NCBI GenBank assembly: GCA_004294095.1
Contig: RDZR01000027.1
Location: forward strand, 17,248-81,247
Origin: Verrucomicrobiota bacterium
Lineage (GTDB): Bacteria > Verrucomicrobiota > Verrucomicrobiia > Verrucomicrobiales > Akkermansiaceae
Length of the DNA: 64,000 nt
Reading direction: 5' to 3'
Made by a program: the position numbers and the translations under genes. How positions within the stretch are numbered: position 1 is the first letter of the stretch; each line of letters opens with the position of its first letter. This document shows positions 1 through 64,000 of the stretch, piece after piece. The notes under the pieces were generated by a model. That model saw nothing but the letters and a program-made list of their open reading frames with translations. It was not told where the DNA came from and did not search any database.

Positions 1-610
1 GATCTCGATCCCCTCCTTGCGGCGGACGGGCAAAATTTTCCACGATCGCTTTGGCCCACTCTGATGCTTTTTCTTCGCCATGGGTCGCGATCATATACGC
101 AAGGAGCGCTTGATTGTAGCTACTCGTCGATGAACGAGATAATACCCGCCCACGCCACTCAGGTTTTGCCAAATCCTGGTAAGTCGAGATTTCTCCTACT
201 TTCACTCGGTCTTTTGCGACCACAATTCCACGTGCCCTCAAGGTAAATGGCCACCATTTTCCCTCGGCATCTCGCATCGCTTCTGGGCTGTGGTTTTTCA
301 AAAAATCAGTCACGACTGGCTGCAATAATCCTTCCGCCGCCGCACGTTGCATTCTGCCCGCGTCCACCGTGATCAAGACATCCGCAGGGCTCGCTGCGCC
401 TTCTGTTCTCAGCCGCGCGATCAATTGATCCGCCTCCGCTTGCACCACTTTGATCTGAATGCCCGTTTGCTCGGTAAAGAGTGCGTTGACCTTTTCATCC
501 GTCTTGTAATGGCGGTGTGAATAGATGTGCAGCACTTCCTCACCATGGCTCATGCCACCGCAAAGCATCAGGCAAGACAGCAGGACGTAATTGAATTTGA
601 ATCTCAACAT
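1..610 (-). CDS. Fe(3+)-type ABC transporter substrate-binding protein, partial (3' end runs off the window)
   Basis: Not in the ORF track because no stop lies in the window. Reverse translation from the ATG at 608-610 gives MLRFKFNYVLLSCLMLCGGMSHGEEVLHIYSHRHYKTDEKVNALFTEQTGIQIKVVQAEADQLIARLRTEGAASPADVLITVDAGRMQRA..., a signal peptide plus FbpA/FutA-like motifs. Confidence 0.85.
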   Translation of the reverse strand, partial: MLRFKFNYVLLSCLMLCGGMSHGEEVLHIYSHRHYKTDEKVNALFTEQTGIQIKVVQAEADQLIARLRTEGAASPADVLITVDAGRMQRAAAEGLLQPVVTDFLKNHSPEAMRDAEGKWWPFTLRARGIVVAKDRVKVGEISTYQDLAKPEWRGRVLSRSSTSSYNQALLAYMIATHGEEKASEWAKAIVENFARPPQGGDRD

Positions 611-778
611 CGCCAGTGAGAATAATCCAAGATCGACACGCGGCAACTGGAAAAGCCAATAAGCAATGCATGAGGCCGTAAAAACAAAAGCAAGCGACGC
701 AGTTGCGGAATGGGATTTGGGAGTAGATTAGGCTTATCAACCTTAAACGCGGCCTGCGTTTTTCAAAAATTAAAAAGT

Positions 779-1480
779 TTAAGGAAGCTCGGCGGTCGCC
801 TTTTGCATTCGATTGGAAAATTCTGCGGCCGCTGCATCCGCCGCTTCGGCCAATGCTTTATTGACTAGGCTAGGACTGTTTGCGAAATCGGCCAACCGAG
901 CCTTGGTGTTGCTAACGCCTGTTACCGGACCTAGGCCGCCAAGTTCTTTTTTATCTTCATTTTTGAGTGACACAGTCATTAAGACGTGGGCGGAATAAAA
1001 ATCATCGGTTTTGCCATCGGCGGAATTGCCGACTGGTGCCACTCTAAGCAGCCCGTAAGAATGGACCCGAGTCACGATGGGCGTTGATGAATCCGCCTTC
1101 ATGCGGCTCGCAAAAAAGCGATTTTTTGCTAAATGTTTTTTGAGTGATTGATGCAACGGTTTTGATACTTTTCCTCGCATAGCAGAGTTGATCTTTGCGA
1201 TTTCCATTGGGTGCTGTTTTTCAAACTTATTCTGAGCCACAGCTTGGACGCCTTCAATGATCAATGCTCCCGCGATTCCTCCGATCGCACCACCTCCCAC
1301 AGCCGCAGCCATGAAACCTGCTGTGGCCCCCGGATGATTATTGAGGGCCGTGTAGGATGGATTTTGATAGCTATTTTCCTTCTCAGAGGGGAAAGCGAGA
1401 GAAGTGCTGGGGAGCGCCGCTGCCTGAGCTGCGGTAATTTTATGTCCTCCACCACAGTTGGCTAGCGTGATGATTAGCAT
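779..1480 (-). CDS. hypothetical lipoprotein-like protein
   Basis: 233 aa ORF with N-terminal hydrophobic stretch and Cys (MLIITLANCGG); glycine-rich hydrophobic segment (AAAVGGGAIGGIAGALI). Confidence 0.6.
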   Translation of the reverse strand: MLIITLANCGGGHKITAAQAAALPSTSLAFPSEKENSYQNPSYTALNNHPGATAGFMAAAVGGGAIGGIAGALIIEGVQAVAQNKFEKQHPMEIAKINSAMRGKVSKPLHQSLKKHLAKNRFFASRMKADSSTPIVTRVHSYGLLRVAPVGNSADGKTDDFYSAHVLMTVSLKNEDKKELGGLGPVTGVSNTKARLADFANSPSLVNKALAEAADAAAAEFSNRMQKATAELP

Positions 1481-1779
1481 GCCCGAGCAGATTGATAATA
1501 AGTAATGTGGCGCATATGATTTTTTTTCTTGCGAGGGAATTTCGAAAAACTATTTTTTTACCGTAATAAATTTAGTGGTAAATATATCAGAAGTGCAAAC
1601 AATTTTGAGTATCGCGTGCATTAGGAAATCCAGGATAAGAATCGTGTATTTTCTGCAAAATGACAGCCAAGTCATCTGATTAGGGCCAAAGGCAAAATTT
1701 ATTCTATTTCGGCCCAAAATGATGGATAAAACGGGTGGTGGTTTGACCATTTGCAAAGACTCCGATACTCTTTCATTCG

Positions 1780-3045
1780 ATGAATGGTAAGCACATATTG
1801 ACAATGATGCATGCGAGCGAGCTTTTACAGGCGCGCGCGATTGATGAAATAATGCAACGCTTGGCACCTGACTTTGATGATTTGCCTGCATTTCCCAAGG
1901 TGACAGCGAAGGTCTCAGCCCAGGCGATCAACCGGACGTGGAATCATTTCCCTCACGATCCAGCGGTCAGGCGGGCTTTGCTTGATGCAAGCGAGGACAC
2001 GCAAGCCTACGAGGGCAATATTGAAAATATGATCGGTTTGATAAAAATTCCTCTGGGAGTTGCCGGCCCACTACGTGTTCGCGGTCTCGCTGCGTATGGG
2101 GATTATGCGGTGCCGTTGGCCACATCGGAGGCGGCCTTAGTGGCAAGTTACCACAGGGGCTGCCGCGTGATCAATGAGTCAGGTGGCTGCACGACTTTGA
2201 TCCTATCAGAATGTGTGACGCGCTCGCCGGCATTCATTTTTGCAACGGCTACGCAATCTGCACGCTTTGTGCTTTGGGTGTTGGAAAATTTTTCTGTGGT
2301 CAAAGGAATTGCCGAGTCCACCACTGCGCATGGACGATTGACGGACATTGGTTGCATCGTCGAGGGTAACCACGCTTACCTGAATCTTGAATACACCACG
2401 GGCGATGCTGCTGGGCAAAATATGGTGACCATTGCCACTCAAGCTGTATGCGATTGGGTGGGTGAGCACTGCCCGCTCAAGCCGGAGAAAATTTATGTGG
2501 AGGGAAATGCCTCAGGCGATAAAAAGGCGAGCGCTAAATCGTTCATGCATGTGCGTGGGAAAAAAGTATCGGCAGAAGTGTTGGTGCCCGGGCTGGTTCT
2601 CAAACAACGTCTGCATGTAACGGCTAAGGAAATGGAGCAATACTGGCGCGTTTCTGCCATTGGCGGTGTGCTCAGCGGAACCATCGGTGTGCATGGGCAT
2701 TTCGCAAATGGATTGGCGGCTTTGTATCTCGCCACGGGGCAAGATGTGGCGTGCGTGGCAGAGTCCGCTGTGGGCGTAACTCGATTTGAAGCGCGCGATG
2801 ATGGATCGCTTTACGCCACAGTCACACTGCCGAGCATCATTGCGGGCACAGTGGGTGGCGGCACATCGATGCCTACCGCGGCGGCATGTCTCGATCTCAT
2901 GGGTCTGCGCGGAGCAGGCAAGGCTCGTGCTTTTGCCGAGGTGTGTGCCGCGCTTTTGTTGGGCGGCGAGCTATCGATCATTGCAGCGATGGCAGCAGGC
3001 CACTTCAGCCGCGCTCACAAGAAACTTGCTAGGAAAAAACCATGA
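1780..3045 (+). CDS. hydroxymethylglutaryl-CoA reductase (class I-like)
   Basis: ENMIGLIKIPLGVAGPL, EGNASGDKKASAKS, GQDVA, GTVGGGTSMPTAAACL and C-terminal AAGHFSRAH; catalytic Glu/Lys/Asp/His positions look intact. Confidence 0.92.
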   Translation: MNGKHILTMMHASELLQARAIDEIMQRLAPDFDDLPAFPKVTAKVSAQAINRTWNHFPHDPAVRRALLDASEDTQAYEGNIENMIGLIKIPLGVAGPLRVRGLAAYGDYAVPLATSEAALVASYHRGCRVINESGGCTTLILSECVTRSPAFIFATATQSARFVLWVLENFSVVKGIAESTTAHGRLTDIGCIVEGNHAYLNLEYTTGDAAGQNMVTIATQAVCDWVGEHCPLKPEKIYVEGNASGDKKASAKSFMHVRGKKVSAEVLVPGLVLKQRLHVTAKEMEQYWRVSAIGGVLSGTIGVHGHFANGLAALYLATGQDVACVAESAVGVTRFEARDDGSLYATVTLPSIIAGTVGGGTSMPTAAACLDLMGLRGAGKARAFAEVCAALLLGGELSIIAAMAAGHFSRAHKKLARKKP

Positions 3046-3929
3046 AGTGGTGGATTTATCAAAAAGAGCGATTTTCTCTGGTTGCACACGCACCGTTGAT
3101 CTTGGCATTCAGCGCCTGCGGGGTATCGTATTCTGCATTACTCGTGGGCACGCGTCCGAGTTTGGTCTCCTTTGCCGTGGCGTTTGCAGTTTGTCTGATG
3201 ATGTTCATGCAACTACGCATCGCGGATGAATTCAAGGACGCTGAAGATGATGCGCGTTGGCGGCCCTATCGCCCAGTTCCTAGAGGTTTGGTAAGTTTAG
3301 CCGAGCTGCGCGGATGGTTCATCGCCTTTGCGATCGCGCAGTTGGCATTATCCGCGCTGTTAGACCTGTGGCTGATCGGCCTTCTTCTGGTGGCTTGGTC
3401 TTATCTAACAATGATGTGTGTTGAGTTTTTCTGCCGTGATTGGCTCAAGGCACGGCCGGTCATCTACTTGCTATCACACATGGGCATTATGCCATTGGTA
3501 GATTGGTTCGCTACCGCCTGCCATTGGGCTCCAGCGGGTCATGGCATGCCTGCCGGTCTTGGCTGGTTTTTAGCGGCCAGTTTTTTCAACGGAATCGTCA
3601 TCGAGCTGGGGAGGAAAATTCGCCGCAAGGAGGATGAAGAAGAAGGCGTAGAAACCTACAGCGTTTTATGGGGGAAAAAACGGGCGACAATTGCTTGGTT
3701 GGCGACCATGCTGCTGACACTATTATGCGGATGGCGGGCATCGCTCTTGACCAACTTTCATGAAATTTTTCTCTGGTGCACAATCCCTGCTTTTTTGCTT
3801 TCCGCGTGCGTGGCTTATCTTTTTATCATTTCTAACAAAAGCAGCAAAGGCATCGAAAAGCTATCGGCGTTGTGGACCTTGGCATTGTATCTCATACTTG
3901 GAGTGATTCCATTATGGCTGAAATATTGA
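3042..3929 (+). CDS. UbiA-superfamily prenyltransferase-like membrane protein
   Basis: Multi-TM; Asp-rich motif RIADEFKDAEDD and second motif ELGRKIRRKEDEEEGVETYSVLWGKK; ATGA overlap with the HMGR gene. Confidence 0.8.
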   Translation: MKWWIYQKERFSLVAHAPLILAFSACGVSYSALLVGTRPSLVSFAVAFAVCLMMFMQLRIADEFKDAEDDARWRPYRPVPRGLVSLAELRGWFIAFAIAQLALSALLDLWLIGLLLVAWSYLTMMCVEFFCRDWLKARPVIYLLSHMGIMPLVDWFATACHWAPAGHGMPAGLGWFLAASFFNGIVIELGRKIRRKEDEEEGVETYSVLWGKKRATIAWLATMLLTLLCGWRASLLTNFHEIFLWCTIPAFLLSACVAYLFIISNKSSKGIEKLSALWTLALYLILGVIPLWLKY

Positions 3930-6322
3930 GTGAAATCGATTCGTTTGATCCGATGGTGAGCGGCGGTAAAGCTGCCTCTTTGAGCGCACTGCGGCGTGCG
4001 GGATTTGAGGTGCCAGACTTTTTTGCCATCCCACCAAATGTCGTATTCTCTGAGCAAGAGCTTGGGGACTGGCTTCTGCGACTTGGGAGTGGTCCCTATG
4101 CCGTGCGCAGTTCTTCGCGTGATGAAGATGGGGTCAATCATTCCTTCGCTGGGCAGTTTGCCACTTTTCTGGATGTGGCAGCGGTCGATATTGCCGAGAA
4201 AATAGCGATTGTTAGAGCATCCGCAAGCGCGGAGGCAATCCTACTCTATGCAAGAGAAAAGAAGATTCCGCCACCTGCTGTGCCGGCAGTGTTGATCATG
4301 CCGATGCTCGATGCGCGGGCAGCTGGGGTTTGCTTTAGTGCAGATCCGGTGGGCGGGCGGCGTGCTCTCGCAGTTTTATCCGCATGTGAAGGCACCGGTG
4401 AAAAGCTGGTATCAGGTGAGGTGGATGGAGAAGATTGGAAAATTTTCCGCAAAGGGGAGGCAGTCGGCCAGCAAGGAGTTATTTCAGCAGATGATGCGAA
4501 AAAAATAGCTGACTTAGCATGGCGCTGCGAGAGGCATTACATGCGACCGCAAGACATCGAGTGGGCGATTGATCGAGCCGGGAAATTATGGCTTTTGCAA
4601 TCTCGCCCCATCACCACGCTTGGTCATTGCCCAGATCCTGACGACACTTTGCGCGTATTTGATAATAGCAACATCGCAGAAAGTTACAGTGGCATAACCA
4701 CGCCGATGACTTTCTCATTTGCGCAGCGGATTTATGAATCCGTCTATCGCGAGTTTTGTTTTTTATTGGGTGTCCCGCATGAACGCATTGCCGCCGCGGA
4801 TGATGTTTTCCCGCAGATGCTGGGTATGATTCGCGGCAGGGTGTATTACAATTTACTCAGCTGGTATCGGGTGCTGGCGCTGCTGCCGGGATTTAATGTG
4901 AACCGCACTTTCATGGAGCAAATGATGGGTGTGAAAGAACCGTTGCCCAAGACATTGGTGCAAAAGGTCGTGGCAGAAAATGAGCGCGGACGCCTCGCCG
5001 ATAAGTGGCATCTATTCAAAACCTGCCTTGGTCTGCTACGTGGATTTTTCTTGTTAGAAAATCAGATCAAGCAATTCCGCCTACGACTTTCCAAAGCACT
5101 TGATACTCCCCTACCCCAATCAATGGATGGCGAAGCGATGGCTGCGGACTATCGAAGATTGGAAGGCATGTTGCTCAAAAAATGGGATGCACCTCTCGTG
5201 AATGATTTTTTCGCCATGATTTTCCACGGCTTGGTGCGTGGCCTATGCGGAAAGTGGTTTGCTTCCGAACCTCAACTCGTCAATGACCTAATGGCAGATT
5301 GTGGCGAAATTATCAGCGCTGAACCGCCGCGAAGAATCTGCCAAATGGCGGAAATGGTTGCAAAAAATTCATCTCTAACAAAATTGCTAGCCTCCAGAGA
5401 AACTCCCGTGGCAGAAAAAATCCGCGGCTTGAGAGCAGACACAACATTGGCTCGCGAATGGGATACATACCTGCAACGCTTTGGGGACCGCTGCCTTGAA
5501 GAACTTAAATTAGAGAGTCTCAACGTCGCCGATGATCCATACGCACTATTGCTATCGCTTGGCCTGCTGGCGCAGCGTGGAGTCACCAAAGCTGATTCGA
5601 TCAATCAGGTGGTGATGAGACCCAACTTACCTTGGTGGAAGGATAAAATTTTTTGCTTCGTTCTAACAAATGCGCAGCGTTTAGTGAGAAACAGGGAAAA
5701 TCTTCGCTTTGAAAGAACACGCTTGTTTGGCCGCGTGCGAGCCTTGGTTTCTGGCATGGGCCGAGTGCTCTATGCCGATGGCACCATCAATGAAGCGAAC
5801 GATGTTTTTTACCTCAATCTTAATGAGCTGTTAGCCGTGTGGGACGGCACAGGAACCACCAGTGATTTGCGCGGATTGATAGCTGCTAGAAAAAGCGAAT
5901 ACGCTGGCTACCAGCAGATGCCTGAACCTCCTGACCGGATTGTATGTCACGGGCCATTGCACCGATACGAAGAATTTCCTGCAATTAAACCGGCCGTGAT
6001 GGATGATGCGTTGATGCAGGGAGTCGGAGCCTGTGGTGGCATTGTCCGCGGCAAAGTCCGTGTGGTGTTAGATCCAAGACAGGTGGAAATGGCGGCAGGT
6101 GAAATCATCGTTGCCCGTCAGACCGATCCTGGCTGGGTGGTGCTTTTCCCCTCCGCAGCTGGTTTGTTAGTCGAGCGCGGCAGCTTGCTTTCCCACTCGG
6201 CGATTGTTTCCCGAGAACTACGCCTGCCATGCATCGTATCACTACCTAACATCACTCAGATTCTCAAGAATGGCGATGAAATAGAAATGAACGGCGGCAA
6301 TGGAACTGTTAGAATGTTATGA
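3914..6322 (+). CDS. PEP synthase/PPDK-like phosphotransferase (PEP/pyruvate-binding ATP-grasp plus mobile His domain)
   Basis: GGKAASLSALRRAGFEVPDFFAIPP, YAVRSSSRDEDGVNHSFAGQF, QDIEWAIDRAGKLWLLQSRPI; C-terminal GSLLSHSAIVSRELRLPCIV. ORF extends to 3872; start 3914 preferred. Confidence 0.88.
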   Translation: MAEILSEIDSFDPMVSGGKAASLSALRRAGFEVPDFFAIPPNVVFSEQELGDWLLRLGSGPYAVRSSSRDEDGVNHSFAGQFATFLDVAAVDIAEKIAIVRASASAEAILLYAREKKIPPPAVPAVLIMPMLDARAAGVCFSADPVGGRRALAVLSACEGTGEKLVSGEVDGEDWKIFRKGEAVGQQGVISADDAKKIADLAWRCERHYMRPQDIEWAIDRAGKLWLLQSRPITTLGHCPDPDDTLRVFDNSNIAESYSGITTPMTFSFAQRIYESVYREFCFLLGVPHERIAAADDVFPQMLGMIRGRVYYNLLSWYRVLALLPGFNVNRTFMEQMMGVKEPLPKTLVQKVVAENERGRLADKWHLFKTCLGLLRGFFLLENQIKQFRLRLSKALDTPLPQSMDGEAMAADYRRLEGMLLKKWDAPLVNDFFAMIFHGLVRGLCGKWFASEPQLVNDLMADCGEIISAEPPRRICQMAEMVAKNSSLTKLLASRETPVAEKIRGLRADTTLAREWDTYLQRFGDRCLEELKLESLNVADDPYALLLSLGLLAQRGVTKADSINQVVMRPNLPWWKDKIFCFVLTNAQRLVRNRENLRFERTRLFGRVRALVSGMGRVLYADGTINEANDVFYLNLNELLAVWDGTGTTSDLRGLIAARKSEYAGYQQMPEPPDRIVCHGPLHRYEEFPAIKPAVMDDALMQGVGACGGIVRGKVRVVLDPRQVEMAAGEIIVARQTDPGWVVLFPSAAGLLVERGSLLSHSAIVSRELRLPCIVSLPNITQILKNGDEIEMNGGNGTVRML

Positions 6323-7425
6323 TCCAATCTGAAGTTCAAAATCGCGCCAGCTTTGATTACATCCGTTATGCGCAATGCTGGGAAGATGCGGACATATTGG
6401 TATCCGCGCTTGCACCGCAAGGCCGCGCGTGTGTCAGCATCGGCTCGGCGGGTGATAATTGTTTTTCTCTGCTAGCAGCCGGCGCCGCATCGGTCACTGC
6501 GGTGGAAATGAACGCCGCTCAAATCGCTTGTATCGAATTACGGCGTGCGGCGTATTTGACGCTGGAGCACCCTGAGTTTTTGGAATTGTTAGGATCGCGT
6601 GCGTCATCAGATTGTTTATCTCTGTATCGCAAATGCCGCGGCATCATGGATGCGAATGCTCGAAATTTTTGGGATACAAGGCGTGATCTCATAGCGGCAG
6701 GTATCGGTTCGGCTGGAAAATTTGAGAGTTATTTCTGCTTGTTTCGTGAACGCATCCTGCCGCTTGCCCATGGTAGGAATCGGGTGCGCCAATTGTTAGA
6801 ACCAGCAACACTGGAAGAGAGACGTGTTTTCTATCAAAAACAATGGAACAACCTGCGCTGGCGAACTATTTTCCGCGTGTTTTTTTCACGTTTTGTCATG
6901 GGACACATGGGGCGTGATCCGGAATTTTTTCAATACGTGGAGGGCAACGTCGCGGATCGTATCCTTGAGCGCACGCGCCACGCTTTGGTCGAGATGGATG
7001 CCGCTGCAAATCCTTATTTGCATTGGATTCTAACAGGCACTCACGGTGAAGCCTTGCCGCATGCGTTGCGTCCGGAATCGTTCGAGGCGATTCGCTCAGC
7101 ATTGTCCCGGCCGGGTGCTTTTGAGGTAATCAATGCACCGTTAGAAGCATTCCTCGCTACCAGTGGCACAACATTCGATGCATTCAATTTGAGCGATATC
7201 TTTGAATACATGAGCGAGTCATCCATGAATTCAATTTTGCAGGAAATAGTGTGTCATTCTAACAGCGGCGCGCGTCTAGCGTATTGGAATATGCTGGTGC
7301 CTAGGAATCGTCCACAAGCGATGGCTGATGTTCTTTTTCCGTTAGAGAAAGAAGCTGCTAGATTGTTTTTTGAGGACAAAGCGTGGTTTTATTCGCGCTT
7401 CATCGTCGAGGAGGTATTGGCATGA
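6319..7425 (+). CDS. DUF3419 family protein (BtaA-like 3-amino-3-carboxypropyl transferase)
   Basis: YAQCWEDADILVSAL....VSIGSAGDNCFSLLAAGAASVTAVEMNAAQ; NLSDIFEYMS; ATGA overlap with the upstream gene. Confidence 0.82.
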   Translation: MIQSEVQNRASFDYIRYAQCWEDADILVSALAPQGRACVSIGSAGDNCFSLLAAGAASVTAVEMNAAQIACIELRRAAYLTLEHPEFLELLGSRASSDCLSLYRKCRGIMDANARNFWDTRRDLIAAGIGSAGKFESYFCLFRERILPLAHGRNRVRQLLEPATLEERRVFYQKQWNNLRWRTIFRVFFSRFVMGHMGRDPEFFQYVEGNVADRILERTRHALVEMDAAANPYLHWILTGTHGEALPHALRPESFEAIRSALSRPGAFEVINAPLEAFLATSGTTFDAFNLSDIFEYMSESSMNSILQEIVCHSNSGARLAYWNMLVPRNRPQAMADVLFPLEKEAARLFFEDKAWFYSRFIVEEVLA

Positions 7426-8702
7426 ATGTGCTGCTGCTGTGGTTGGCATTTATTGGCTTGTGGAGCGCAGTGGCATGGGCGGCCAAATCATTCCATTGGC
7501 AAGCAGAATCAAGCCGAAAAGCAATTCACACCGGCATGGGACTGGTGTGTGCTTGTTTTCCATGGTTTTTTTCTCATCCGTGGGAGGTATGGATGCTCGC
7601 TATATTGTGCGTGATTCCACTGGCAGGGGCACGAGTTTTTCCAAATGGGTTTCCAAAGGCGATGAGTGCCGCACTCAATCGGGTGACGAGGCGTTCTTGG
7701 GGCGAGCTGCTTTTCGCTCCATCGGTGGCTCTGGCCTTTACTTTCGGCCATCAGAACCGGCCGTTATTCACCGCCTGTATTCTTCTGTTAGCCTTGGCCG
7801 ATGCCGCCGGTGCTTTGGTGGGGAAACGTTGGGGAGCAAACGGCTACGCCACGATGAGCACTAGAAAATCAGTGGAAGGCAGCTTGGCGGTGATGATTTC
7901 TGGCGGCCTAGTCGTATTTCTGGTGCTATGGATCGCAGCGGTGGCCCCGATCGGAAATTGCCTTTTCATCGCCATGGTGGCGGGATGCTTGGTCGGCATG
8001 ATCGAAGCGGTGGCGGATAGCGGGTTTGATAATCTCACAATTCCTGTGGGTATGTTTCTAATTCTCGATCGGCTAATTGTCTTGGATCTGGGGGATCTTA
8101 TCGCGCGGTTAGCCGTGCTCGGTTTTCTCGCAATCACGTTATTACTCAGTGCGCGGCGTAGCACGCTAGACGGTGGCGCGTTGTTGGCAGGCTGCCTGTT
8201 GCTCTATGCCTGCCATGCTCTTGGTGGTTGGCTATTTTTCTTGCCTCCGCTGATGGTGTTTTTGTTTCACTTGCGAGCCTGCATCCGCTGGCAGCTGCAT
8301 CTAAGGATGCATCATGGGGTGATTTCTGTGGCAAGCCTCGGACTACCTGTGATGTTGTGGCTTATCGTTAATGCAACGGAAATGATGCCGCAGAGAGCCT
8401 CTTTGCAAGCTGTCGCATGGTCCTGTGCGGTTTTTCTGGCACTGGCAATGAGCGCGACGAAGTGGAAAATGACCTCGCAACGGAATTTTTGGACCCCGTG
8501 CATGAAAGCCGTGGCAGTTTGCATTCTGCCGCTATGGGTGCTTGGCGAATTTCCCGGATGGCTAAATTTTTCCGTAGGGTTTGCTGTTAGTTTAGCTAGT
8601 GTTTATTTCGGAGCACGCGTGCCACAAGCCGAGCAATCTTATGAATACTCGTGGCGAGCTGCTAGCGCATTACTCACATCCTGCACAGTTTTTTTATCAT
8701 GA
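7422..8702 (+). CDS. polyprenol/phytol-kinase-like multi-TM protein with a possible C-terminal DUF92-like half
   Basis: SSRKAIHTGMGL, LADAAGALVGKRWG, STRKSVEGSLAV, DSGFDNLTIPVG are phytol/dolichol-kinase-like; second multi-TM half begins SARRSTLDGGALLAGCLL; ATGA start overlaps the DUF3419 stop. Confidence 0.68.
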   Translation: MNVLLLWLAFIGLWSAVAWAAKSFHWQAESSRKAIHTGMGLVCACFPWFFSHPWEVWMLAILCVIPLAGARVFPNGFPKAMSAALNRVTRRSWGELLFAPSVALAFTFGHQNRPLFTACILLLALADAAGALVGKRWGANGYATMSTRKSVEGSLAVMISGGLVVFLVLWIAAVAPIGNCLFIAMVAGCLVGMIEAVADSGFDNLTIPVGMFLILDRLIVLDLGDLIARLAVLGFLAITLLLSARRSTLDGGALLAGCLLLYACHALGGWLFFLPPLMVFLFHLRACIRWQLHLRMHHGVISVASLGLPVMLWLIVNATEMMPQRASLQAVAWSCAVFLALAMSATKWKMTSQRNFWTPCMKAVAVCILPLWVLGEFPGWLNFSVGFAVSLASVYFGARVPQAEQSYEYSWRAASALLTSCTVFLS

Positions 8703-9661
8703 AAGACCTTATCGATGATGGCTCACCACATTGGGATCATGAATACTCACAAAATCTTGTGGCGTTAGATGAGAATCCGGATGCGAGGATTGGTATTTAC
8801 GATGGCATGCGCATGTGTGCTCATGCTGCACTTTGGTGGCGTGAAGCGGCTTGCTTGGCGGAAGAAACGATCGGTGTTTTAGGTGGATTTTGCGCCGATG
8901 ATGAAAGTTCTGCTGAAATGTTGCTTAAAGAGGCGCAAACCATGCTTCGCGACCAAAGCTGCAGCATGGTGGTGGGGCCAATGAATGGAAATACTTGGCG
9001 TAAGCACCGGTTTGTTTCATGGTCAGATGGAAGTCCACATTTTCTACTGGAGCCGGCCACTTCTGAGGAGCATCGGGCATATTGGTTGTCTGCTGGTTTC
9101 AAACAGCTTGCCGATTATAGCTCCTCACGTGTGGAGCTCGGTAGAGGAAGCACCATCTCGGATGCGGTGGTGAATCGTTTATCACTCAGCGGGGTGCGCA
9201 CGCGAGGTGTCGAAGTAGATCGATTGGAGCAAGAACTAGCAGAAATACATCGTGTATGCTTGGAGAGTTTTCGCGATAATTTCCTCTACGTCCCGATGGA
9301 GCAGCACGAATTTGTAACTCGCTACATGGCGCTTCGGGCATGGATCTCGCCGGAATACGTTCGGGTGGCGGAATGGCATGGGATGCTTTGCGGCTTTGTA
9401 TTTTCTCTGCCGGATCCCCTCGCCCAGCGCGATGGCCGAGCAGCTGAATTGATCGTCAAAACTCTGGCTGTCTTGCCTAAAAGACACTTTGCTGGATTGG
9501 GCAGCTTGTTGGTGGATCAGGTTCATGCAGCCGCTGAGAAAAATGGCCTGCAGGTGGCGATTCATGCGCTGCAGCGCAATGACAATAGCTCACGACGAAT
9601 CACTGGCCGCCATCAGGGCGTGATTTTTAGGAAATACGAAATGCTGGCAAAAAAAATCTAA
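8699..9661 (+). CDS. GNAT-type acyltransferase
   Basis: VGPMNGNTWRKHRFVSW...GFKQLADYSSSRVEL and C-terminal TLAVLPKRHFAGLGSLLVDQVHAAA acyl-CoA-binding-like motif. Confidence 0.65.
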   Translation: MKDLIDDGSPHWDHEYSQNLVALDENPDARIGIYDGMRMCAHAALWWREAACLAEETIGVLGGFCADDESSAEMLLKEAQTMLRDQSCSMVVGPMNGNTWRKHRFVSWSDGSPHFLLEPATSEEHRAYWLSAGFKQLADYSSSRVELGRGSTISDAVVNRLSLSGVRTRGVEVDRLEQELAEIHRVCLESFRDNFLYVPMEQHEFVTRYMALRAWISPEYVRVAEWHGMLCGFVFSLPDPLAQRDGRAAELIVKTLAVLPKRHFAGLGSLLVDQVHAAAEKNGLQVAIHALQRNDNSSRRITGRHQGVIFRKYEMLAKKI

Positions 9662-9662
9662 C

Positions 9663-11204
9663 ATGAATTTGTTACATCATTTGGTGAAACGAGTCGCAGA
9701 ATCTCCTCACACGATTGCGATTTGCGAGCGTAATGCTGGGAGAGACCGCTCCATCAGCTACCAGCAATTGTATGCACAAATTTGCGGTGTTTCTCGCTCG
9801 CTGAGCGAAAGTGGATTGCGAAAAGGTAATCAAGTTCAACTGCTGCTGCCGGTGGGTATTGATTTGTATGTGGTTTTGTTAGGTTGTTTACATGCCGGGC
9901 TAGTTCCAATCCTGTTGGATCCCTCCGCAGGTGTCAGCAGGATGAGGCAGTGCTTGAAAATCACTGAAATCATGGCCTTCGTGGGTGTCCCCAAGGCGCA
10001 CCTGCTACGTTTTATCATTCCTCAATTGCGAAATGTGCGGGCGTTTTGTCCCTCCCCATTTTTTCCTTTTGCCAAGCGCTTGAAGTTTGATGGCCCCTTA
10101 TTTGATCCGTCCGATGTAAAAGTTGATGCTCCCGCATTATTGACCTTCACCAGTGGCAGCACCGGCCAGCCCAAAGCAGCAGTCAGGACGCACGAGTTTC
10201 TGCTTTCCCAAGATGCGGCCTTGCGCAAGGCGATTTTGTTAGAAAAAGGCGAAGTGGACCTCATCACACTGCCGGTTTTCGTTCTCGCCAATCTTTCGGC
10301 TGGAGCGACTTCAGTGATCGCAGATACACCACTGGCACTTCCGGGAGCGCCAGATCATCAATCCATCAAGCGGCAGTGCGACGACTGGAAAGTAACACGC
10401 TGTTCGGCATCGCCAGCGTTTTTTGAGGGGCTGATGCACGGAGATATGCCACAATTGCAGAAAATTTTCACTGGAGGCGCTCCCGTGTTTCCGGATCTCT
10501 TAAACCGCATTAAAACTCGCTTGCCCCTTGCCCAAGTGACGGCGCTTTATGGCTCTACTGAAGCCGAACCCATCGCAGACCTGCGCTGGAATGATGAATT
10601 CCCGCAGTCGCTCATTGGCGAAGAACTGGGCCTATGTGCCGGAATTCCTGTGCCTGAAGTGAAAGTGAAAATCATCGCCGATCAATGGGGCACATCATTG
10701 GGCCCGTGGACCGAGAACCAATTCTTTGCCCAACAAACGCCTCAAGGACAAGCCGGCGAAATTGTGGTGACAGGAAAACATGTCTTGTCAGGCTATCTCG
10801 GCGGGCGAGGTGATGATGAAACGAAAATTCGCATCGAAAATCAAGTGTGGCACCGCACCGGTGACGCCGGATTCTTTGATGCGGTCGGTCGGCTTTGGTT
10901 ATTAGGAAGATGCTCAGCAAAACTTCCTGCGAGTGACGATTTTCCTATTGTCTATCCATTAATGATCGAGGCAATTCTTCGCACCATCCACTCACAGCAT
11001 CGAGCTGTTGCAGTGGAGCATGGCGGAAAAAGAACTTGGGTTTATGAAATTGGGTGGCCGCACTCAGCTGTGGCCAATGCCTCATCAGCCCTAAATCAAT
11101 ATGGGTTCACCAAAGCCGTATCAGTTTCAAAAATCCCCCTCGATCAACGTCATCAGGCCAAGGTCGATTACGTATCACTACATCGCATGTTGCAAAGTCA
11201 TTGA
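9663..11204 (+). CDS. AMP-dependent synthetase/ligase (acyl-adenylate-forming)
   Basis: TFTSGSTGQPKAAVRTH, ALYGSTEAEPIADLRW, WHRTGDAGFFDAVGRLWLLGR. Confidence 0.88.
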   Translation: MNLLHHLVKRVAESPHTIAICERNAGRDRSISYQQLYAQICGVSRSLSESGLRKGNQVQLLLPVGIDLYVVLLGCLHAGLVPILLDPSAGVSRMRQCLKITEIMAFVGVPKAHLLRFIIPQLRNVRAFCPSPFFPFAKRLKFDGPLFDPSDVKVDAPALLTFTSGSTGQPKAAVRTHEFLLSQDAALRKAILLEKGEVDLITLPVFVLANLSAGATSVIADTPLALPGAPDHQSIKRQCDDWKVTRCSASPAFFEGLMHGDMPQLQKIFTGGAPVFPDLLNRIKTRLPLAQVTALYGSTEAEPIADLRWNDEFPQSLIGEELGLCAGIPVPEVKVKIIADQWGTSLGPWTENQFFAQQTPQGQAGEIVVTGKHVLSGYLGGRGDDETKIRIENQVWHRTGDAGFFDAVGRLWLLGRCSAKLPASDDFPIVYPLMIEAILRTIHSQHRAVAVEHGGKRTWVYEIGWPHSAVANASSALNQYGFTKAVSVSKIPLDQRHQAKVDYVSLHRMLQSH

Positions 11205-11272
11205 TGAGCGCTCCTGGGTATTCAGGTTAACCACCACCCATTCATTCTGCGAGCTTGTGGCAATGCTCGGAG

Positions 11273-12217
11273 TTAGTTCGTTTTCCGAAATGTCATTAGA
11301 ATGCCGTTGTGATCAGATCCAGCGCTCTCAAGCACTTTGAAATCAAGCACTTCGATAAACTCACCTACCAACGCATGATCTATGGGAATCGCGATCCATG
11401 GCAATGAACGCTTCCACGTTGGCGAAATGCCATAGCCTCGCCGCGCGTCACGTAATCCTACTCGTGTAAGCATCCTAAAAGCGCGAGACCAAGGGGATGC
11501 GTTGAGATCTCCAACCACGACTGCTTCGGCTGGTTTACCGTCCCAAACAAACTTAGCGATTTCCGAGATTTGTTGATCGCGCAGTTCGCTTCGCATCCTT
11601 CCCATAGGCGGCACTGGATGAGTCGCAACTAGCAGACCTGTGAACTTTGAGTCATCCACACGCGCAACGACTGAAGGCACCTTGGCTAAACCAAAGTTTT
11701 TGATCTCTGCTTTAACTTTCAAGCCTTTCACCAGCATCACTATGCCGAAGTTATCATCCCGCGGTTCCTCGATCGCAGTCGAATATTCATTTTTGAGAGC
11801 CGAAAGCGAACGCATCCAAGAAAAATCTACTTCGTAAAGCACGATAATATCTGGCCCTGACGCTCGTATCAAATCGATCACCTGTGAATGATTTTGGTTA
11901 CTGGTAAAAACGTTGAAGGACAACAGTTTCAACCCAACTGAATTCTCATGCTTTGCCTTGATTGGCAGGTAGGGCAACAGCGAACCAGCCAACAAAACTG
12001 AGAAAAATCCGGCAAAAATCGTCACTCCCCGCGCCTTCAAAACTATCGAGCATACGGCAACTATTGCCAGAACCACCAAATACTGGAGCCGGAAATGTGA
12101 AAGTAGGTCGAAACCCCACCAAAAATCCCCGCATACACCAAGCAAAACGAACACGACAATGGTCAAGGCAACCACAAAGAGGCCAATTCGAACGATCTTG
12201 AGAAATGCTTCTGACAA
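11273..12217 (-). CDS. endonuclease/exonuclease/phosphatase family membrane protein
   Basis: N-terminal TM helices; LLSFNVFTSNQNHSQVIDLIRASGPDIIVLYEV, VVGDLNASPWS, IDHALVG..SDHNGILM. Confidence 0.82.
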   Translation of the reverse strand: MSEAFLKIVRIGLFVVALTIVVFVLLGVCGDFWWGFDLLSHFRLQYLVVLAIVAVCSIVLKARGVTIFAGFFSVLLAGSLLPYLPIKAKHENSVGLKLLSFNVFTSNQNHSQVIDLIRASGPDIIVLYEVDFSWMRSLSALKNEYSTAIEEPRDDNFGIVMLVKGLKVKAEIKNFGLAKVPSVVARVDDSKFTGLLVATHPVPPMGRMRSELRDQQISEIAKFVWDGKPAEAVVVGDLNASPWSRAFRMLTRVGLRDARRGYGISPTWKRSLPWIAIPIDHALVGEFIEVLDFKVLESAGSDHNGILMTFRKTN

Positions 12218-12365
12218 AAGATACCTTTTTTGTTAAAATGAACGAGCTCTAGCCATTGTCAAATTCTCCCAACAATTCTTCCGGGCGCGATGGGACATGA
12301 GTGTTATGAAAGGTAAGATTGATAACAATCGCACTCATTCAAAACGTCTCGAATTTATCTCAAAT

Positions 12366-12908
12366 TCACCAGCCGGCGATTTTGCGGCACGCTTCGGTGA
12401 GCAGGCTGCGGAGAATGCTGGCTTCACCGTGTGTGATGGGGAGCGTGACTTTACGCAGGCTGCGGTCGGCGGCGGCTTGGCGGGTCAAAGTGATCATGAA
12501 TGGGGCACGCTCCGGATTTTCTGAGGCAATCAGGTGGCAGGTGCTGCTGGCTTTTTCGGATTGGTGGAAAAGTTTCGCTTCGGGCTGATATTTTTCCAAG
12601 GTGGCAAGCAGGCTGCCAATATCAGATAGGTTCCACTTCATCGTGATTTTTTCTTCCCAGAAAAATTGGCGTTCGCCGTTTTGGGGGGCAGCGTCGGTGA
12701 AGATCGCCGCTTTGGAGAGACTCAAGCTGAGACGCATCGCGGCTCCGCTGCCTTTTGCATTCGGCTTGTAAATGGTGAATTCCGGATCGCGCGGCTGGGA
12801 CGTAGGGCGCTGAGCTTGTTGTGGGTTCGCGGTGGCGATAGGCTCATCATCGGGTTGGGCCCAGGCATTTTTTGCGGGGCTTGGAGCGGACGGGTTGATT
12901 GCTTTCAT
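12366..12908 (-). CDS. hypothetical protein, Whirly-like ssDNA-binding fold candidate
   Basis: FTIYKPNAKGSGAAMRLSLSLSK...FFWEEKITMKWNLSDIGSLLATL...AKLFHQSEK...KVTLPITHGEASILRSLLTEACRKIAGW; ordering resembles plant Whirly cores. Confidence 0.5.
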   Translation of the reverse strand: MKAINPSAPSPAKNAWAQPDDEPIATANPQQAQRPTSQPRDPEFTIYKPNAKGSGAAMRLSLSLSKAAIFTDAAPQNGERQFFWEEKITMKWNLSDIGSLLATLEKYQPEAKLFHQSEKASSTCHLIASENPERAPFMITLTRQAAADRSLRKVTLPITHGEASILRSLLTEACRKIAGW

Positions 12909-13113
12909 CGAACAATTTTTCTTGGCTGGTTGTTAATGTATGTTGCAAAGGATCTCATCGTGATTTCCATTTGACTGTTCAAAAAAACACTCAAAAAACG
13001 GACTCGTCAACAAAAAATGTGATCGTTTGAACAATTTTTTAAAAAATGGGATATTTTGAGTTCACCGCATCTCCAATCTTGCATCGGGCACGGAAGCCAG
13101 AAAACATAAGCGC

Positions 13114-14067
13114 ATGCAATTGCTCGAATTTGAAAAGCCGGCAGCAGATCTTGAGCGGGAGTTGGAAAAACTCCGCACCAAATCCACGTCTCAAAATATT
13201 GATATGAGTGAGGAAATTGCGACCATGGAGCGCAAATTGGAAGAAACGCGGATGCATCTCTACCAAAATCTCACGCCGTGGCAACGCGTGCAAATCGCGC
13301 GGCATACTCATCGTCCATTCATGCTCGATTACGTTGCGCTGGCATTCACTGATTTTTTTGAACTCCACGGGGATCGGCATTTTGGCGATGATTTATCGAT
13401 GCCGGCCGGGTTGGCAAAATGTGGCGAGCAGCGTGTGTTGGTCATCGGCCACCAAAAAGGAAGGGACACGAAGGAAAATTTGAAGCGCAACTTCGGCAGT
13501 GCGCATCCGGAGGGATACCGCAAGGCGATGCGCTTGATGAAACTCGCCGAAAAATTCGGGATTCCGATTGTGACGATGATCGATACGCCTGGAGCATTTC
13601 CCGGCATCGGTGCTGAGGAGCGAAACATCGCTGAGGCAATAGCGCATAATTTGCGCGAGATGATGCTGTTAGAGGTGCCCGTAGTCGCTGTGGTGCTCGG
13701 CGAAGGCGGCTCGGGTGGGGCACTTGGCATTGGCGTGGCAGATCGCGTATTGATGTTAGAAAATGCCTATTACTCAGTGATTAGCCCGGAAGGATGCGCG
13801 GCGATTTTATGGAAACACCGCAAGCATGCTCCAGAAGCGGCTGAGGCGATGAAGCTCGTGGCTCCAGATTTGATGAAGCTGGGCCTGATCGATGGAGTGA
13901 TTCCAGAACCGGTCGGCGGCGCTCACCACAATCACCAAATGGCGGCGGATGCCTTGCGCAGTGAGGTGCTACGGCAGATTGAGCAGTTAAAAACTCTAAC
14001 AACCGAAGAATTGTTAGAGCAACGCTATCAGAAGTTCCGCAGCTTTGGCGATTGGCAGGGCAAGTGA
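13114..14067 (+). CDS. accA: acetyl-CoA carboxylase carboxyltransferase subunit alpha
   Basis: RPFMLDYVALAFTDFFELHGDRHFGDD, NFGSAHPEGYRKAMRLM, TMIDTPGAFPGIGAEERNIAEAIA, GEGGSGGALGIGVADRVLMLENAYYSVISPEGCAAILW. Confidence 0.98.
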   Translation: MQLLEFEKPAADLERELEKLRTKSTSQNIDMSEEIATMERKLEETRMHLYQNLTPWQRVQIARHTHRPFMLDYVALAFTDFFELHGDRHFGDDLSMPAGLAKCGEQRVLVIGHQKGRDTKENLKRNFGSAHPEGYRKAMRLMKLAEKFGIPIVTMIDTPGAFPGIGAEERNIAEAIAHNLREMMLLEVPVVAVVLGEGGSGGALGIGVADRVLMLENAYYSVISPEGCAAILWKHRKHAPEAAEAMKLVAPDLMKLGLIDGVIPEPVGGAHHNHQMAADALRSEVLRQIEQLKTLTTEELLEQRYQKFRSFGDWQGK

Positions 14068-14137
14068 GAAATATGTTAGATTTCACGCAAGGATCGATTT
14101 TTTTATTCAGCATTTTCATCCAAACTTAATTTTTTAA

Positions 14138-15220
14138 ATGGCGATACAAATTGGCATCATCGGCGCAGGCGGCATGCTGCAGCATCACATGAATGGATTC
14201 CGTCAAGCCGGCGCGGAGGTGGTGGCGATTGCAGACCCGGCTCCCGGCGCGGCGCAGCGAGCGGCCACTCAGTGGGGCATTTCGCAGGCGTTTCAGAGCG
14301 GTGAGGAAATGTTAGAAAAGTGCCCGACGATCGAGGCGATCAGCATCATCGTTCCGAACAAATTTCATGCGCCGCTTTCGTTGTTAGGGCTGCGCGCAGG
14401 CAAGCATGTTTTTTGTGAAAAGCCACCCGCGCTCAATGCCAGTGAAGTGGAGGAAATGGTCGCCGCGGCGGAAAGTGCGGGGAAGTATTTGATGTTTAAC
14501 TTCAACAACCGCGCGCGCCCGGAAGCCCAAGCACTCAAGGCTTACCTCGATGCGGGACAAGTCGGTGAGATCCAATCTGCGCAAGCCAAATGGATCCGGC
14601 GCACCGGCATTCCCGGCTTTGGCGGCTGGTTCACCACGCGTGCTCTATCAGGCGGTGGTCCGCTCATCGATTTGATGCACATGATTGATCTCGCCCTTTA
14701 TTTCATGGGCTATCCGGAGCCGACGCATGTGCTGGCGAAAACATTTGATACGTTCATTCGCGAGACTGCTTTCAAAGGCCCATGGGGCATTCCGGACCGC
14801 GCCGATGGCGTGACGGATGTGGAGAGCGCGGCGCATGGATTCGTCACCTTCAAGAACGGCCAAGTGCTCACCTTGCAAGCGTCATGGGCCGAGATGGTAA
14901 AGCGCGAAGAAGTATCCGTCGTCTTCCAAGGAACGGCTGCGGGCGGAAAAATTGAGCGGCTTTTCGGCACCGATGGCTTGGATGAAACGGCGCTCGATGC
15001 TTGCGAATTGTATGTGCAGGAAAATGGCCATCGTGTGAATCGCCAAATCATCACCCCAGCGTGTCCTGATATGGGCCGCAGTGCCTCGGCTAAAAATTTC
15101 ATCGATGCGATAGAAGGCAAGGCCGCCCCGCTCAATTCTCCGCATGAGGCACTGCGTCTGATGCGCATCATCGATGCTTGTTACGCGTCTTCTAACAGCG
15201 GCAAACCCATTGCAATCTAA
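14138..15220 (+). CDS. Gfo/Idh/MocA family oxidoreductase
   Basis: N-terminal IGIIGAGGMLQHHM Rossmann motif; GKHVFCEKPPALNASEVEEM. Confidence 0.93.
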   Translation: MAIQIGIIGAGGMLQHHMNGFRQAGAEVVAIADPAPGAAQRAATQWGISQAFQSGEEMLEKCPTIEAISIIVPNKFHAPLSLLGLRAGKHVFCEKPPALNASEVEEMVAAAESAGKYLMFNFNNRARPEAQALKAYLDAGQVGEIQSAQAKWIRRTGIPGFGGWFTTRALSGGGPLIDLMHMIDLALYFMGYPEPTHVLAKTFDTFIRETAFKGPWGIPDRADGVTDVESAAHGFVTFKNGQVLTLQASWAEMVKREEVSVVFQGTAAGGKIERLFGTDGLDETALDACELYVQENGHRVNRQIITPACPDMGRSASAKNFIDAIEGKAAPLNSPHEALRLMRIIDACYASSNSGKPIAI

Positions 15221-15225
15221 CAAAT

Positions 15226-16389
15226 ATGATCCAACGAAAATTACGCATGGGCATGGTCGGTGGCGGTCGGGGAGCCTTCATCGGCGGCGTGCACCGGATG
15301 GCGGCACAGTTGGATGGCAAGATCGAGCTGGTGGCCGGATGTTTTTCCTCCAATCCGGAGACCTCGCGCTTGAGTGGCCAGGATTTATTTTTAGAGCCGA
15401 CGAGAGTCTATCATTCGTATGAGGAGATGGCGCAACGGGAAGCGGCGCTGCCTGTGGGCGAGCGCATCGATTTCGTGACGGTGGTGGTGCGCAATGATTT
15501 GCATTTTGCGGTGGTCAAAGCATTTCTCAAAGCTGGCATCCATGTGGTGTGTGAGAAGCCGCTGGCATTTTCCTCGGAGGAGGGGAAAGAAATGGAACGT
15601 TTGGTCAAAGCAAGTGGGCTGATTTTCGCACTCACGCACAACTACACCGGCTATCCGATGGTCAAAGAAGCTCGCGCGATGGTGAAGGCGGGCAAGCTTG
15701 GTAAAATTCTTAAAATCGTGGCTGAATATCCGCAAGGGTATGCGATCACTGCGCTCAAAGAGCAGGCCGATGGTGCCATTTCTAACTGGCGGATGGATCC
15801 AGCGATTTCCGGTGTCTCTAACTGCATCGGCGATATAGGATCGCACGCGGAAAATTTAGTGCGCTACATCACGGGTCTTGAATTGGAAGAGATCGCCGCG
15901 GATTTGAATACCTTCATTCCTGGAAGACCGTTAGATGATGATGGCAGCATTCTTTGCCGCTACCATGGCGGTGCGCGTGGGGTGATTTACGCCTCACAAA
16001 TTTCCACTGGAGATGAAAATAATCTGAACATCCGCGTTTATGGAACCGAGGCTTCGCTCGAGTGGCACCAAGAGCATCCGAACGAATTGATCGTGAAATT
16101 TGCCGAGCAACCACGCCAGATCTGGCGCCGCGGGAACAGCTACAACGGCGCTGAAGCAACTCGTTTCACACGTTTGCCGTTTGGTCACCCCGAAGCATTC
16201 ATCGAGGCGTTTGCCAACCTCTATCTCGCGGTGGCGGATGCCATCATCGATTCTCTCAACGGCAACTATCCACGCCCGGAAGGCTACGATTTTCCTACGG
16301 TGGATGACGGCATCGCGGGCCTCGCATTTATCGAAGGCGCCGTCGCCTCATCCCGCGCCAATGCGGCTTGGACGAAGATCCATGGATGA
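15226..16389 (+). CDS. Gfo/Idh/MocA family oxidoreductase
   Basis: LRMGMVGGGRGAFIGGVHR; GIHVVCEKPLAFSSEEGKEM. Confidence 0.93.
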   Translation: MIQRKLRMGMVGGGRGAFIGGVHRMAAQLDGKIELVAGCFSSNPETSRLSGQDLFLEPTRVYHSYEEMAQREAALPVGERIDFVTVVVRNDLHFAVVKAFLKAGIHVVCEKPLAFSSEEGKEMERLVKASGLIFALTHNYTGYPMVKEARAMVKAGKLGKILKIVAEYPQGYAITALKEQADGAISNWRMDPAISGVSNCIGDIGSHAENLVRYITGLELEEIAADLNTFIPGRPLDDDGSILCRYHGGARGVIYASQISTGDENNLNIRVYGTEASLEWHQEHPNELIVKFAEQPRQIWRRGNSYNGAEATRFTRLPFGHPEAFIEAFANLYLAVADAIIDSLNGNYPRPEGYDFPTVDDGIAGLAFIEGAVASSRANAAWTKIHG

Positions 16390-16410
16390 TGCTTTTTTTA
16401 TCATGAAACG

Positions 16411-17343
16411 ATGCAATTGATCGTCGATGAAGGGCCTCAGCCACGGATTGATGCGTATGTGGCGATGCGTGTTCCCGAGCTATCGCGCTCGCGCATTCAG
16501 GTCTTGATTCGCGAGCAGTTCATTTTGCGCAACGGCGCGCCGGTCAAGCCGCGCGATGCTCTTGCCATAGGCGATTGCATTACCCTCGCGCTGCCAGAAG
16601 CAGTGCCACTGGAAGCCGCGGCTCAGGATATTGCGTTAGAAATTTTGCATGAGGATGATGATCTCTTGGTGATCAATAAAGCACCCGGCATGGTCGTTCA
16701 TCCAGCAGCGGGAAATCCAGATGGCACTTTGGTCAACGCGCTGCTACATCATTGCCACGGGCGCTTGTCTGGAATCGGCGGAGTGGAGCGGCCGGGCATC
16801 GTGCACCGGCTGGATAAGGACACGTCGGGCTGCATCGTCGTCGCTAAATCAGATGCCGCGCACCGTGCGCTCGTCGAGCAATTTGCGGAACGCGAAACGA
16901 TGGAAAAGCTCTACCTGTGCGTGACCGAAGGAGTGCCCAAGCCAGCCGCTGATACGCTCTTCACGCACATCGGCCGCCATCCGGTCAATCGCCAGAAAAT
17001 GGCTGTGGTCAATCCGCCGGGCGGCAAGCCAGCCATCACCGATTACCGTGTCCTGGCGGCGGATGCCGCGACGGTGACGGCGCTGGTGCTGTGCCACTTG
17101 CATACCGGAAGGACTCACCAAATCCGTGTGCACATGCACCACCGCGGCACGCCGCTCGTTGGAGACCCGATTTATGGGAAGACCAGCACCATCAGTAAAC
17201 AAACTGGCCGCTTGATGCTGCACGCGTGGCGCTTGAGTTTCCAACACCCGATCACCGGCAAGCAGGTGCGGTATGAATCTAACATTCCGTTAGAGTTTTC
17301 TTCATGGTTGGAAAATGCTGAGTTGCCAGACTGGAGTGGTTAG
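16411..17343 (+). CDS. RluA/RluD-family pseudouridine synthase
   Basis: S4-like N-terminus, INKAPGMVVHPAAGNPDGTLVNALLHH, GIVHRLDKDTSGCIVVAK, GRTHQIRVHMHHRGTPLVGDPIYG. Confidence 0.95.
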   Translation: MQLIVDEGPQPRIDAYVAMRVPELSRSRIQVLIREQFILRNGAPVKPRDALAIGDCITLALPEAVPLEAAAQDIALEILHEDDDLLVINKAPGMVVHPAAGNPDGTLVNALLHHCHGRLSGIGGVERPGIVHRLDKDTSGCIVVAKSDAAHRALVEQFAERETMEKLYLCVTEGVPKPAADTLFTHIGRHPVNRQKMAVVNPPGGKPAITDYRVLAADAATVTALVLCHLHTGRTHQIRVHMHHRGTPLVGDPIYGKTSTISKQTGRLMLHAWRLSFQHPITGKQVRYESNIPLEFSSWLENAELPDWSG

Positions 17344-17567
17344 GATACCTGCTAGCCCATCTTTTGACATATAAGATAGAGGTAGAACGACGCATTTGAG
17401 TTATTCGTCTGGATTGAGATTTGGACCGTGCACAAGGAGCTTGCGGGTGATGTTTTGGGCCGCCTTGTCCAGTTGAAGGGTCGTGCCAGTAATACTTATG
17501 CCTAGAGCCTACTAAATGCTCTGCGCGAGTTAAGATCGAAATCAAGAAAATCCCAGGTCATATCTCT

Positions 17568-18398
17568 CTAGGGAGTTCTACCCAAAGAGGGTGGCTTCAT
17601 GCCAGAATTTGCATATAGAATGTTCCGGATTGCTCCAAAAAGCCTGCGCGTAACGATGCTATGACTGCATAAAGCTCGTATCACATACACACCACCTTCG
17701 AGAGCGCCATGGCCTAAGTGGACATCTCCGCCGTGCAGGGCATTGAGCTCTTCACTCGGCCATTGAGTCACAAATTTTCCCGCGACAAAAATCGATAAAT
17801 AATGCGCGGCAGGATAGCGCAGTCGCAATGATTCAAGGCTGTGATTGCTTGGATCCAAATCATAGCGCTCACGAGCAGCGAGCAGCTCGCCCGAGTAAAC
17901 ATCCATTTCCCAACGTAACTTTTGATACGCAAACATCTCACCCATGGCCACGCGCCCGGGGGAGATCCACTCAAAAAACAATAACGATGCACTCGGGTGA
18001 AGATGGATTGCAGTGCTTTGATGGTAACTCGCACCGGCATGCGGAATAAATGGCTCCGGATTCCATTCCAATACCCCATTTTCACGCACTGCAAAGCGCT
18101 GGTGATTCGCGGCAGCTTTGCCAGATCTGCTAGAATAGACACGAGAAGCCGCGGGAGTCGATAAGCAAAGTCGCGCACCCTCGCGGACGGTGATGTCTAG
18201 ATCCACCCGATCTCCGTCAAAAAACCCTGCCGTCGGATTTACTAAGTTAAGCACCATTGCTCCCTGATCCACATGCCCCTTACCGATATGGATCGGCACG
18301 CAGAAGTCTTGCTGAGAAATATACGGTGTCCCATCAGCACGAGTAGAGCATTCTAAGTGAAGATGTCCACCGAGCGTGGTATTGGTTATGTGAGGCAT
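17568..18398 (-). CDS. ureD: urease accessory protein UreD/UreH
   Basis: NPTAGFFDGDRVDLDITVREGARLCLSTPAASRVYSS; LEWNPEPFIPHAGASYHQST; in urease operon. Confidence 0.93.
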   Translation of the reverse strand: MPHITNTTLGGHLHLECSTRADGTPYISQQDFCVPIHIGKGHVDQGAMVLNLVNPTAGFFDGDRVDLDITVREGARLCLSTPAASRVYSSRSGKAAANHQRFAVRENGVLEWNPEPFIPHAGASYHQSTAIHLHPSASLLFFEWISPGRVAMGEMFAYQKLRWEMDVYSGELLAARERYDLDPSNHSLESLRLRYPAAHYLSIFVAGKFVTQWPSEELNALHGGDVHLGHGALEGGVYVIRALCSHSIVTRRLFGAIRNILYANSGMKPPSLGRTP

Positions 18399-18416
18399 AG
18401 TCCGCTCATCTCATTT

Positions 18417-19043
18417 TTATACAAAAAGGTATTCGTGTTTCAACCATGCAAGAAGATCATCCTTTCCCTTTTCAGATTTCAGATCGGCAAATAGAAAAGG
18501 ACGAGCTCCCCGTTGAATCGCAGCATCATGCGCCATCACCTCCAGATCAGCACCGACGAAGGGAGCTAGCTCCGTTTTATTGATCAGCAGCAAATCACTC
18601 GTTCGAATCGCTGGCCCACCTTTCCGCGGGATTTTATCTCCCTCCGCGACGTCGATGACATAGATATAAGCATCGACAAGTTCGGGGGAAAAAGTTGCAG
18701 ATAGGTTATCGCCACCACTTTCGATCAAAATGAGCTTGAGATCTGGATGTGCGTTTTCGAGATCGGTCACCGCGGCCATGTTCATGCTGGTGTCATCGCG
18801 TATTGCCGTATGAGGACAGCCGCCCGTCTCCACGCCACGCACACGATCGGCAGGAAGCACGCCCTGGCGCAAAAGAAATTCAGCATCCTCGCGGGTGTAG
18901 ATGTCATTCGTAATCACAGCGAGCGAATACTCGTCCTTGAGCCACTGGCACAGGCGAAGGACGCACATGGTTTTGCCCGATCCTACTGGACCGCCAATAC
19001 CGAGACGAAAGGGACGTTTATCAGGAAATGAAGAGTCTTGCAT
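18417..19043 (-). CDS. ureG: urease accessory GTPase UreG
   Basis: [67 protein letters not shown]. Confidence 0.97.
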
Positions 19044-19692
19044 GTGAGTGAGCGTGGCGGAGTGATGAGATTTCTAAAAGAGGATTAAACCATCCGTAAG
19101 GCTCAGAGAGTAGGTTCGCATCAATTTGATTTCCGAGTAAACAAAGGATGCGTCTTAAAATTTTCTGGCAAGCATTCTGGCCGATGCGGATCAGCTTCAT
19201 GGATGCCGCGATCAAACCTGCGATCGTCTGATACGCAAAGGCTCTAGCTGCATGCTCCAGAGGAACTCTTGAAAGCTCCATCGCAGTTACCACCAAATGA
19301 TGGCCTCTTGGCTGAATTTTCCAAAAACGGGTAATCCAATCTTCTTGCTCAAGTGTTTCTAGTAATTCGAGGCGCTGTGAGCCGATCCGCCGTGAGGCTT
19401 CTCTGGTCTCAGCTGGGATACGCCATGCATCAAGCTCTTGATCCAATGTAAGCAAAGCATCCGGATCACACTGCTGTGCAGCTCGATAAGCCTTTGCAAA
19501 CATGGGAACCTCAAAACAGAGCAGCGTGGGTAAAACTTGCCTCTCAAGAAAACTCTCTAACTCCGCAGCAGTGCTGACAACGCCCGAGTCCACCATTTCC
19601 TCCAAGCCAAATGAATGAGCATACGCACCTGAAGGGTAAGAGCTATCGTTTACCTGAAGCAGGCAAAGCATGGGATCGGACGCCATTTTCAT
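19021..19692 (-). CDS. ureF: urease accessory protein UreF
   Basis: [29 protein letters not shown]; overlaps ureG. Confidence 0.94.
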
Positions 19693-20120
19693 GATGAATG
19701 TGGGACGGCTTTCATCGGCCTAAAAATCACTTCTGGCTCCGTAAATGACCAGCCCTCGCGCAACAAAAGATTCCGCATCGCATCATCATGCAGAACCAGA
19801 ATCGCATCATCGAGGATTTGTGCTGGCATATGCAGATTCCCCGTTTTCCACGCCACAAGCGCCGCATGTGCAGGATCAGAAAATGGCACGCGGAAGACAA
19901 TTTCTGGCAACTGGCGGACGATGTAGTCATTCCCATCCTGTTGAAAAATCACACAGCCATCCACCAAGCGTTCCTCTAAATCGAAGCCAAACTCAGCGCC
20001 ATCTTCAGCCAGAGCCCGCCAGCGTCGCTTGAGAAATTGCCTGCGTTCTGCGCGCAAATGAACTTGCTGCGCGGCAGGCAATTCAGATGTCTGGGCAAGC
20101 ATCCGTTGGATCAGGTGCAT
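19689..20120 (-). CDS. ureE: urease accessory protein UreE
   Basis: MHLIQRMLAQTSELPAAQQVHLRAERRQFLKRRWRALAEDGAEFGFDLEERLVDG; longer ORF to 20255 overlaps ureC, start 20120 preferred. Confidence 0.88.
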   Translation of the reverse strand: MHLIQRMLAQTSELPAAQQVHLRAERRQFLKRRWRALAEDGAEFGFDLEERLVDGCVIFQQDGNDYIVRQLPEIVFRVPFSDPAHAALVAWKTGNLHMPAQILDDAILVLHDDAMRNLLLREGWSFTEPEVIFRPMKAVPHSS

Positions 20121-20133
20121 TCTAGCAGATTTT

Positions 20134-21855
20134 TTAGAAAAGGAAATATCTCTGAGCCATGGGTAACTCAGAGAGCGGCTCGCAGCGGAGCTCCCGACCA
20201 TCGGCTGTGACGGTGTATGTGTCCGGATCCACGGTGATGACTGGCATCGCATCATTGAACGGAAGATCGGCCTTCGTGATAGAGCGGCAATTTTTTACAG
20301 CGACGAGGCGCTTGCCAAGATGAAGATCTACTAGGTTTCCCGTTGCTAAAGAAGCAGCACTCACAAAAGTCACTGAGGTAGCTCCAATGGCTTTTCCAAA
20401 AGCTCCGAACTGTGGCCGATACATCGTGGGCTGAGGAGTGGGAATCGATGCATTTGGATCTCCCATATTGGCCCATGCGATCAATCCACCCTTCAAAATC
20501 GTTTCGGGTTTCACTCCAAAAAATGCCGGCTTCCAAATCACAATGTCTGCGAGTTTTCCCACCTCAATCGAGCCAACCTCATGCGCGATGCCATGGGTCA
20601 CCGCAGGGCAAATCGTGTATTTTGCAACATAACGCAACGCGCGAAAATTGTCGGCAGCTGAATGGCTAGGTCCCTCCAGCTTGCCAAACTGGACTTTCAT
20701 CTTATGCGCCGTCTGCCAAGTGCGTGTGATCGTCTCACCAATTCTTCCCATCGCTTGGGAGTCGGATGAAGTCATCGAGATCGCCCCTAAGTCTTGCAAA
20801 ATATCTTCTGCCGCAATCGTCTCTGGGCGGATACGGCTCTCTGCAAAAGCCACATCTTCTGGAATCCGCGAGTCCAAATGATGACATACCATGAGCATGT
20901 CTAAATGTTCATCAATGGTGTTGGAAGTGAAAGGACGCGTGGGATTGGTAGATGAAGGCAGGACATTTGGCTCGCCGCATACACGAATGATGTCAGGAGC
21001 ATGTCCACCGCCAGCACCCTCAGAGTGATAAGTATGGATCGTCCGGCCTTTAAATGCCGCAAGAGTGCTTTCCAAGAAACCTGCCTCATTGAGCGTATCC
21101 GTGTGGATGGCCACTTGCACATCAAACTCATCCGCTACGCCCAAGCACGTATTGATCGCCGCAGGAGTCGTGCCCCAATCCTCATGCAACTTAAGGCCAA
21201 TGGCTCCAGCGAGGACTTGCTCACGAAGCGGCTCTGGCGACGAGCAATTCCCTTTTCCAAGAAATCCAATATTCACCGGAAAAGCCTCTGCCGCTTCTAA
21301 CATGCGGTGGATGTTCCATTTTCCCGGCGTGCACGTCGTCGCATACGTTCCATGGCTCGGCCCAGTGCCGCCGCCAATCAGTGTGGTGATCCCCGCGGCT
21401 ATCGCATGCTCGATTTGCTGAGGACAAATAAAATGGATATGACTATCGATGCCACCTGCCGTGACAATACATCCCTCACCCGCGATGATATCCGTAGCAG
21501 CTCCTATGATCATCGTTATTCCATCTTGAAGCAATGGGTTACCCGCGTGCCCAATTCCAATAATGCGGCCGTGCTTGATGCCGATGTCAGCCTTAATCAC
21601 ACCATGTGCCGCATCTAAAATCACCGCATTGGTAATCACGAGATCCGGAACTTCCTCATCCAGCGCAAGCGGCGACTGCGCCATGCCATCGCGGATCACT
21701 TTGCCACCCCCGAATTTCACTTCATTTCCATATCCCCCACCTTCCACCACCAAATCCCTCTCCACCTCGATAAAAAGTTCCGTATCTGCAAGACGGATCC
21801 GATCCCCGACCGTAGGACCGTAAGTAGCAGCGTAATTGGCGCGTGATTGTTTCAT
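20134..21855 (-). CDS. ureC: urease subunit alpha
   Basis: [58 protein letters not shown]; Ni-ligand His and carbamylated-Lys motifs intact. Confidence 0.98.
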
Positions 21856-21887
21856 GAAATAAGAAATTTTTTAGCCGTAAACTCAGA

Positions 21888-22214
21888 TCACGCCAGCGAG
21901 CCATCAATCGGACCATTCACGAGATCATTAAAGCCATAAATTTCGCGCTTACCCGCAAAAGCGACAAGAGGCACCTCTCGGGTATCCCCCGGTTCAAAGC
22001 GCACAGCTGTGCCCGCCGCAATGTCAAGCCGGTATCCATGAGCCGCCGCGCGATCAAACGAAAGCGCTTCATTCGCCTCCGCAAAATGGAAATGGCTGCC
22101 TACTTGGATTGGGCGGTCCCCTGTGTTGGAAACAGCGAGCGCACATTTTGCATAGCCCACATTCAATTCATGGTCAGCAGCACCTGAGAGCGGAATGATT
22201 TCGCCAGGAATCAT
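21888..22214 (-). CDS. ureB: urease subunit beta
   Basis: [20 protein letters not shown]...[47 protein letters not shown]. Confidence 0.97.
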
Positions 22215-22513
22215 CGGATTGGATTGTGGACAGTTACAAGTTTCGTTCCATCAGGGAAAGTAGCCTCCACCTGCACATCATGAATCATTTCCGCCACTCC
22301 AGACATCACCTGATCTCGCGTGACATAAGTAGCACCTAAGCTCATCAGCTCCGCCACAGACACACCATCGCGCGCGGCTTCTAACAGTTCAGCAGTAATC
22401 AATGCCACAGATTCCGGATAATTGAGCTTCAATCCACGATCGCGTCTTCGCCGAGCAAGATCTCCCGCTACCACAATCAACAGCTTCTCTTGCTCACGAG
22501 GTGAAAGGTGCAT
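22211..22513 (-). CDS. ureA: urease subunit gamma
   Basis: [50 protein letters not shown]. Confidence 0.97.
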
Positions 22514-22519
22514 AATGAC

Positions 22520-22804
22520 TTAAAATGCAGCAATGATCGCCAATGAACCTCCAAAGGCGATCGCGGCTCCAATGCGAACGGCACGACGGCGATTTCCCAC
22601 AAAAAGAATCAAAGCCAGAGCGGCAATCATCGCCAAACTGATCTCAAACCAACCGTGTAAATGGAACCAATCTGCGCGAAAAGAATCGAACTCATCTTCT
22701 TCACCCGACGGGTGGTAATGGCCCGGATGTGCCCAAGTGCAAAGCTGAGAGCAAAAAAATAGGACCAAAGCAGAAAAAACCTGCTTAAATAGAATCATTT
22801 TCAT
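22520..22804 (-). CDS. small His/acid-rich membrane protein upstream of ureA
   Basis: Signal peptide, then AHPGHYHPSGEEDEFDSFRADWFHLHGW, then one TM; 6 bp from ureA. Confidence 0.7.
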   Translation of the reverse strand: MKMILFKQVFSALVLFFCSQLCTWAHPGHYHPSGEEDEFDSFRADWFHLHGWFEISLAMIAALALILFVGNRRRAVRIGAAIAFGGSLAIIAAF

Positions 22805-23189
22805 CGGATAAATGAGAAGCATTGATTATGCCATCTAGCAATAAAGAAAATGACTAGCAGCCATGCTCCAGCACGGAGTCACGCCGTAGCTTTGGCGAAG
22901 CTAAAAGCCACCAACGAGAGATGAAGCGGGGTAACGTCCTCGGAGCATAACGGCGGGAAGATGGAACGGCCGAGACCATTCGCTGCGTCGATGGATTCTT
23001 GGGGCCAACGATGTGACGTTTGCACCATGGTGCCCAAACTCAAGGTGAGTTTCCAATTTCGCATCTTATGCGAAGTGAGGCGATCTCATTTTCATAGTTG
23101 CAGCGAATGCATGCGATAGCGTTCATCGCGCCCTGAAAACATTTGCAGATAAAAGTTGCTCGTCCCTAAGAAATTCCGAATGTAACGTA

Positions 23190-26100
23190 GTGATGTCTTC
23201 CTTGAGCCGCCTGCTACTTGCCACCAGTATGCTCACCGTCGCCTTGGGATACAAGCAGGCTCTGTTTGCAGAACCTATCATCTCAGAGTTTTTGGCTAGC
23301 AATAGCGGAGGCCTGCGCGATGAGGATGGCAGCGCACCGGATTGGATCGAGTTACACAATCCCCAGGAATCATCCATATCACTCGATGGCTGGCACCTCA
23401 CGGACAATGCGGCGCAGCTCACCAAATGGCGCATTCCTGCGGTCACCATACCGGCCGGAGGCTACCTCGTGATTTTTGCATCGAGCAAAAATCGTGTTAA
23501 CCCTGCGGCCACACTCCACACCAATTTTTCACTTGCCACCGGTGGAGAATACCTTGCTTTGGTCAAACCAGATGGGGTGACGATCACTTCAGAGTTTGCT
23601 CCCGCATTTCCGCCGCAGGTGGAAAATATCTCCTACGGCATCACACAGCCATCCAATCAAGTGGTGTTGCTCGAGCAAGGCTCACCTGCTCGGGGCATAG
23701 TGCCTACGATTGCCTTTGCCGCTAGTGAAGGAAATGCTTGGCGTGAACGCATTTATGACGATTCCGCATGGCTTAGCGGCACGCTAGGGCTCGGTTACAA
23801 TTTCGCGAGCCAAGTCGGATTGGATGTTGGTGGGATGCGCAATGTTAATACGAGTGCCTACCTACGCGCGGCCTTCACTTTAACTTCCCTCGATGGGATT
23901 CTGAGTCTCAATCTATCACACCTTCATGATGATGGTTTTGCCCTTTGGCTCAATGGCACCCCAGTTGGTTCAGCACTCGCACCGGCAAGTCTATCTTGGA
24001 ATTCACGAGCGACAGCCGCCAATAACATGCCTCAAGCACCAAGCAAGATTGATCTCACCTCATATCGGGGCAATCTAGTTATCGGGGAAAATGTGCTCGC
24101 GATCCATGGCCTCAATGCGGCACTCAACAGCAGTGACCTTTTGCAACTACCGACTCTTACCGCCACCCTCGCGAATGTTGCGGAGCCTGCTAAAATCGGT
24201 TATTTTGCCAAATCAACACCCGGCGGGCGCAATCTAAGTGCTGATGGGCTGATCCTGCTTGAAAAAGTGACGATCACACCGGAAGGGGGGACATTCAGCA
24301 GCTCGCGGCTTGTTTCGCTATCCGGTGCTAACGCCGCCCTCGGCCAAAAAATCCGTTATCGACTCATCTCGCCAAGTTCAAGTGGTGCGTTCCCGACACC
24401 GCCCACTGCGTCCTCACCCATCTACACCAGCTCAATCACGATTTCTTCGAGTCAAATCTTAGTCGCAGCTGTTTTCAACTCAGGGGATACACTGCGGGGT
24501 TTGCCAGCATCTTCCCAATACCTGCAATTAAACACGGCCGGTGCCGCCCAAAGTGACAATTTCACGTCACAGCTGCCGATCACCGTCCTTGATTTGCATG
24601 GCATGGGCTCTTTGGTGGATACCGATATCTATAGTCCCTCGTGGACCCACCAGTTTTTGCCCAGCGCGGGACCTGCCACCCTACTTTCGTCCCCCGCGCT
24701 CACCACTCGCTCTGAGATTCGCATCCGCGGGTCCTCATCTGCGTTTTTTCCAAAGAAGAGCTACAATCTTGAGATTCACGACCAACGTGGTGATTCCACC
24801 CGTGTTTCGCTGCTTGGCATGCCCGCGAATGATGATTGGGCATTGATTGGGGCTTACTTTTTCGACCATAGCCACATCCGCAACTCATTGATCTACGAGC
24901 TCAGCCGCCGCATCGGACGCTATGCACCGCGCACCCAACCGACCGAAATTTTCACAAACCGCAATGGCGGACAACTTGATATGGATGACTACGCTGGCAT
25001 TTACCACATCACTGAGCGCATTCAAACCGGAGCACAGCGAGTAGCGATTTCTCCACTGACTATTTACGATCTCACAGAGCCAAACATCTCCGGCGGATAT
25101 ATATTGAAAATTGATCGCAGCGATCCAGACGAATTTTCTTGGCGAACAAACGCAGGGTATCCGCTACTTGATCTCGCTGAGGTGGTAGTGCACTCGCCGA
25201 AACTCGACGATCTTGCCCCAGCGCAACGCACTTACATTCGCAACTATGTGCAACAAATGGAGAATGCGCTTTTTAGCGACTACTTTCTCGGATTCTCAAC
25301 CCGTAACTACTTGAATTTCATCGATCGAGCATCATGGGTGGACCACCACATTCTCAATGTGCTTGCGAAAAATGTGGATGCGTTGCGACTCAGCGGGTAT
25401 TTCCATAAAAACCGTGGTGGCAAAATCATTGCTGGGCCAATCTGGGACTTTGATCGCTCTTTCGGTTCTTCCGATGACCGCGGTTTGGATCCTATAGGAT
25501 GGAATGGCTCGCGAGACAGCACTAACTATTGGAACCACGAATGGTGGGGGCTCATCAGCGCAGATCCGGACTTCCGGCAAGCGTGGATCGACCGTTGGCA
25601 AAGTCTGCGTGAATCGACTTTTGCGACAGCGGAAATGCACTCTCTCATCGATCAGCTAGCCAACCAAATTGGAGCCGCCGCTGCCAACCGTGATGCAGAA
25701 AAGTGGAGCCCAGATGCCTCTCCTCCCATTGACTATGCGGGTGAAATTGCTCACCTAAAAAATTGGCTCACCAGCCGCGCAGCGTGGATTGATCTCCAGT
25801 TTGTGCCGCCGCCCAGAGTCACAAGCCCCACTCCCACGTCACGCATTCTCCATCCCAACGCTGGCCAAACGGTTTACTTCACCACTGACGGCACCGACCC
25901 GAGACGCTCCGGTGGAGACGTCGCTCGCGGTGTTTACTCCACCACCACACCAGTCCGCTTCGACGGCGCGGCCAATGTCATTGCACGCACCAAGATAGAT
26001 GGCACTGCGGCATTTCCCAGCACTCTCTGGAGCAGCGCTCGCCAAGTCCAAGTGGCGGCTGCTCCTGGCTATGCAGGATGGGTGGCCGCTCGCCTCCCCG

Positions 26101-26477
26101 AGGCCACAATCGAGGATCAAGCACCTACCGCAGATCCAGATGGAGATTCTTTGCCAAATTTCATTGAATATGCACTCGATCAAAATCCAAACAGCGCGAG
26201 CCCTTTGCCAGACCCATTGCTCAAGCCCGTCATCATCGAGCAAGGCTCACAAAAATTTCTGGATTTCACCTACCTCCGGCGCTTAGACCGCCTCGATGTA
26301 TCGCTGCATGTTGAAGTCAGCAAAAACTTGGGTGCACCTCCGCTTTCCACATGGGCTCGCCTTGATGACACTCTGGTATCCAGCCAAGGAATCATCGAAA
26401 CGCGTAAGGTGCGAATCCCCATCGCAGCCGATAGCCCCCAACTTTTCATCCGGGTTAGCGCCTCTGAAGAACCGTAA
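23190..26477 (+). CDS. secreted lamin-tail-domain / CotH-family protein
   Basis: Signal peptide; LTD-like ISEFLASNSGGLRDEDGSAPDWIELHNP; CotH-like IRIRGSSSAFFPKKSYNLEI...YDYAGIYHITERIQ-type region (seen as DDYAGIYHITERIQ); chitobiase-C-like GQTVYFTTDGTDPR. Confidence 0.9.
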   Translation: MMSSLSRLLLATSMLTVALGYKQALFAEPIISEFLASNSGGLRDEDGSAPDWIELHNPQESSISLDGWHLTDNAAQLTKWRIPAVTIPAGGYLVIFASSKNRVNPAATLHTNFSLATGGEYLALVKPDGVTITSEFAPAFPPQVENISYGITQPSNQVVLLEQGSPARGIVPTIAFAASEGNAWRERIYDDSAWLSGTLGLGYNFASQVGLDVGGMRNVNTSAYLRAAFTLTSLDGILSLNLSHLHDDGFALWLNGTPVGSALAPASLSWNSRATAANNMPQAPSKIDLTSYRGNLVIGENVLAIHGLNAALNSSDLLQLPTLTATLANVAEPAKIGYFAKSTPGGRNLSADGLILLEKVTITPEGGTFSSSRLVSLSGANAALGQKIRYRLISPSSSGAFPTPPTASSPIYTSSITISSSQILVAAVFNSGDTLRGLPASSQYLQLNTAGAAQSDNFTSQLPITVLDLHGMGSLVDTDIYSPSWTHQFLPSAGPATLLSSPALTTRSEIRIRGSSSAFFPKKSYNLEIHDQRGDSTRVSLLGMPANDDWALIGAYFFDHSHIRNSLIYELSRRIGRYAPRTQPTEIFTNRNGGQLDMDDYAGIYHITERIQTGAQRVAISPLTIYDLTEPNISGGYILKIDRSDPDEFSWRTNAGYPLLDLAEVVVHSPKLDDLAPAQRTYIRNYVQQMENALFSDYFLGFSTRNYLNFIDRASWVDHHILNVLAKNVDALRLSGYFHKNRGGKIIAGPIWDFDRSFGSSDDRGLDPIGWNGSRDSTNYWNHEWWGLISADPDFRQAWIDRWQSLRESTFATAEMHSLIDQLANQIGAAAANRDAEKWSPDASPPIDYAGEIAHLKNWLTSRAAWIDLQFVPPPRVTSPTPTSRILHPNAGQTVYFTTDGTDPRRSGGDVARGVYSTTTPVRFDGAANVIARTKIDGTAAFPSTLWSSARQVQVAAAPGYAGWVAARLPEATIEDQAPTADPDGDSLPNFIEYALDQNPNSASPLPDPLLKPVIIEQGSQKFLDFTYLRRLDRLDVSLHVEVSKNLGAPPLSTWARLDDTLVSSQGIIETRKVRIPIAADSPQLFIRVSASEEP

Positions 26478-26542
26478 TTACTGAAAAAAGTGGCTTCGGG
26501 AGTCGATGGCTTACAAAGAGCTGGGAAATCCCGAATCCATTT

Positions 26543-27709
26543 TCAGATCTCTCGCATCATCCCCGCCATCGATTTCGTCATGAGTTTCCGAAACAACGGC
26601 AGCCTTTGCGAAATTCTGAACCCCACATGCCGAAGTGGAGCGATCCACTCGTAATCGGATTGAAATACCGGAGTCAGCCAGCGCGTCGCCAGTTGATAAT
26701 ACCGCAATACTGGCCCGCGCCGCCGCGAGTATTCCGGCGGTGCTTGAGAAACTGGAAATTCGGCCAAGCAAGCGGCCAGACATGAAGCATCCGCGAGAGC
26801 GAGATTCACCCCTTGCCCAAGTTGTGGACTCATCGCATGCCCGGCATCTCCCAAAAATACCAACCTCTCCCGATGCCAACGCCACATACTCACGTCCCCA
26901 TAGCGAGCGGTAATCACCTGCTCCCAGTCCTCAATTTGCCCCAAAAACTTCTCGGCTAAAGGACATAGTTCCAAAATTTGATCCTTCCATTTTCCCAATG
27001 GCTGGCTGCGAATGGACTCGTCATCGGAAATGCGCACACTCCAAAAAAGACTCAGCAATTCATCATTTCCACCTAGCTCCCGACCTGTCGGCAAAAAGCC
27101 AGCTAACTGCCGCGTGCCATTCACGATTTGGTGCAAATCATGAGAAGGAAATACTCCATTATTTTTCCCGATAAACCAATGCGCACCCCAGCCATAGCCA
27201 CGATCATACCCACTTCCTAATAGAACTCGACGCATCGCTGAGCGTGCTCCATCCGCCACTAAAAGCAGGTCAAAGCGCTCTCCCGCCACCTCCCAAGCAT
27301 CTGGAAGCTTCCGCGTATTTTCCACCCTCGTCCCCCAACGGATCTCCACTCCTTCCTTCGTCGCCAGCTCGATGAGTGACTCAATCAACACAGGCCGATG
27401 CAAGCCAGCGCCGAAGATGTCGCTTCCGAGCTCCTCATACCGAAGCTCCATCAAATCCTTTCCGCTCTTCTCGATCACATGCAAGCGCCGGATCCGCGAT
27501 GCATGTGAAATGACTTTTTCGTAAATCCCCAAATCCCTGAGCACGCTCATCCCACTCGGTTGCATCAAAAAGCCAGCACCGACCGCACGGCACTCCTGCG
27601 CTTGCTCAAACAAAACAACCTCATGGCCCGCCCGATTCAATAAAATGGCCACCGCCGCTCCAGCTGCCCCGCAACCGACGACTCCGACACGCATTCCTTT
27701 TCGTCGCAC
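26543..27709 (-). CDS. FAD-dependent monooxygenase
   Basis: VGVVGCGAAGAAVAILLNRAGHEVVLFEQ; LVFLGDAGHAMSPQLGQGVNLALADA. Confidence 0.93.
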   Translation of the reverse strand: MRRKGMRVGVVGCGAAGAAVAILLNRAGHEVVLFEQAQECRAVGAGFLMQPSGMSVLRDLGIYEKVISHASRIRRLHVIEKSGKDLMELRYEELGSDIFGAGLHRPVLIESLIELATKEGVEIRWGTRVENTRKLPDAWEVAGERFDLLLVADGARSAMRRVLLGSGYDRGYGWGAHWFIGKNNGVFPSHDLHQIVNGTRQLAGFLPTGRELGGNDELLSLFWSVRISDDESIRSQPLGKWKDQILELCPLAEKFLGQIEDWEQVITARYGDVSMWRWHRERLVFLGDAGHAMSPQLGQGVNLALADASCLAACLAEFPVSQAPPEYSRRRGPVLRYYQLATRWLTPVFQSDYEWIAPLRHVGFRISQRLPLFRKLMTKSMAGMMREI

Positions 27710-27840
27710 ACGACCTTTTCTCTGCGCAGTCCCGAAAAGTCAATAGACGCCGCTTCCAAATTTAGATTAAAAATGACTGAACGACAAAGTGCAGCCGCCC
27801 AATCATGGCACGGCTCGCCGCGGCGACCGCCGGTGTCCCC

Positions 27841-28596
27841 TCAGTTTGGATTTTTCTCTGGATTGGGCGTCCAGACGATGAGGTTTTGAGGAACAATGAC
27901 ATCACCACTCGTTGTTAAAAAGCTGGAGGCAGGTAAAATTTGAGCATGGCCATCTGCAAAAATTAGGCATCCTTTCTGCGCATGACGGGCTGCAAACGAA
28001 CGCGCATATGCTTTGGGTGAGCCATCATAACCTTGCTGGGATACCATGGTTTTTTTATCGCCTACCATACCCCGTTCTAACAGAACAACTGTTTTTGAAG
28101 GCTCTTGAATCAGGATCATGTTGGCTTGCTTTTGGACTTGAGAGGCCTCCTTGGGCTGGAGGTGGCTGTTCATGGCAATGGCAAAAACAGGCGAGCTAAC
28201 ACGTTTTTTAAGACTGGGATAAGGTGCTCCAGGAATAAAAAGTGGGTGAGCATTGTCATACAGCCCAGCAGGATTCTGGACACCCAACTCGCCTACTGAC
28301 ATTGCTCCCATCATCTTAGGTAAAGCGTTATACCAAGTATCGGCATTTTCCCGTTTGGCGGCGTTGATCCAGTCATCTGTGCCAGCGGCTTCTTCGAGGG
28401 GGAAATCGCCACTGCGTTCCACGGTAAATGTCATCAATGTGGAACCCAGCGTTTTCATTTTTTTTAAAACAAGCACCTGATGACTTTTTTCTGTCAAAGA
28501 ACGATTAAAGCTGAAGAAAACACCTGTCAATGCGAGTATGACTGCGCCCGCGATGATCATTTCAAGCAAGGTAAATCCTCGTATATGACTTTTCAT
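27841..28596 (-). CDS. type IV pilin/pseudopilin-like protein (prepilin N-terminal methylation motif)
   Basis: MKSHIRGFTLLEMIIAGAVILALTGVFF; C-terminal CLIFADGHAQILP typical of verrucomicrobial/planctomycetal prepilin-like proteins. Confidence 0.88.
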   Translation of the reverse strand: MKSHIRGFTLLEMIIAGAVILALTGVFFSFNRSLTEKSHQVLVLKKMKTLGSTLMTFTVERSGDFPLEEAAGTDDWINAAKRENADTWYNALPKMMGAMSVGELGVQNPAGLYDNAHPLFIPGAPYPSLKKRVSSPVFAIAMNSHLQPKEASQVQKQANMILIQEPSKTVVLLERGMVGDKKTMVSQQGYDGSPKAYARSFAARHAQKGCLIFADGHAQILPASSFLTTSGDVIVPQNLIVWTPNPEKNPN

Positions 28597-29285
28597 ACGT
28601 CTAGTTCGCCGCCGGTAGGTGTCAGAACGATGCGGTTGTTTCCAGTGGCATTTTGCAAACGCTCGATGAATGCGGAGAGCTTGGTATCACTTTTTAGCTG
28701 AAGACCATAGCGAAGCTCCGTGAGCATTCCTGCTTGAGCGGAGCGCACGCTTAGAAGTTGCGCTTTTTCAGCAAATTCATCCCAAATCGGATTGAGCCGC
28801 TCTTCAAAACTCATGTCACTTGTCATTCGCAGCATCAAGATGTGAGAAGCCCGCTGGGGAGCGAAAACATCTTTACGGGCAATCCAGTAAACCAACGCCG
28901 CCACCAGAGGAGTGACAATGATTGACTCCAAATAAAGTCTTGCCCCAACGACCATACCGATCGCAATAGCAAAAAAAACGAATCCTAGATCACGAGACTG
29001 GCCAAGATTGCGGCGAAAACGAATCATCGAAAATGCCGCAAACATCCCAAACGCGATGCCTGCATTGCCCCGCACCACCATGATGAGAATGGTGGTGATC
29101 GTGCCGATCATGATGAGCGTCTGCACGAAATCCTGCGAATAGCGGGTGCCTTTGTAGGTGCTCTGATAGACAGCAGCGATGAACAAATTCAGTGCGAAGC
29201 TCAGTAGCATTGCAAACACCACTTCGAGTGGCTGTGGCATGTCTGCTTGGAAATACTCGTCAAAAATGGTTAAAAAATCCGGCAT
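28593..29285 (-). CDS. DUF4956 family membrane protein
   Basis: MVVRGNAGIAFGMFAAFSMIRFRRNLGQSRDLGFVFFAIAIGMVVGARLY; ATGA overlap with the pseudopilin gene. Confidence 0.88.
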   Translation of the reverse strand: MPDFLTIFDEYFQADMPQPLEVVFAMLLSFALNLFIAAVYQSTYKGTRYSQDFVQTLIMIGTITTILIMVVRGNAGIAFGMFAAFSMIRFRRNLGQSRDLGFVFFAIAIGMVVGARLYLESIIVTPLVAALVYWIARKDVFAPQRASHILMLRMTSDMSFEERLNPIWDEFAEKAQLLSVRSAQAGMLTELRYGLQLKSDTKLSAFIERLQNATGNNRIVLTPTGGELDV

Positions 29286-29325
29286 GGGTAAGAGCTTGAT
29301 AGGTCAGAAGTGAAGTGTCATTTTT

Positions 29326-30075
29326 TTAGGATCCAAATGGGCTCCTAGCCACGCATGGATCAAAGCGCTCCAAAGCGTTACAATATTTGCTCATGCTAAT
29401 GGGGCTTAAGTTAAATCGACCTGCGGCATGGCGCAGCCATAAAGGCACGGGGCCGATGGTTTTGACCTCGATCACCGACATGTCTTGGCTCACAATAGGC
29501 ATTGGGAAATCCTGATCGTCCAGCGCGAGAGGCTTGAGATTAAGCCGGCAGCGTAAACTGGAATCAAAGGTGATACGAATGGTCCCTTTATTTCCGTAAT
29601 CGTAAGCCATCCGGTGATAGCACACTTGCAATACTGGACGAGCGGCTTCTGCAACGACCAAGTCTTTGAGTTCTTCTACGAGGTTTTTATCCGCTTGCGA
29701 TCGTCCGGCCTGCAGCAATGATGGCGGAATTTCACCTGAGGCAAGCTGCTCAAGCTCCACGATTGGCAAGGATGCTCTCCTTTTCACACTATCAGAGTCT
29801 TGCTTGTGCTTAATCTCGATGAACGCCGCCGGAGGAGCTCCGTCATTTTCAAATCCATACACCCTCGCTCTTACTCGCCTGCGGTTGCACGAACCCCATT
29901 GTTTTTGCCAATAACTGTGGCGATCTGGGGTATCATAATAAGTCGAATATACAAGATAACCACTCTCCGCTCCACGGTCTATGGGAATTTTATCGGCAAC
30001 AAATCCTCTAAATTCTTGGCTTTGACGCGTTTGAAGCAGAAACTTGAATTCTCGTCTGTCTTGTGAAGCAATCAA
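29326..30075 (-). CDS. VTC-domain protein (polyphosphate polymerase domain)
   Basis: RREFKFLLQTRQSQEF, YLVYSTYYDTPDRHSY, RRRVRARVYG, AFIEIKHKQDSDSVKRRASLP, VIEVKTIG; basic/acidic tunnel-type pattern. Confidence 0.85.
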   Translation of the reverse strand: MIASQDRREFKFLLQTRQSQEFRGFVADKIPIDRGAESGYLVYSTYYDTPDRHSYWQKQWGSCNRRRVRARVYGFENDGAPPAAFIEIKHKQDSDSVKRRASLPIVELEQLASGEIPPSLLQAGRSQADKNLVEELKDLVVAEAARPVLQVCYHRMAYDYGNKGTIRITFDSSLRCRLNLKPLALDDQDFPMPIVSQDMSVIEVKTIGPVPLWLRHAAGRFNLSPISMSKYCNALERFDPCVARSPFGS

Positions 30076-30230
30076 CGACGCTAAATAACTTGATTAACCT
30101 AAAAAGCGTAAACAATAAAATCATGATTTAGAGACAAATTTGCCACAATTCACTTGAAACTCGCATTTCTGGAGTCTTTCACGCAAGGTGCCCACATCTC
30201 CCTGGGATTTGAGGAAGTCTTTTATTCATT

Positions 30231-30356
30231 GGCTACGTCAAAGTGATGGCAAACCCACTAGCGGGAGCCAACGTTGATCGCGGGGTTAGACTTGAAATAA
30301 GGCGGAAACATCGAAAATAGATGGGCTAGTCGGTGTTGCCATGCATCTTGTTAGGC
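30231..30356 (-). repeat. attC-like site (cassette D, degenerate R')
   Basis: Gene strand: GCCTAACAAGATGCATGGCAACACC...GATCAACGTTGGCTCCCGCTAGTGGGTTTGCCATCACTTTGACGTAGCC; overlaps the 3' end of the 116-aa ORF. Confidence 0.6.
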
Positions 30357-30676
30357 TTTATTTGGTGTGGATACTTATTCGCTATCTTCCGAAGAACAAT
30401 GAGGCCAAGCCATCCAGTGATAAATCCAGGGATTGTATACAAAATCGCACTAGTCTCTGCGATTCCGCCCTCATATCCGTAATCTGGATGTCGAACCATA
30501 GCAACAACGCCAGAAATGAACCACCCCGAGTAGGCAAAGAAGCATGCAAATAGGAATGACCATAGGCCACCAAGGCGGGATTCGATATGACGGTAAACGG
30601 CAAATAGGCCGTATGCTGGCCCGAATACGAACAGACAGCATAGAAAGACTGCTTGGGTAAGGGTTGGTGTTTGCAT
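30326..30676 (-). CDS. hypothetical multi-TM cassette protein
   Basis: 116 aa ORF; starts just after GTTAGGC and ends inside the attC-like site. Confidence 0.7.
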   Translation of the reverse strand: MQTPTLTQAVFLCCLFVFGPAYGLFAVYRHIESRLGGLWSFLFACFFAYSGWFISGVVAMVRHPDYGYEGGIAETSAILYTIPGFITGWLGLIVLRKIANKYPHQIKPNKMHGNTD

Positions 30677-30687
30677 AGTTTTCTTCT

Positions 30688-30783
30688 GCCTAACGTCAGA
30701 AGCGCTCCAACGGGCGCGATTGAGCGGAGGTTGAGGTGTGATTGAAAAGCTTATGGCCCGTTAAGAGCCGCGATTTGTTCGGC
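30688..30783 (-). repeat. attC-like recombination site (cassette C)
   Basis: Gene strand: GCCGAAC AAATCGCGGCTCTTAACGGGCC...GCGCCCGTTGGAGCGCTTCTGAC GTTAGGC; inner AACGGGC/GCCCGTT complementary. Confidence 0.75.
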
Positions 30784-30816
30784 TTTTCGGTTTGTTCGTG
30801 GGTGCATTCGTTCCGG

Positions 30817-31227
30817 CTAGTGGGTGGCGATCGAAAATGAAAACCCCGGGTTCAAATCGGGATATCGGGCGGCAAGGTGGTCTCGTGCAATAGACGCAAT
30901 CTGTTGAATCTTCTCAGAAGGTGCACTGATCTTAACATATCGAAGGCCAATTACCGGTATTGTGTAAGCCCTCGATTCCATGTAACCGCCCATACTTTTT
31001 GAGATTGGGGTGTCGGTCTTCAGTGATTCCATCACCGCAAGGCCGGAATCGAGCTGCGGCGAGTGAAACAGCAATGACACACTGGACGGTTGGTCATAGC
31101 TAGGTGTATTCAGATCTGAGAGAATCCATTGGCGACCGCGAACCCACGTTTGCGACCAAAGAACGATCAAAATGAGCGCTATGGCTGCAATCATTCCAAC
31201 GGGACGCTTGTTAAAATATGCAATCAT
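30817..31227 (-). CDS. hypothetical single-TM cassette protein
   Basis: 136 aa ORF between two attC-like sites. Confidence 0.65.
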   Translation of the reverse strand: MIAYFNKRPVGMIAAIALILIVLWSQTWVRGRQWILSDLNTPSYDQPSSVSLLFHSPQLDSGLAVMESLKTDTPISKSMGGYMESRAYTIPVIGLRYVKISAPSEKIQQIASIARDHLAARYPDLNPGFSFSIATH

Positions 31228-31239
31228 GAGGATGGGTTC

Positions 31240-31336
31240 TTGCCGTCAAAAGTGAGCCGCGATCATACGTGTCGCAGATCCTGTGTTAGCAGGATCTGCG
31301 ACACGTATGATCGTTGGCTCTACTGCCTTGTTAGGC
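31240..31336 (-). repeat. attC-like site with perfect hairpin (cassette B)
   Basis: Gene strand GCCTAACAAGGCAGTAGAGCC AACGATCATACG... ...CGTATGATCGCGGCTCACTTTTGACGGC; contains the 24-bp-arm palindrome at 31260-31313. Confidence 0.65.
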
Positions 31337-31343
31337 TCAGTTT

Positions 31344-31685
31344 TCATTCAAATCTAAGTGGTGCAACGCAAAGAAATGTAAGGACACCCGCAAATAATGT
31401 TCCGAATATGAATAGACCGACTCTTAATTTCTTCCAAGTTTGGCGGTAAGCTGTGAACTGGGCCACGACATCGGGAATGTAGGCCGCAGAATAAAGTAAA
31501 TTCGCCAAAACTGCTAAGATCAGTAAACCAGCTAGAGAACCGATAGTAATCTTCTGCCGATGCTCTTCGACTAGCGATAAATGGGTCGCAACTGAAACGA
31601 GAAGGAGAAAAAGATTATACGCGATACGTCGAATCTCCCAATACCGCACAGCGTCCGTGAGAATCTCTTTTGTATCGGCGTTCAT
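31344..31685 (-). CDS. hypothetical multi-TM cassette protein
   Basis: 113 aa ORF starting just after GTTAGGC (31697-31703 complement). Confidence 0.68.
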   Translation of the reverse strand: MNADTKEILTDAVRYWEIRRIAYNLFLLLVSVATHLSLVEEHRQKITIGSLAGLLILAVLANLLYSAAYIPDVVAQFTAYRQTWKKLRVGLFIFGTLFAGVLTFLCVAPLRFE

Positions 31686-31696
31686 GGTATTTTTTT

Positions 31697-31858
31697 GCCT
31701 AACGTCTCAGCGCACGCACCACTACCAGCGGGGGCGAGCGTCAAAGGTGTGGCACCGGCTACTGGGAGCGCCACGTCGAAAACACGGTAATGTCAGTAAC
31801 CACCATGAAACCTCAACTAGGAGCGTGTAGCCGGTTGCTCACCACCGTCTTGTTGGGC
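31697..31858 (-). repeat. long attC-like recombination site (cassette A)
   Basis: Gene strand R''-like GCCCAAC ... GACGCTCGCCCCCGCTGGTAGTGGTGCGTGCGCTGAGAC GTTAGGC; overlaps the 3' end of the protease ORF. Confidence 0.65.
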
Positions 31859-32881
31859 TTCTTGCTTTTTCTTTGCGGCCTTCCGGCTAGGTCGTCCGCC
31901 GTTATGGTCATTACTCGGGGAGATCGAAACGTCCCGAGGCTGATCGGACTCTTGGATTGGCGCAGTGCCGTTACTTGCATGGCTACTATCTTCATTTGTT
32001 TTTATTTCGGATGGTTGGATGTAGGCGATAACGCCTTCAGGAGAGGGATGACGGATGACATCTTCATCAATGCTCGTCTCGAAAAACTTGACCAGTTGAA
32101 CCGCCAGCTCCATCTCAGCTTCGTTGGGGTGTCTGACACAATTAAAAAGTCGTTTGGACTCTGCGAAATCAATGACAAATCCATGATGGGGGTAATTCGC
32201 GGCCAAAGTCGTAGCAAGCTCTCTGCTCGCGCCAAGACGCATCCCATAATCGACGGCAATATCCATCGACCGCTGCATCTCTCCAAGCTTCAAGGGGTCT
32301 ATGTTCTGGGTGATCGGAGAGAAAAGCCCGGTGATGACCTGAGCGGCAATCTCGGAAGCTGTCTTAGTTGTGATGACTCCGCCAGATCTAGCGCGCACGG
32401 AAAGGAAACAGTTCTGGAATGCTTCCCACGCGGAATCGCTGATCGAGGCAAGTGCCTTGGTAATATCCAATCCTGAAACCCTATGCATGAACTCATCCGG
32501 CTTATGAAGCTGAACATCGAGCGGGCCGAACTCGGCCCTGTCACCCATCACAATATCATTCGCTCCAAGCGCGAGGAGCGTGCCAGCACTCTTACAAAAA
32601 CCATAAATATGCAAAGAAAACCTCTTGTAATGATCTTGAAGAAATCGAGCGATTCGGTATGCGGCATCGGGATCGCCGCCATAGGTAGAAAGAATCAAAA
32701 TGACGTTCTCCCTCTTGCGGTTCTCGGAAATCATGTCGATGAACGCCTCCCCAGAAGCATACGAAATGCCGCTGCTGAAGAGAAAAATATCGGCGTTCGC
32801 TTGTTCGGAAACTACATCAATCGGGTCCCGTGGTGCGGTTGGCGATTCAGGCGATTCAGAGGAAAGGGTGTAGGATTTCAT
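31817..32881 (-). CDS. SDH-proteinase/ClpP-SppA-like serine protease (cassette-borne)
   Basis: ILSTYGGDPDAAYRIARFLQDHY, IYGFCKSAGTLLALGANDIVMGDRAEFGPLDVQLHKPDE: Clp/crotonase-fold Ser (CKSAGT) and GPLDVQ motifs; start chosen just after GTTGGGC at 32898. Confidence 0.82.
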   Translation of the reverse strand: MKSYTLSSESPESPTAPRDPIDVVSEQANADIFLFSSGISYASGEAFIDMISENRKRENVILILSTYGGDPDAAYRIARFLQDHYKRFSLHIYGFCKSAGTLLALGANDIVMGDRAEFGPLDVQLHKPDEFMHRVSGLDITKALASISDSAWEAFQNCFLSVRARSGGVITTKTASEIAAQVITGLFSPITQNIDPLKLGEMQRSMDIAVDYGMRLGASRELATTLAANYPHHGFVIDFAESKRLFNCVRHPNEAEMELAVQLVKFFETSIDEDVIRHPSPEGVIAYIQPSEIKTNEDSSHASNGTAPIQESDQPRDVSISPSNDHNGGRPSRKAAKKKQEAQQDGGEQPATRS

Positions 32882-33268
32882 TTTGTTATTCTGCCCAACA
32901 GTTTTATTCGTAGCATGTCCGGACCTGATATCCAGATTACCTACGAACCAAATTCTTCTTGAAAATCCTTGATTTGTCAAAGTTTTTTCGGCGATTACTG
33001 CGTATATCGGGTGTTTGAAAAGCCTGATTTTTCGGTGGGAAATCTAGCAGATATCAAGCGGTGAGACGAGAATTGGGAAGGGCCAGAGCACTGTGGATTG
33101 GCGACTATGGTGACGAGGGGTGAGCTGGGAAAAAAGTGTCATTTGTGTGGAACGCCTCAGAATCATCGCAGCGGTGGATTTCATTTTACGTCTTTCTTTA
33201 AGTTTTGGCTTCCTTTCACGCCGTGGATGAGCTAAACGAACATATAGAAATAAAATCCAAAAAACAAT

Positions 33269-33508
33269 ATGATAGGACCCATAGGGATGCCGGAGCTAAT
33301 TATCCTAATGATCGTTTTTCTTGCCATTCTGGTAGGCAGCATCATCGCGCTCGTCTGGTATTTTTCTTCCCGCAGGAAACCACTTCAACCACCAGCTCCA
33401 CCTAGCATTCAAGACAAGCTAGTGGAGATTGATGCGCTTCGATCCAATAATCTGATCACCGGTGCTGAGCATGAAGAGAAGCGAAAGATGATACTCAACC
33501 GCATCTGA
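33269..33508 (+). CDS. small membrane protein with SHOCT-like C-terminus
   Basis: One TM; SIQDKLVEIDALRSNNLITGAEHEEKRKMILNRI. Confidence 0.75.
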   Translation: MIGPIGMPELIILMIVFLAILVGSIIALVWYFSSRRKPLQPPAPPSIQDKLVEIDALRSNNLITGAEHEEKRKMILNRI

Positions 33509-33863
33509 TTGAGAAATGAAAGAAACCGAAGAAGGCGCGAATGGCACTCCCACTGGCTCTTTATCCACGTAGATGCCATTGATGCAGCTCTCACCCAAAG
33601 GAGAGCGGAATAAGATTAGATGAGAAGGCAGCGGCCGGGGCTTGAGTGCCGTGCTATGATGGAACCGCCATGAAAAACATCATTCCATCGATCTCGACGA
33701 TACAAAAGCGCCAGATTAGCTCATCGCCAGTGCCCGCCCTGAGTTGTGAGCTTAGAGCAAAGGCTCTAGGGTAGATCTGATTTTCATCAAAGGCGCACGG
33801 ACGGACGAGGCGCGATTTTATAAAGGGCGGGAGAGAGGTTCTCACTTTACCAAGTCACATTCC

Positions 33864-35171
33864 GTGATTATGGGTGCGCACATGCATGGATTTTCTTATC
33901 AAAATAATGCGCTGACTTGCGATGGATTGGATTTGCAATCCCTCGTCGATGAATTCAGCACGCCTCTTTATGTGTATTCTGCGGCGACGATTCTTGATCA
34001 TTTTCACCGTTTGGACCAAGCGCTTGATGGCGTTGAGCACGAAGTGGCATACGCGGTGAAGGCGAATTCCAACCTCTCGATTTTGCGGTTGTTGGCGACT
34101 CAAGGTGCTGGATTTGATATTGTTTCCGGCGGCGAGTTATTCCGTGTGATCAAGGCTGGCGGTGATCCTGCGCATTGCACGTTTGCAGGAGTTGGCAAGA
34201 CGCGAGACGAAATGATTTATGCGTTGGAGCAAGGGATTTATTCGTTCAATGTGGAGAGCGAAGCGGAGTTGCGTTATCTCAATGATGTTGCTGGCGAGCT
34301 GGGTGTGGTGGCTCCCGCGGCGGTGCGCGTGAATCCGAATGTGGATGCGAAAACGCACAAATACATTTCCACTGGAAAATCGGAGAATAAATTCGGAGTT
34401 GATTTTGATGCAATTCCTGAGCTTTACGAGCGAGCGGCGGCTGAGTTGAAACACGTGAAAATGCGTGGATTGCAGATGCACATCGGTTCGCAATTGACAT
34501 CGATCGGGCCATTCGTCGAGGCGGTGGAAAAGGTGCTGCCTTTGGTGAAAATGCTCAAGGAGTGCCATGGCATCGAGTTTTGGTCGATCGGCGGAGGGAT
34601 CGGCATTATCTATCAGGAATCTTTGGAGTCCGGAGATGCGGCGTGGTGGGATAATCAGCCGGAAGCTGAGCGGCCACTCACGGTGGAGCGTTATGGCAGC
34701 GAGTTGGTGCCGCGTTTAAAAGACTTGGGCTTAAAAATTTTGTTAGAGCCAGGACGATACATCGTGGGCAATGCTGGAGTTCTGATCACGCGATGTTTGT
34801 ATGAGAAAAAAGGCTTGGCGAAGACATTCAAAATCGTCGATGCAGGAATGAATGATCTCATCCGTCCGGCATTGTATGAGGGACACCATCAGATTGTGCC
34901 GCTGCAAAAACCAGCGAATGAGGAATTGCACAAAATGGATGTGGTGGGCCCAATTTGCGAGAGCGGAGACTTTTTCTGCCAAGACCGGATGCTGCCGGAT
35001 TTCCAGCCGGGCGATTGCGTGGCGTTGATGTCTGCCGGAGCTTACGGATTTGCGATGGCTTCCAACTACAATTCACGGCCGCTGCCAGCGGAAGTCTTAG
35101 TTGAAGGCAATACTTCCACGTTGATTCGTAAGCGCCAGACGTTAGATGATCTGATTGAGGGTGAACTCTAA
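33864..35171 (+). CDS. lysA: diaminopimelate decarboxylase
   Basis: TPLYVYSAATI, YAVKANSNLSILRLLATQGAGFDIVSGGEL, HIGSQL, EPGRYIVGNAG, GPICESGDFF, GAYGFAMASNYNSRP. Confidence 0.96.
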   Translation: MIMGAHMHGFSYQNNALTCDGLDLQSLVDEFSTPLYVYSAATILDHFHRLDQALDGVEHEVAYAVKANSNLSILRLLATQGAGFDIVSGGELFRVIKAGGDPAHCTFAGVGKTRDEMIYALEQGIYSFNVESEAELRYLNDVAGELGVVAPAAVRVNPNVDAKTHKYISTGKSENKFGVDFDAIPELYERAAAELKHVKMRGLQMHIGSQLTSIGPFVEAVEKVLPLVKMLKECHGIEFWSIGGGIGIIYQESLESGDAAWWDNQPEAERPLTVERYGSELVPRLKDLGLKILLEPGRYIVGNAGVLITRCLYEKKGLAKTFKIVDAGMNDLIRPALYEGHHQIVPLQKPANEELHKMDVVGPICESGDFFCQDRMLPDFQPGDCVALMSAGAYGFAMASNYNSRPLPAEVLVEGNTSTLIRKRQTLDDLIEGEL

Positions 35172-35194
35172 CAAAAATCTAGCAAACTGTTAGA

Positions 35195-36475
35195 TTAGGC
35201 GGCGTCTTGATTGTTGCGCTTTTTTCGCACCGCTGGTGGGCGCTCGCCTGAGACGACTTGGCGCGTAATGGTAACGGACTCGACATCATTGCGCGATGGG
35301 ATTTCAAACATGATATCGAGCATGATGCCCTCTAACAAAGATCTGAGCGCACGCGCTCCGGTGCCGCGGCGGACGGCTTCTTCTGCGAGAGCGCGCAGGC
35401 CGTCTTTGCTGACTTTGAGCTTCACTTGATTCATTGCCAGCTGCTTGCCGTATTGCTTGATGAGCGCATTTTTTGGCTCGGTGAGGATCATGATTAATTC
35501 ATCCTCGGTGAGCTTGCGCAGCGCGGAAATGACGGGAAGGCGACCGATGAATTCTGGGATCAGGCCGAAGTGCAATAAATCTTCCGGCAGCACTTTGGAG
35601 AGAACTTCTGCATCGGTTTGTTTGTCCAGTGTGGCAGGATCTGGCGAGTGAAAGCCGAGGGTATTTTTCCCCATGCGGCGTTTGATCGATTCTTCCAAGC
35701 CGACAAATGCCCCGCCGACGATGAAGAGAATTTTCTCAGTATTGACCTGAATATATTCTTGCTGCGGGTGCTTGCGCCCACCTTGTGGCGGCACGTTGCA
35801 GATCGTGCCTTCGAGGATTTTCAAGAGCGCTTGCTGGACACCTTCTCCAGAAACATCGCGGGTAATCGAGACGTTTTCAGTTTTGCGGCCGATTTTGTCG
35901 ATTTCATCAACGTAGATGATGCCGCGTTCTGCGCGGGCGACATCGAAATCAGCGGCTTGGAGTAATCGCAGCACAATGTTTTCCACGTCCTCTCCGACGT
36001 ATCCGGCCTCAGTGAGGGTGGTGGCATCGACGATGCAAAATGGCACATCGAGCACGCGGGCGAGGGTGCGCGCGAGCAATGTTTTTCCCGATCCGGTGGG
36101 GCCTAACAGCATGATGTTAGATTTTTCAATTTCCACATCGCGGAACTCATCAGATGCGACCACATCGTTTTGGCGAAGGCGCTGGTAATGATTATAAACG
36201 GCCACCGAGAGCACCTTTTTGGCATTTTCTTGGCCGACGACGTAATCGTCTAGCTTTGCCAGAATTTGGGCTGGAGTGGGTAATGAAGATGCGTTGGCTT
36301 GTTTGGATTTGCTGGTAACCTTGCTGTTACTGTAAATTTCTTTTTCAAGAATATTGGAGCAAACGTCAACGCACTCGTTGCAGATGTAAACACCGGGCCC
36401 GGCGATCAGCTTTTTGACTTCTGAGTGACTCTTCCCACAGAAAGAGCACATGGTGAGATTGGAGGCGCGAGCCAT
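35195..36475 (-). CDS. clpX: ATP-dependent Clp protease ATP-binding subunit ClpX
   Basis: Zn finger [59 protein letters not shown]. Confidence 0.98.
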
Positions 36476-36532
36476 ATTTATGAATTAAGCGAATATTTCC
36501 GAAAAAACAAGCCAGAGATTGCGAGTTTGAGT

Positions 36533-37210
36533 CTAGCTTTTTGGTGCCTCGATCGCCGCGGCGACTGCGTCTGGCAATTGTTTGCGGCTTTCTAGCACCT
36601 TATCGACCAAGCCGTAGGCCACTGCCACTTCTGCTGGCATGTAGTTATCGCGATCCGAATCGCGCTCAATTTCATCGATCGATTTTCCCGTATGGTGGGC
36701 CAAGATTCCGTTCAAGCGCTTTTTGAGATTGAACATGAAGCCGATCGTGCGCTCCACATCCGAGGCCGTGCCTTGAGCACCGCCGGAAACTTGGTGAATC
36801 ATGACGTGGGAATTAGGCAGGCAAAATCTTTTCCCCTTGGTTCCTGCCGTCAGCAAGACCGAGCCCATCGAGGCGGCGATGCCGATGCAGTAGGTATTCA
36901 CATCGCAGGTGAGAAATTGCATCGTATCATACATGGCCAAGCCAGCGGTGACGGATCCGCCGGGTGAGTTAATGTAAATGTGGATGTCTTTTTTAGGATC
37001 CTGCATTTGCAGAAATAGCAACTGCGCGATGACGGAATTGGCCACGAAATCATCAATCGGCGTGCCGATGAAAATGATCCGGTCCTTGAGCAACCGCGAA
37101 TAAATATCGAACGAGCGCTCGCCGCGTCCATCTTGCTCGATGACGACGGGCACGTAGTAACTATTGCGCGGGCTTTGCGAATTCATGGCGGCGGTGGGGA
37201 AATTATGCAT
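36533..37210 (-). CDS. clpP: ATP-dependent Clp protease proteolytic subunit
   Basis: [63 protein letters not shown]; start 37186 also possible. Confidence 0.97.
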
Positions 37211-38531
37211 TGAGTTGAACATCATTTGATTCAATGACCTTCGCGTGCTCGACCAAATAGTCAATGGCCTTACCAATCATAATCGAATTGCGTATCGATG
37301 GGAGCCTGCCGCTTTTCTGAGCATCGCGGATGAATTTCTTGGGCTGGATTTGACGCGAATTGGCAATCATACTGAGGTGCTGCACCAGCTCACTATCATT
37401 CACTTGCAGGTTCTCCTTGTAAGCAATTTCTTGAAGGATAAAATTGGCATGAAGTTGGCCTTTAGCAGATTCCTCAGCGCGGGCGAAAATTTCTTGCTGT
37501 TGATCTGCGATGAGGTCATTGCTTACGCCTGAGCGAACTGCATTGTCCACCATCTGATCGATTTGGTTTTGTGTTTCTTGAGCAACGAGATTTTCGGGCA
37601 GTTCAACTGGCATTCTTTCGCGAAGTTGAGAAAGGATGAGCTCCACTTTGAGGTCGTCGATTTTTCTCTTACGATTTTCGATCAGGTCGCGGGTGATGGC
37701 TTCCTTGATCTCTTCGAGCGACATGTGAGGAGCTAGTTTTTTCGCAAATTCTTCATCCAATTCCGGCAGGATCACTTGCTTGAGTTCGTTGAGCGTGGTA
37801 GCAAAAATGACATCCTTGCCGGATAGTTCTGAGATTCCGAAATCACCCGGAATGGTCACGGTGATGTTTTTTTGCTCTCCTATTTTCATGCCGATGGCTT
37901 GAGCGACGAATCCTGCGAGGAACCTATCCTCCTGCAATTTCACCCAGTGACCTTCGCGTCCTGATAGAAATCCGGCAGGACGGCCAAGATAGTCGTCCAT
38001 CGGCTGGCCTTCGCATGAACACGTGTAATTGATGGAGGCTAAATTTCCCCAATCAGCAGCACCGTCTTCAATGGTCACATACTCGGCGAGTTTTTCTTGA
38101 AGAATTTTTAATTGAGCATCGAGCGCGTCAGCGGGCACATCGGTGCTTGGCAAGGTCACGCTGAGATCATTGTAATCCGCAAGTGTGATCTCCGGCGCGA
38201 GAATCAATTGTGCCGTGAAAGAAAAATTTCCTACATGATCGAACGATTTGCTCTGCGGCCGATCGATATCTAACACTTTGAGCTTCTCTTGGGAAATTGC
38301 CGCCTCATAGGCGAGATTGAGCAAGTCATCTTCAAGTTGCTCGGCGATTTCTTTTTGAAATTTTTTCTCAATGACCTGCTTGGGTGCTTTACCTGGGCGG
38401 AATCCTTGGATTTTGGCATGAGTCGCGTAGCTGCGAAGAATTTTCTCACGCTCTCCCTGCACTTTTTCCGCGGGGACTTGCACACTCAGGATGGCCAAAC
38501 ATTTTGGCTGCTTCTCGACGACGATGTTCAT
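37203..38531 (-). CDS. tig: trigger factor
   Basis: [42 protein letters not shown]; tig-clpP-clpX order. Confidence 0.96.
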
Positions 38532-38632
38532 AGTAAATGGTGGCGATTTCCGCCGGGAAGGAAACGCTAGAGGATGAGCAGGCCGCTTGTCAAATGAGGT
38601 GTTGCAAAAAGCTCATCCACCACTCGGCTGGG

Positions 38633-39655
38633 TCACTCACGCCATAGTTCGCACGCATGTGCTGCGAATCCCGCGCCAAATGCGGTGAGCCAGTAGCGCT
38701 GATCCGGCAGATTTTTTGCGAGCCGCTTTTCCAAAGCAAAAAGCACGGACGGGCTGCTCATATTCCCACAACGGGCAAAAACCGCGCGCGTTTCGTCCAG
38801 CGTGAATGGCAGTGTGGCTTCGATGGCATCCATCACATCGCGGCCGCCAGCGTGGGCAAGCACTTGATCGGGATCGGCAAATCGCAGCTGATAGAGATCG
38901 CCCACTGCGGCAGCGGCGAGTTGCGGCACACTGCGGTGCAGCTTGTTTTTGAGTTTTCCTTGGTCATTGACGAAGCGGATTTTTTCGCGCTCTTGAGGAC
39001 GATGCGTGGTGGTGAAATGTCCAGCTTGCCACGCGCCGGGCGACTTTTTCCCAGACCAAATTGAAGCCGCGGCACCATCGCCAAATAAGCACAAACTAAT
39101 CAAAACATCCGCATCGTTGTTGGTAAAAAATGCAGCAGAGCAAATTTCCACCGCGACCACGGCGACTTTCGACGTAGGATTCGCCGATAGGAAATTTTGC
39201 GCAGCACGCATCGCCGGAATCGCCGCTCCGCAGCCTTGGCCGACGATGTCGCACAGAAACGCGTCGCCTCGCATGCCAGTGAGTTCCGCGACGTATGAAC
39301 TCACGCCCGGGCACAAGTAGCCGGTGCAAGTGCAAAGAAAAATCGCATCCAGATCCGCCGCGATGAGGCCGCACTTGGCGAACGCCTTTTCAAGTGCATC
39401 AACGGCTAAGCTGGGTGCTGCATTTTCAAAATACCGGTTCAGCTCGCCGGCATCCATCGCAAAAACCGCGTGCAAATCCGGGCTGGCGTAATTTCGCCGC
39501 TCAATGCCAGAAGCACCGTGCATCACTTTTTCTAACAGCGATTGTGCTCGGCCGCTGCTCGATTTGAACCAATCGGTCTGTTGGATGAGTGTGAAACAAT
39601 CCGCTTGGGAAAAAACCGTCGGCGGGGTGACACAGGAAAGTGAATGCAAAAACAT
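38633..39655 (-). CDS. type III polyketide synthase (chalcone/stilbene synthase family)
   Basis: Catalytic Cys in [14 protein letters not shown], His in [14 protein letters not shown], Asn in [14 protein letters not shown]; start ATG overlaps the upstream stop (TGATG). Confidence 0.92.
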
Positions 39656-40671
39656 CAGCTGCGGGTGAGTGAAAATAAAGCGCGAAACGGCAACCATTGC
39701 TTGCGGGCCAACATCACCATAGGCCGCCGCGACCACCGCGCTAGCAGAAGCTGCTGGAAAGCGGCAGCCATTTTCAATCGACGGTGAAATGCTGCATGCG
39801 CATTTTGTCGGATGTTCAGAACCGTCGCGCTCCAATCTTGCTGATGCCTAGCATAACGGCACAACGGATCGATGGCGAGCGCGGCGGCTTCCAGTGCCAT
39901 GCTCATGCCGTTGCCGGTAAAAGGTGGGATGATGCTGTGAGCGTCGCCAATCGTCGCCAGCCCATCGAGCGGCGATTGTTTCCCGAGGCGGAAACCAGCA
40001 ACCGCAGTGGTGGAATTTTCCCGCCAAGTGGCCGCTGCCAATCTTTCCGCGAGCTTGGTCAATTTGTTCTCGCGCACATAGCTGAGCAATAGCTCGGATG
40101 GCTTGGCGCGGACGTTTGCGTTGAGGCGAAATAACCCGCAGACATTGATCCATCCGTCCTCGATCGCCGCGAGGCCGACGTAGGCGTGAGTGCCGAGGTG
40201 CATCTCAAGGCCAGATGCCAACTCAAGATCGCGGACGTGAGCCTTGAGGCCGATCCACTCGCCTTTCTCCGCTCTGCGGCCCGCTGCCCACACCGTTCCA
40301 GGCTCTGGCGTGGCAAGCATGCGCTGATTTTCATAAACGATTCCGCCGAGCTCGCGCAGCCGATCGCAAAGCTGCGCATCTAACCGATGCCGCGAGACCG
40401 CATATGCCGCAGTCGGCAAATGAAAGCTGCCTAAATTCTGCGCGCCGCTCCACCACTGCACTTGCTGTGGACGAGCGACATCGGCGAGCAAATCCTGGAT
40501 GCCAAGCCGCAGCAACGTCTCCTCGCTCACGCCGGAAATGAACTCCCCGCAGACGCGATGGCGCGGGTAACTCATTGCCTCATGCAAAGTGACATCGATC
40601 CCCTCGCGCCGCAGAGCGATGCCAAGCGACAATCCCGCCAAGCCACCTCCCGCGATCTTGATTGGCCTCAT
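39655..40671 (-). CDS. FAD-dependent oxidoreductase (geranylgeranyl-reductase-like)
   Basis: [65 protein letters not shown]. Confidence 0.9.
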
Positions 40672-41312
40672 TTTCTGCACCATACGCCGCGTTGTGCTCC
40701 CGGCCATTGTTCTTTTTCTTGGATTTCCCAGTCGGCGGCGTGTTCGTGAAATAACTCAGGCAACTCACCGCACAAAAATCCGGCATCGATGCTCACATGC
40801 ATGTCGTGCCGCGTGACATGCCCGATGAACGGCCGCAAAAAACTCCCCCAGACGTGCGCACTTTGCCGCCGCAGTGGCTCGTTGATGATCACCAGCGAAA
40901 AATGCGGCAGCCACGCTGCGAACCAACCAAGCTCCTCATCGGTGAAATGGTGTAAAAATAAATTCGCCACCAAAACGCCAAAACCGCACGGCGGATCGAG
41001 CGTGATCACATTTCCACAATGCCAGTCAATCGCCTGCGGAAGTGAAGCTGGCCGCTCTAACAGATCGATCCCGCAAATTCGGTTGTTAGAAAAATGGGCA
41101 TGCATTTTTCGGCACAGACTCCCCTCACCCGCTCCAATCTCGACGATGCCATTTCCCGCTATTTTTTCCCGAGCAAGCAGCTCGCGGATCACCCACCGTT
41201 CATTTCCCATCAAGGCATTCACCACGCGCAATTCACGCCGCGAACGAATCGCTGCTGGTGCCTCAGCGGGCAAAGAATCGAGCAATTCCGGAGTGACTTT
41301 TCGCTCTCGCAT
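40668..41312 (-). CDS. class I SAM-dependent methyltransferase
   Basis: GNGIVEIGAGEGSLCRKM...GIDLLERP; VLVANLFLHHFTDEEL. Confidence 0.9.
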   Translation of the reverse strand: MRERKVTPELLDSLPAEAPAAIRSRRELRVVNALMGNERWVIRELLAREKIAGNGIVEIGAGEGSLCRKMHAHFSNNRICGIDLLERPASLPQAIDWHCGNVITLDPPCGFGVLVANLFLHHFTDEELGWFAAWLPHFSLVIINEPLRRQSAHVWGSFLRPFIGHVTRHDMHVSIDAGFLCGELPELFHEHAADWEIQEKEQWPGAQRGVWCRK

Positions 41313-41324
41313 ACTCGGCGATGC

Positions 41325-42173
41325 TTAGTTGGCTGTGCGCCGTTTGAAGCGAATTAACCCATATTTCGGGCTGAATAAATACGAGGCAATGAACAAAAGT
41401 CCGAAGAGTATCACAATCGCTGGCCCAGGAGTGATGCCTAACGCGCCCGAGCTGAGCACCGCCACCACAGAGCCCACCGCACCCACACATCCCCCACCCC
41501 AAAACAATGCCGATGTGCGGTCCGTGAAAAGCGAAACAATCGCCGCCGGTGCCACTAACAGACCCACCGAGAGCACACAGCCAACGGCCTGCAGCGATGA
41601 AACCAATGCCAAGATCAACAGGCCAAAAATCAAATACTGCATCAACCGCACCGGCACGCCCTGCGCGGCAGCCACGCTTGGCTCAAACAAGGTTAGCAAC
41701 ATCGGGCGCATCGCTAAATTGGTCACCAATAACATCGTCGCACCAATGCCAAAGGCGACCCATAAATCAGTGTTAGAAACGGCAATGATATCGCCAAAAA
41801 GCCAATGCTCCAGCTCTTGCCGCGTATCTAACTTCGGCAGCAGCGCAATGCCCGCCGCGAAGGCTGAGGTGTAAAGAACTGCCAACGCCGTGCCTTGCTC
41901 GATGCGATTGCCACGGGCGACTGCCACCGATCCGAGGCCCACGACCAATGCCGCCACCATCGCTCCCACGAAGGCATTCCACTGGCTGAGCGAGCCTGTT
42001 AGAAAAATACCGAGCGCAATGCCAGGAAGCATCGTGTGAGAAAGTGCGGAAACCGATAGAGCATTGCGCCGCAAGACGACAAAGCCACTGAAAAATCCGT
42101 TAGAAAAACCAATCATCGCCGCCGCGATTAAGGCGCGCTGATAAAACGGTGTTTGTAGTAATTCAAGATCCAT
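41325..42173 (-). CDS. metal ABC transporter permease (ZnuB/MntB family)
   Basis: FSGFVVLRRNALSVSALSHTMLPGIALG; multi-TM. Confidence 0.93.
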   Translation of the reverse strand: MDLELLQTPFYQRALIAAAMIGFSNGFFSGFVVLRRNALSVSALSHTMLPGIALGIFLTGSLSQWNAFVGAMVAALVVGLGSVAVARGNRIEQGTALAVLYTSAFAAGIALLPKLDTRQELEHWLFGDIIAVSNTDLWVAFGIGATMLLVTNLAMRPMLLTLFEPSVAAAQGVPVRLMQYLIFGLLILALVSSLQAVGCVLSVGLLVAPAAIVSLFTDRTSALFWGGGCVGAVGSVVAVLSSGALGITPGPAIVILFGLLFIASYLFSPKYGLIRFKRRTAN

Positions 42174-42176
42174 CGC

Positions 42177-42944
42177 TCAACAATCTAACGGTTTGTTAGG
42201 AAATAATTGATCAAGCCGCTGCTCCGTGAGCACCTCGCTCACCGGCCCGAAGGCGATTTGGCGAGTGGCGATGAGCAATGCTTCATCGAATAAACTGCCA
42301 GCCGTGTTGAGATCGTGATGAGAAGCAATGATCAATCGCCCGTCCTGCGCGAGTTTTTCAAACAATTTTCCCAAGGAAACCGCCGCCTGCCGATCGAGCC
42401 CGGTAAATGGCTCATCGAATAACAGAACGTGGGCTTCTTGCGCCAGCGAGCGCGCGATGAAGGTGCGTTGCTGCTGGCCACCGGAGAGTTGGCGGATTTG
42501 CCGCTGCTGCAAATCGAGCAGGCCCATGCTGCGCAGCGCGTTTTCAACTGCCTCATCATCTTTGCTGGAAAATTTTTTCCATGCTCCGGTCTGCGGATAA
42601 CGTCCCATTTCCACCAAGCCGCGCACGGTGATGGGAAATAGCCAATCGATTTCTTCACGCTGCGGTAGGTATGCGAATTCGTGGAACCACTTGCGCACCG
42701 TGGTGCCGCGCCATTGGATGCTGCCAGATTTTTTAGGCACCAAACCGGCAATCGCTTTGAGCAAACTGCTCTTCCCCGCGCCATTCGGGCCGATCAGCGC
42801 CACGCGGTTGCCGCACGATGTCGCCATCGAAATGTTTTCCAACGCGGGAACATGGCGGTAAAAAACACTCAAGGAATCGATGACCAATTCGTGATGCAGC
42901 GCGTGGTGCGCGCAATCGCTGTGATGCGAAGATGAGTCCATCAT
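42177..42944 (-). CDS. metal ABC transporter ATP-binding protein (ZnuC family)
   Basis: VALIGPNGAGKSSLLKAIAGL, LSGGQQQRTFIARSLAQEAHVLLFDEPFTGLD. Confidence 0.95.
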   Translation of the reverse strand: MMDSSSHHSDCAHHALHHELVIDSLSVFYRHVPALENISMATSCGNRVALIGPNGAGKSSLLKAIAGLVPKKSGSIQWRGTTVRKWFHEFAYLPQREEIDWLFPITVRGLVEMGRYPQTGAWKKFSSKDDEAVENALRSMGLLDLQQRQIRQLSGGQQQRTFIARSLAQEAHVLLFDEPFTGLDRQAAVSLGKLFEKLAQDGRLIIASHHDLNTAGSLFDEALLIATRQIAFGPVSEVLTEQRLDQLFPNKPLDC

Positions 42945-43390
42945 TCCAGTGCCTCGGGTTGGAGTTCGATAAATTCATCCATATTTCCGGCGGCATCGAA
43001 GACATAATCTAACTGTTTTTTCCCAGGGGGAAATAGCGAGAGCTTGGCAAATCTTCTTTCGTTCTGCGCGGCAGATTGCTGCCACTCAATGCTTAATGAA
43101 AGCTGTGGCTGCGATGTTGAAAATGTGATCGTTCCTGTTTGTGTGTGGCTGGAAATTCCAGTGAGAGAAATTTGTTGAAGCGTGCTATCTAACAGACCGG
43201 ATTGGATCGGAGAAGAAAACATCAATTCATAGGGAATAACCACTTTGCCTTGGCCATCAGGAATGGTGGACGCGCTCATCACCACCGGAATGTTGGCTAC
43301 GGCGGGCCGCGTCAGATACCAAAGCCCGCAACCCACTCCGATGAGTGCGACCAACAAAAATAGGCATCGATGCCACGGCGATCCTCTCAT
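42941..43390 (-). CDS. hypothetical membrane-anchored protein
   Basis: 149 aa ORF with N-terminal TM, overlapping the ATPase start. Confidence 0.65.
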   Translation of the reverse strand: MRGSPWHRCLFLLVALIGVGCGLWYLTRPAVANIPVVMSASTIPDGQGKVVIPYELMFSSPIQSGLLDSTLQQISLTGISSHTQTGTITFSTSQPQLSLSIEWQQSAAQNERRFAKLSLFPPGKKQLDYVFDAAGNMDEFIELQPEALE

Positions 43391-43498
43391 GGGCGCGAGC
43401 TTTCTTCAACCGCCACGCAAAGTCAAGATGACCGCAGAATTGTGTCTTTTTTCGCCGATTGTGAATCTGAACTTGGCAAAGATGGCGTGCCACGTTGA

Positions 43499-44104
43499 AT
43501 GGCCCTAAGCACCGAAAAAATGGATCGTCATCATGAATCACCCAGAGAGCTTGCCGCCTTCGCACTCGCATGGTTGCGGGCTCCACTCAAAGTCGGTGCG
43601 GTGGTCCCATCGAGCCGCCACCTCGCCCGCGCCATCACGCGCGAACTGACTGCGGAGATGGGAAATATTATAGAGCTAGGTCCCGGCACTGGAGTTTTTA
43701 CCCGCGCGATTCTTGCACGCGGCGTGCCAGCAGAAAATCTTTGCCTGTTAGAAAATGACCACCAGCTCGCTGGCCGCTTGATCAAAAAATTTCCCGGCGT
43801 GAAAGTGGTCTCTGGTTGTGCCTCAGAATTGGCAACGCTCGATATTTTTCCTCGTGGAAAAGTGGCCAGCATCATTAGCGGGCTGCCATTGCTTTCGATT
43901 CCGGATGATACTGTGGAGTTGATCATGCGCGGTGCGTTTGAATTGCTCGAACCACAAGCGGCAGTCTATCAGTTTACCTATCGGCCACTTTGCCCAGTGC
44001 CTGGGCGGGTGATGGATCGCTTGGGCTTGAAAAGTAGTTGCACCCACTTTGCGATGCGTAATATTCCTCCAGCGTGGGTATTTGCAATTTCACGCCGAAC
44101 TTAA
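43499..44104 (+). CDS. phospholipid N-methyltransferase-like / rRNA-methylase-like SAM methyltransferase
   Basis: APLKVGAVVPSSRHLARAITREL...NIIELGPGTGVFTRAIL. Confidence 0.82.
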   Translation: MALSTEKMDRHHESPRELAAFALAWLRAPLKVGAVVPSSRHLARAITRELTAEMGNIIELGPGTGVFTRAILARGVPAENLCLLENDHQLAGRLIKKFPGVKVVSGCASELATLDIFPRGKVASIISGLPLLSIPDDTVELIMRGAFELLEPQAAVYQFTYRPLCPVPGRVMDRLGLKSSCTHFAMRNIPPAWVFAISRRT

Positions 44105-44113
44105 TCACTCATC

Positions 44114-44554
44114 ATGGATCAAGATCGTCCACTCCAACTGCGCGGGCTGTTTCCCATTGAACCACTGGAAATCGCACCAGAGCCGGTTCGTTCTCCTCAG
44201 GAAATTGAGGACCGCCGCGGCGAGGCCCGCCGGATCAGCAAGCGGCTGTTAGCGATTATTGCGGATCATCACCGTTCCGCAGAGCATCTCTCGGTGGCGA
44301 TGGATCGTGATTTTTTGTTAGAAGTGATTGACGCCTTGTTCGCAGAGTCGGAAAGAAAAGATCCGTCACCCTTTTTAAATGATGCGGATGAAGTCCGTAG
44401 TTATTTGAAACGTGCGCTGTATGAAGAGCTGTTAGAAGAGCCGAGCAATGTTCTTTTCACCGTCCAAGTGAGTCCAGACGTGATGCGCTATGAGGCAATG
44501 GAAGTGGAGTTCTGGCGCGAGTGCCTAGCACAACTTAAAGCAAAACTTACCTAA
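44114..44554 (+). CDS. hypothetical protein
   Basis: 146 aa ORF, consistent with local gene strand and spacing. Confidence 0.6.
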   Translation: MDQDRPLQLRGLFPIEPLEIAPEPVRSPQEIEDRRGEARRISKRLLAIIADHHRSAEHLSVAMDRDFLLEVIDALFAESERKDPSPFLNDADEVRSYLKRALYEELLEEPSNVLFTVQVSPDVMRYEAMEVEFWRECLAQLKAKLT

Positions 44555-44557
44555 CCC

Positions 44558-45862
44558 GTGAGCCGGAACCTGACCAATCAAGAACAATGGCAGCGGCTTG
44601 CGCGCAAGCTCATGCATCGCTTGCGGATGGGCTGGTGGTTGGAACATTTCATTCCGGTATTCTTGGCAGTCGTAGCGATCGCTGCGGCGGGCGTGTGGTT
44701 CATACGGAGCGAGTTGCTCGAAGTTTCGCTCAAGCATTGGGCATGGGCGATGGCACTCCTGGCTATTCTTTCTGCATTGGCGGCGTTGCGTTTCTCGATG
44801 CGGCGTTGGCGAGGCATCGACGATGCATGGCTGCGGCTTGATGAGGCGATGAAAATGAATCACCGCCTGCTTGCGGCCAATGCCGGTGTCTCAGCGTGGC
44901 CGGATGTTCCGGAGCGGGTGGAAATGGGGCTGCACTGGAATTTGTCCCGCGTCTTTTTTCCCATCGTGCTGGCCCTCGTCTGCATGGTTTTGGCATGGGC
45001 CTTGCCAATTTCCCAGCGAGCAGAATTGGCTACCAAAGTGGAGGAACTGGCGGCATGGCAGCAGCTCGGCCAGCAGTTAGAAAATTTGCGCAATGAAGAA
45101 ATCGTCGATCCAGAATCGTTAGAGAAAAAACAAGAATTGTTAGATGAGTTGCGATCACAAGACCCCGAGCAATGGTTCAGCCACGAATCGTTAGAGGCGA
45201 CTGATGCGCTGGTTGAAATGCAGGGTGAGCACACGCAGGGAATGATGAGCAATCTTGAGCAAGCCAATCGCACTTTAGAGCAACTCGATGAAAAAGACGC
45301 GCAAGCGAATCAAACACGCCGCGAGCAACTCGCAGAAGAATTCGGCAAGCAAATCGAGCAACTCGCCCAGCGCGAAATGAAGCCGAATCCTGAGCTGTTA
45401 GAGAAACTCAAACAAGCAGTAGAAATCTCTTCAAATGAACTCACCGCAGAGCAGCGCAAGAAGTTGTCTGAGGCATTAAAAAATGCGGGAGAGGCCATGC
45501 AGCGTGCGATTGGTGAATTGCCAGATGAGTTTTTTGAATCTGAGACTGCCCAGCAACAAGCTGGAACGATGGCGGGCGAGGGCGAAATCCGCCGCGGCCC
45601 GGGCCATGATCCCAATCTTTTTGGGAAACCGAGCGATGCCGTCGAGTTGGAACAATTTTCCGCCATCCCGCTTGATCAAGAGGCCGCGATACTGCCCGGC
45701 GATGTGCTCAAACTCGAAGAACGCGAGCATGAGGTGGATCGTTCGTTGCTGCCCGCGAGCGCAGGCGGCGCCATCCCCAACTCAGGCCGCGGCGGAGATC
45801 GCATTTGGCGCGAATCACTCGATCCCGCAGAACAAAAAGTGCTTAAGCAGTTTTTCGAGTGA
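44558..45862 (+). CDS. hypothetical membrane protein with long coiled-coil C-terminal half
   Basis: Two N-terminal TMs then Glu/Gln/Leu-rich helices; GTG start just after the upstream stop. Confidence 0.7.
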   Translation: MSRNLTNQEQWQRLARKLMHRLRMGWWLEHFIPVFLAVVAIAAAGVWFIRSELLEVSLKHWAWAMALLAILSALAALRFSMRRWRGIDDAWLRLDEAMKMNHRLLAANAGVSAWPDVPERVEMGLHWNLSRVFFPIVLALVCMVLAWALPISQRAELATKVEELAAWQQLGQQLENLRNEEIVDPESLEKKQELLDELRSQDPEQWFSHESLEATDALVEMQGEHTQGMMSNLEQANRTLEQLDEKDAQANQTRREQLAEEFGKQIEQLAQREMKPNPELLEKLKQAVEISSNELTAEQRKKLSEALKNAGEAMQRAIGELPDEFFESETAQQQAGTMAGEGEIRRGPGHDPNLFGKPSDAVELEQFSAIPLDQEAAILPGDVLKLEEREHEVDRSLLPASAGGAIPNSGRGGDRIWRESLDPAEQKVLKQFFE

Positions 45863-45926
45863 GTTTGCCATCATCATGCTGCTTGAACGCTTTGACCGCA
45901 TCCTCCATCGCCCCGTCTTGATTGTT

Positions 45927-46991
45927 TCAACACGACGGCGCGGAGTCCGGCCTTGTTGGATGATTTTTGTTAGACACAAATTTCTTGATAGAATGCCAGC
46001 GGCCTTTGATGAGCACTTCTTTGGGATCGGTGGGACTGCCAAGGCGATGGGTGTGGAGGCCCGCGATGACGAGGTCGAGGGCCGCGGCGCCGACGGCTTG
46101 CAGGTTCCCATCGATGCCGGGCCATGTGGCGATCTCGGCGGCGGTGCGGTAAAGGTAGGCGATTGCAATGTCGTCTGGCACGCGCAGACCGGCCTTGGCG
46201 AGCCAGCTTTTTACTGGGAATTTGTAAACAAGCAGGGAGTCGGGTCGCTCGCGCTTGAGCCAGGGAATGAAGTTTTTTTCTTCGTTGGCGGACGCGGGAA
46301 TGAAGGGTGCGCAGCGATCGGACTCGGGCAGGTGGGTTTGCCAATCGAGCGCAGCTCCAGACCAGAGTGAGCCAGAAATGCGGTTGTTGAATTCTGGGAC
46401 GACGAGGCCGGTGCGGCGGTGACCTGCGGCACGCATCTCAGCGAGCGCGAGTTGGACGTTGAAGAAGCCGTGAAAGTTCGCACGATCGACCGGCACTTCG
46501 CGGAAATAGGTGCTGAGGCCAGCGACGGTGAAGGTGGCGGTGGGGAAGCCGAGGCGCTGGGTGCGATCGCGCGAAAAACCTAACAAAACACCTCGAATGC
46601 CACGAGTTTGCAGAGTTTTGACGAGGCGAGTGCTGTCGAACTTGAAGTCGCTCAGGGGAAATTCTTCGATCCGGTAGCCAAGCTCGGTGGCACGGCTGTG
46701 GATGCCGGCGTATTCCCACAAGCATACGTCCTTGGAGCGCCAACCGCCCGCGCCGCGGTAGTCGGTAACGAGGGCAATGGTGGCGACCTCGCTGCTACCT
46801 GGATTTCCGCGCATGGACATGAGCGCGCTTACCAGGGGATTGGGTCGGTAGCCGAGCTCAGCGGCCATTTTTTCCACACGTTGGCGGGTGGCGAGGGAAA
46901 TCCGCGGATCGCCTTTGAGGGCACGAGAGATGGTGGAACTGGCAAGTCCCAATGTCTCGGCCAAGGTGGCCATGGTGGTGCGTGGGCGCAT
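45927..46991 (-). CDS. LacI-family transcriptional regulator
   Basis: TTMATLAETLGLASSTISRALKGDPRISLATRQRVEKMAAELGYRPNPLVSALM. Confidence 0.95.
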   Translation of the reverse strand: MRPRTTMATLAETLGLASSTISRALKGDPRISLATRQRVEKMAAELGYRPNPLVSALMSMRGNPGSSEVATIALVTDYRGAGGWRSKDVCLWEYAGIHSRATELGYRIEEFPLSDFKFDSTRLVKTLQTRGIRGVLLGFSRDRTQRLGFPTATFTVAGLSTYFREVPVDRANFHGFFNVQLALAEMRAAGHRRTGLVVPEFNNRISGSLWSGAALDWQTHLPESDRCAPFIPASANEEKNFIPWLKRERPDSLLVYKFPVKSWLAKAGLRVPDDIAIAYLYRTAAEIATWPGIDGNLQAVGAAALDLVIAGLHTHRLGSPTDPKEVLIKGRWHSIKKFVSNKNHPTRPDSAPSC

Positions 46992-47136
46992 GGATTTTTA
47001 AATAAGCAGATTCCGTGCGCAACGATGTGCATTAAATACCTTAGCGGATGATGCGGATGTGCCGATGAGTGGCCCACGCGTTGCTTGGTGATGCACAGCT
47101 CACGATCTGGGCCATCATTCCTAACCAACTAATATC

Positions 47137-47619
47137 ATGCCAAAAGTAGATAAAGAAATGCATAAGAACGGCGACGTGCTCGTCGATTACGAAGAAAAAG
47201 TTTTTGATGACTTCAAAGCGGATCCAGGCGAAAAGGCGCTGGTGACATTCCATACCGTGGCGTTTGAAGGATCAATTTCGATCGTCAATACGCTGTCTGC
47301 CACTCGTCTGCTCAGGAAGGGTTATGAGACATCGATCTTGTTGTATGGACCGGGCGTGACGATGGGCTTCCAGCGAGGATTCCCAACGCTGGGAGATGAG
47401 GCTTTTCCCGGCCATTTGTTTGTCAACCAGCGGCTGGCGAAATTCATGGAAGAAGGTGGAAAAGTGTATGCGTGCCGATTTTCCACGCAGGCACTCTATG
47501 GCCAGACCGAGAAGGCGTTCATCCCAGGAATCATCCCGATCAATCCACTCGATGTGCTGGACTGCATCTTGCTCCATAAAAAGTGCAACGCGGTGATTAT
47601 GGACTCCTGGACAGTCTAA
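47137..47619 (+). CDS. MSMEG_0572/Sll0783 family nitrogen starvation response protein
   Basis: [69 protein letters not shown]; first gene of the Nit1C cluster. Confidence 0.9.
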
Positions 47620-47630
47620 ATTCCACGCCG

Positions 47631-48629
47631 ATGAAAACGATCCGCGCAGCTGCGATTCAGATCGCGCCCGACCTTGGAGGTGCGACTGGCACCATCGACC
47701 GGATGCTGCGCGCGATCGCGGAGGCGGCTGACGCGGGGGTGGAGCTGGCCGTTTTTCCGGAGAGCTTCGTGCCTTACTATCCTTACTTTTCTTTTGTCGA
47801 GCCGCCCTTTGCTTCGGGAAAGGCGCATCAAAATCTCTACCGCGAGGCGGTGGTCATTCCCGGTCCGCTGACCGAGCGACTTTCCCGCGCTGCTGCGAGC
47901 TACCGAATGGTGCTGGTGGTGGGCGTGAATGAGCTGGACGGTGGCTCACTATATAATACCCAACTGATCTATAACTCCGACGGCAGCTTGCTGCTGAAGC
48001 GGCGGAAAATTACTCCTACTTTCCACGAGCGCATGGTCTGGGGCCAGGGCGACGGCTCGGGACTGCGGGCGGTTGACTCGGCCGTTGGCAGGATCGGTGC
48101 GCTGGCTTGTTGGGAGCACTACAATCCTCTGGCTCGCTACACCTTGATGGCAGATCGCGAGGAAATCCATTGCGCGCAATTTCCCGGCTCGATGGTCGGG
48201 CAGGTCTTCGCCGATCAGATCGAGGTGACGATCCGCCACCACGCGCTGGAGGCCGGGTGCTTTGTGGTGAACTCCACCGGCTGGCTCAGCGACGAGCAAA
48301 TCGCACAAATCACCCCCGACCCAGCAAAGCAAAAAGCCCTGCGCGGCGGCTGCTTCTCTGCGATCATCGCGCCCGACGGCTCGCATCTCTGCGAGCCAAT
48401 CACTACCGGAGAAGGCATGGCGATTGCTAATCTCGACTTCGACCTCATCACCAAGCGCAAGCGCATGATGGACTCGGTAGGCCATTACAGCCGCCCGGAT
48501 CTTTTCACCCTGCTCGTTGATAAATCACCGCGTTCCGCCTTAACGGACAGCACTTTAGACCTCCACGCTCATGCCGACACTCGACATACCGAACGCCCAA
48601 TTCTCGAAAAAGCAATGGCTGCTCTCTGA
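47631..48629 (+). CDS. Nit6803-type nitrilase
   Basis: [17 protein letters not shown] (Glu), [22 protein letters not shown] (Lys), [12 protein letters not shown] (Cys). Confidence 0.95.
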
Positions 48630-49719
48630 GCTCCAGTCCGCTGGGCTGCGGATCGGTGCTGCCGCTCGCACGGCCCCCTCCCGCAGCGGCGGCGCTGGCC
48701 CGACCGACCACAAGGCCGTGACTGTCCATGGCAGCACCATCATGGTGCCCATCCACACTCGCGGAGCGGCCAGCTCGCCCTTTTCGACCGGAGAAATCGC
48801 GGAAAATGGCAGTGCGCCGCTTTTTTACGAAGGTGAGACCATCGCCACCGTCCAATTCCCGCCTGAGCCGAAATTCTACGCTCTCAGCACCGCCGATGGG
48901 ATTCCCTATTGGAAAATCGCCCAACTCCACTCCGAGCGGGTGCTCGCGACCACGCTTTTGCAAACGTGCATCCGCTACGGGAATTCCACCACCCGCTGCC
49001 AGTTTTGCGCCATCGGCGAGTCGCTCAAGGCCGGCCGCACGATCAAGGAAAAGTCTCCTACCCAGCTCGCCGAAGTCGCCGCAGCGGCCAAGCGGCTCGA
49101 CCGCATCGACAATGTCGTGCTGACCACCGGCACCCCGCCCACGCCCGACCGTGGAGCCGCCGTCCTCGCTGCCGCCGCCTACGCCATCAAGCAGGCGACC
49201 CACCTGCCCATCCAAGCCCAGTGCGAGCCGCCCGACGATTTCCAATGGTTCGTCAAGCTACTGGCCAGCGGCGTCGATTCACTTGGCATGCATTTGGAAG
49301 CATGGGACGAGCAAGTGCGCCACCGGATCATGCCCGGAAAAGCCGAGGTTCCGACATCCTACTATCTAGAAGCATTCTCTGCAGCGGTGAAAGTCTTCGG
49401 CCGCGGCCAAGTGAGCACCTACCTGCTCGCGGGCCTCGGCGACTCTGTGGACAGCCTGCTTTCAGGATGTCGCCAGCTCATTTCGCTCGGAGTTTACCCA
49501 TTTGTCGTGCCATTCGTGCCAGTCACGGGCACGCCGCTGGCTGGGCACCCGCCGCCGTCCGCCGAGTTCATGACCGCTGTGCTCGCGCCCCTCGGCGCCA
49601 TGCTCACCGAGGCGGGCATGACCTCGGACACCGTCAAGGCCGGCTGCGCCAAGTGCGGTGCCTGCAGTTCACTTTCCTCATTCGAGAAATCACCCAGCAC
49701 CACCTGCTCCCATGCCTGA
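48571..49719 (+). CDS. MSMEG_0568 family radical SAM protein
   Basis: [38 protein letters not shown] (radical-SAM Cys cluster); cluster context. Confidence 0.9.
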
Positions 49720-49990
49720 GACCACCTTCACCGCCGCCCTGCCCGACGGCAGCATCCAGCCATGTTACTCGCCATCCTCGGTGGTGAAAAATTATTTTCA
49801 CGTCGGCCAAGAGCTGCCTGCCGCCGAGTTCATCCAGCTCGCTCGCACCGCACTCACCGAGGCCTCCGAGCGCGTCCGCCAGAAGTTCGGATTCTCCTGC
49901 ACCGCCGCCTCCGCCTCACTCGCCGACATCGAGTCGTGGGCGGGCGCGCTGCCGTCTCACACCACCATCACGATCCTGCATATTCATTAG
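49712..49990 (+). CDS. MSMEG_0570 family nitrogen starvation response protein
   Basis: [64 protein letters not shown]. Confidence 0.88.
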   Translation: MPETTFTAALPDGSIQPCYSPSSVVKNYFHVGQELPAAEFIQLARTALTEASERVRQKFGFSCTAASASLADIESWAGALPSHTTITILHIH

Positions 49991-49995
49991 ATTTC

Positions 49996-51258
49996 ATGCC
50001 ATTTACCGATCCAGAATACGTCTCAGTCATCATCATCGGTGGTGGCCAAGCAGGACTTTCTGCGAGCTACTGCCTCAGACAACGCGGCATCGACGACCAT
50101 GTCATTTTTGAGAAAAACCGGGTTGCCCACTCGTGGCGCAGCGAGCGCTGGGACAGCTTTTCCCTCGTCACGCCCAATCACCAATGCCGCCTGCCCGGCC
50201 ACCCCTACGATGGCCACGAACCCGAGGGCTTCATGGTCAAGGATGAGATCGTCGACTACATCGAGCGCTACGTCCGCAAGTTCCGTCCGCCCGTCGTCGA
50301 GGGCATCACCGTCACCTCCGTCAACAAGCGCGATGGCTATTTCCACGTCACCACCGACCAAGGAAACTGGTATTGCGACGACGTCATCGTCGCCATCGGT
50401 AGCTTTCACACCCCATTCACCCCCGCCGGAGCCGAGGCCATTCCAGACTCGATCAAGCAAATCCATTCCATTGACTACAAGCGACCTTCACAGATTCCCC
50501 CCGGCGCCACGCTCATCGTCGGCTCCGGCCAATCCGGCGTCCAGATCATGGAAGACCTCCACCTCGATGGCCGCCAAGTCCACCTCTGTCTTGGAAATGC
50601 CCCTCGCTCGCCCCGCCGCTACCGTGGCAAAGATGCCGTCACATGGTTGGAGGAAATGGGCTACTACCAGACCACCATCGCCGAGCACCCCGACAAGCAC
50701 AAAGCCATCAACGGCACCAACCACTACCTCACCGGGCGCGATGGCGGCCACGACATCGACCTCCGCGACTTTGCCCTCCGAGGCGTGAAGCTCTACGGGT
50801 TCGTCGAGTCCATCGATTTCGAGAAATTCACCCTCCGCCAAGACATCGCGACCAAGCTCGATAGCGCAGACCGCTCCTACAATGGCATCTGCCAACGCAT
50901 CGACGACTACATCGCCCAGCGCGGCATTTCCGCACCACCGCAGGCGCACTACACCCCGGTCTGGGCCCCAGAAAACGAGCCCACCGCACTCCATTTCGCC
51001 CATCACGGCATCACCTCGATCATTTGGTGCATCGGCTTCAAACCGGATTTTAAATTCATCAAACTCCCCGTCTTCAACATGCGCGGCTTCCCCGAGACCG
51101 ACCGCGGCATCACCGAGATCCCCGGACTCTACTTCCTCGGCCTCCCGTGGCAGCACACCTGGGGTTCCGCCCGCTTCTCCGGCATCGCCGAAGACGCCGA
51201 GCACATCGCCTCCACCATCCATGCCAGCATCCCAGCCCACGCCACCAGCCAGCCATGA
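49996..51258 (+). CDS. MSMEG_0569 family flavin-dependent oxidoreductase
   Basis: VSVIIIGGGQAGLSASYCLRQRGIDDHVIFEKNRVAHSWRSERWDSFSLVTPNHQCRLPG; start 49996 preferred over 49762. Confidence 0.92.
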   Translation: MPFTDPEYVSVIIIGGGQAGLSASYCLRQRGIDDHVIFEKNRVAHSWRSERWDSFSLVTPNHQCRLPGHPYDGHEPEGFMVKDEIVDYIERYVRKFRPPVVEGITVTSVNKRDGYFHVTTDQGNWYCDDVIVAIGSFHTPFTPAGAEAIPDSIKQIHSIDYKRPSQIPPGATLIVGSGQSGVQIMEDLHLDGRQVHLCLGNAPRSPRRYRGKDAVTWLEEMGYYQTTIAEHPDKHKAINGTNHYLTGRDGGHDIDLRDFALRGVKLYGFVESIDFEKFTLRQDIATKLDSADRSYNGICQRIDDYIAQRGISAPPQAHYTPVWAPENEPTALHFAHHGITSIIWCIGFKPDFKFIKLPVFNMRGFPETDRGITEIPGLYFLGLPWQHTWGSARFSGIAEDAEHIASTIHASIPAHATSQP

Positions 51259-51821
51259 TTCTCGAGCACTTTCCGACCTACAGCCCGCACGATTTCGTAT
51301 TTAAAATCGCCAAATCGCCCGCCGACCTCGCAGGCTTCTTCGCCCTGCGCCGGGAAATTTTCTGTCACGAGCAGCAAATTTTCACCTCGGACGACTGCGA
51401 TCTATTCGACACCACCATGATCCCCATCGTCTGCAAAACCCTCATCGCCGGCATGGAAGACAGCGTCGCCGGAGTGGTGAGGATCGACCAACGCAAGCCC
51501 GGTGTCTGGCACGGATCGCGGCTCGGCGTCGCCACCGACTACCGGCGCATCCGCCACTTCAGCCCCAGCGTCGCCATCCGCAATCACCAACCCTGCTACC
51601 ACGGACTCGGTGCCCTCGGCGCAGGCCTTATCCACAAGGCCGTCTCCACCGCCCGCGCGCTCGGTTGCCACGAATTTCACGCCACCGTCCAGCACCAGAA
51701 TGCCCGCTTTTTCCAGCGCCTCCACTGGCAACCACTTGAGGAAATCTCCCTCCACGGCATCCCCCACGTCCGCATGAGGGCCGATCTCGACCACTACCCG
51801 CCGGCCGCCCAAGTCGCCTGA
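51255..51821 (+). CDS. MSMEG_0567/Sll0786 family N-acetyltransferase
   Basis: FFALRREIFCHEQQIFTSDDCDLFDT...VAGVVRIDQRKPGVWHGSRLGVATDYRR; ATGA overlap. Confidence 0.88.
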   Translation: MILEHFPTYSPHDFVFKIAKSPADLAGFFALRREIFCHEQQIFTSDDCDLFDTTMIPIVCKTLIAGMEDSVAGVVRIDQRKPGVWHGSRLGVATDYRRIRHFSPSVAIRNHQPCYHGLGALGAGLIHKAVSTARALGCHEFHATVQHQNARFFQRLHWQPLEEISLHGIPHVRMRADLDHYPPAAQVA

Positions 51822-51865
51822 CTAATTTGGAAAATTGGCACAGATTGATCTACTAGCTCGGTCCC

Positions 51866-52852
51866 ATGAATCAGCTGGCCCAACTCGCCGAGTCCCTCTC
51901 CTCGCACTCCGCGATCCTTGAAAAGGCCACCATTTCTCGCGCCTTCGAGCCAGCCGCAGACATCTCTTCCAACATCCGTCTCGGCGACGATTGCGCCGCC
52001 ATCCCCAATCCCACCGGCTCTGGACACCTGCTTTTCGCCGCCGAGGGCATGCTCGACTCCTTCGTCCACGCCGACCCATGGTTCGCCGGCTACTCAGCCG
52101 TGATGGTCAATCTCTCCGACATCGCCGCCATGGGTGGCCGCGCCATCGCCATCACCGACGTGATTTGGACCCCCACCGACGAGACCTCCGCCGCCATCTG
52201 GCAAGGCATGCAAGCCGCCTCGCTCGCCTACGGCGTCCCCATCGTCGGCGGCCACACCACCCGCACCACCACCGGCAAGCTCGGGCTCGCAGCCGCCGTC
52301 ATCGGCCATGCGGGCGAGCGCCTCATCACCAGCTTCGACGCCCATCCCGGCGATTGCCTCGTCATCGCCATCGACATGCACGGCGAATACCGTGGCGACC
52401 AACCCTTCTGGAACGCCAGCACCAACACTTCCCCCGAGCGCCTGCGTTCCAACTTAGAACTCCTGCCCGCCCTCGTCGAAAAAGGCATCTGCCACGCCGG
52501 CAAGGACATCAGCAACGGCGGCATCATCGGCACGCTCGCCATGCTGTGCAATTGCTCCCAAGTCGGCGCCGTCCTTGATTTCGGGAACCTCCCCTGCCCC
52601 ATGGACACCGAACTCGAAAAATGGCTCACCACCTTTCCCAGCTTCGGCTACCTGCTCGCCGTCCCCCCAGAAGACCTCGAAGCCGTGCTCATGCACTTCA
52701 CCGCCACCCGCATATCCTGCCGGAAAATCGGCCACTTCCGCGCCCAGCTAGGCATCACCCTCACCGCAGGCGAAGACCAAGCCGACCTCATTTTCGACTC
52801 ACCCTCCCGCCGCCCCCTCGCCTTGAGCCAAAATGGAGAGATCTCGCTCTAG
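51866..52852 (+). CDS. Sll0787 family AIR synthase-like protein
   Basis: IRLGDDCAAIPNPTGSGHLLFAAEGML, VMVNLSDIAAMGGRAIAITDVIW, GKDISNGGIIGTLAML. Confidence 0.9.
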   Translation: MNQLAQLAESLSSHSAILEKATISRAFEPAADISSNIRLGDDCAAIPNPTGSGHLLFAAEGMLDSFVHADPWFAGYSAVMVNLSDIAAMGGRAIAITDVIWTPTDETSAAIWQGMQAASLAYGVPIVGGHTTRTTTGKLGLAAAVIGHAGERLITSFDAHPGDCLVIAIDMHGEYRGDQPFWNASTNTSPERLRSNLELLPALVEKGICHAGKDISNGGIIGTLAMLCNCSQVGAVLDFGNLPCPMDTELEKWLTTFPSFGYLLAVPPEDLEAVLMHFTATRISCRKIGHFRAQLGITLTAGEDQADLIFDSPSRRPLALSQNGEISL

Positions 52853-52998
52853 TCGATTTAGCCAATGGGCCAAACCACAAGACCCCAACGCTCGGTCATA
52901 AATAACACCTTCCATTCTGATCTCGGAAAATTTTGCACTCCTCTGACCTGACGACTTTTCAATAAACTGGGGTGCCATTGTTCGAGACCCATTCAATT

Positions 52999-55023
52999 TC
53001 AGAAAGGCTCGTCATCCTCACTCACATTCCAAATTTCAACCAAATTTTCCGGAGTTTCTAACAAAAATCGCGACGGCTGGCAGATCATTTCCGCGTCGTA
53101 TGGCCGCGGATTGCTCATCGGGTAAGAAAGATACAGCTCATCTTTCGCGCGCGTTATCGCGACGTAATACACACGGCGTTCTTCTTCTAACAAATCGTTA
53201 TCCATCGATTCTAAAATCCGCGTGTGAGGAAAGTGCCCATCCGCTAGCCAAATCACAAAAACGACTTTCCACTCCAAGCCCTTGGCCTGGTGAATTGAGC
53301 TGAGTGTCACGCGCTCTTCGTTCACATCTTGGGCGATGTCCTTCGGCTCACCATCGATGGAACTGAGCAAGGAAAGCTGGCTGAGAAATTCGGTGACGTC
53401 TGGGACCGTCTCCGCATATTGTGAAAATTGATGAATATCCGCTCGGCGCGCCTCGTCATTTTCATAACTTTGCTTGAGATAATCATCATAGACTCCTTCT
53501 AACACACTGGTGATCATTTCTTGTGTTGTGGCAAATATTCCACCGGGAGTCATCTCATCTAACACATAGAGCAACTGCTTCCAGTGTGGTTTGCTTTGCT
53601 GCGGAACCTTAAAATTAATCAGCTCTTTTGACCAATGTGGGGGTTTTTCATCACGGCTCCAACCACTCGCCAACCATAAATTCCACAATCGTTCTGCGTT
53701 CTTTGGGCCACAGCCTGGCATCAATGAGACCATTCGTGAAAAACTCACCTCATCGCGGCGGTTGACCACAAAGCGCAGAAAACTACAAATGTCTTTAATG
53801 TGAGCTTGCTCGAAAAAACGGATCCCGCTCGTGATCTCAAATGGAATCCCATGCGCGGTGAGCCTCATCTGCACTTCCATGCTGTGAAAATGGGCACGAT
53901 AAAGCACCGCAATCTCATTGAGTGACGTGCCTGTTTCTATCAGTTCTTGGATCCGTTGGCTCACAAATGCCGCTTGTTCATGTGGAGTCCCCAGCGCGAT
54001 TAGCGCCGGCTTGACTTGATTGCTCGGCCTCGCAGCCTGCAATTCTTTCTCGTAGCGTCCTTGGTTCATGCCAATCGCGGCATTCGATAACTCAAGAATC
54101 TCCGGCACACTGCGGTAGTTCTTTTCAATCGTGAAAATGGTTACCGCCGGGTAGCGATGCTGAAATTCCAAAATGTATTTCACTTCCGCACCACGCCACG
54201 AGTAGATCGATTGCGCATCATCACCCACCGCCATCAGGCTATGCTCGGGGCCTACCAAACAATCGATCATCCGGCCCTGCACGGAATTCGTGTCTTGATA
54301 TTCATCGACTAACACATGAAGAAATCTTTTCTGATAGATCGCTAGTATCGATGGATTTTTTTCTAACAACTCGGTGGTTTTGAGCAATAAATCATCAAAA
54401 TCCATCGAGTTCGTCGCGAGTTTTCTTTCGCTGTATTTTTCTCTAACAATTAGAATTTCTTCAAGCCATTGGTAATGGTGCTCGTAGCGAGCATGAATGA
54501 GTTCATCTAACGGAATATCCATATTATCCGCCAAGCTAAAGAGCGATAAAATCAAATCTGCTTTTGGAAAACGGCGCTCACCCACCGTGAATTTACATTC
54601 AGCAATCACTTTGTTGAGCATCGATTTTTGATCATCGCGATCCAAGATGGTAAAGGCTGAGGTAAAGCCTAACACTTCTGCATGGCGGCGCAAAATACGG
54701 CTACCAATCGAGTGAAATGTCCCAGCCCAAAGATCTTGCGGAGCATGTGGCACGAGTGCGGCCACGCCCTCTTTCATTTCCCGAGCGGCTTTATTGGTGA
54801 ACGTGAGTAAAAGAATTTCCTGCGGCCTGAGCCCTTGATCTAACAGCCATGCCACACGATACGTGAGAGTGCGTGTTTTGCCCGATCCCGCGCCGGCAAT
54901 GACGAGTGCTTTGCCAGGCGGAGAAATAACGGCGGCATGCTGTTGAGCATTTAATTTTTCCGCATAATCGATCCCCGATTTCGCAAGCGAACGCGTTCCT
55001 TTTAGCTGATAGTGACGGGCCAT
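52999..55023 (-). CDS. UvrD/Rep/PcrA-type ATP-dependent DNA helicase
   Basis: LNAQQHAAVISPPGKALVIAGAGSGKTRTLTYRVAWLL, VDEYQDTNSVQ, VGDDAQSIYSWRGA, SIHQAKGLEWKVVFVIWL; ORF track extends to 55101. Confidence 0.96.
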   Translation of the reverse strand: MARHYQLKGTRSLAKSGIDYAEKLNAQQHAAVISPPGKALVIAGAGSGKTRTLTYRVAWLLDQGLRPQEILLLTFTNKAAREMKEGVAALVPHAPQDLWAGTFHSIGSRILRRHAEVLGFTSAFTILDRDDQKSMLNKVIAECKFTVGERRFPKADLILSLFSLADNMDIPLDELIHARYEHHYQWLEEILIVREKYSERKLATNSMDFDDLLLKTTELLEKNPSILAIYQKRFLHVLVDEYQDTNSVQGRMIDCLVGPEHSLMAVGDDAQSIYSWRGAEVKYILEFQHRYPAVTIFTIEKNYRSVPEILELSNAAIGMNQGRYEKELQAARPSNQVKPALIALGTPHEQAAFVSQRIQELIETGTSLNEIAVLYRAHFHSMEVQMRLTAHGIPFEITSGIRFFEQAHIKDICSFLRFVVNRRDEVSFSRMVSLMPGCGPKNAERLWNLWLASGWSRDEKPPHWSKELINFKVPQQSKPHWKQLLYVLDEMTPGGIFATTQEMITSVLEGVYDDYLKQSYENDEARRADIHQFSQYAETVPDVTEFLSQLSLLSSIDGEPKDIAQDVNEERVTLSSIHQAKGLEWKVVFVIWLADGHFPHTRILESMDNDLLEEERRVYYVAITRAKDELYLSYPMSNPRPYDAEMICQPSRFLLETPENLVEIWNVSEDDEPF

Positions 55024-55110
55024 GAACACAGGTATCATGACATCTGCGGAGTGCTGCGCAACTCTGACTTGGCCTTCCGCAGCCAAATAGCGGAGGACCA
55101 TGCGCGCATC

Positions 55111-55151
55111 AAAAAAAAAAAATCCCGAGCGGCACTGTAACCGCTCGGGAT
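55111..55151 (-). terminator. rho-independent terminator
   Basis: On minus strand: ATCCCGAGCGG-TTACAGTG-CCGCTCGGGAT followed by a run of Ts; 11-bp perfect stem. Confidence 0.93.
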
Positions 55152-55186
55152 GACGATATTTGAGAAATGTTGGCTGGCCAGCCTGC

Positions 55187-55828
55187 TTATCTGCGATTGC
55201 GGCGCAGCAGTGCGAGTCCGCCCAGAAGTCCTAACAGTGCGCTGGAGGGCTCAGGAATGACTCTGAAGCTCGCAATGAAGTTCCCTCCACCATTGTTAGA
55301 AAAAATTGTCCCAGTATTGCTGGCTGCCTGCAAGAAAACTTCAACCTGATAGTCGCCATTGCTCAGGCCAGTTAGCAAGTTCGTGGTGCCAACACCATTT
55401 GACCACTTTTGATCGCCAGGGGTCGAATACGCAGTAGAGGCGGCATCTGCAAAAGTTGCATTTGCGGTGAATGCGATGGCAATGGCAGTGAAGCTACCTG
55501 ATGGAGGCCCAACTGGATAGACGCGGTAGCTGATGGTAGCTCCCGTAATATCATCTGGAGGTCCACCTTTTGAGGTTAAAACTTCTCCACCGGTGAGGTC
55601 GAGCGCGCCACCTGCTGATGGGTTGTAAACTCCGAAGTTAAAAGCGTTGAAATCAGCAGGATCGCTGGCGCGAGAGCCGCCTGGAATTTGTGCGTCATAC
55701 CAAACCGCAGCTCCGCTGTTGAAATTGGTCGATGTTACGTTGATGTAAGATCCAAAGATACTCGTCGCAGCAAATGAGCTGCTGGCCATCATCATGGACA
55801 AAGGAAGAATGAGTAGTTTTATTTTCAT
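55187..55828 (-). CDS. PEP-CTERM sorting-domain exported protein
   Basis: Signal peptide; C-terminus VIPEPSSALLGLLGGLALLRRNRR. Confidence 0.92.
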   Translation of the reverse strand: MKIKLLILPLSMMMASSSFAATSIFGSYINVTSTNFNSGAAVWYDAQIPGGSRASDPADFNAFNFGVYNPSAGGALDLTGGEVLTSKGGPPDDITGATISYRVYPVGPPSGSFTAIAIAFTANATFADAASTAYSTPGDQKWSNGVGTTNLLTGLSNGDYQVEVFLQAASNTGTIFSNNGGGNFIASFRVIPEPSSALLGLLGGLALLRRNRR

Positions 55829-56018
55829 GTATTATTAGATTAATTAAATCAATTTGAGGTTATTATTTAGGTGAATCGGCCAGTGAGGCCAAATAAACAA
55901 GGCAAACAAAACGATGTTAAATCGATTCTATTCATTAGATGTCAATATGAGAATTGGGTTTAATAAAATCCGATAGTTGCTCACAAACCTCGATGAATCA
56001 ACGATTGCGGTGGGCTTT

Positions 56019-57452
56019 TCAAAGCCGCACACCTTGCGGGTGATGAAAAAGGTCCGTTGGATCAAATTGGCGTTTGATTTTTTGGAGAAAATCGAGATTG
56101 CCAAAGTAGGCAGTTTGCGGGTTGGTGAAGTTGTTGTCTGGGTAGTTGCAGTAGTGACGGGTGATGCCGTGCTGTGCGAGTTGGGCTTGGATCGCATCGA
56201 CGGCTTTGGTCACGATCGGTTCTCCCGCAGCGTCGTCCCAGTATCCTTGGATCTCGGACATGTAGCTGCAATCGCGGTGTGCAAAAACGGATGCCGCTGC
56301 AAATGCTGGGTCCTGGATTGCGCCACCCAGCGTATTGACTTGCCAGATCACGCCTGGCGTTTTGGCGACGTGCCTTGCGAGAGACTCGGCAATGTCTTTT
56401 ATTTCCGCAAATCCTTGGAGCATGCCAGCGCAGGCATTTTTGAAAGGCAACGGTCCACTACGACCATAGTAGGTTTTGATGGCAGCGGGGTAAAGTGGCG
56501 CGTAATAGCGAGTCGTCTTGCTGACGAGTTTTTCTAACGGCTTCATCATCGCAGTAATCGTGCCTTGGCTTTTGAGATTGGTATGCGTGAGTAAAATTGT
56601 TAGACATTTACCATTGAGAACGAATGCAGAAAATGCATCGCGCGGCAGTAGTTCTGTGGCAACGAACCATGTTTCTAACAGAATTTTTGCTTTTTCCGGA
56701 GTCAATCCAGTGACTTTGAAACGACGGTGATAGAGATGGCTTGGGGCTTTTTGTGTGCGGAAACGAAACTGTGTGATGACCCCAAAATTGCCATTGCCGC
56801 CACCGCGACATGCTTTGAGCAATTCGTGCTCGCCCTCGCACTGATGGACGATTCCTTCTGCATCGATCATGCGCAGTCCGAGCAATTGATCGCAGGTCAG
56901 GCCGTATTGGCGGGCTAATAGGCCGTAGCCGCCACCGAGTGTCAGCCCGCCAATGCCCACACCTGCGCAGGATCCCGCGGGCAGCACACGTCCTTTGGCG
57001 AGAAGAAAGTCGTTGATCTGCCGCAACTTGGCTCCGGGTGCCACCGTGAAAATCTGTGTTTTGGGATCGAGCGACATGGAGTTCATTTTCGATAAATCGA
57101 GCGAAAGAGTGTCGTCAGCCATGCAATATCCCTCAAAGCAATGCCCGCCACTTTTGATGGAAATGTTTTTTTTCTGTTTCCTCGCCCAATGAACTCCGGA
57201 AATCACATCATCCTCGGTGAGACAAGGCATCACGGCGGTGGGTTTCGGCTTCAAACGGCTGTTGAATAAGCGGCATGCATCTCGATAGCCAGCGCTCTCG
57301 GGGAAATAAATCGGGGTCTCTGCGGTGACCTCCTGCCCGCGAGCCATGGGCATCAAAAATGCCGCTGCGCCGAGTTGGATGAACTTGCGGCGATTCAATG
57401 CGGCTGGAGAACAGGTGGGGGAAAAAAGTCGTCGAGGGCTTTCGCTCGTCAT
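56019..57452 (-). CDS. Tat-exported FAD-linked oxidase (BBE/GOOX-like)
   Basis: NRRKFIQLGAAAFL Tat-like signal; SIKSGGHCFEGYC and GSCAGVGIGGLTLGGGYG (possible His/Cys flavin attachment); C-terminal YCNYPDNNFTNPQTAYFG. Confidence 0.9.
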   Translation of the reverse strand: MTSESPRRLFSPTCSPAALNRRKFIQLGAAAFLMPMARGQEVTAETPIYFPESAGYRDACRLFNSRLKPKPTAVMPCLTEDDVISGVHWARKQKKNISIKSGGHCFEGYCMADDTLSLDLSKMNSMSLDPKTQIFTVAPGAKLRQINDFLLAKGRVLPAGSCAGVGIGGLTLGGGYGLLARQYGLTCDQLLGLRMIDAEGIVHQCEGEHELLKACRGGGNGNFGVITQFRFRTQKAPSHLYHRRFKVTGLTPEKAKILLETWFVATELLPRDAFSAFVLNGKCLTILLTHTNLKSQGTITAMMKPLEKLVSKTTRYYAPLYPAAIKTYYGRSGPLPFKNACAGMLQGFAEIKDIAESLARHVAKTPGVIWQVNTLGGAIQDPAFAAASVFAHRDCSYMSEIQGYWDDAAGEPIVTKAVDAIQAQLAQHGITRHYCNYPDNNFTNPQTAYFGNLDFLQKIKRQFDPTDLFHHPQGVRL

Positions 57453-57610
57453 GAGAAAACCTATTAGGTGTGGAGGAATTAAGCGAGGTGATTCATCAAT
57501 TCCCGCATCAAAAATGTGAAACCATCATGGCTAAAATGGCAGTGAAGTTTCCCAATGCGCTCAAAAAATTCTATCTCTTGTTTTTTCAATTCCCGCGCCG
57601 TTGATGGCGG

Positions 57611-58189
57611 ATGATTCGTTATTTATTTCCCATGATTGCTGTGGTCTGTGCGTCTTGCCAATCGATTGGTCAGACCACCGAGGCCAAGGCAGAATATGTG
57701 TCTGAAGCACCGTTGCCCAAAGGCTGGCCAGTGCCCGGACCCTACAATCAAGTGGCTCTCAAATCTTACCCGAGCTATCGCGCCGCGTTCTCGGAACAAC
57801 AAGGCAGCACGCGTTCATTTTGGCGGCTTTTTCAACACATCAAAGCCAACGATATTCCAATGACGGCGCCGGTGCAGATGGGAGTGAATACTCAAGACGA
57901 AAAGGTCGAGCGGACATCAATGGCATTTCTCTATCAGAATACTCAGGTTGGGAAAACTGGCCAAGCCGAGGAGAAGGTCAACGTGCGCGATATTCCAGCC
58001 GAAAAGGCATTGAGTTATGCATGGCAGGGCACGGATTCTAACGAAAATTTGACGGCTGCCTATCAGTCACTCAAAGCAGAGCTGGCGACGCGCAAAATGC
58101 ATGCCCGCGAGTTCCGCTTGTTAGGCTACAACGGGCCAGGCACGCCGCGCAAGAAGGCGACTTGGGAGCTTCAGGCACTTTTGAAATAA
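57611..58189 (+). CDS. SOUL-family heme-binding protein
   Basis: SYRAAFSEQQGSTRSFWRLFQHIKANDIPMTAPVQM, LLGYNGPGTPRKKATWELQ. Confidence 0.87.
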   Translation: MIRYLFPMIAVVCASCQSIGQTTEAKAEYVSEAPLPKGWPVPGPYNQVALKSYPSYRAAFSEQQGSTRSFWRLFQHIKANDIPMTAPVQMGVNTQDEKVERTSMAFLYQNTQVGKTGQAEEKVNVRDIPAEKALSYAWQGTDSNENLTAAYQSLKAELATRKMHAREFRLLGYNGPGTPRKKATWELQALLK

Positions 58190-58237
58190 CGCATTGCTGA
58201 ATTGCAATGCTCGAATCCATCAGGTAAATTCACGGCC

Positions 58238-58702
58238 ATGCGGCCATCGGATATCATGCGCGCTGCGACTGGCTGGATCGAGCTAGGACTGGCAGACGAA
58301 GCGTTAGTTGAACTGCAATCATTACCTGCCGATGTGCAATCGGGCCGCGATGCGTTAGAGATTCGCCTTGCGGCACAAATGCGAGTGGAGTTTTGGAATC
58401 CAGCATCGGAAACTGCTTTACTTTTGTGCCTAAAAGACACGAGTGAACCGGATTTTTTCCTGCACGCGGCGTATTGTTTGCATAAAACTGGCGATACGCT
58501 CGCCGCCTGCAATCAATTGCTCAAAGGCCCCAAGAGGCTTTTTGAAATGCCGCTCTTCCACTACAATTTGGCGTGTTATTTATGGACGCTGGGCGAAGGT
58601 CCACGGGCTCGCAGCCATTTGCAGCAAGCCATTGAAATGGACCACCGTTTCCGCAAGGTCGCTCTAGCAGATAGTGATTTGGTTGGCTTGGAAATGGTCT
58701 AA
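58238..58702 (+). CDS. TPR-like helical-repeat protein
   Basis: ATGWIELGLADEALVELQSLP...FLHAAYCLHKTGDTLAACNQLLKG...FHYNLACYLWTLGEGPRARSHLQQAIEMD. Confidence 0.75.
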   Translation: MRPSDIMRAATGWIELGLADEALVELQSLPADVQSGRDALEIRLAAQMRVEFWNPASETALLLCLKDTSEPDFFLHAAYCLHKTGDTLAACNQLLKGPKRLFEMPLFHYNLACYLWTLGEGPRARSHLQQAIEMDHRFRKVALADSDLVGLEMV

Positions 58703-58716
58703 AATCCATTTCATAC

Positions 58717-60264
58717 TCACTGCGCGCGCGATAGACGAGGAATGCCCCGCTGCAACAATTGCTCATCGACGCGAGTGGCTAGCACTTCATCTAACTGAAT
58801 GGTGAAGCGGTCTTCTTGGAACTCGATGCGGTGCATTGAGTTTTCTTGTTTGGAAAATGCTTCTATCAGGGATTTCATGTCTTTGACCGGCACTCCATTG
58901 ACCTCAGAGACGATCATCTGCCGTAGCGATTCATAACCTACGGTGGCTGGCGTAGGAATGCTGCCGGATAAGAACACAACGCGACGCACTTTGCCTTCAT
59001 ATTCTTCTGGGTTTTCAAGAGCATTGAGGAAATCCAGCGGAGCGCGAGTTTGCCAGTTTTCTCCAAATGATTTTAAGACATCTAACGTAAGTTCTTGGAA
59101 TACGAGACCGCCTTTGACTAAAAAGTTAGGCGCAATGCCAAACTGATAGGTGGGAACAATTTTATCCGCCTCAGCCAAGCGAGTCAGCGCGGCACTCACC
59201 TCGATCGGTTCGCCTTTGCGCAGCATCGATAGCTTCACACTCTCGCCCACCATACGGGCGCCACGAATCAAGTGCCCCCAGAAAAGATTGCCGTATTGTG
59301 GATGCTCAAAATACCCACGGCGATCGATTTTCTGGCCATCCACGGCTAACAGAACATCGCCACTTTGCACACCTGCGAGATCGGCCGCACCACCTTTGCG
59401 CACTTTGCTGATGTAAAGCCCACCTTGCTCATCAGTCAGCTTTAACCATGCGCGAAATGTGGAGTCCTCCGTCGTCGCTGCCCCCACGCCCAGACTTGGA
59501 AATCCTTGATAATTTCCTTCGGCAGCTTGTGCTAGAAATTTTGCCACAATCTCGGTGGCGACGACTTGTGAAATTTGATCCTCCGAATCATAGGTCGCCA
59601 ATACACCGGCTAATTTCCCATCAGTTAGAACAGGCAAAGAAAAACTACTTGCCGCACTTTGCATCGAGCCCTTGAGCAAATATGTTAGAAATTGATGGTC
59701 ATCCATGAAAGTGGAAATCAAATCGATGCTCTGCAAATTTCCTGATGTTTGCAAAAGCTCGCCATTGGCCTCCACCTGCACCGCTTGCAGCGAGTCCCCA
59801 ATTTTCAGTGGCTTCGCAATTTCTAACGGCACCATGCCATCAAACAAACCATTCGCTTTTCCCGAATCAAGCGGGCCTAACAGTGCGAGATTCACTTCAT
59901 AATCCACGACCAACACCTTTGCCTGCACAAAATGCTTCGCATCCACCGACTCAAGCTCAATATACGTCGCATCCGCCACCATCTCAGCCGATGTGAGCAC
60001 CTGCTGCGGACCCACCACCGCACCGAGCGAATATCTTTGATCCGGATCATTGCGCTGCCATGGCTGCGAGAGACTCCACGATTGCAGAGTGCTGTTAATT
60101 CTAACAACTGACTTGCGCAGATCCAACGGTGCTGGAATCGTGACCTGAACCTCAGCAGGAGAATCCTCGGCTGGCTTAGCGGCTTGCTTCGGCGGTTGGC
60201 AGGCGACGATCGCTCCAACCCAAAAAATACAAAACAAGATGCGGACCATATTTTTAAAAATCAC
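58717..60264 (-). CDS. HtrA-like PDZ protein with degenerate trypsin domain
   Basis: SLGAVVGPQQVLTSAEMV, VDYEVNLALLGPL; PDZ LYISKVRKGGAADLAGVQSGDVLLAVDGQ. Confidence 0.85.
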   Translation of the reverse strand: MIFKNMVRILFCIFWVGAIVACQPPKQAAKPAEDSPAEVQVTIPAPLDLRKSVVRINSTLQSWSLSQPWQRNDPDQRYSLGAVVGPQQVLTSAEMVADATYIELESVDAKHFVQAKVLVVDYEVNLALLGPLDSGKANGLFDGMVPLEIAKPLKIGDSLQAVQVEANGELLQTSGNLQSIDLISTFMDDHQFLTYLLKGSMQSAASSFSLPVLTDGKLAGVLATYDSEDQISQVVATEIVAKFLAQAAEGNYQGFPSLGVGAATTEDSTFRAWLKLTDEQGGLYISKVRKGGAADLAGVQSGDVLLAVDGQKIDRRGYFEHPQYGNLFWGHLIRGARMVGESVKLSMLRKGEPIEVSAALTRLAEADKIVPTYQFGIAPNFLVKGGLVFQELTLDVLKSFGENWQTRAPLDFLNALENPEEYEGKVRRVVFLSGSIPTPATVGYESLRQMIVSEVNGVPVKDMKSLIEAFSKQENSMHRIEFQEDRFTIQLDEVLATRVDEQLLQRGIPRLSRAQ

Positions 60265-60397
60265 AATGTAGGAAAACCAGCCATGCGGTTGCGCGATGCA
60301 TAGGTGATGATTTTGTAAAGTTCAACCCACATTTGAGTCAATCATCAAACAGCACTTGAAGTCCGGTTGGAGAAATGGAAATTTATTCGTATAACCC

Positions 60398-63300
60398 ATG
60401 CCTTTGAAATCCATCCTATGCATCTTGCTCGCAAGTTGTGCTCACCTTCTCACGCTGCGCGCGGAGACCAACGCGCAGCACGCGGTCGCCGCTTCATCAC
60501 TGGCTTTGAACGATCCGCCGCGCCTCGTTCTGCAATGGCCAGCTCGCGCGGATGCCACCGAATACAAAATTTTCCGGCGTCTTCCGGGTAGCACTTCGTG
60601 GCCATTGCCGATCCATGAAATCACGAGCGATGCGGCACCCAACACCGGATGGACTGATTTTTCCGTGGCCGCTGGCACGATTTACGAATACCGGATCATG
60701 TGCACGACCACATCGGCCGCCATCGTCGCATACAGCCATCTCTGGGCAGGCTTGGATGCCCCAATCGTGGAAAGCCGAGGAAGTTTGATCTTGTGCATCG
60801 ATCGCACCATTCGCGGTGGCATTGCCCCGGAGTTAAAACGCTACGAAATGGATCTCATCGGCGATGGGTGGAAAATTCACAAACATTACGTGCCGCGTGC
60901 GCTCGTCGGCCAACCGGGTTGGAAAGAAGCCGTCGTCGCCACTCGCCAACTCATCCTCAATACCGTGGCAGCGGATAGCGACGTGCGCGGCGTGGTGCTC
61001 ATCGGTCACGTTCCAGTGCCCTACAGCGGAAGGTTCGTCGCACCCGATGGTCATCCAGATCACTCGGGCGCTTGGCCGGCGGATCTTTACTACGGTGATC
61101 TCGATGCCACATGGGAGGATGAGGGCGTCTCGATTGGGGCCACTCGTCCCGAGAATCAAAATGCCGCGGGCGATGGGAAATTCGATTCCGGCGGCATTCC
61201 TACGACCAATGGCGTGGAATTAATGATCGGGCGCATTGATCTTTCCAGAATGCCGGCATTTGGCCTCTCTGAGACGGCACTGCTTAAGCGCTATTTTGAT
61301 AAAAACCACAACTTCCGCCATGGTGCCACGATCAGCCAGCGCCGCGGATTGATAGATTCAAATATCGGCCCACAACTCAGCGGGAAACATTCCGCCACGG
61401 CCCACCGTAGTTTTTCGGCACTTTTTGGCGCCGATCAAGTCGTCGAAGCGGATCTTCTCACCACACTTGCCAGCCAAAGCTATCTGATGGCGTATGGCGA
61501 TGGTGGCGGCACTTATACCAGTTCCGTCGGCGTCGCCAATACGAATCAATTTGCAGCCGCCGCTCCTCAGGCGGTATTTTTCTCATTATTTGGAAGTTAT
61601 TTTGGCGATTGGGATAATGAAAATAATTTACTCCGTGCGCCGCTAGCCGCCGCTGGTCATGGACTAACCAGCGCATGGAATGGCCGCCCTTACTGGAGTT
61701 ATCACCCGATGGGCATGGGCGCGCCGATCGGACTGGTGGCCCGAGAAGCACAAAATAACGAGCCTTTTCTCAATTATCAAAGCCCATCGTCCACCGGCGT
61801 TCGGGGCATCCACATCGCACTCATGGGAGATCCAGCGCTGCGGTTGCATCCATTTCCCCCACCCCGTGATTTGCAAATCACCGGCAGCGGCCCAAGCACC
61901 ACGCTCACTTGGCAACCATCCACCGATGCCAGCGTGAGCGGCTACCACATTTATCGCGCAGCTTCTCAAAAAGGCCCATACACTCGCGTCACCGGCGTGC
62001 CTGCCACGGCTAGCATTCCAGATGGGCAACCGATCGTCGCCACCAATTTCATCGATGCCACTCTTGGCGCAAACCTCGGCTCTTTCTATCAGGTCAGAGC
62101 GGTGAAACGCGAAATTTCTTCCACTGGCAGCTACTACCAAATGAGCCAAGGGATTTTTTCAAACAACCTGCCCGCAGACTTGCCCCAAATCGAGCCTGGC
62201 CAATACGCCGCGGGCGATGAGCAAAAGCCATTTTATTTTCGCGTCCTCATCGATGGCACATTTAGCTCCATCGCACAAGTCAGCGGGCAGCTTCCGCCCG
62301 GCCTCAGCCTCAATTTCACCACGGGCGAAATCACTGGCACACCACTCATCGCTGGCATTTACGAATTCGAGCTGCAAGCCAATGGCCCCGCTGGTATGGG
62401 TGGCTCAGAATCCATTTTGTTAGAAATTCTCAGCCTGCCATTTCTTGTGGTGCATGAGCCATTTGACTATCCAGCAGGATCCCAATCTTTGGCGAATCGC
62501 AACGGCGGCACCGGTTGGTCAAGCACTTGGGGCACGGCACTCAATGATGTCGCAGCATCAGACATGAGCTACCAGACTCCGCCGCATCTGCTCAAAACCA
62601 GCGGCCTCAGTGCGTCCATTCGCAATAACGTCGCCAGCTTTCGCAACCTACCCGCCACCTACGATAATGGCACCATCTGGCTCAGTGCCATCCTTCGCAT
62701 GAGCCATGCAAGCGGCGGCTGGGGCGGGCTTTCCTTGTTCGATGGCGGCGGTGAACGTTTGTTCGTTGGGCAACGCAACGGCAGCAGCGTTTGGGGCATG
62801 GAACGCGCTGGCTCGGGCACCATCAATTCACTCACGCCCACGAGCGAAACCGCATTCGTCGTCTTAAAATTAGTGCTGAGCCAAGGCCCTGATGACGTCT
62901 TTCTCTGGATCAATCCAAGTCTCGTCAATGAACCAAGCGAAGCCACCGCCTTCAAACTCGAAAATACCTCAGACTTTCAATTCAACCGCATTCGTTTGAT
63001 GCACGGCAAAGGCTCTGGAAGAACCATGACCGTCGATGAAATCCGCCTCGCGCGTAGTTTTTTTGAAATTGCTCCTACCCAGAACCCACTTGCCGCATTC
63101 CGTGCTCTCCATGGACTCACCATGGATGGCAGTGAAGATCTGCAATCTCCCGCGAGCGATGACGTCGCCAATCTGACCAAATTTGCCTTCCACATGATCG
63201 GCAGTAACAGCGGCCAACGCGAGAGCCTACCAATGCCCAACCGCAATCCAATCACCCCGGGCCGACTTGGCGGACTGCCCATCATCGAGCACCAACCCTC

Positions 63301-63532
63301 CTCAAATAATTTCACCCTACGCTTCGCGAAACGCAAGGATGCCGCCGAAATCGGACTCATCTACCAGTTAGAAAAATCCAACGACCTCACCCCAACAAAC
63401 TGGCAAGAAATCACGATCAGCGAATCATCGCGGCAACCCCTCGACGCACTATATGACATCATCGAAGCCAACATCCCAAGCTCAGGCAGCGCGGAATTTT
63501 TACGGATGAAAATAACCGCCCCAAATCCCTGA
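60398..63532 (+). CDS. large secreted protein with peptidase-C25-like region, FN3-like and putative-Ig (He_PIG-like) segments
   Basis: Signal peptide; GVVLIGHVPVPYSGRFVAPDGHPDHSGAWPADLYYGDLDATWED; VSGYHIYRAASQKGPY; LPPGLSLNFTTGEITGTPLIAGIYEF. Confidence 0.75.
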   Translation: MPLKSILCILLASCAHLLTLRAETNAQHAVAASSLALNDPPRLVLQWPARADATEYKIFRRLPGSTSWPLPIHEITSDAAPNTGWTDFSVAAGTIYEYRIMCTTTSAAIVAYSHLWAGLDAPIVESRGSLILCIDRTIRGGIAPELKRYEMDLIGDGWKIHKHYVPRALVGQPGWKEAVVATRQLILNTVAADSDVRGVVLIGHVPVPYSGRFVAPDGHPDHSGAWPADLYYGDLDATWEDEGVSIGATRPENQNAAGDGKFDSGGIPTTNGVELMIGRIDLSRMPAFGLSETALLKRYFDKNHNFRHGATISQRRGLIDSNIGPQLSGKHSATAHRSFSALFGADQVVEADLLTTLASQSYLMAYGDGGGTYTSSVGVANTNQFAAAAPQAVFFSLFGSYFGDWDNENNLLRAPLAAAGHGLTSAWNGRPYWSYHPMGMGAPIGLVAREAQNNEPFLNYQSPSSTGVRGIHIALMGDPALRLHPFPPPRDLQITGSGPSTTLTWQPSTDASVSGYHIYRAASQKGPYTRVTGVPATASIPDGQPIVATNFIDATLGANLGSFYQVRAVKREISSTGSYYQMSQGIFSNNLPADLPQIEPGQYAAGDEQKPFYFRVLIDGTFSSIAQVSGQLPPGLSLNFTTGEITGTPLIAGIYEFELQANGPAGMGGSESILLEILSLPFLVVHEPFDYPAGSQSLANRNGGTGWSSTWGTALNDVAASDMSYQTPPHLLKTSGLSASIRNNVASFRNLPATYDNGTIWLSAILRMSHASGGWGGLSLFDGGGERLFVGQRNGSSVWGMERAGSGTINSLTPTSETAFVVLKLVLSQGPDDVFLWINPSLVNEPSEATAFKLENTSDFQFNRIRLMHGKGSGRTMTVDEIRLARSFFEIAPTQNPLAAFRALHGLTMDGSEDLQSPASDDVANLTKFAFHMIGSNSGQRESLPMPNRNPITPGRLGGLPIIEHQPSSNNFTLRFAKRKDAAEIGLIYQLEKSNDLTPTNWQEITISESSRQPLDALYDIIEANIPSSGSAEFLRMKITAPNP

Positions 63533-63621
63533 GCCATTTTCATGTCAGTCTTTTTCTACATATGAGACTCGTGCATTACTCTACCAGCCGCCCTGTTTCG
63601 ATGATTTCTCGTAACTACAAC

Positions 63622-63682
63622 CCGAACCTCGCGTTCAACGCTCGCCCTCGCTGGTAGGGGTGCATGCGCTTTGACGTTGTGC
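63622..63682 (+). repeat. attC-like half-site
   Basis: AACGCTCGCCCTCGCTGGTAGGGGTGCATGCGCTTTGACGTTGTGC closely matches the R'-proximal part of the site at 31697-31858 (inverted orientation). Confidence 0.5.
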
Positions 63683-63688
63683 CAGAAA

Positions 63689-63880
63689 ATGGAAGAATTC
63701 CCGCAGAGCTATCGTTTTTACCGCCCGATCTTCTGGAAGAACGAAGACGATTACTACGAGTATTCTCAGGGCGGCACTGCAAACATCGTTCGGGTTTGTG
63801 GCAGGTTCTTTATTTTGACAGCCAATCACTGTTTCGCGAAGAGCCGTGAAGGTTGGTGCCTAGTATCTTGTAACTTTTAA
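63689..63880 (+). pseudogene. truncated trypsin-like peptidase ORF
   Basis: MEEFPQSYRFYRPIFWKNEDDYYEYSQGGTANIVRVCGRFFILTANHCFAK..., His-box-like TANHCF then early stop next to an IS630-type gene. Confidence 0.5.
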
Positions 63881-64000
63881 AGTTTCGGATAAAGGCGAGT
63901 AAGTTTAATTCTGGCGTTTTCATTGGTGAAGCGCCAATGAATCGGTGCTCCGCGGGTATTGCGTGCCGTTTCCCAGGCGGCGACTTCGATTCTCAGGCGC
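63877..64000 (-). mobile_element. IS630-family transposase, C-terminal part (continues beyond the window)
   Basis: Reverse translation from the edge: RLRIEVAAWETARNTRGAPIHWRFTNENARIKLTRLYPKL*; resembles the IS630 transposase C-terminus. Confidence 0.82.

Follow-up and report, generated by a model that had tools for sequence, protein, structure and literature searches.

A conserved seven-gene operon in Verrucomicrobiota as a candidate, probably horizontally spread pathway for an isoprenoid-type amphiphile

A seven-gene operon found in the window (the whole stretch of 64,000 nucleotides of Verrucomicrobiota DNA that was analyzed) may be a pathway, spread by horizontal transfer, whose product is a membrane-associated amphiphile of isoprenoid type that is so far undescribed; this product would carry a 3-amino-3-carboxypropyl group derived from SAM and be N-acylated. 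This reading, drawn from gene content and protein sequence, is given a probability of about 45%. No description of the HMGR/UbiA/DUF3419 gene block was found in the open literature searched, and HMGR and UbiA appear in the eLife lipocone survey in other contexts only. The parts belong to known families and the combination appears to be undescribed. In a public record, two genes of the block are labelled only as 'hypothetical protein'.

All seven ORFs were located on the plus strand between positions 1780 and 11204, and their coordinates were checked:

1780..3045, plus strand: HMGR-family reductase (PF00368, 375.6 bits; residues compared across 71 cluster and 8 canonical copies)
3042..3929, plus strand: UbiA-superfamily prenyltransferase of a distinct subgroup (PF01040, 66.8 bits; invariant DE.KD...D motif)
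3914..6322, plus strand: PEP-synthase-like (PPS) dikinase with an ATP-grasp and a phospho-His domain, ATG at 3914 (PF01326 and PF00391)
6319..7425, plus strand: DUF3419 protein (BtaA family), putative SAM:hydroxyl 3-amino-3-carboxypropyl transferase (PF11899, 208 bits)
7422..8702, plus strand: putative CTP-dependent lipid-alcohol kinase, a membrane protein whose C-terminal half is DUF92-like, ATG at 7422 (invariant motifs, weak profiles)
8699..9661, plus strand: tandem GNAT N-acyltransferase (Pfam GNAT in 64/65 family members; predicted structure)
9663..11204, plus strand: AMP-forming carboxylate ligase, PRK09274/OleC-like (PF00501, 161 bits)

Four of the junctions are 4-nt overlaps of the ATGA type (3042/3045, 6319/6322, 7422/7425 and 8699/8702), the UbiA and PPS genes overlap by 16 nt (3914/3929), and the GNAT and AMP-ligase genes are separated by a 1-nt gap (9661/9663). 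Upstream, an ORF on the minus strand (779-1480) bounds the operon, and a gene on the same strand (11273-12217) converges on it from downstream. Since promoter and terminator scans did no better than chance, the reading of the operon as a single transcript is based on the overlaps and on conservation. The seven-gene coupled operon proposed by the sequence-only reading was borne out, as the co-directional ORFs overlap or abut at each junction and their order is kept elsewhere. Matches above the Pfam cut-off were obtained for HMGR, UbiA, PPDK_N with PEP-utilizers, DUF3419 and AMP-binding; the kinase-like and GNAT proteins gave no Pfam match when each window protein was searched alone. At the family level, the earlier assignments to UbiA, BtaA-like, GNAT and AMP-ligase hold, and that of the kinase holds by its motifs.

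Conservation of the neighbourhood was examined in other genomes. All seven genes were present in 38 of the 56 loci that were long enough to judge, with two alternative gene orders, and in the main order each of the six neighbour pairs was seen in 51-81 loci, the median gaps lying between -4 and 14 nt. The prospect that the order is kept in no relative therefore fails, the gene set being strongly conserved elsewhere. A scan for DUF3419 gave matches in at least 13 phyla, cultured isolates among them; carriers with isolate-type records were Haloferula, Rubritalea profundi, Alkalilimnicola ehrlichii, Desulfobulbus rhabdoformis DSM 8777 and Microcoleus FACHB-1515. Among 390 genomes of Verrucomicrobiota, genes for DUF3419 and UbiA were found together in 21/21 (hypergeometric p about 1e-33, a value that ignores the relatedness of the genomes), and cluster-type HMGRs were found in DUF3419-bearing genomes in 15/15 cases. 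Adjacency of the GNAT and AMP-ligase genes was kept in 72 loci despite permuted order. Five-gene versions without the HMGR and kinase genes were found (loci L085, L114 and L116), a Roseinatronobacter plasmid, likewise with an isolate-type record, carries six genes, all but HMGR, and HMGR is absent genome-wide in G175, G064, G142, G062 and G286. Judged by gene content, the core is UbiA, PPS, DUF3419, GNAT and AMP-ligase, and the HMGR-like and kinase genes are facultative. By eye, loci with HMGR were not cleanly associated with those having the kinase in its long form, no gene fusion hinting at the order of steps was left after stop codons were compared, and the viral contigs bearing UbiA included no relative.

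Annotated cassettes that are repeated near the block comprise a P450 with a sulfotransferase, and an aminotransferase/second-PPS variant. The P450 and sulfotransferase neighbours occur in a few carriers and would be in keeping with a secondary metabolite, too. Three recurrent neighbour clusters were rejected as partners from their positions and one sequence each: clusters 7 and 9 resemble antisense ORFs over cluster genes, and the start of cluster 8 resembles a response regulator.

In the proposed pathway, the UbiA protein would condense a host prenyl diphosphate with an acceptor in the membrane, and the PPS-like dikinase would relay the beta-phosphate of ATP by way of its phospho-His, so that an intermediate is phosphorylated or activated. 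The DUF3419 protein would transfer a 3-amino-3-carboxypropyl group from SAM to a hydroxyl. A carboxylic acid activated by the AMP-ligase would supply the acyl group that the tandem GNAT passes to the amine. Where all seven genes are present, the HMGR-like enzyme would form an alcohol by reduction of a dedicated acyl-CoA other than HMG-CoA, and a lipid alcohol would be phosphorylated by the kinase with CTP. Catalytic residues were intact in the enzymes examined. A lipid-type product is favored because the UbiA and kinase proteins are membrane proteins and a BtaA-family enzyme accompanies them; an isoprenoid or homoserine-ether-type lipid, as first suggested, stays the most plausible product class.

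The UbiA motif DE.KD...D (D62, E63, D66 and D70) was invariant in 74 sequences. Profile searches place chlorophyll synthase and DGGGP synthase among its relatives, and every NCBIfam equivalog for the named subfamilies (UbiA, MenA, DGGGPS and chlorophyll synthase) scored far under its cut-off. The ebo operon (PMC5133447) is an uncharacterized bacterial biosynthetic operon which likewise has spread horizontally and has a new UbiA subgroup at its center; in contrast, its metallo-hydrolase, sugar phosphate cyclase, xylose-isomerase-like and phosphodiesterase families are not shared with the seven-gene block. Since the substrates of UbiA and DUF3419 enzymes vary widely, an aromatic or sugar acceptor is possible. 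The product could then be a meroterpenoid or quinone-like secondary metabolite, in which an aromatic or sugar-like acceptor is prenylated by UbiA and then decorated, with DUF3419 acting on a phenol hydroxyl. The profile relatives of UbiA would suit such a product, as would the best PDB relatives of the AMP-ligase (4-coumarate and feruloyl-CoA ligases, both weak) and the P450 and sulfotransferase neighbours of some carriers, but no aromatic-precursor gene recurs in the block and the lipid-alcohol-type kinase and BtaA-family enzyme fit a lipid better; this alternative is considered unlikely.

In the PPS-like protein, H761 (the phospho-His), R65 and E216 were invariant in 85 sequences. Pfam finds only the PPDK_N and PEP-utilizers mobile domains, with no PEP/pyruvate-binding C-terminal barrel, so the label PEP-synthase-like fits the protein in its domain architecture only. 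Its PDB relatives include chains of the rifampin-phosphotransferase type (5fbs/5hv1). With rifampin phosphotransferase and the PigC-RedH ligases it shares the ATP-grasp and phospho-His domains and the absence of the PEP barrel; however, it falls under the NCBIfam cut-offs and stands in another gene context.

The HMGR-like enzyme was compared at the residue level in 71 cluster copies and 8 canonical copies. The catalytic residues (Glu559, Lys691, Asp767 and His866 in human numbering) were kept in 66/66, 69/69, 70/71 and 70/71 cluster copies, respectively, and correspond to E82, K248, D322 and H413 in the window. The cluster copies also share the fold family of class I HMG-CoA reductase and Arg590, Asn686, Asp690 and Lys692, but form a separate branch of the tree. 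The position of Ser684, which is Ser in 8/8 canonical copies, was Glu in 68/69 and Asp in 1/69 cluster copies (E241 in the window), and that of Lys735, Lys in 8/8 canonical copies, was never Lys in cluster copies (Met, Val, Ile, Ala, Thr or Leu; V291 in the window). Further replacements were Asn736 to mostly Ser and Cys688 to Ser. The HMGR of locus L150 was a cluster-type copy as well (ESN..GDKK motif). The HMG-CoA synthase profile PF08540 had no match in the host genome (97% complete), and the earlier proposal of an HMGR-family gene dedicated to this locus is supported; the host carries the MEP gene GcpE, and a second HMGR was present in 6/6 tested genomes having HMG-CoA synthase. Because HMG-binding residues are replaced, the host has GcpE and is without HMG-CoA synthase, and a second HMGR occurs elsewhere, the cluster enzyme is probably a neofunctionalized acyl-CoA reductase and not a source of mevalonate. 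Membership of the HMGR family is thus retained, whereas assignment as a normal HMG-CoA reductase is not, two HMG-binding residues being replaced in the cluster copies.

In fungal siderophores, SidI and SidF activate and transfer (anhydro)mevalonyl groups. The HMGR could by analogy still yield mevalonate as a building block, which the AMP-ligase would convert to mevalonyl-CoA and the GNAT would transfer to an amine. The intact catalytic residues and the adjacent GNAT and AMP-ligase genes agree with this, as does the host, where no mevalonate-pathway genes that would consume mevalonate were found. It is nevertheless improbable: the two residues that hold the carboxylate of HMG, Ser684 and Lys735, have been substituted, the host is without HMG-CoA synthase, and the GNAT and AMP-ligase pair persists in versions without any HMGR.

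Residues invariant in 62 kinase-like sequences were E29, R32, K33, H36, D127, G134, G138, K149, G153, G201, D203, N204 and P208, motifs which we take to be those of a CTP-dependent lipid-alcohol kinase (SEC59/VTE5). Profile matches were weak (PF01148, CTP_transf_1, in 2/62 members; DUF92 over about 50 positions) and a PDB search with the kinase profile gave no match; the predicted model (pLDDT 92) matched the fold of CDP-DAG synthase with a probability of 0.69. From the motifs and weak profile matches, the protein is a putative CTP-dependent lipid-alcohol kinase. The GNAT domains were found in 64/65 family members, and the model (pLDDT 94) had tandem GNATs as its best PDB structure matches (best E 1e-13). 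The nearest NCBIfam relatives of the AMP-ligase were PRK09274 and OleC, under cut-off, and its C-terminal Lys (K500) was kept in 72/74.

In plants, the phytol kinase VTE5 and the phytyl-phosphate kinase VTE6 feed a UbiA enzyme, and the pair serves in tocopherol salvage. The operon kinase resembles them in its motifs, its DUF92-like half and an adjoining UbiA enzyme, but in it the halves are fused and the similarity is weak. The kinase, with its phytol-kinase-like and DUF92-like halves, could remake prenyl diphosphate for UbiA out of an isoprenoid alcohol, with the AMP-ligase and the HMGR-like enzyme making this alcohol from an isoprenoid acid. The kinase motifs, the DUF92-like half and the altered HMGR-like pocket would be accounted for, but DUF3419, GNAT and PPS would be left unexplained, the AMP-ligase stays with the GNAT where HMGR is missing, and the DUF92 match is weak and short; salvage of this kind is regarded as having little chance of being correct.

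The DUF3419 protein matches its family almost along its full length (positions 4-378 of the 385 of PF11899), as expected of a BtaA relative (diacylglyceryl-homoserine synthesis), W21, N47, D200 and D293 were conserved across relatives, and a PDB search gave no match. In the cluster neighbourhoods, no further gene family, including a BtaB-like N-methyltransferase, recurs beside the block; in contrast to BtaA, no BtaB partner was seen with the protein at the clusters, and it keeps company with UbiA, PPS, GNAT and AMP-ligase. A betaine lipid (DGTS-type) pathway with additional genes, suggested by the full-length match and by two of the four papers found on DUF3419, which deal with the metabolism of algae or with plant betaine lipids, is highly improbable, as no BtaB-like enzyme was seen to recur in the clusters and the GNAT suits acylation of an amine instead.

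In a stronger form of the amphiphile reading, which we hold as doubtful, the operon, carried into at least 13 phyla by horizontal transfer, would make a bacterial membrane lipid of a class not known before, with an isoprenoid backbone, a SAM-derived aminocarboxypropyl head and an N-acyl group, and would include the first known HMGR-family enzyme to reduce a substrate other than HMG-CoA. The pathway is widely shared, constant in gene content and annotated piecemeal, and its product is probably common in nature and unrecorded; as isolate-type carriers exist, the product is open to direct search. The operon also holds an HMGR-family enzyme that seems to have been rebuilt for a different substrate, which would caution against taking every HMGR gene as a sign of the mevalonate pathway.

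Where the sequence-only reading had placed a coupled operon, an ORF check confirmed seven co-directional, tightly packed frames; the block and one further protein of the window are as follows.

1780-11204 (+), seven-gene block: HMGR, UbiA, PEP-synthase-like dikinase (PPS), DUF3419, putative CTP-dependent lipid-alcohol kinase (KIN), GNAT and AMP-forming carboxylate ligase (AMP)
12366-12908 (-), 180-aa protein scoring 26.1 bits against Pfam Whirly, barely over the cut-off of 23; Whirly proteins are known from plants as single-strand DNA-binding transcription factors

Four junctions within the block are ATGA-type overlaps; of the other two, one is an overlap of 16 nt and one a gap of 1 nt. On its 5' side the block is separated by 300 bp from a minus-strand ORF, and on its 3' side a convergent gene follows. 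Five of the seven proteins were placed firmly by Pfam; among the matches listed, no NCBIfam model scored above cut-off for any of the seven, so none could be named as a characterised enzyme.

The host genome gave no match to HMG-CoA synthase, and has one HMGR and the MEP gene GcpE. Six tested genomes with HMG-CoA synthase have two HMGRs each, one of the block-associated (cluster) type, or next to that type, and one lower-scoring. Cluster copies were aligned with eight canonical HMGRs (human, Methanococcus and these six second HMGRs); the catalytic Glu of the six was not always aligned at the human position, where human and Methanococcus are the firmer controls. The catalytic Glu, Lys, Asp and His are retained in the cluster HMGRs, as are Arg590 and Lys692 (human numbering). 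In the human enzyme the HMG carboxylate is held by Ser684 and Lys735. The former position is Glu in 68 cluster copies and Asp in 1, the latter Met, Val, Ile or Ala; Cys688 is replaced by Ser, and Asn736 mostly by Ser. All eight canonical enzymes have Ser, Lys, Asn and Cys at 684, 735, 736 and 688. The premise of a normal HMG-CoA reductase is thus altered: with Ser684 and Lys735 replaced and the catalytic residues kept, the cluster HMGR would be a working thioester reductase for a different acyl group, perhaps one bearing a positive or polar group opposite the new Glu. The host GcpE (IspG; G000:C86:9190-10863) occupies a single 602-aa frame in which two stretches matched; this long form also occurs in other same-order carriers, and single-stretch forms in genomes G175 and G064.

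A KIN protein search of 59 relatives gave eight carriers, or nine with the host counted; DUF3419 adjoins KIN in every locus fetched, mostly with GNAT, PPS or AMP too. Scanning GTDB genomes for DUF3419 gave 184 confirmed relatives, the best 80 of which span at least 13 named phyla. The expected conservation of gene order in relatives was borne out, all seven genes being present in 38 of 56 loci with sufficient flank, with either of two arrangements:

HMGR>UbiA>PPS>DUF3419>KIN>GNAT>AMP
GNAT>AMP>HMGR>UbiA>PPS>DUF3419>KIN

More distant Verrucomicrobiota have additional layouts, in which the positions of AMP, UbiA and PPS differ. No other gene recurred widely in the flanks of carrier loci. Many carriers are MAGs, some of whose taxon labels may be binning errors; several records are isolates. 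In Leptolyngbya sp. FACHB-8, the DUF3419 gene has no partner gene within the 9-11 kb of flank covered.

Among 390 Verrucomicrobiota genomes, cluster-type DUF3419 was found in 21, UbiA in 22 and both in 21; p values for this co-occurrence ignore relatedness, and the DUF3419 carriers nevertheless represent 17 genera. HMGR matches split cleanly: 15 were cluster-type, scoring 375 bits or higher at roughly 50% identity or above, and each of these lies in one of the 21 DUF3419 genomes; the rest scored at most 208 bits.

Phyla are intermixed in the HMGR tree, the divergences of block genes co-vary (Spearman 0.65-0.84), and the six non-HMGR genes are carried by a 137-kb plasmid of Roseinatronobacter sp. 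S2 (unnamed3, NZ_CP121116.1), on which KIN and GNAT bear the annotation 'hypothetical protein'. Together these sequence comparisons argue for horizontal movement of the block as one unit. Glycosyltransferase and replication genes lie near the plasmid block. In a cyanobacterial MAG (UBA8530; L108:13569-15758), the AMP-ligase is followed by an HMGR-like ORF that is long (729 aa) and highly divergent (42% identity; end branch of 5.9 in the tree), possibly a fusion or misassembly.

Of the PEP-synthase-like assignment, the ATP-grasp and phospho-His domains stood (H761, R65 and E216 invariant across 85 sequences) and the PEP/pyruvate barrel did not, none being found by Pfam; PPS therefore resembles rifampin phosphotransferase and PigC/RedH in architecture. 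UbiA belongs to a subgroup marked by an invariant DE.KD...D motif, and the DUF3419 protein is of the BtaA family over its full length (Pfam). The KIN motifs RK..H, D..A...G...G, K..EG and G.DN...P, common to 62 relatives, form a pattern known from dolichol and phytol kinases. The predicted KIN structure is confident (pLDDT 92) and gave weak PDB matches, the best relevant being CDP-DAG synthase (probability 0.69); the C-terminal half of KIN has weak DUF92 similarity. The GNAT protein is a tandem GNAT, and the AMP-ligase is OleC/PRK09274-like with the C-terminal Lys present. GNAT and AMP remain together across permuted gene orders, which suggests that the ligase provides the acyl donor for GNAT.

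Three loci (L085, L114 and L116) retain UbiA, PPS, DUF3419, GNAT and AMP, with neither HMGR nor KIN found; these five genes therefore probably build the basic molecule, to which HMGR and KIN would add or supply a part. The mechanism as a whole is inferred. In the simplest five-gene chemistry, an aminocarboxypropyl group would be placed on the hydroxyl of a prenyl-derived lipid and then N-acylated, with a dikinase step somewhere; the HMGR-like enzyme would make an alcohol and KIN phosphorylate it. The L114 variant (859-13654), without HMGR and KIN, has a second PPS-like gene, and L123 and L128 are similar; in L114, a class-III aminotransferase protein of large size and one resembling SnoaL also lie between UbiA/PPS and DUF3419. 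A P450 and sulfotransferase gene pair adjoins the block in four loci of two phyla (L132, 2433-5002; L134; L042; L068), which suggests later hydroxylation and sulfation of the product in some carriers; L095 has a P450 alone beside the block.

No description of the block was found in the open-access literature, a scope outside which most subscription journals and preprints fall, so that absence is not proof; we know of no counterpart to the gene set or the altered HMGR. In kind, as a mobile biosynthetic operon centred on a new UbiA subgroup, the block is like the ebo operon, itself mobile, biosynthetic and built around such a subgroup (PMC5133447).
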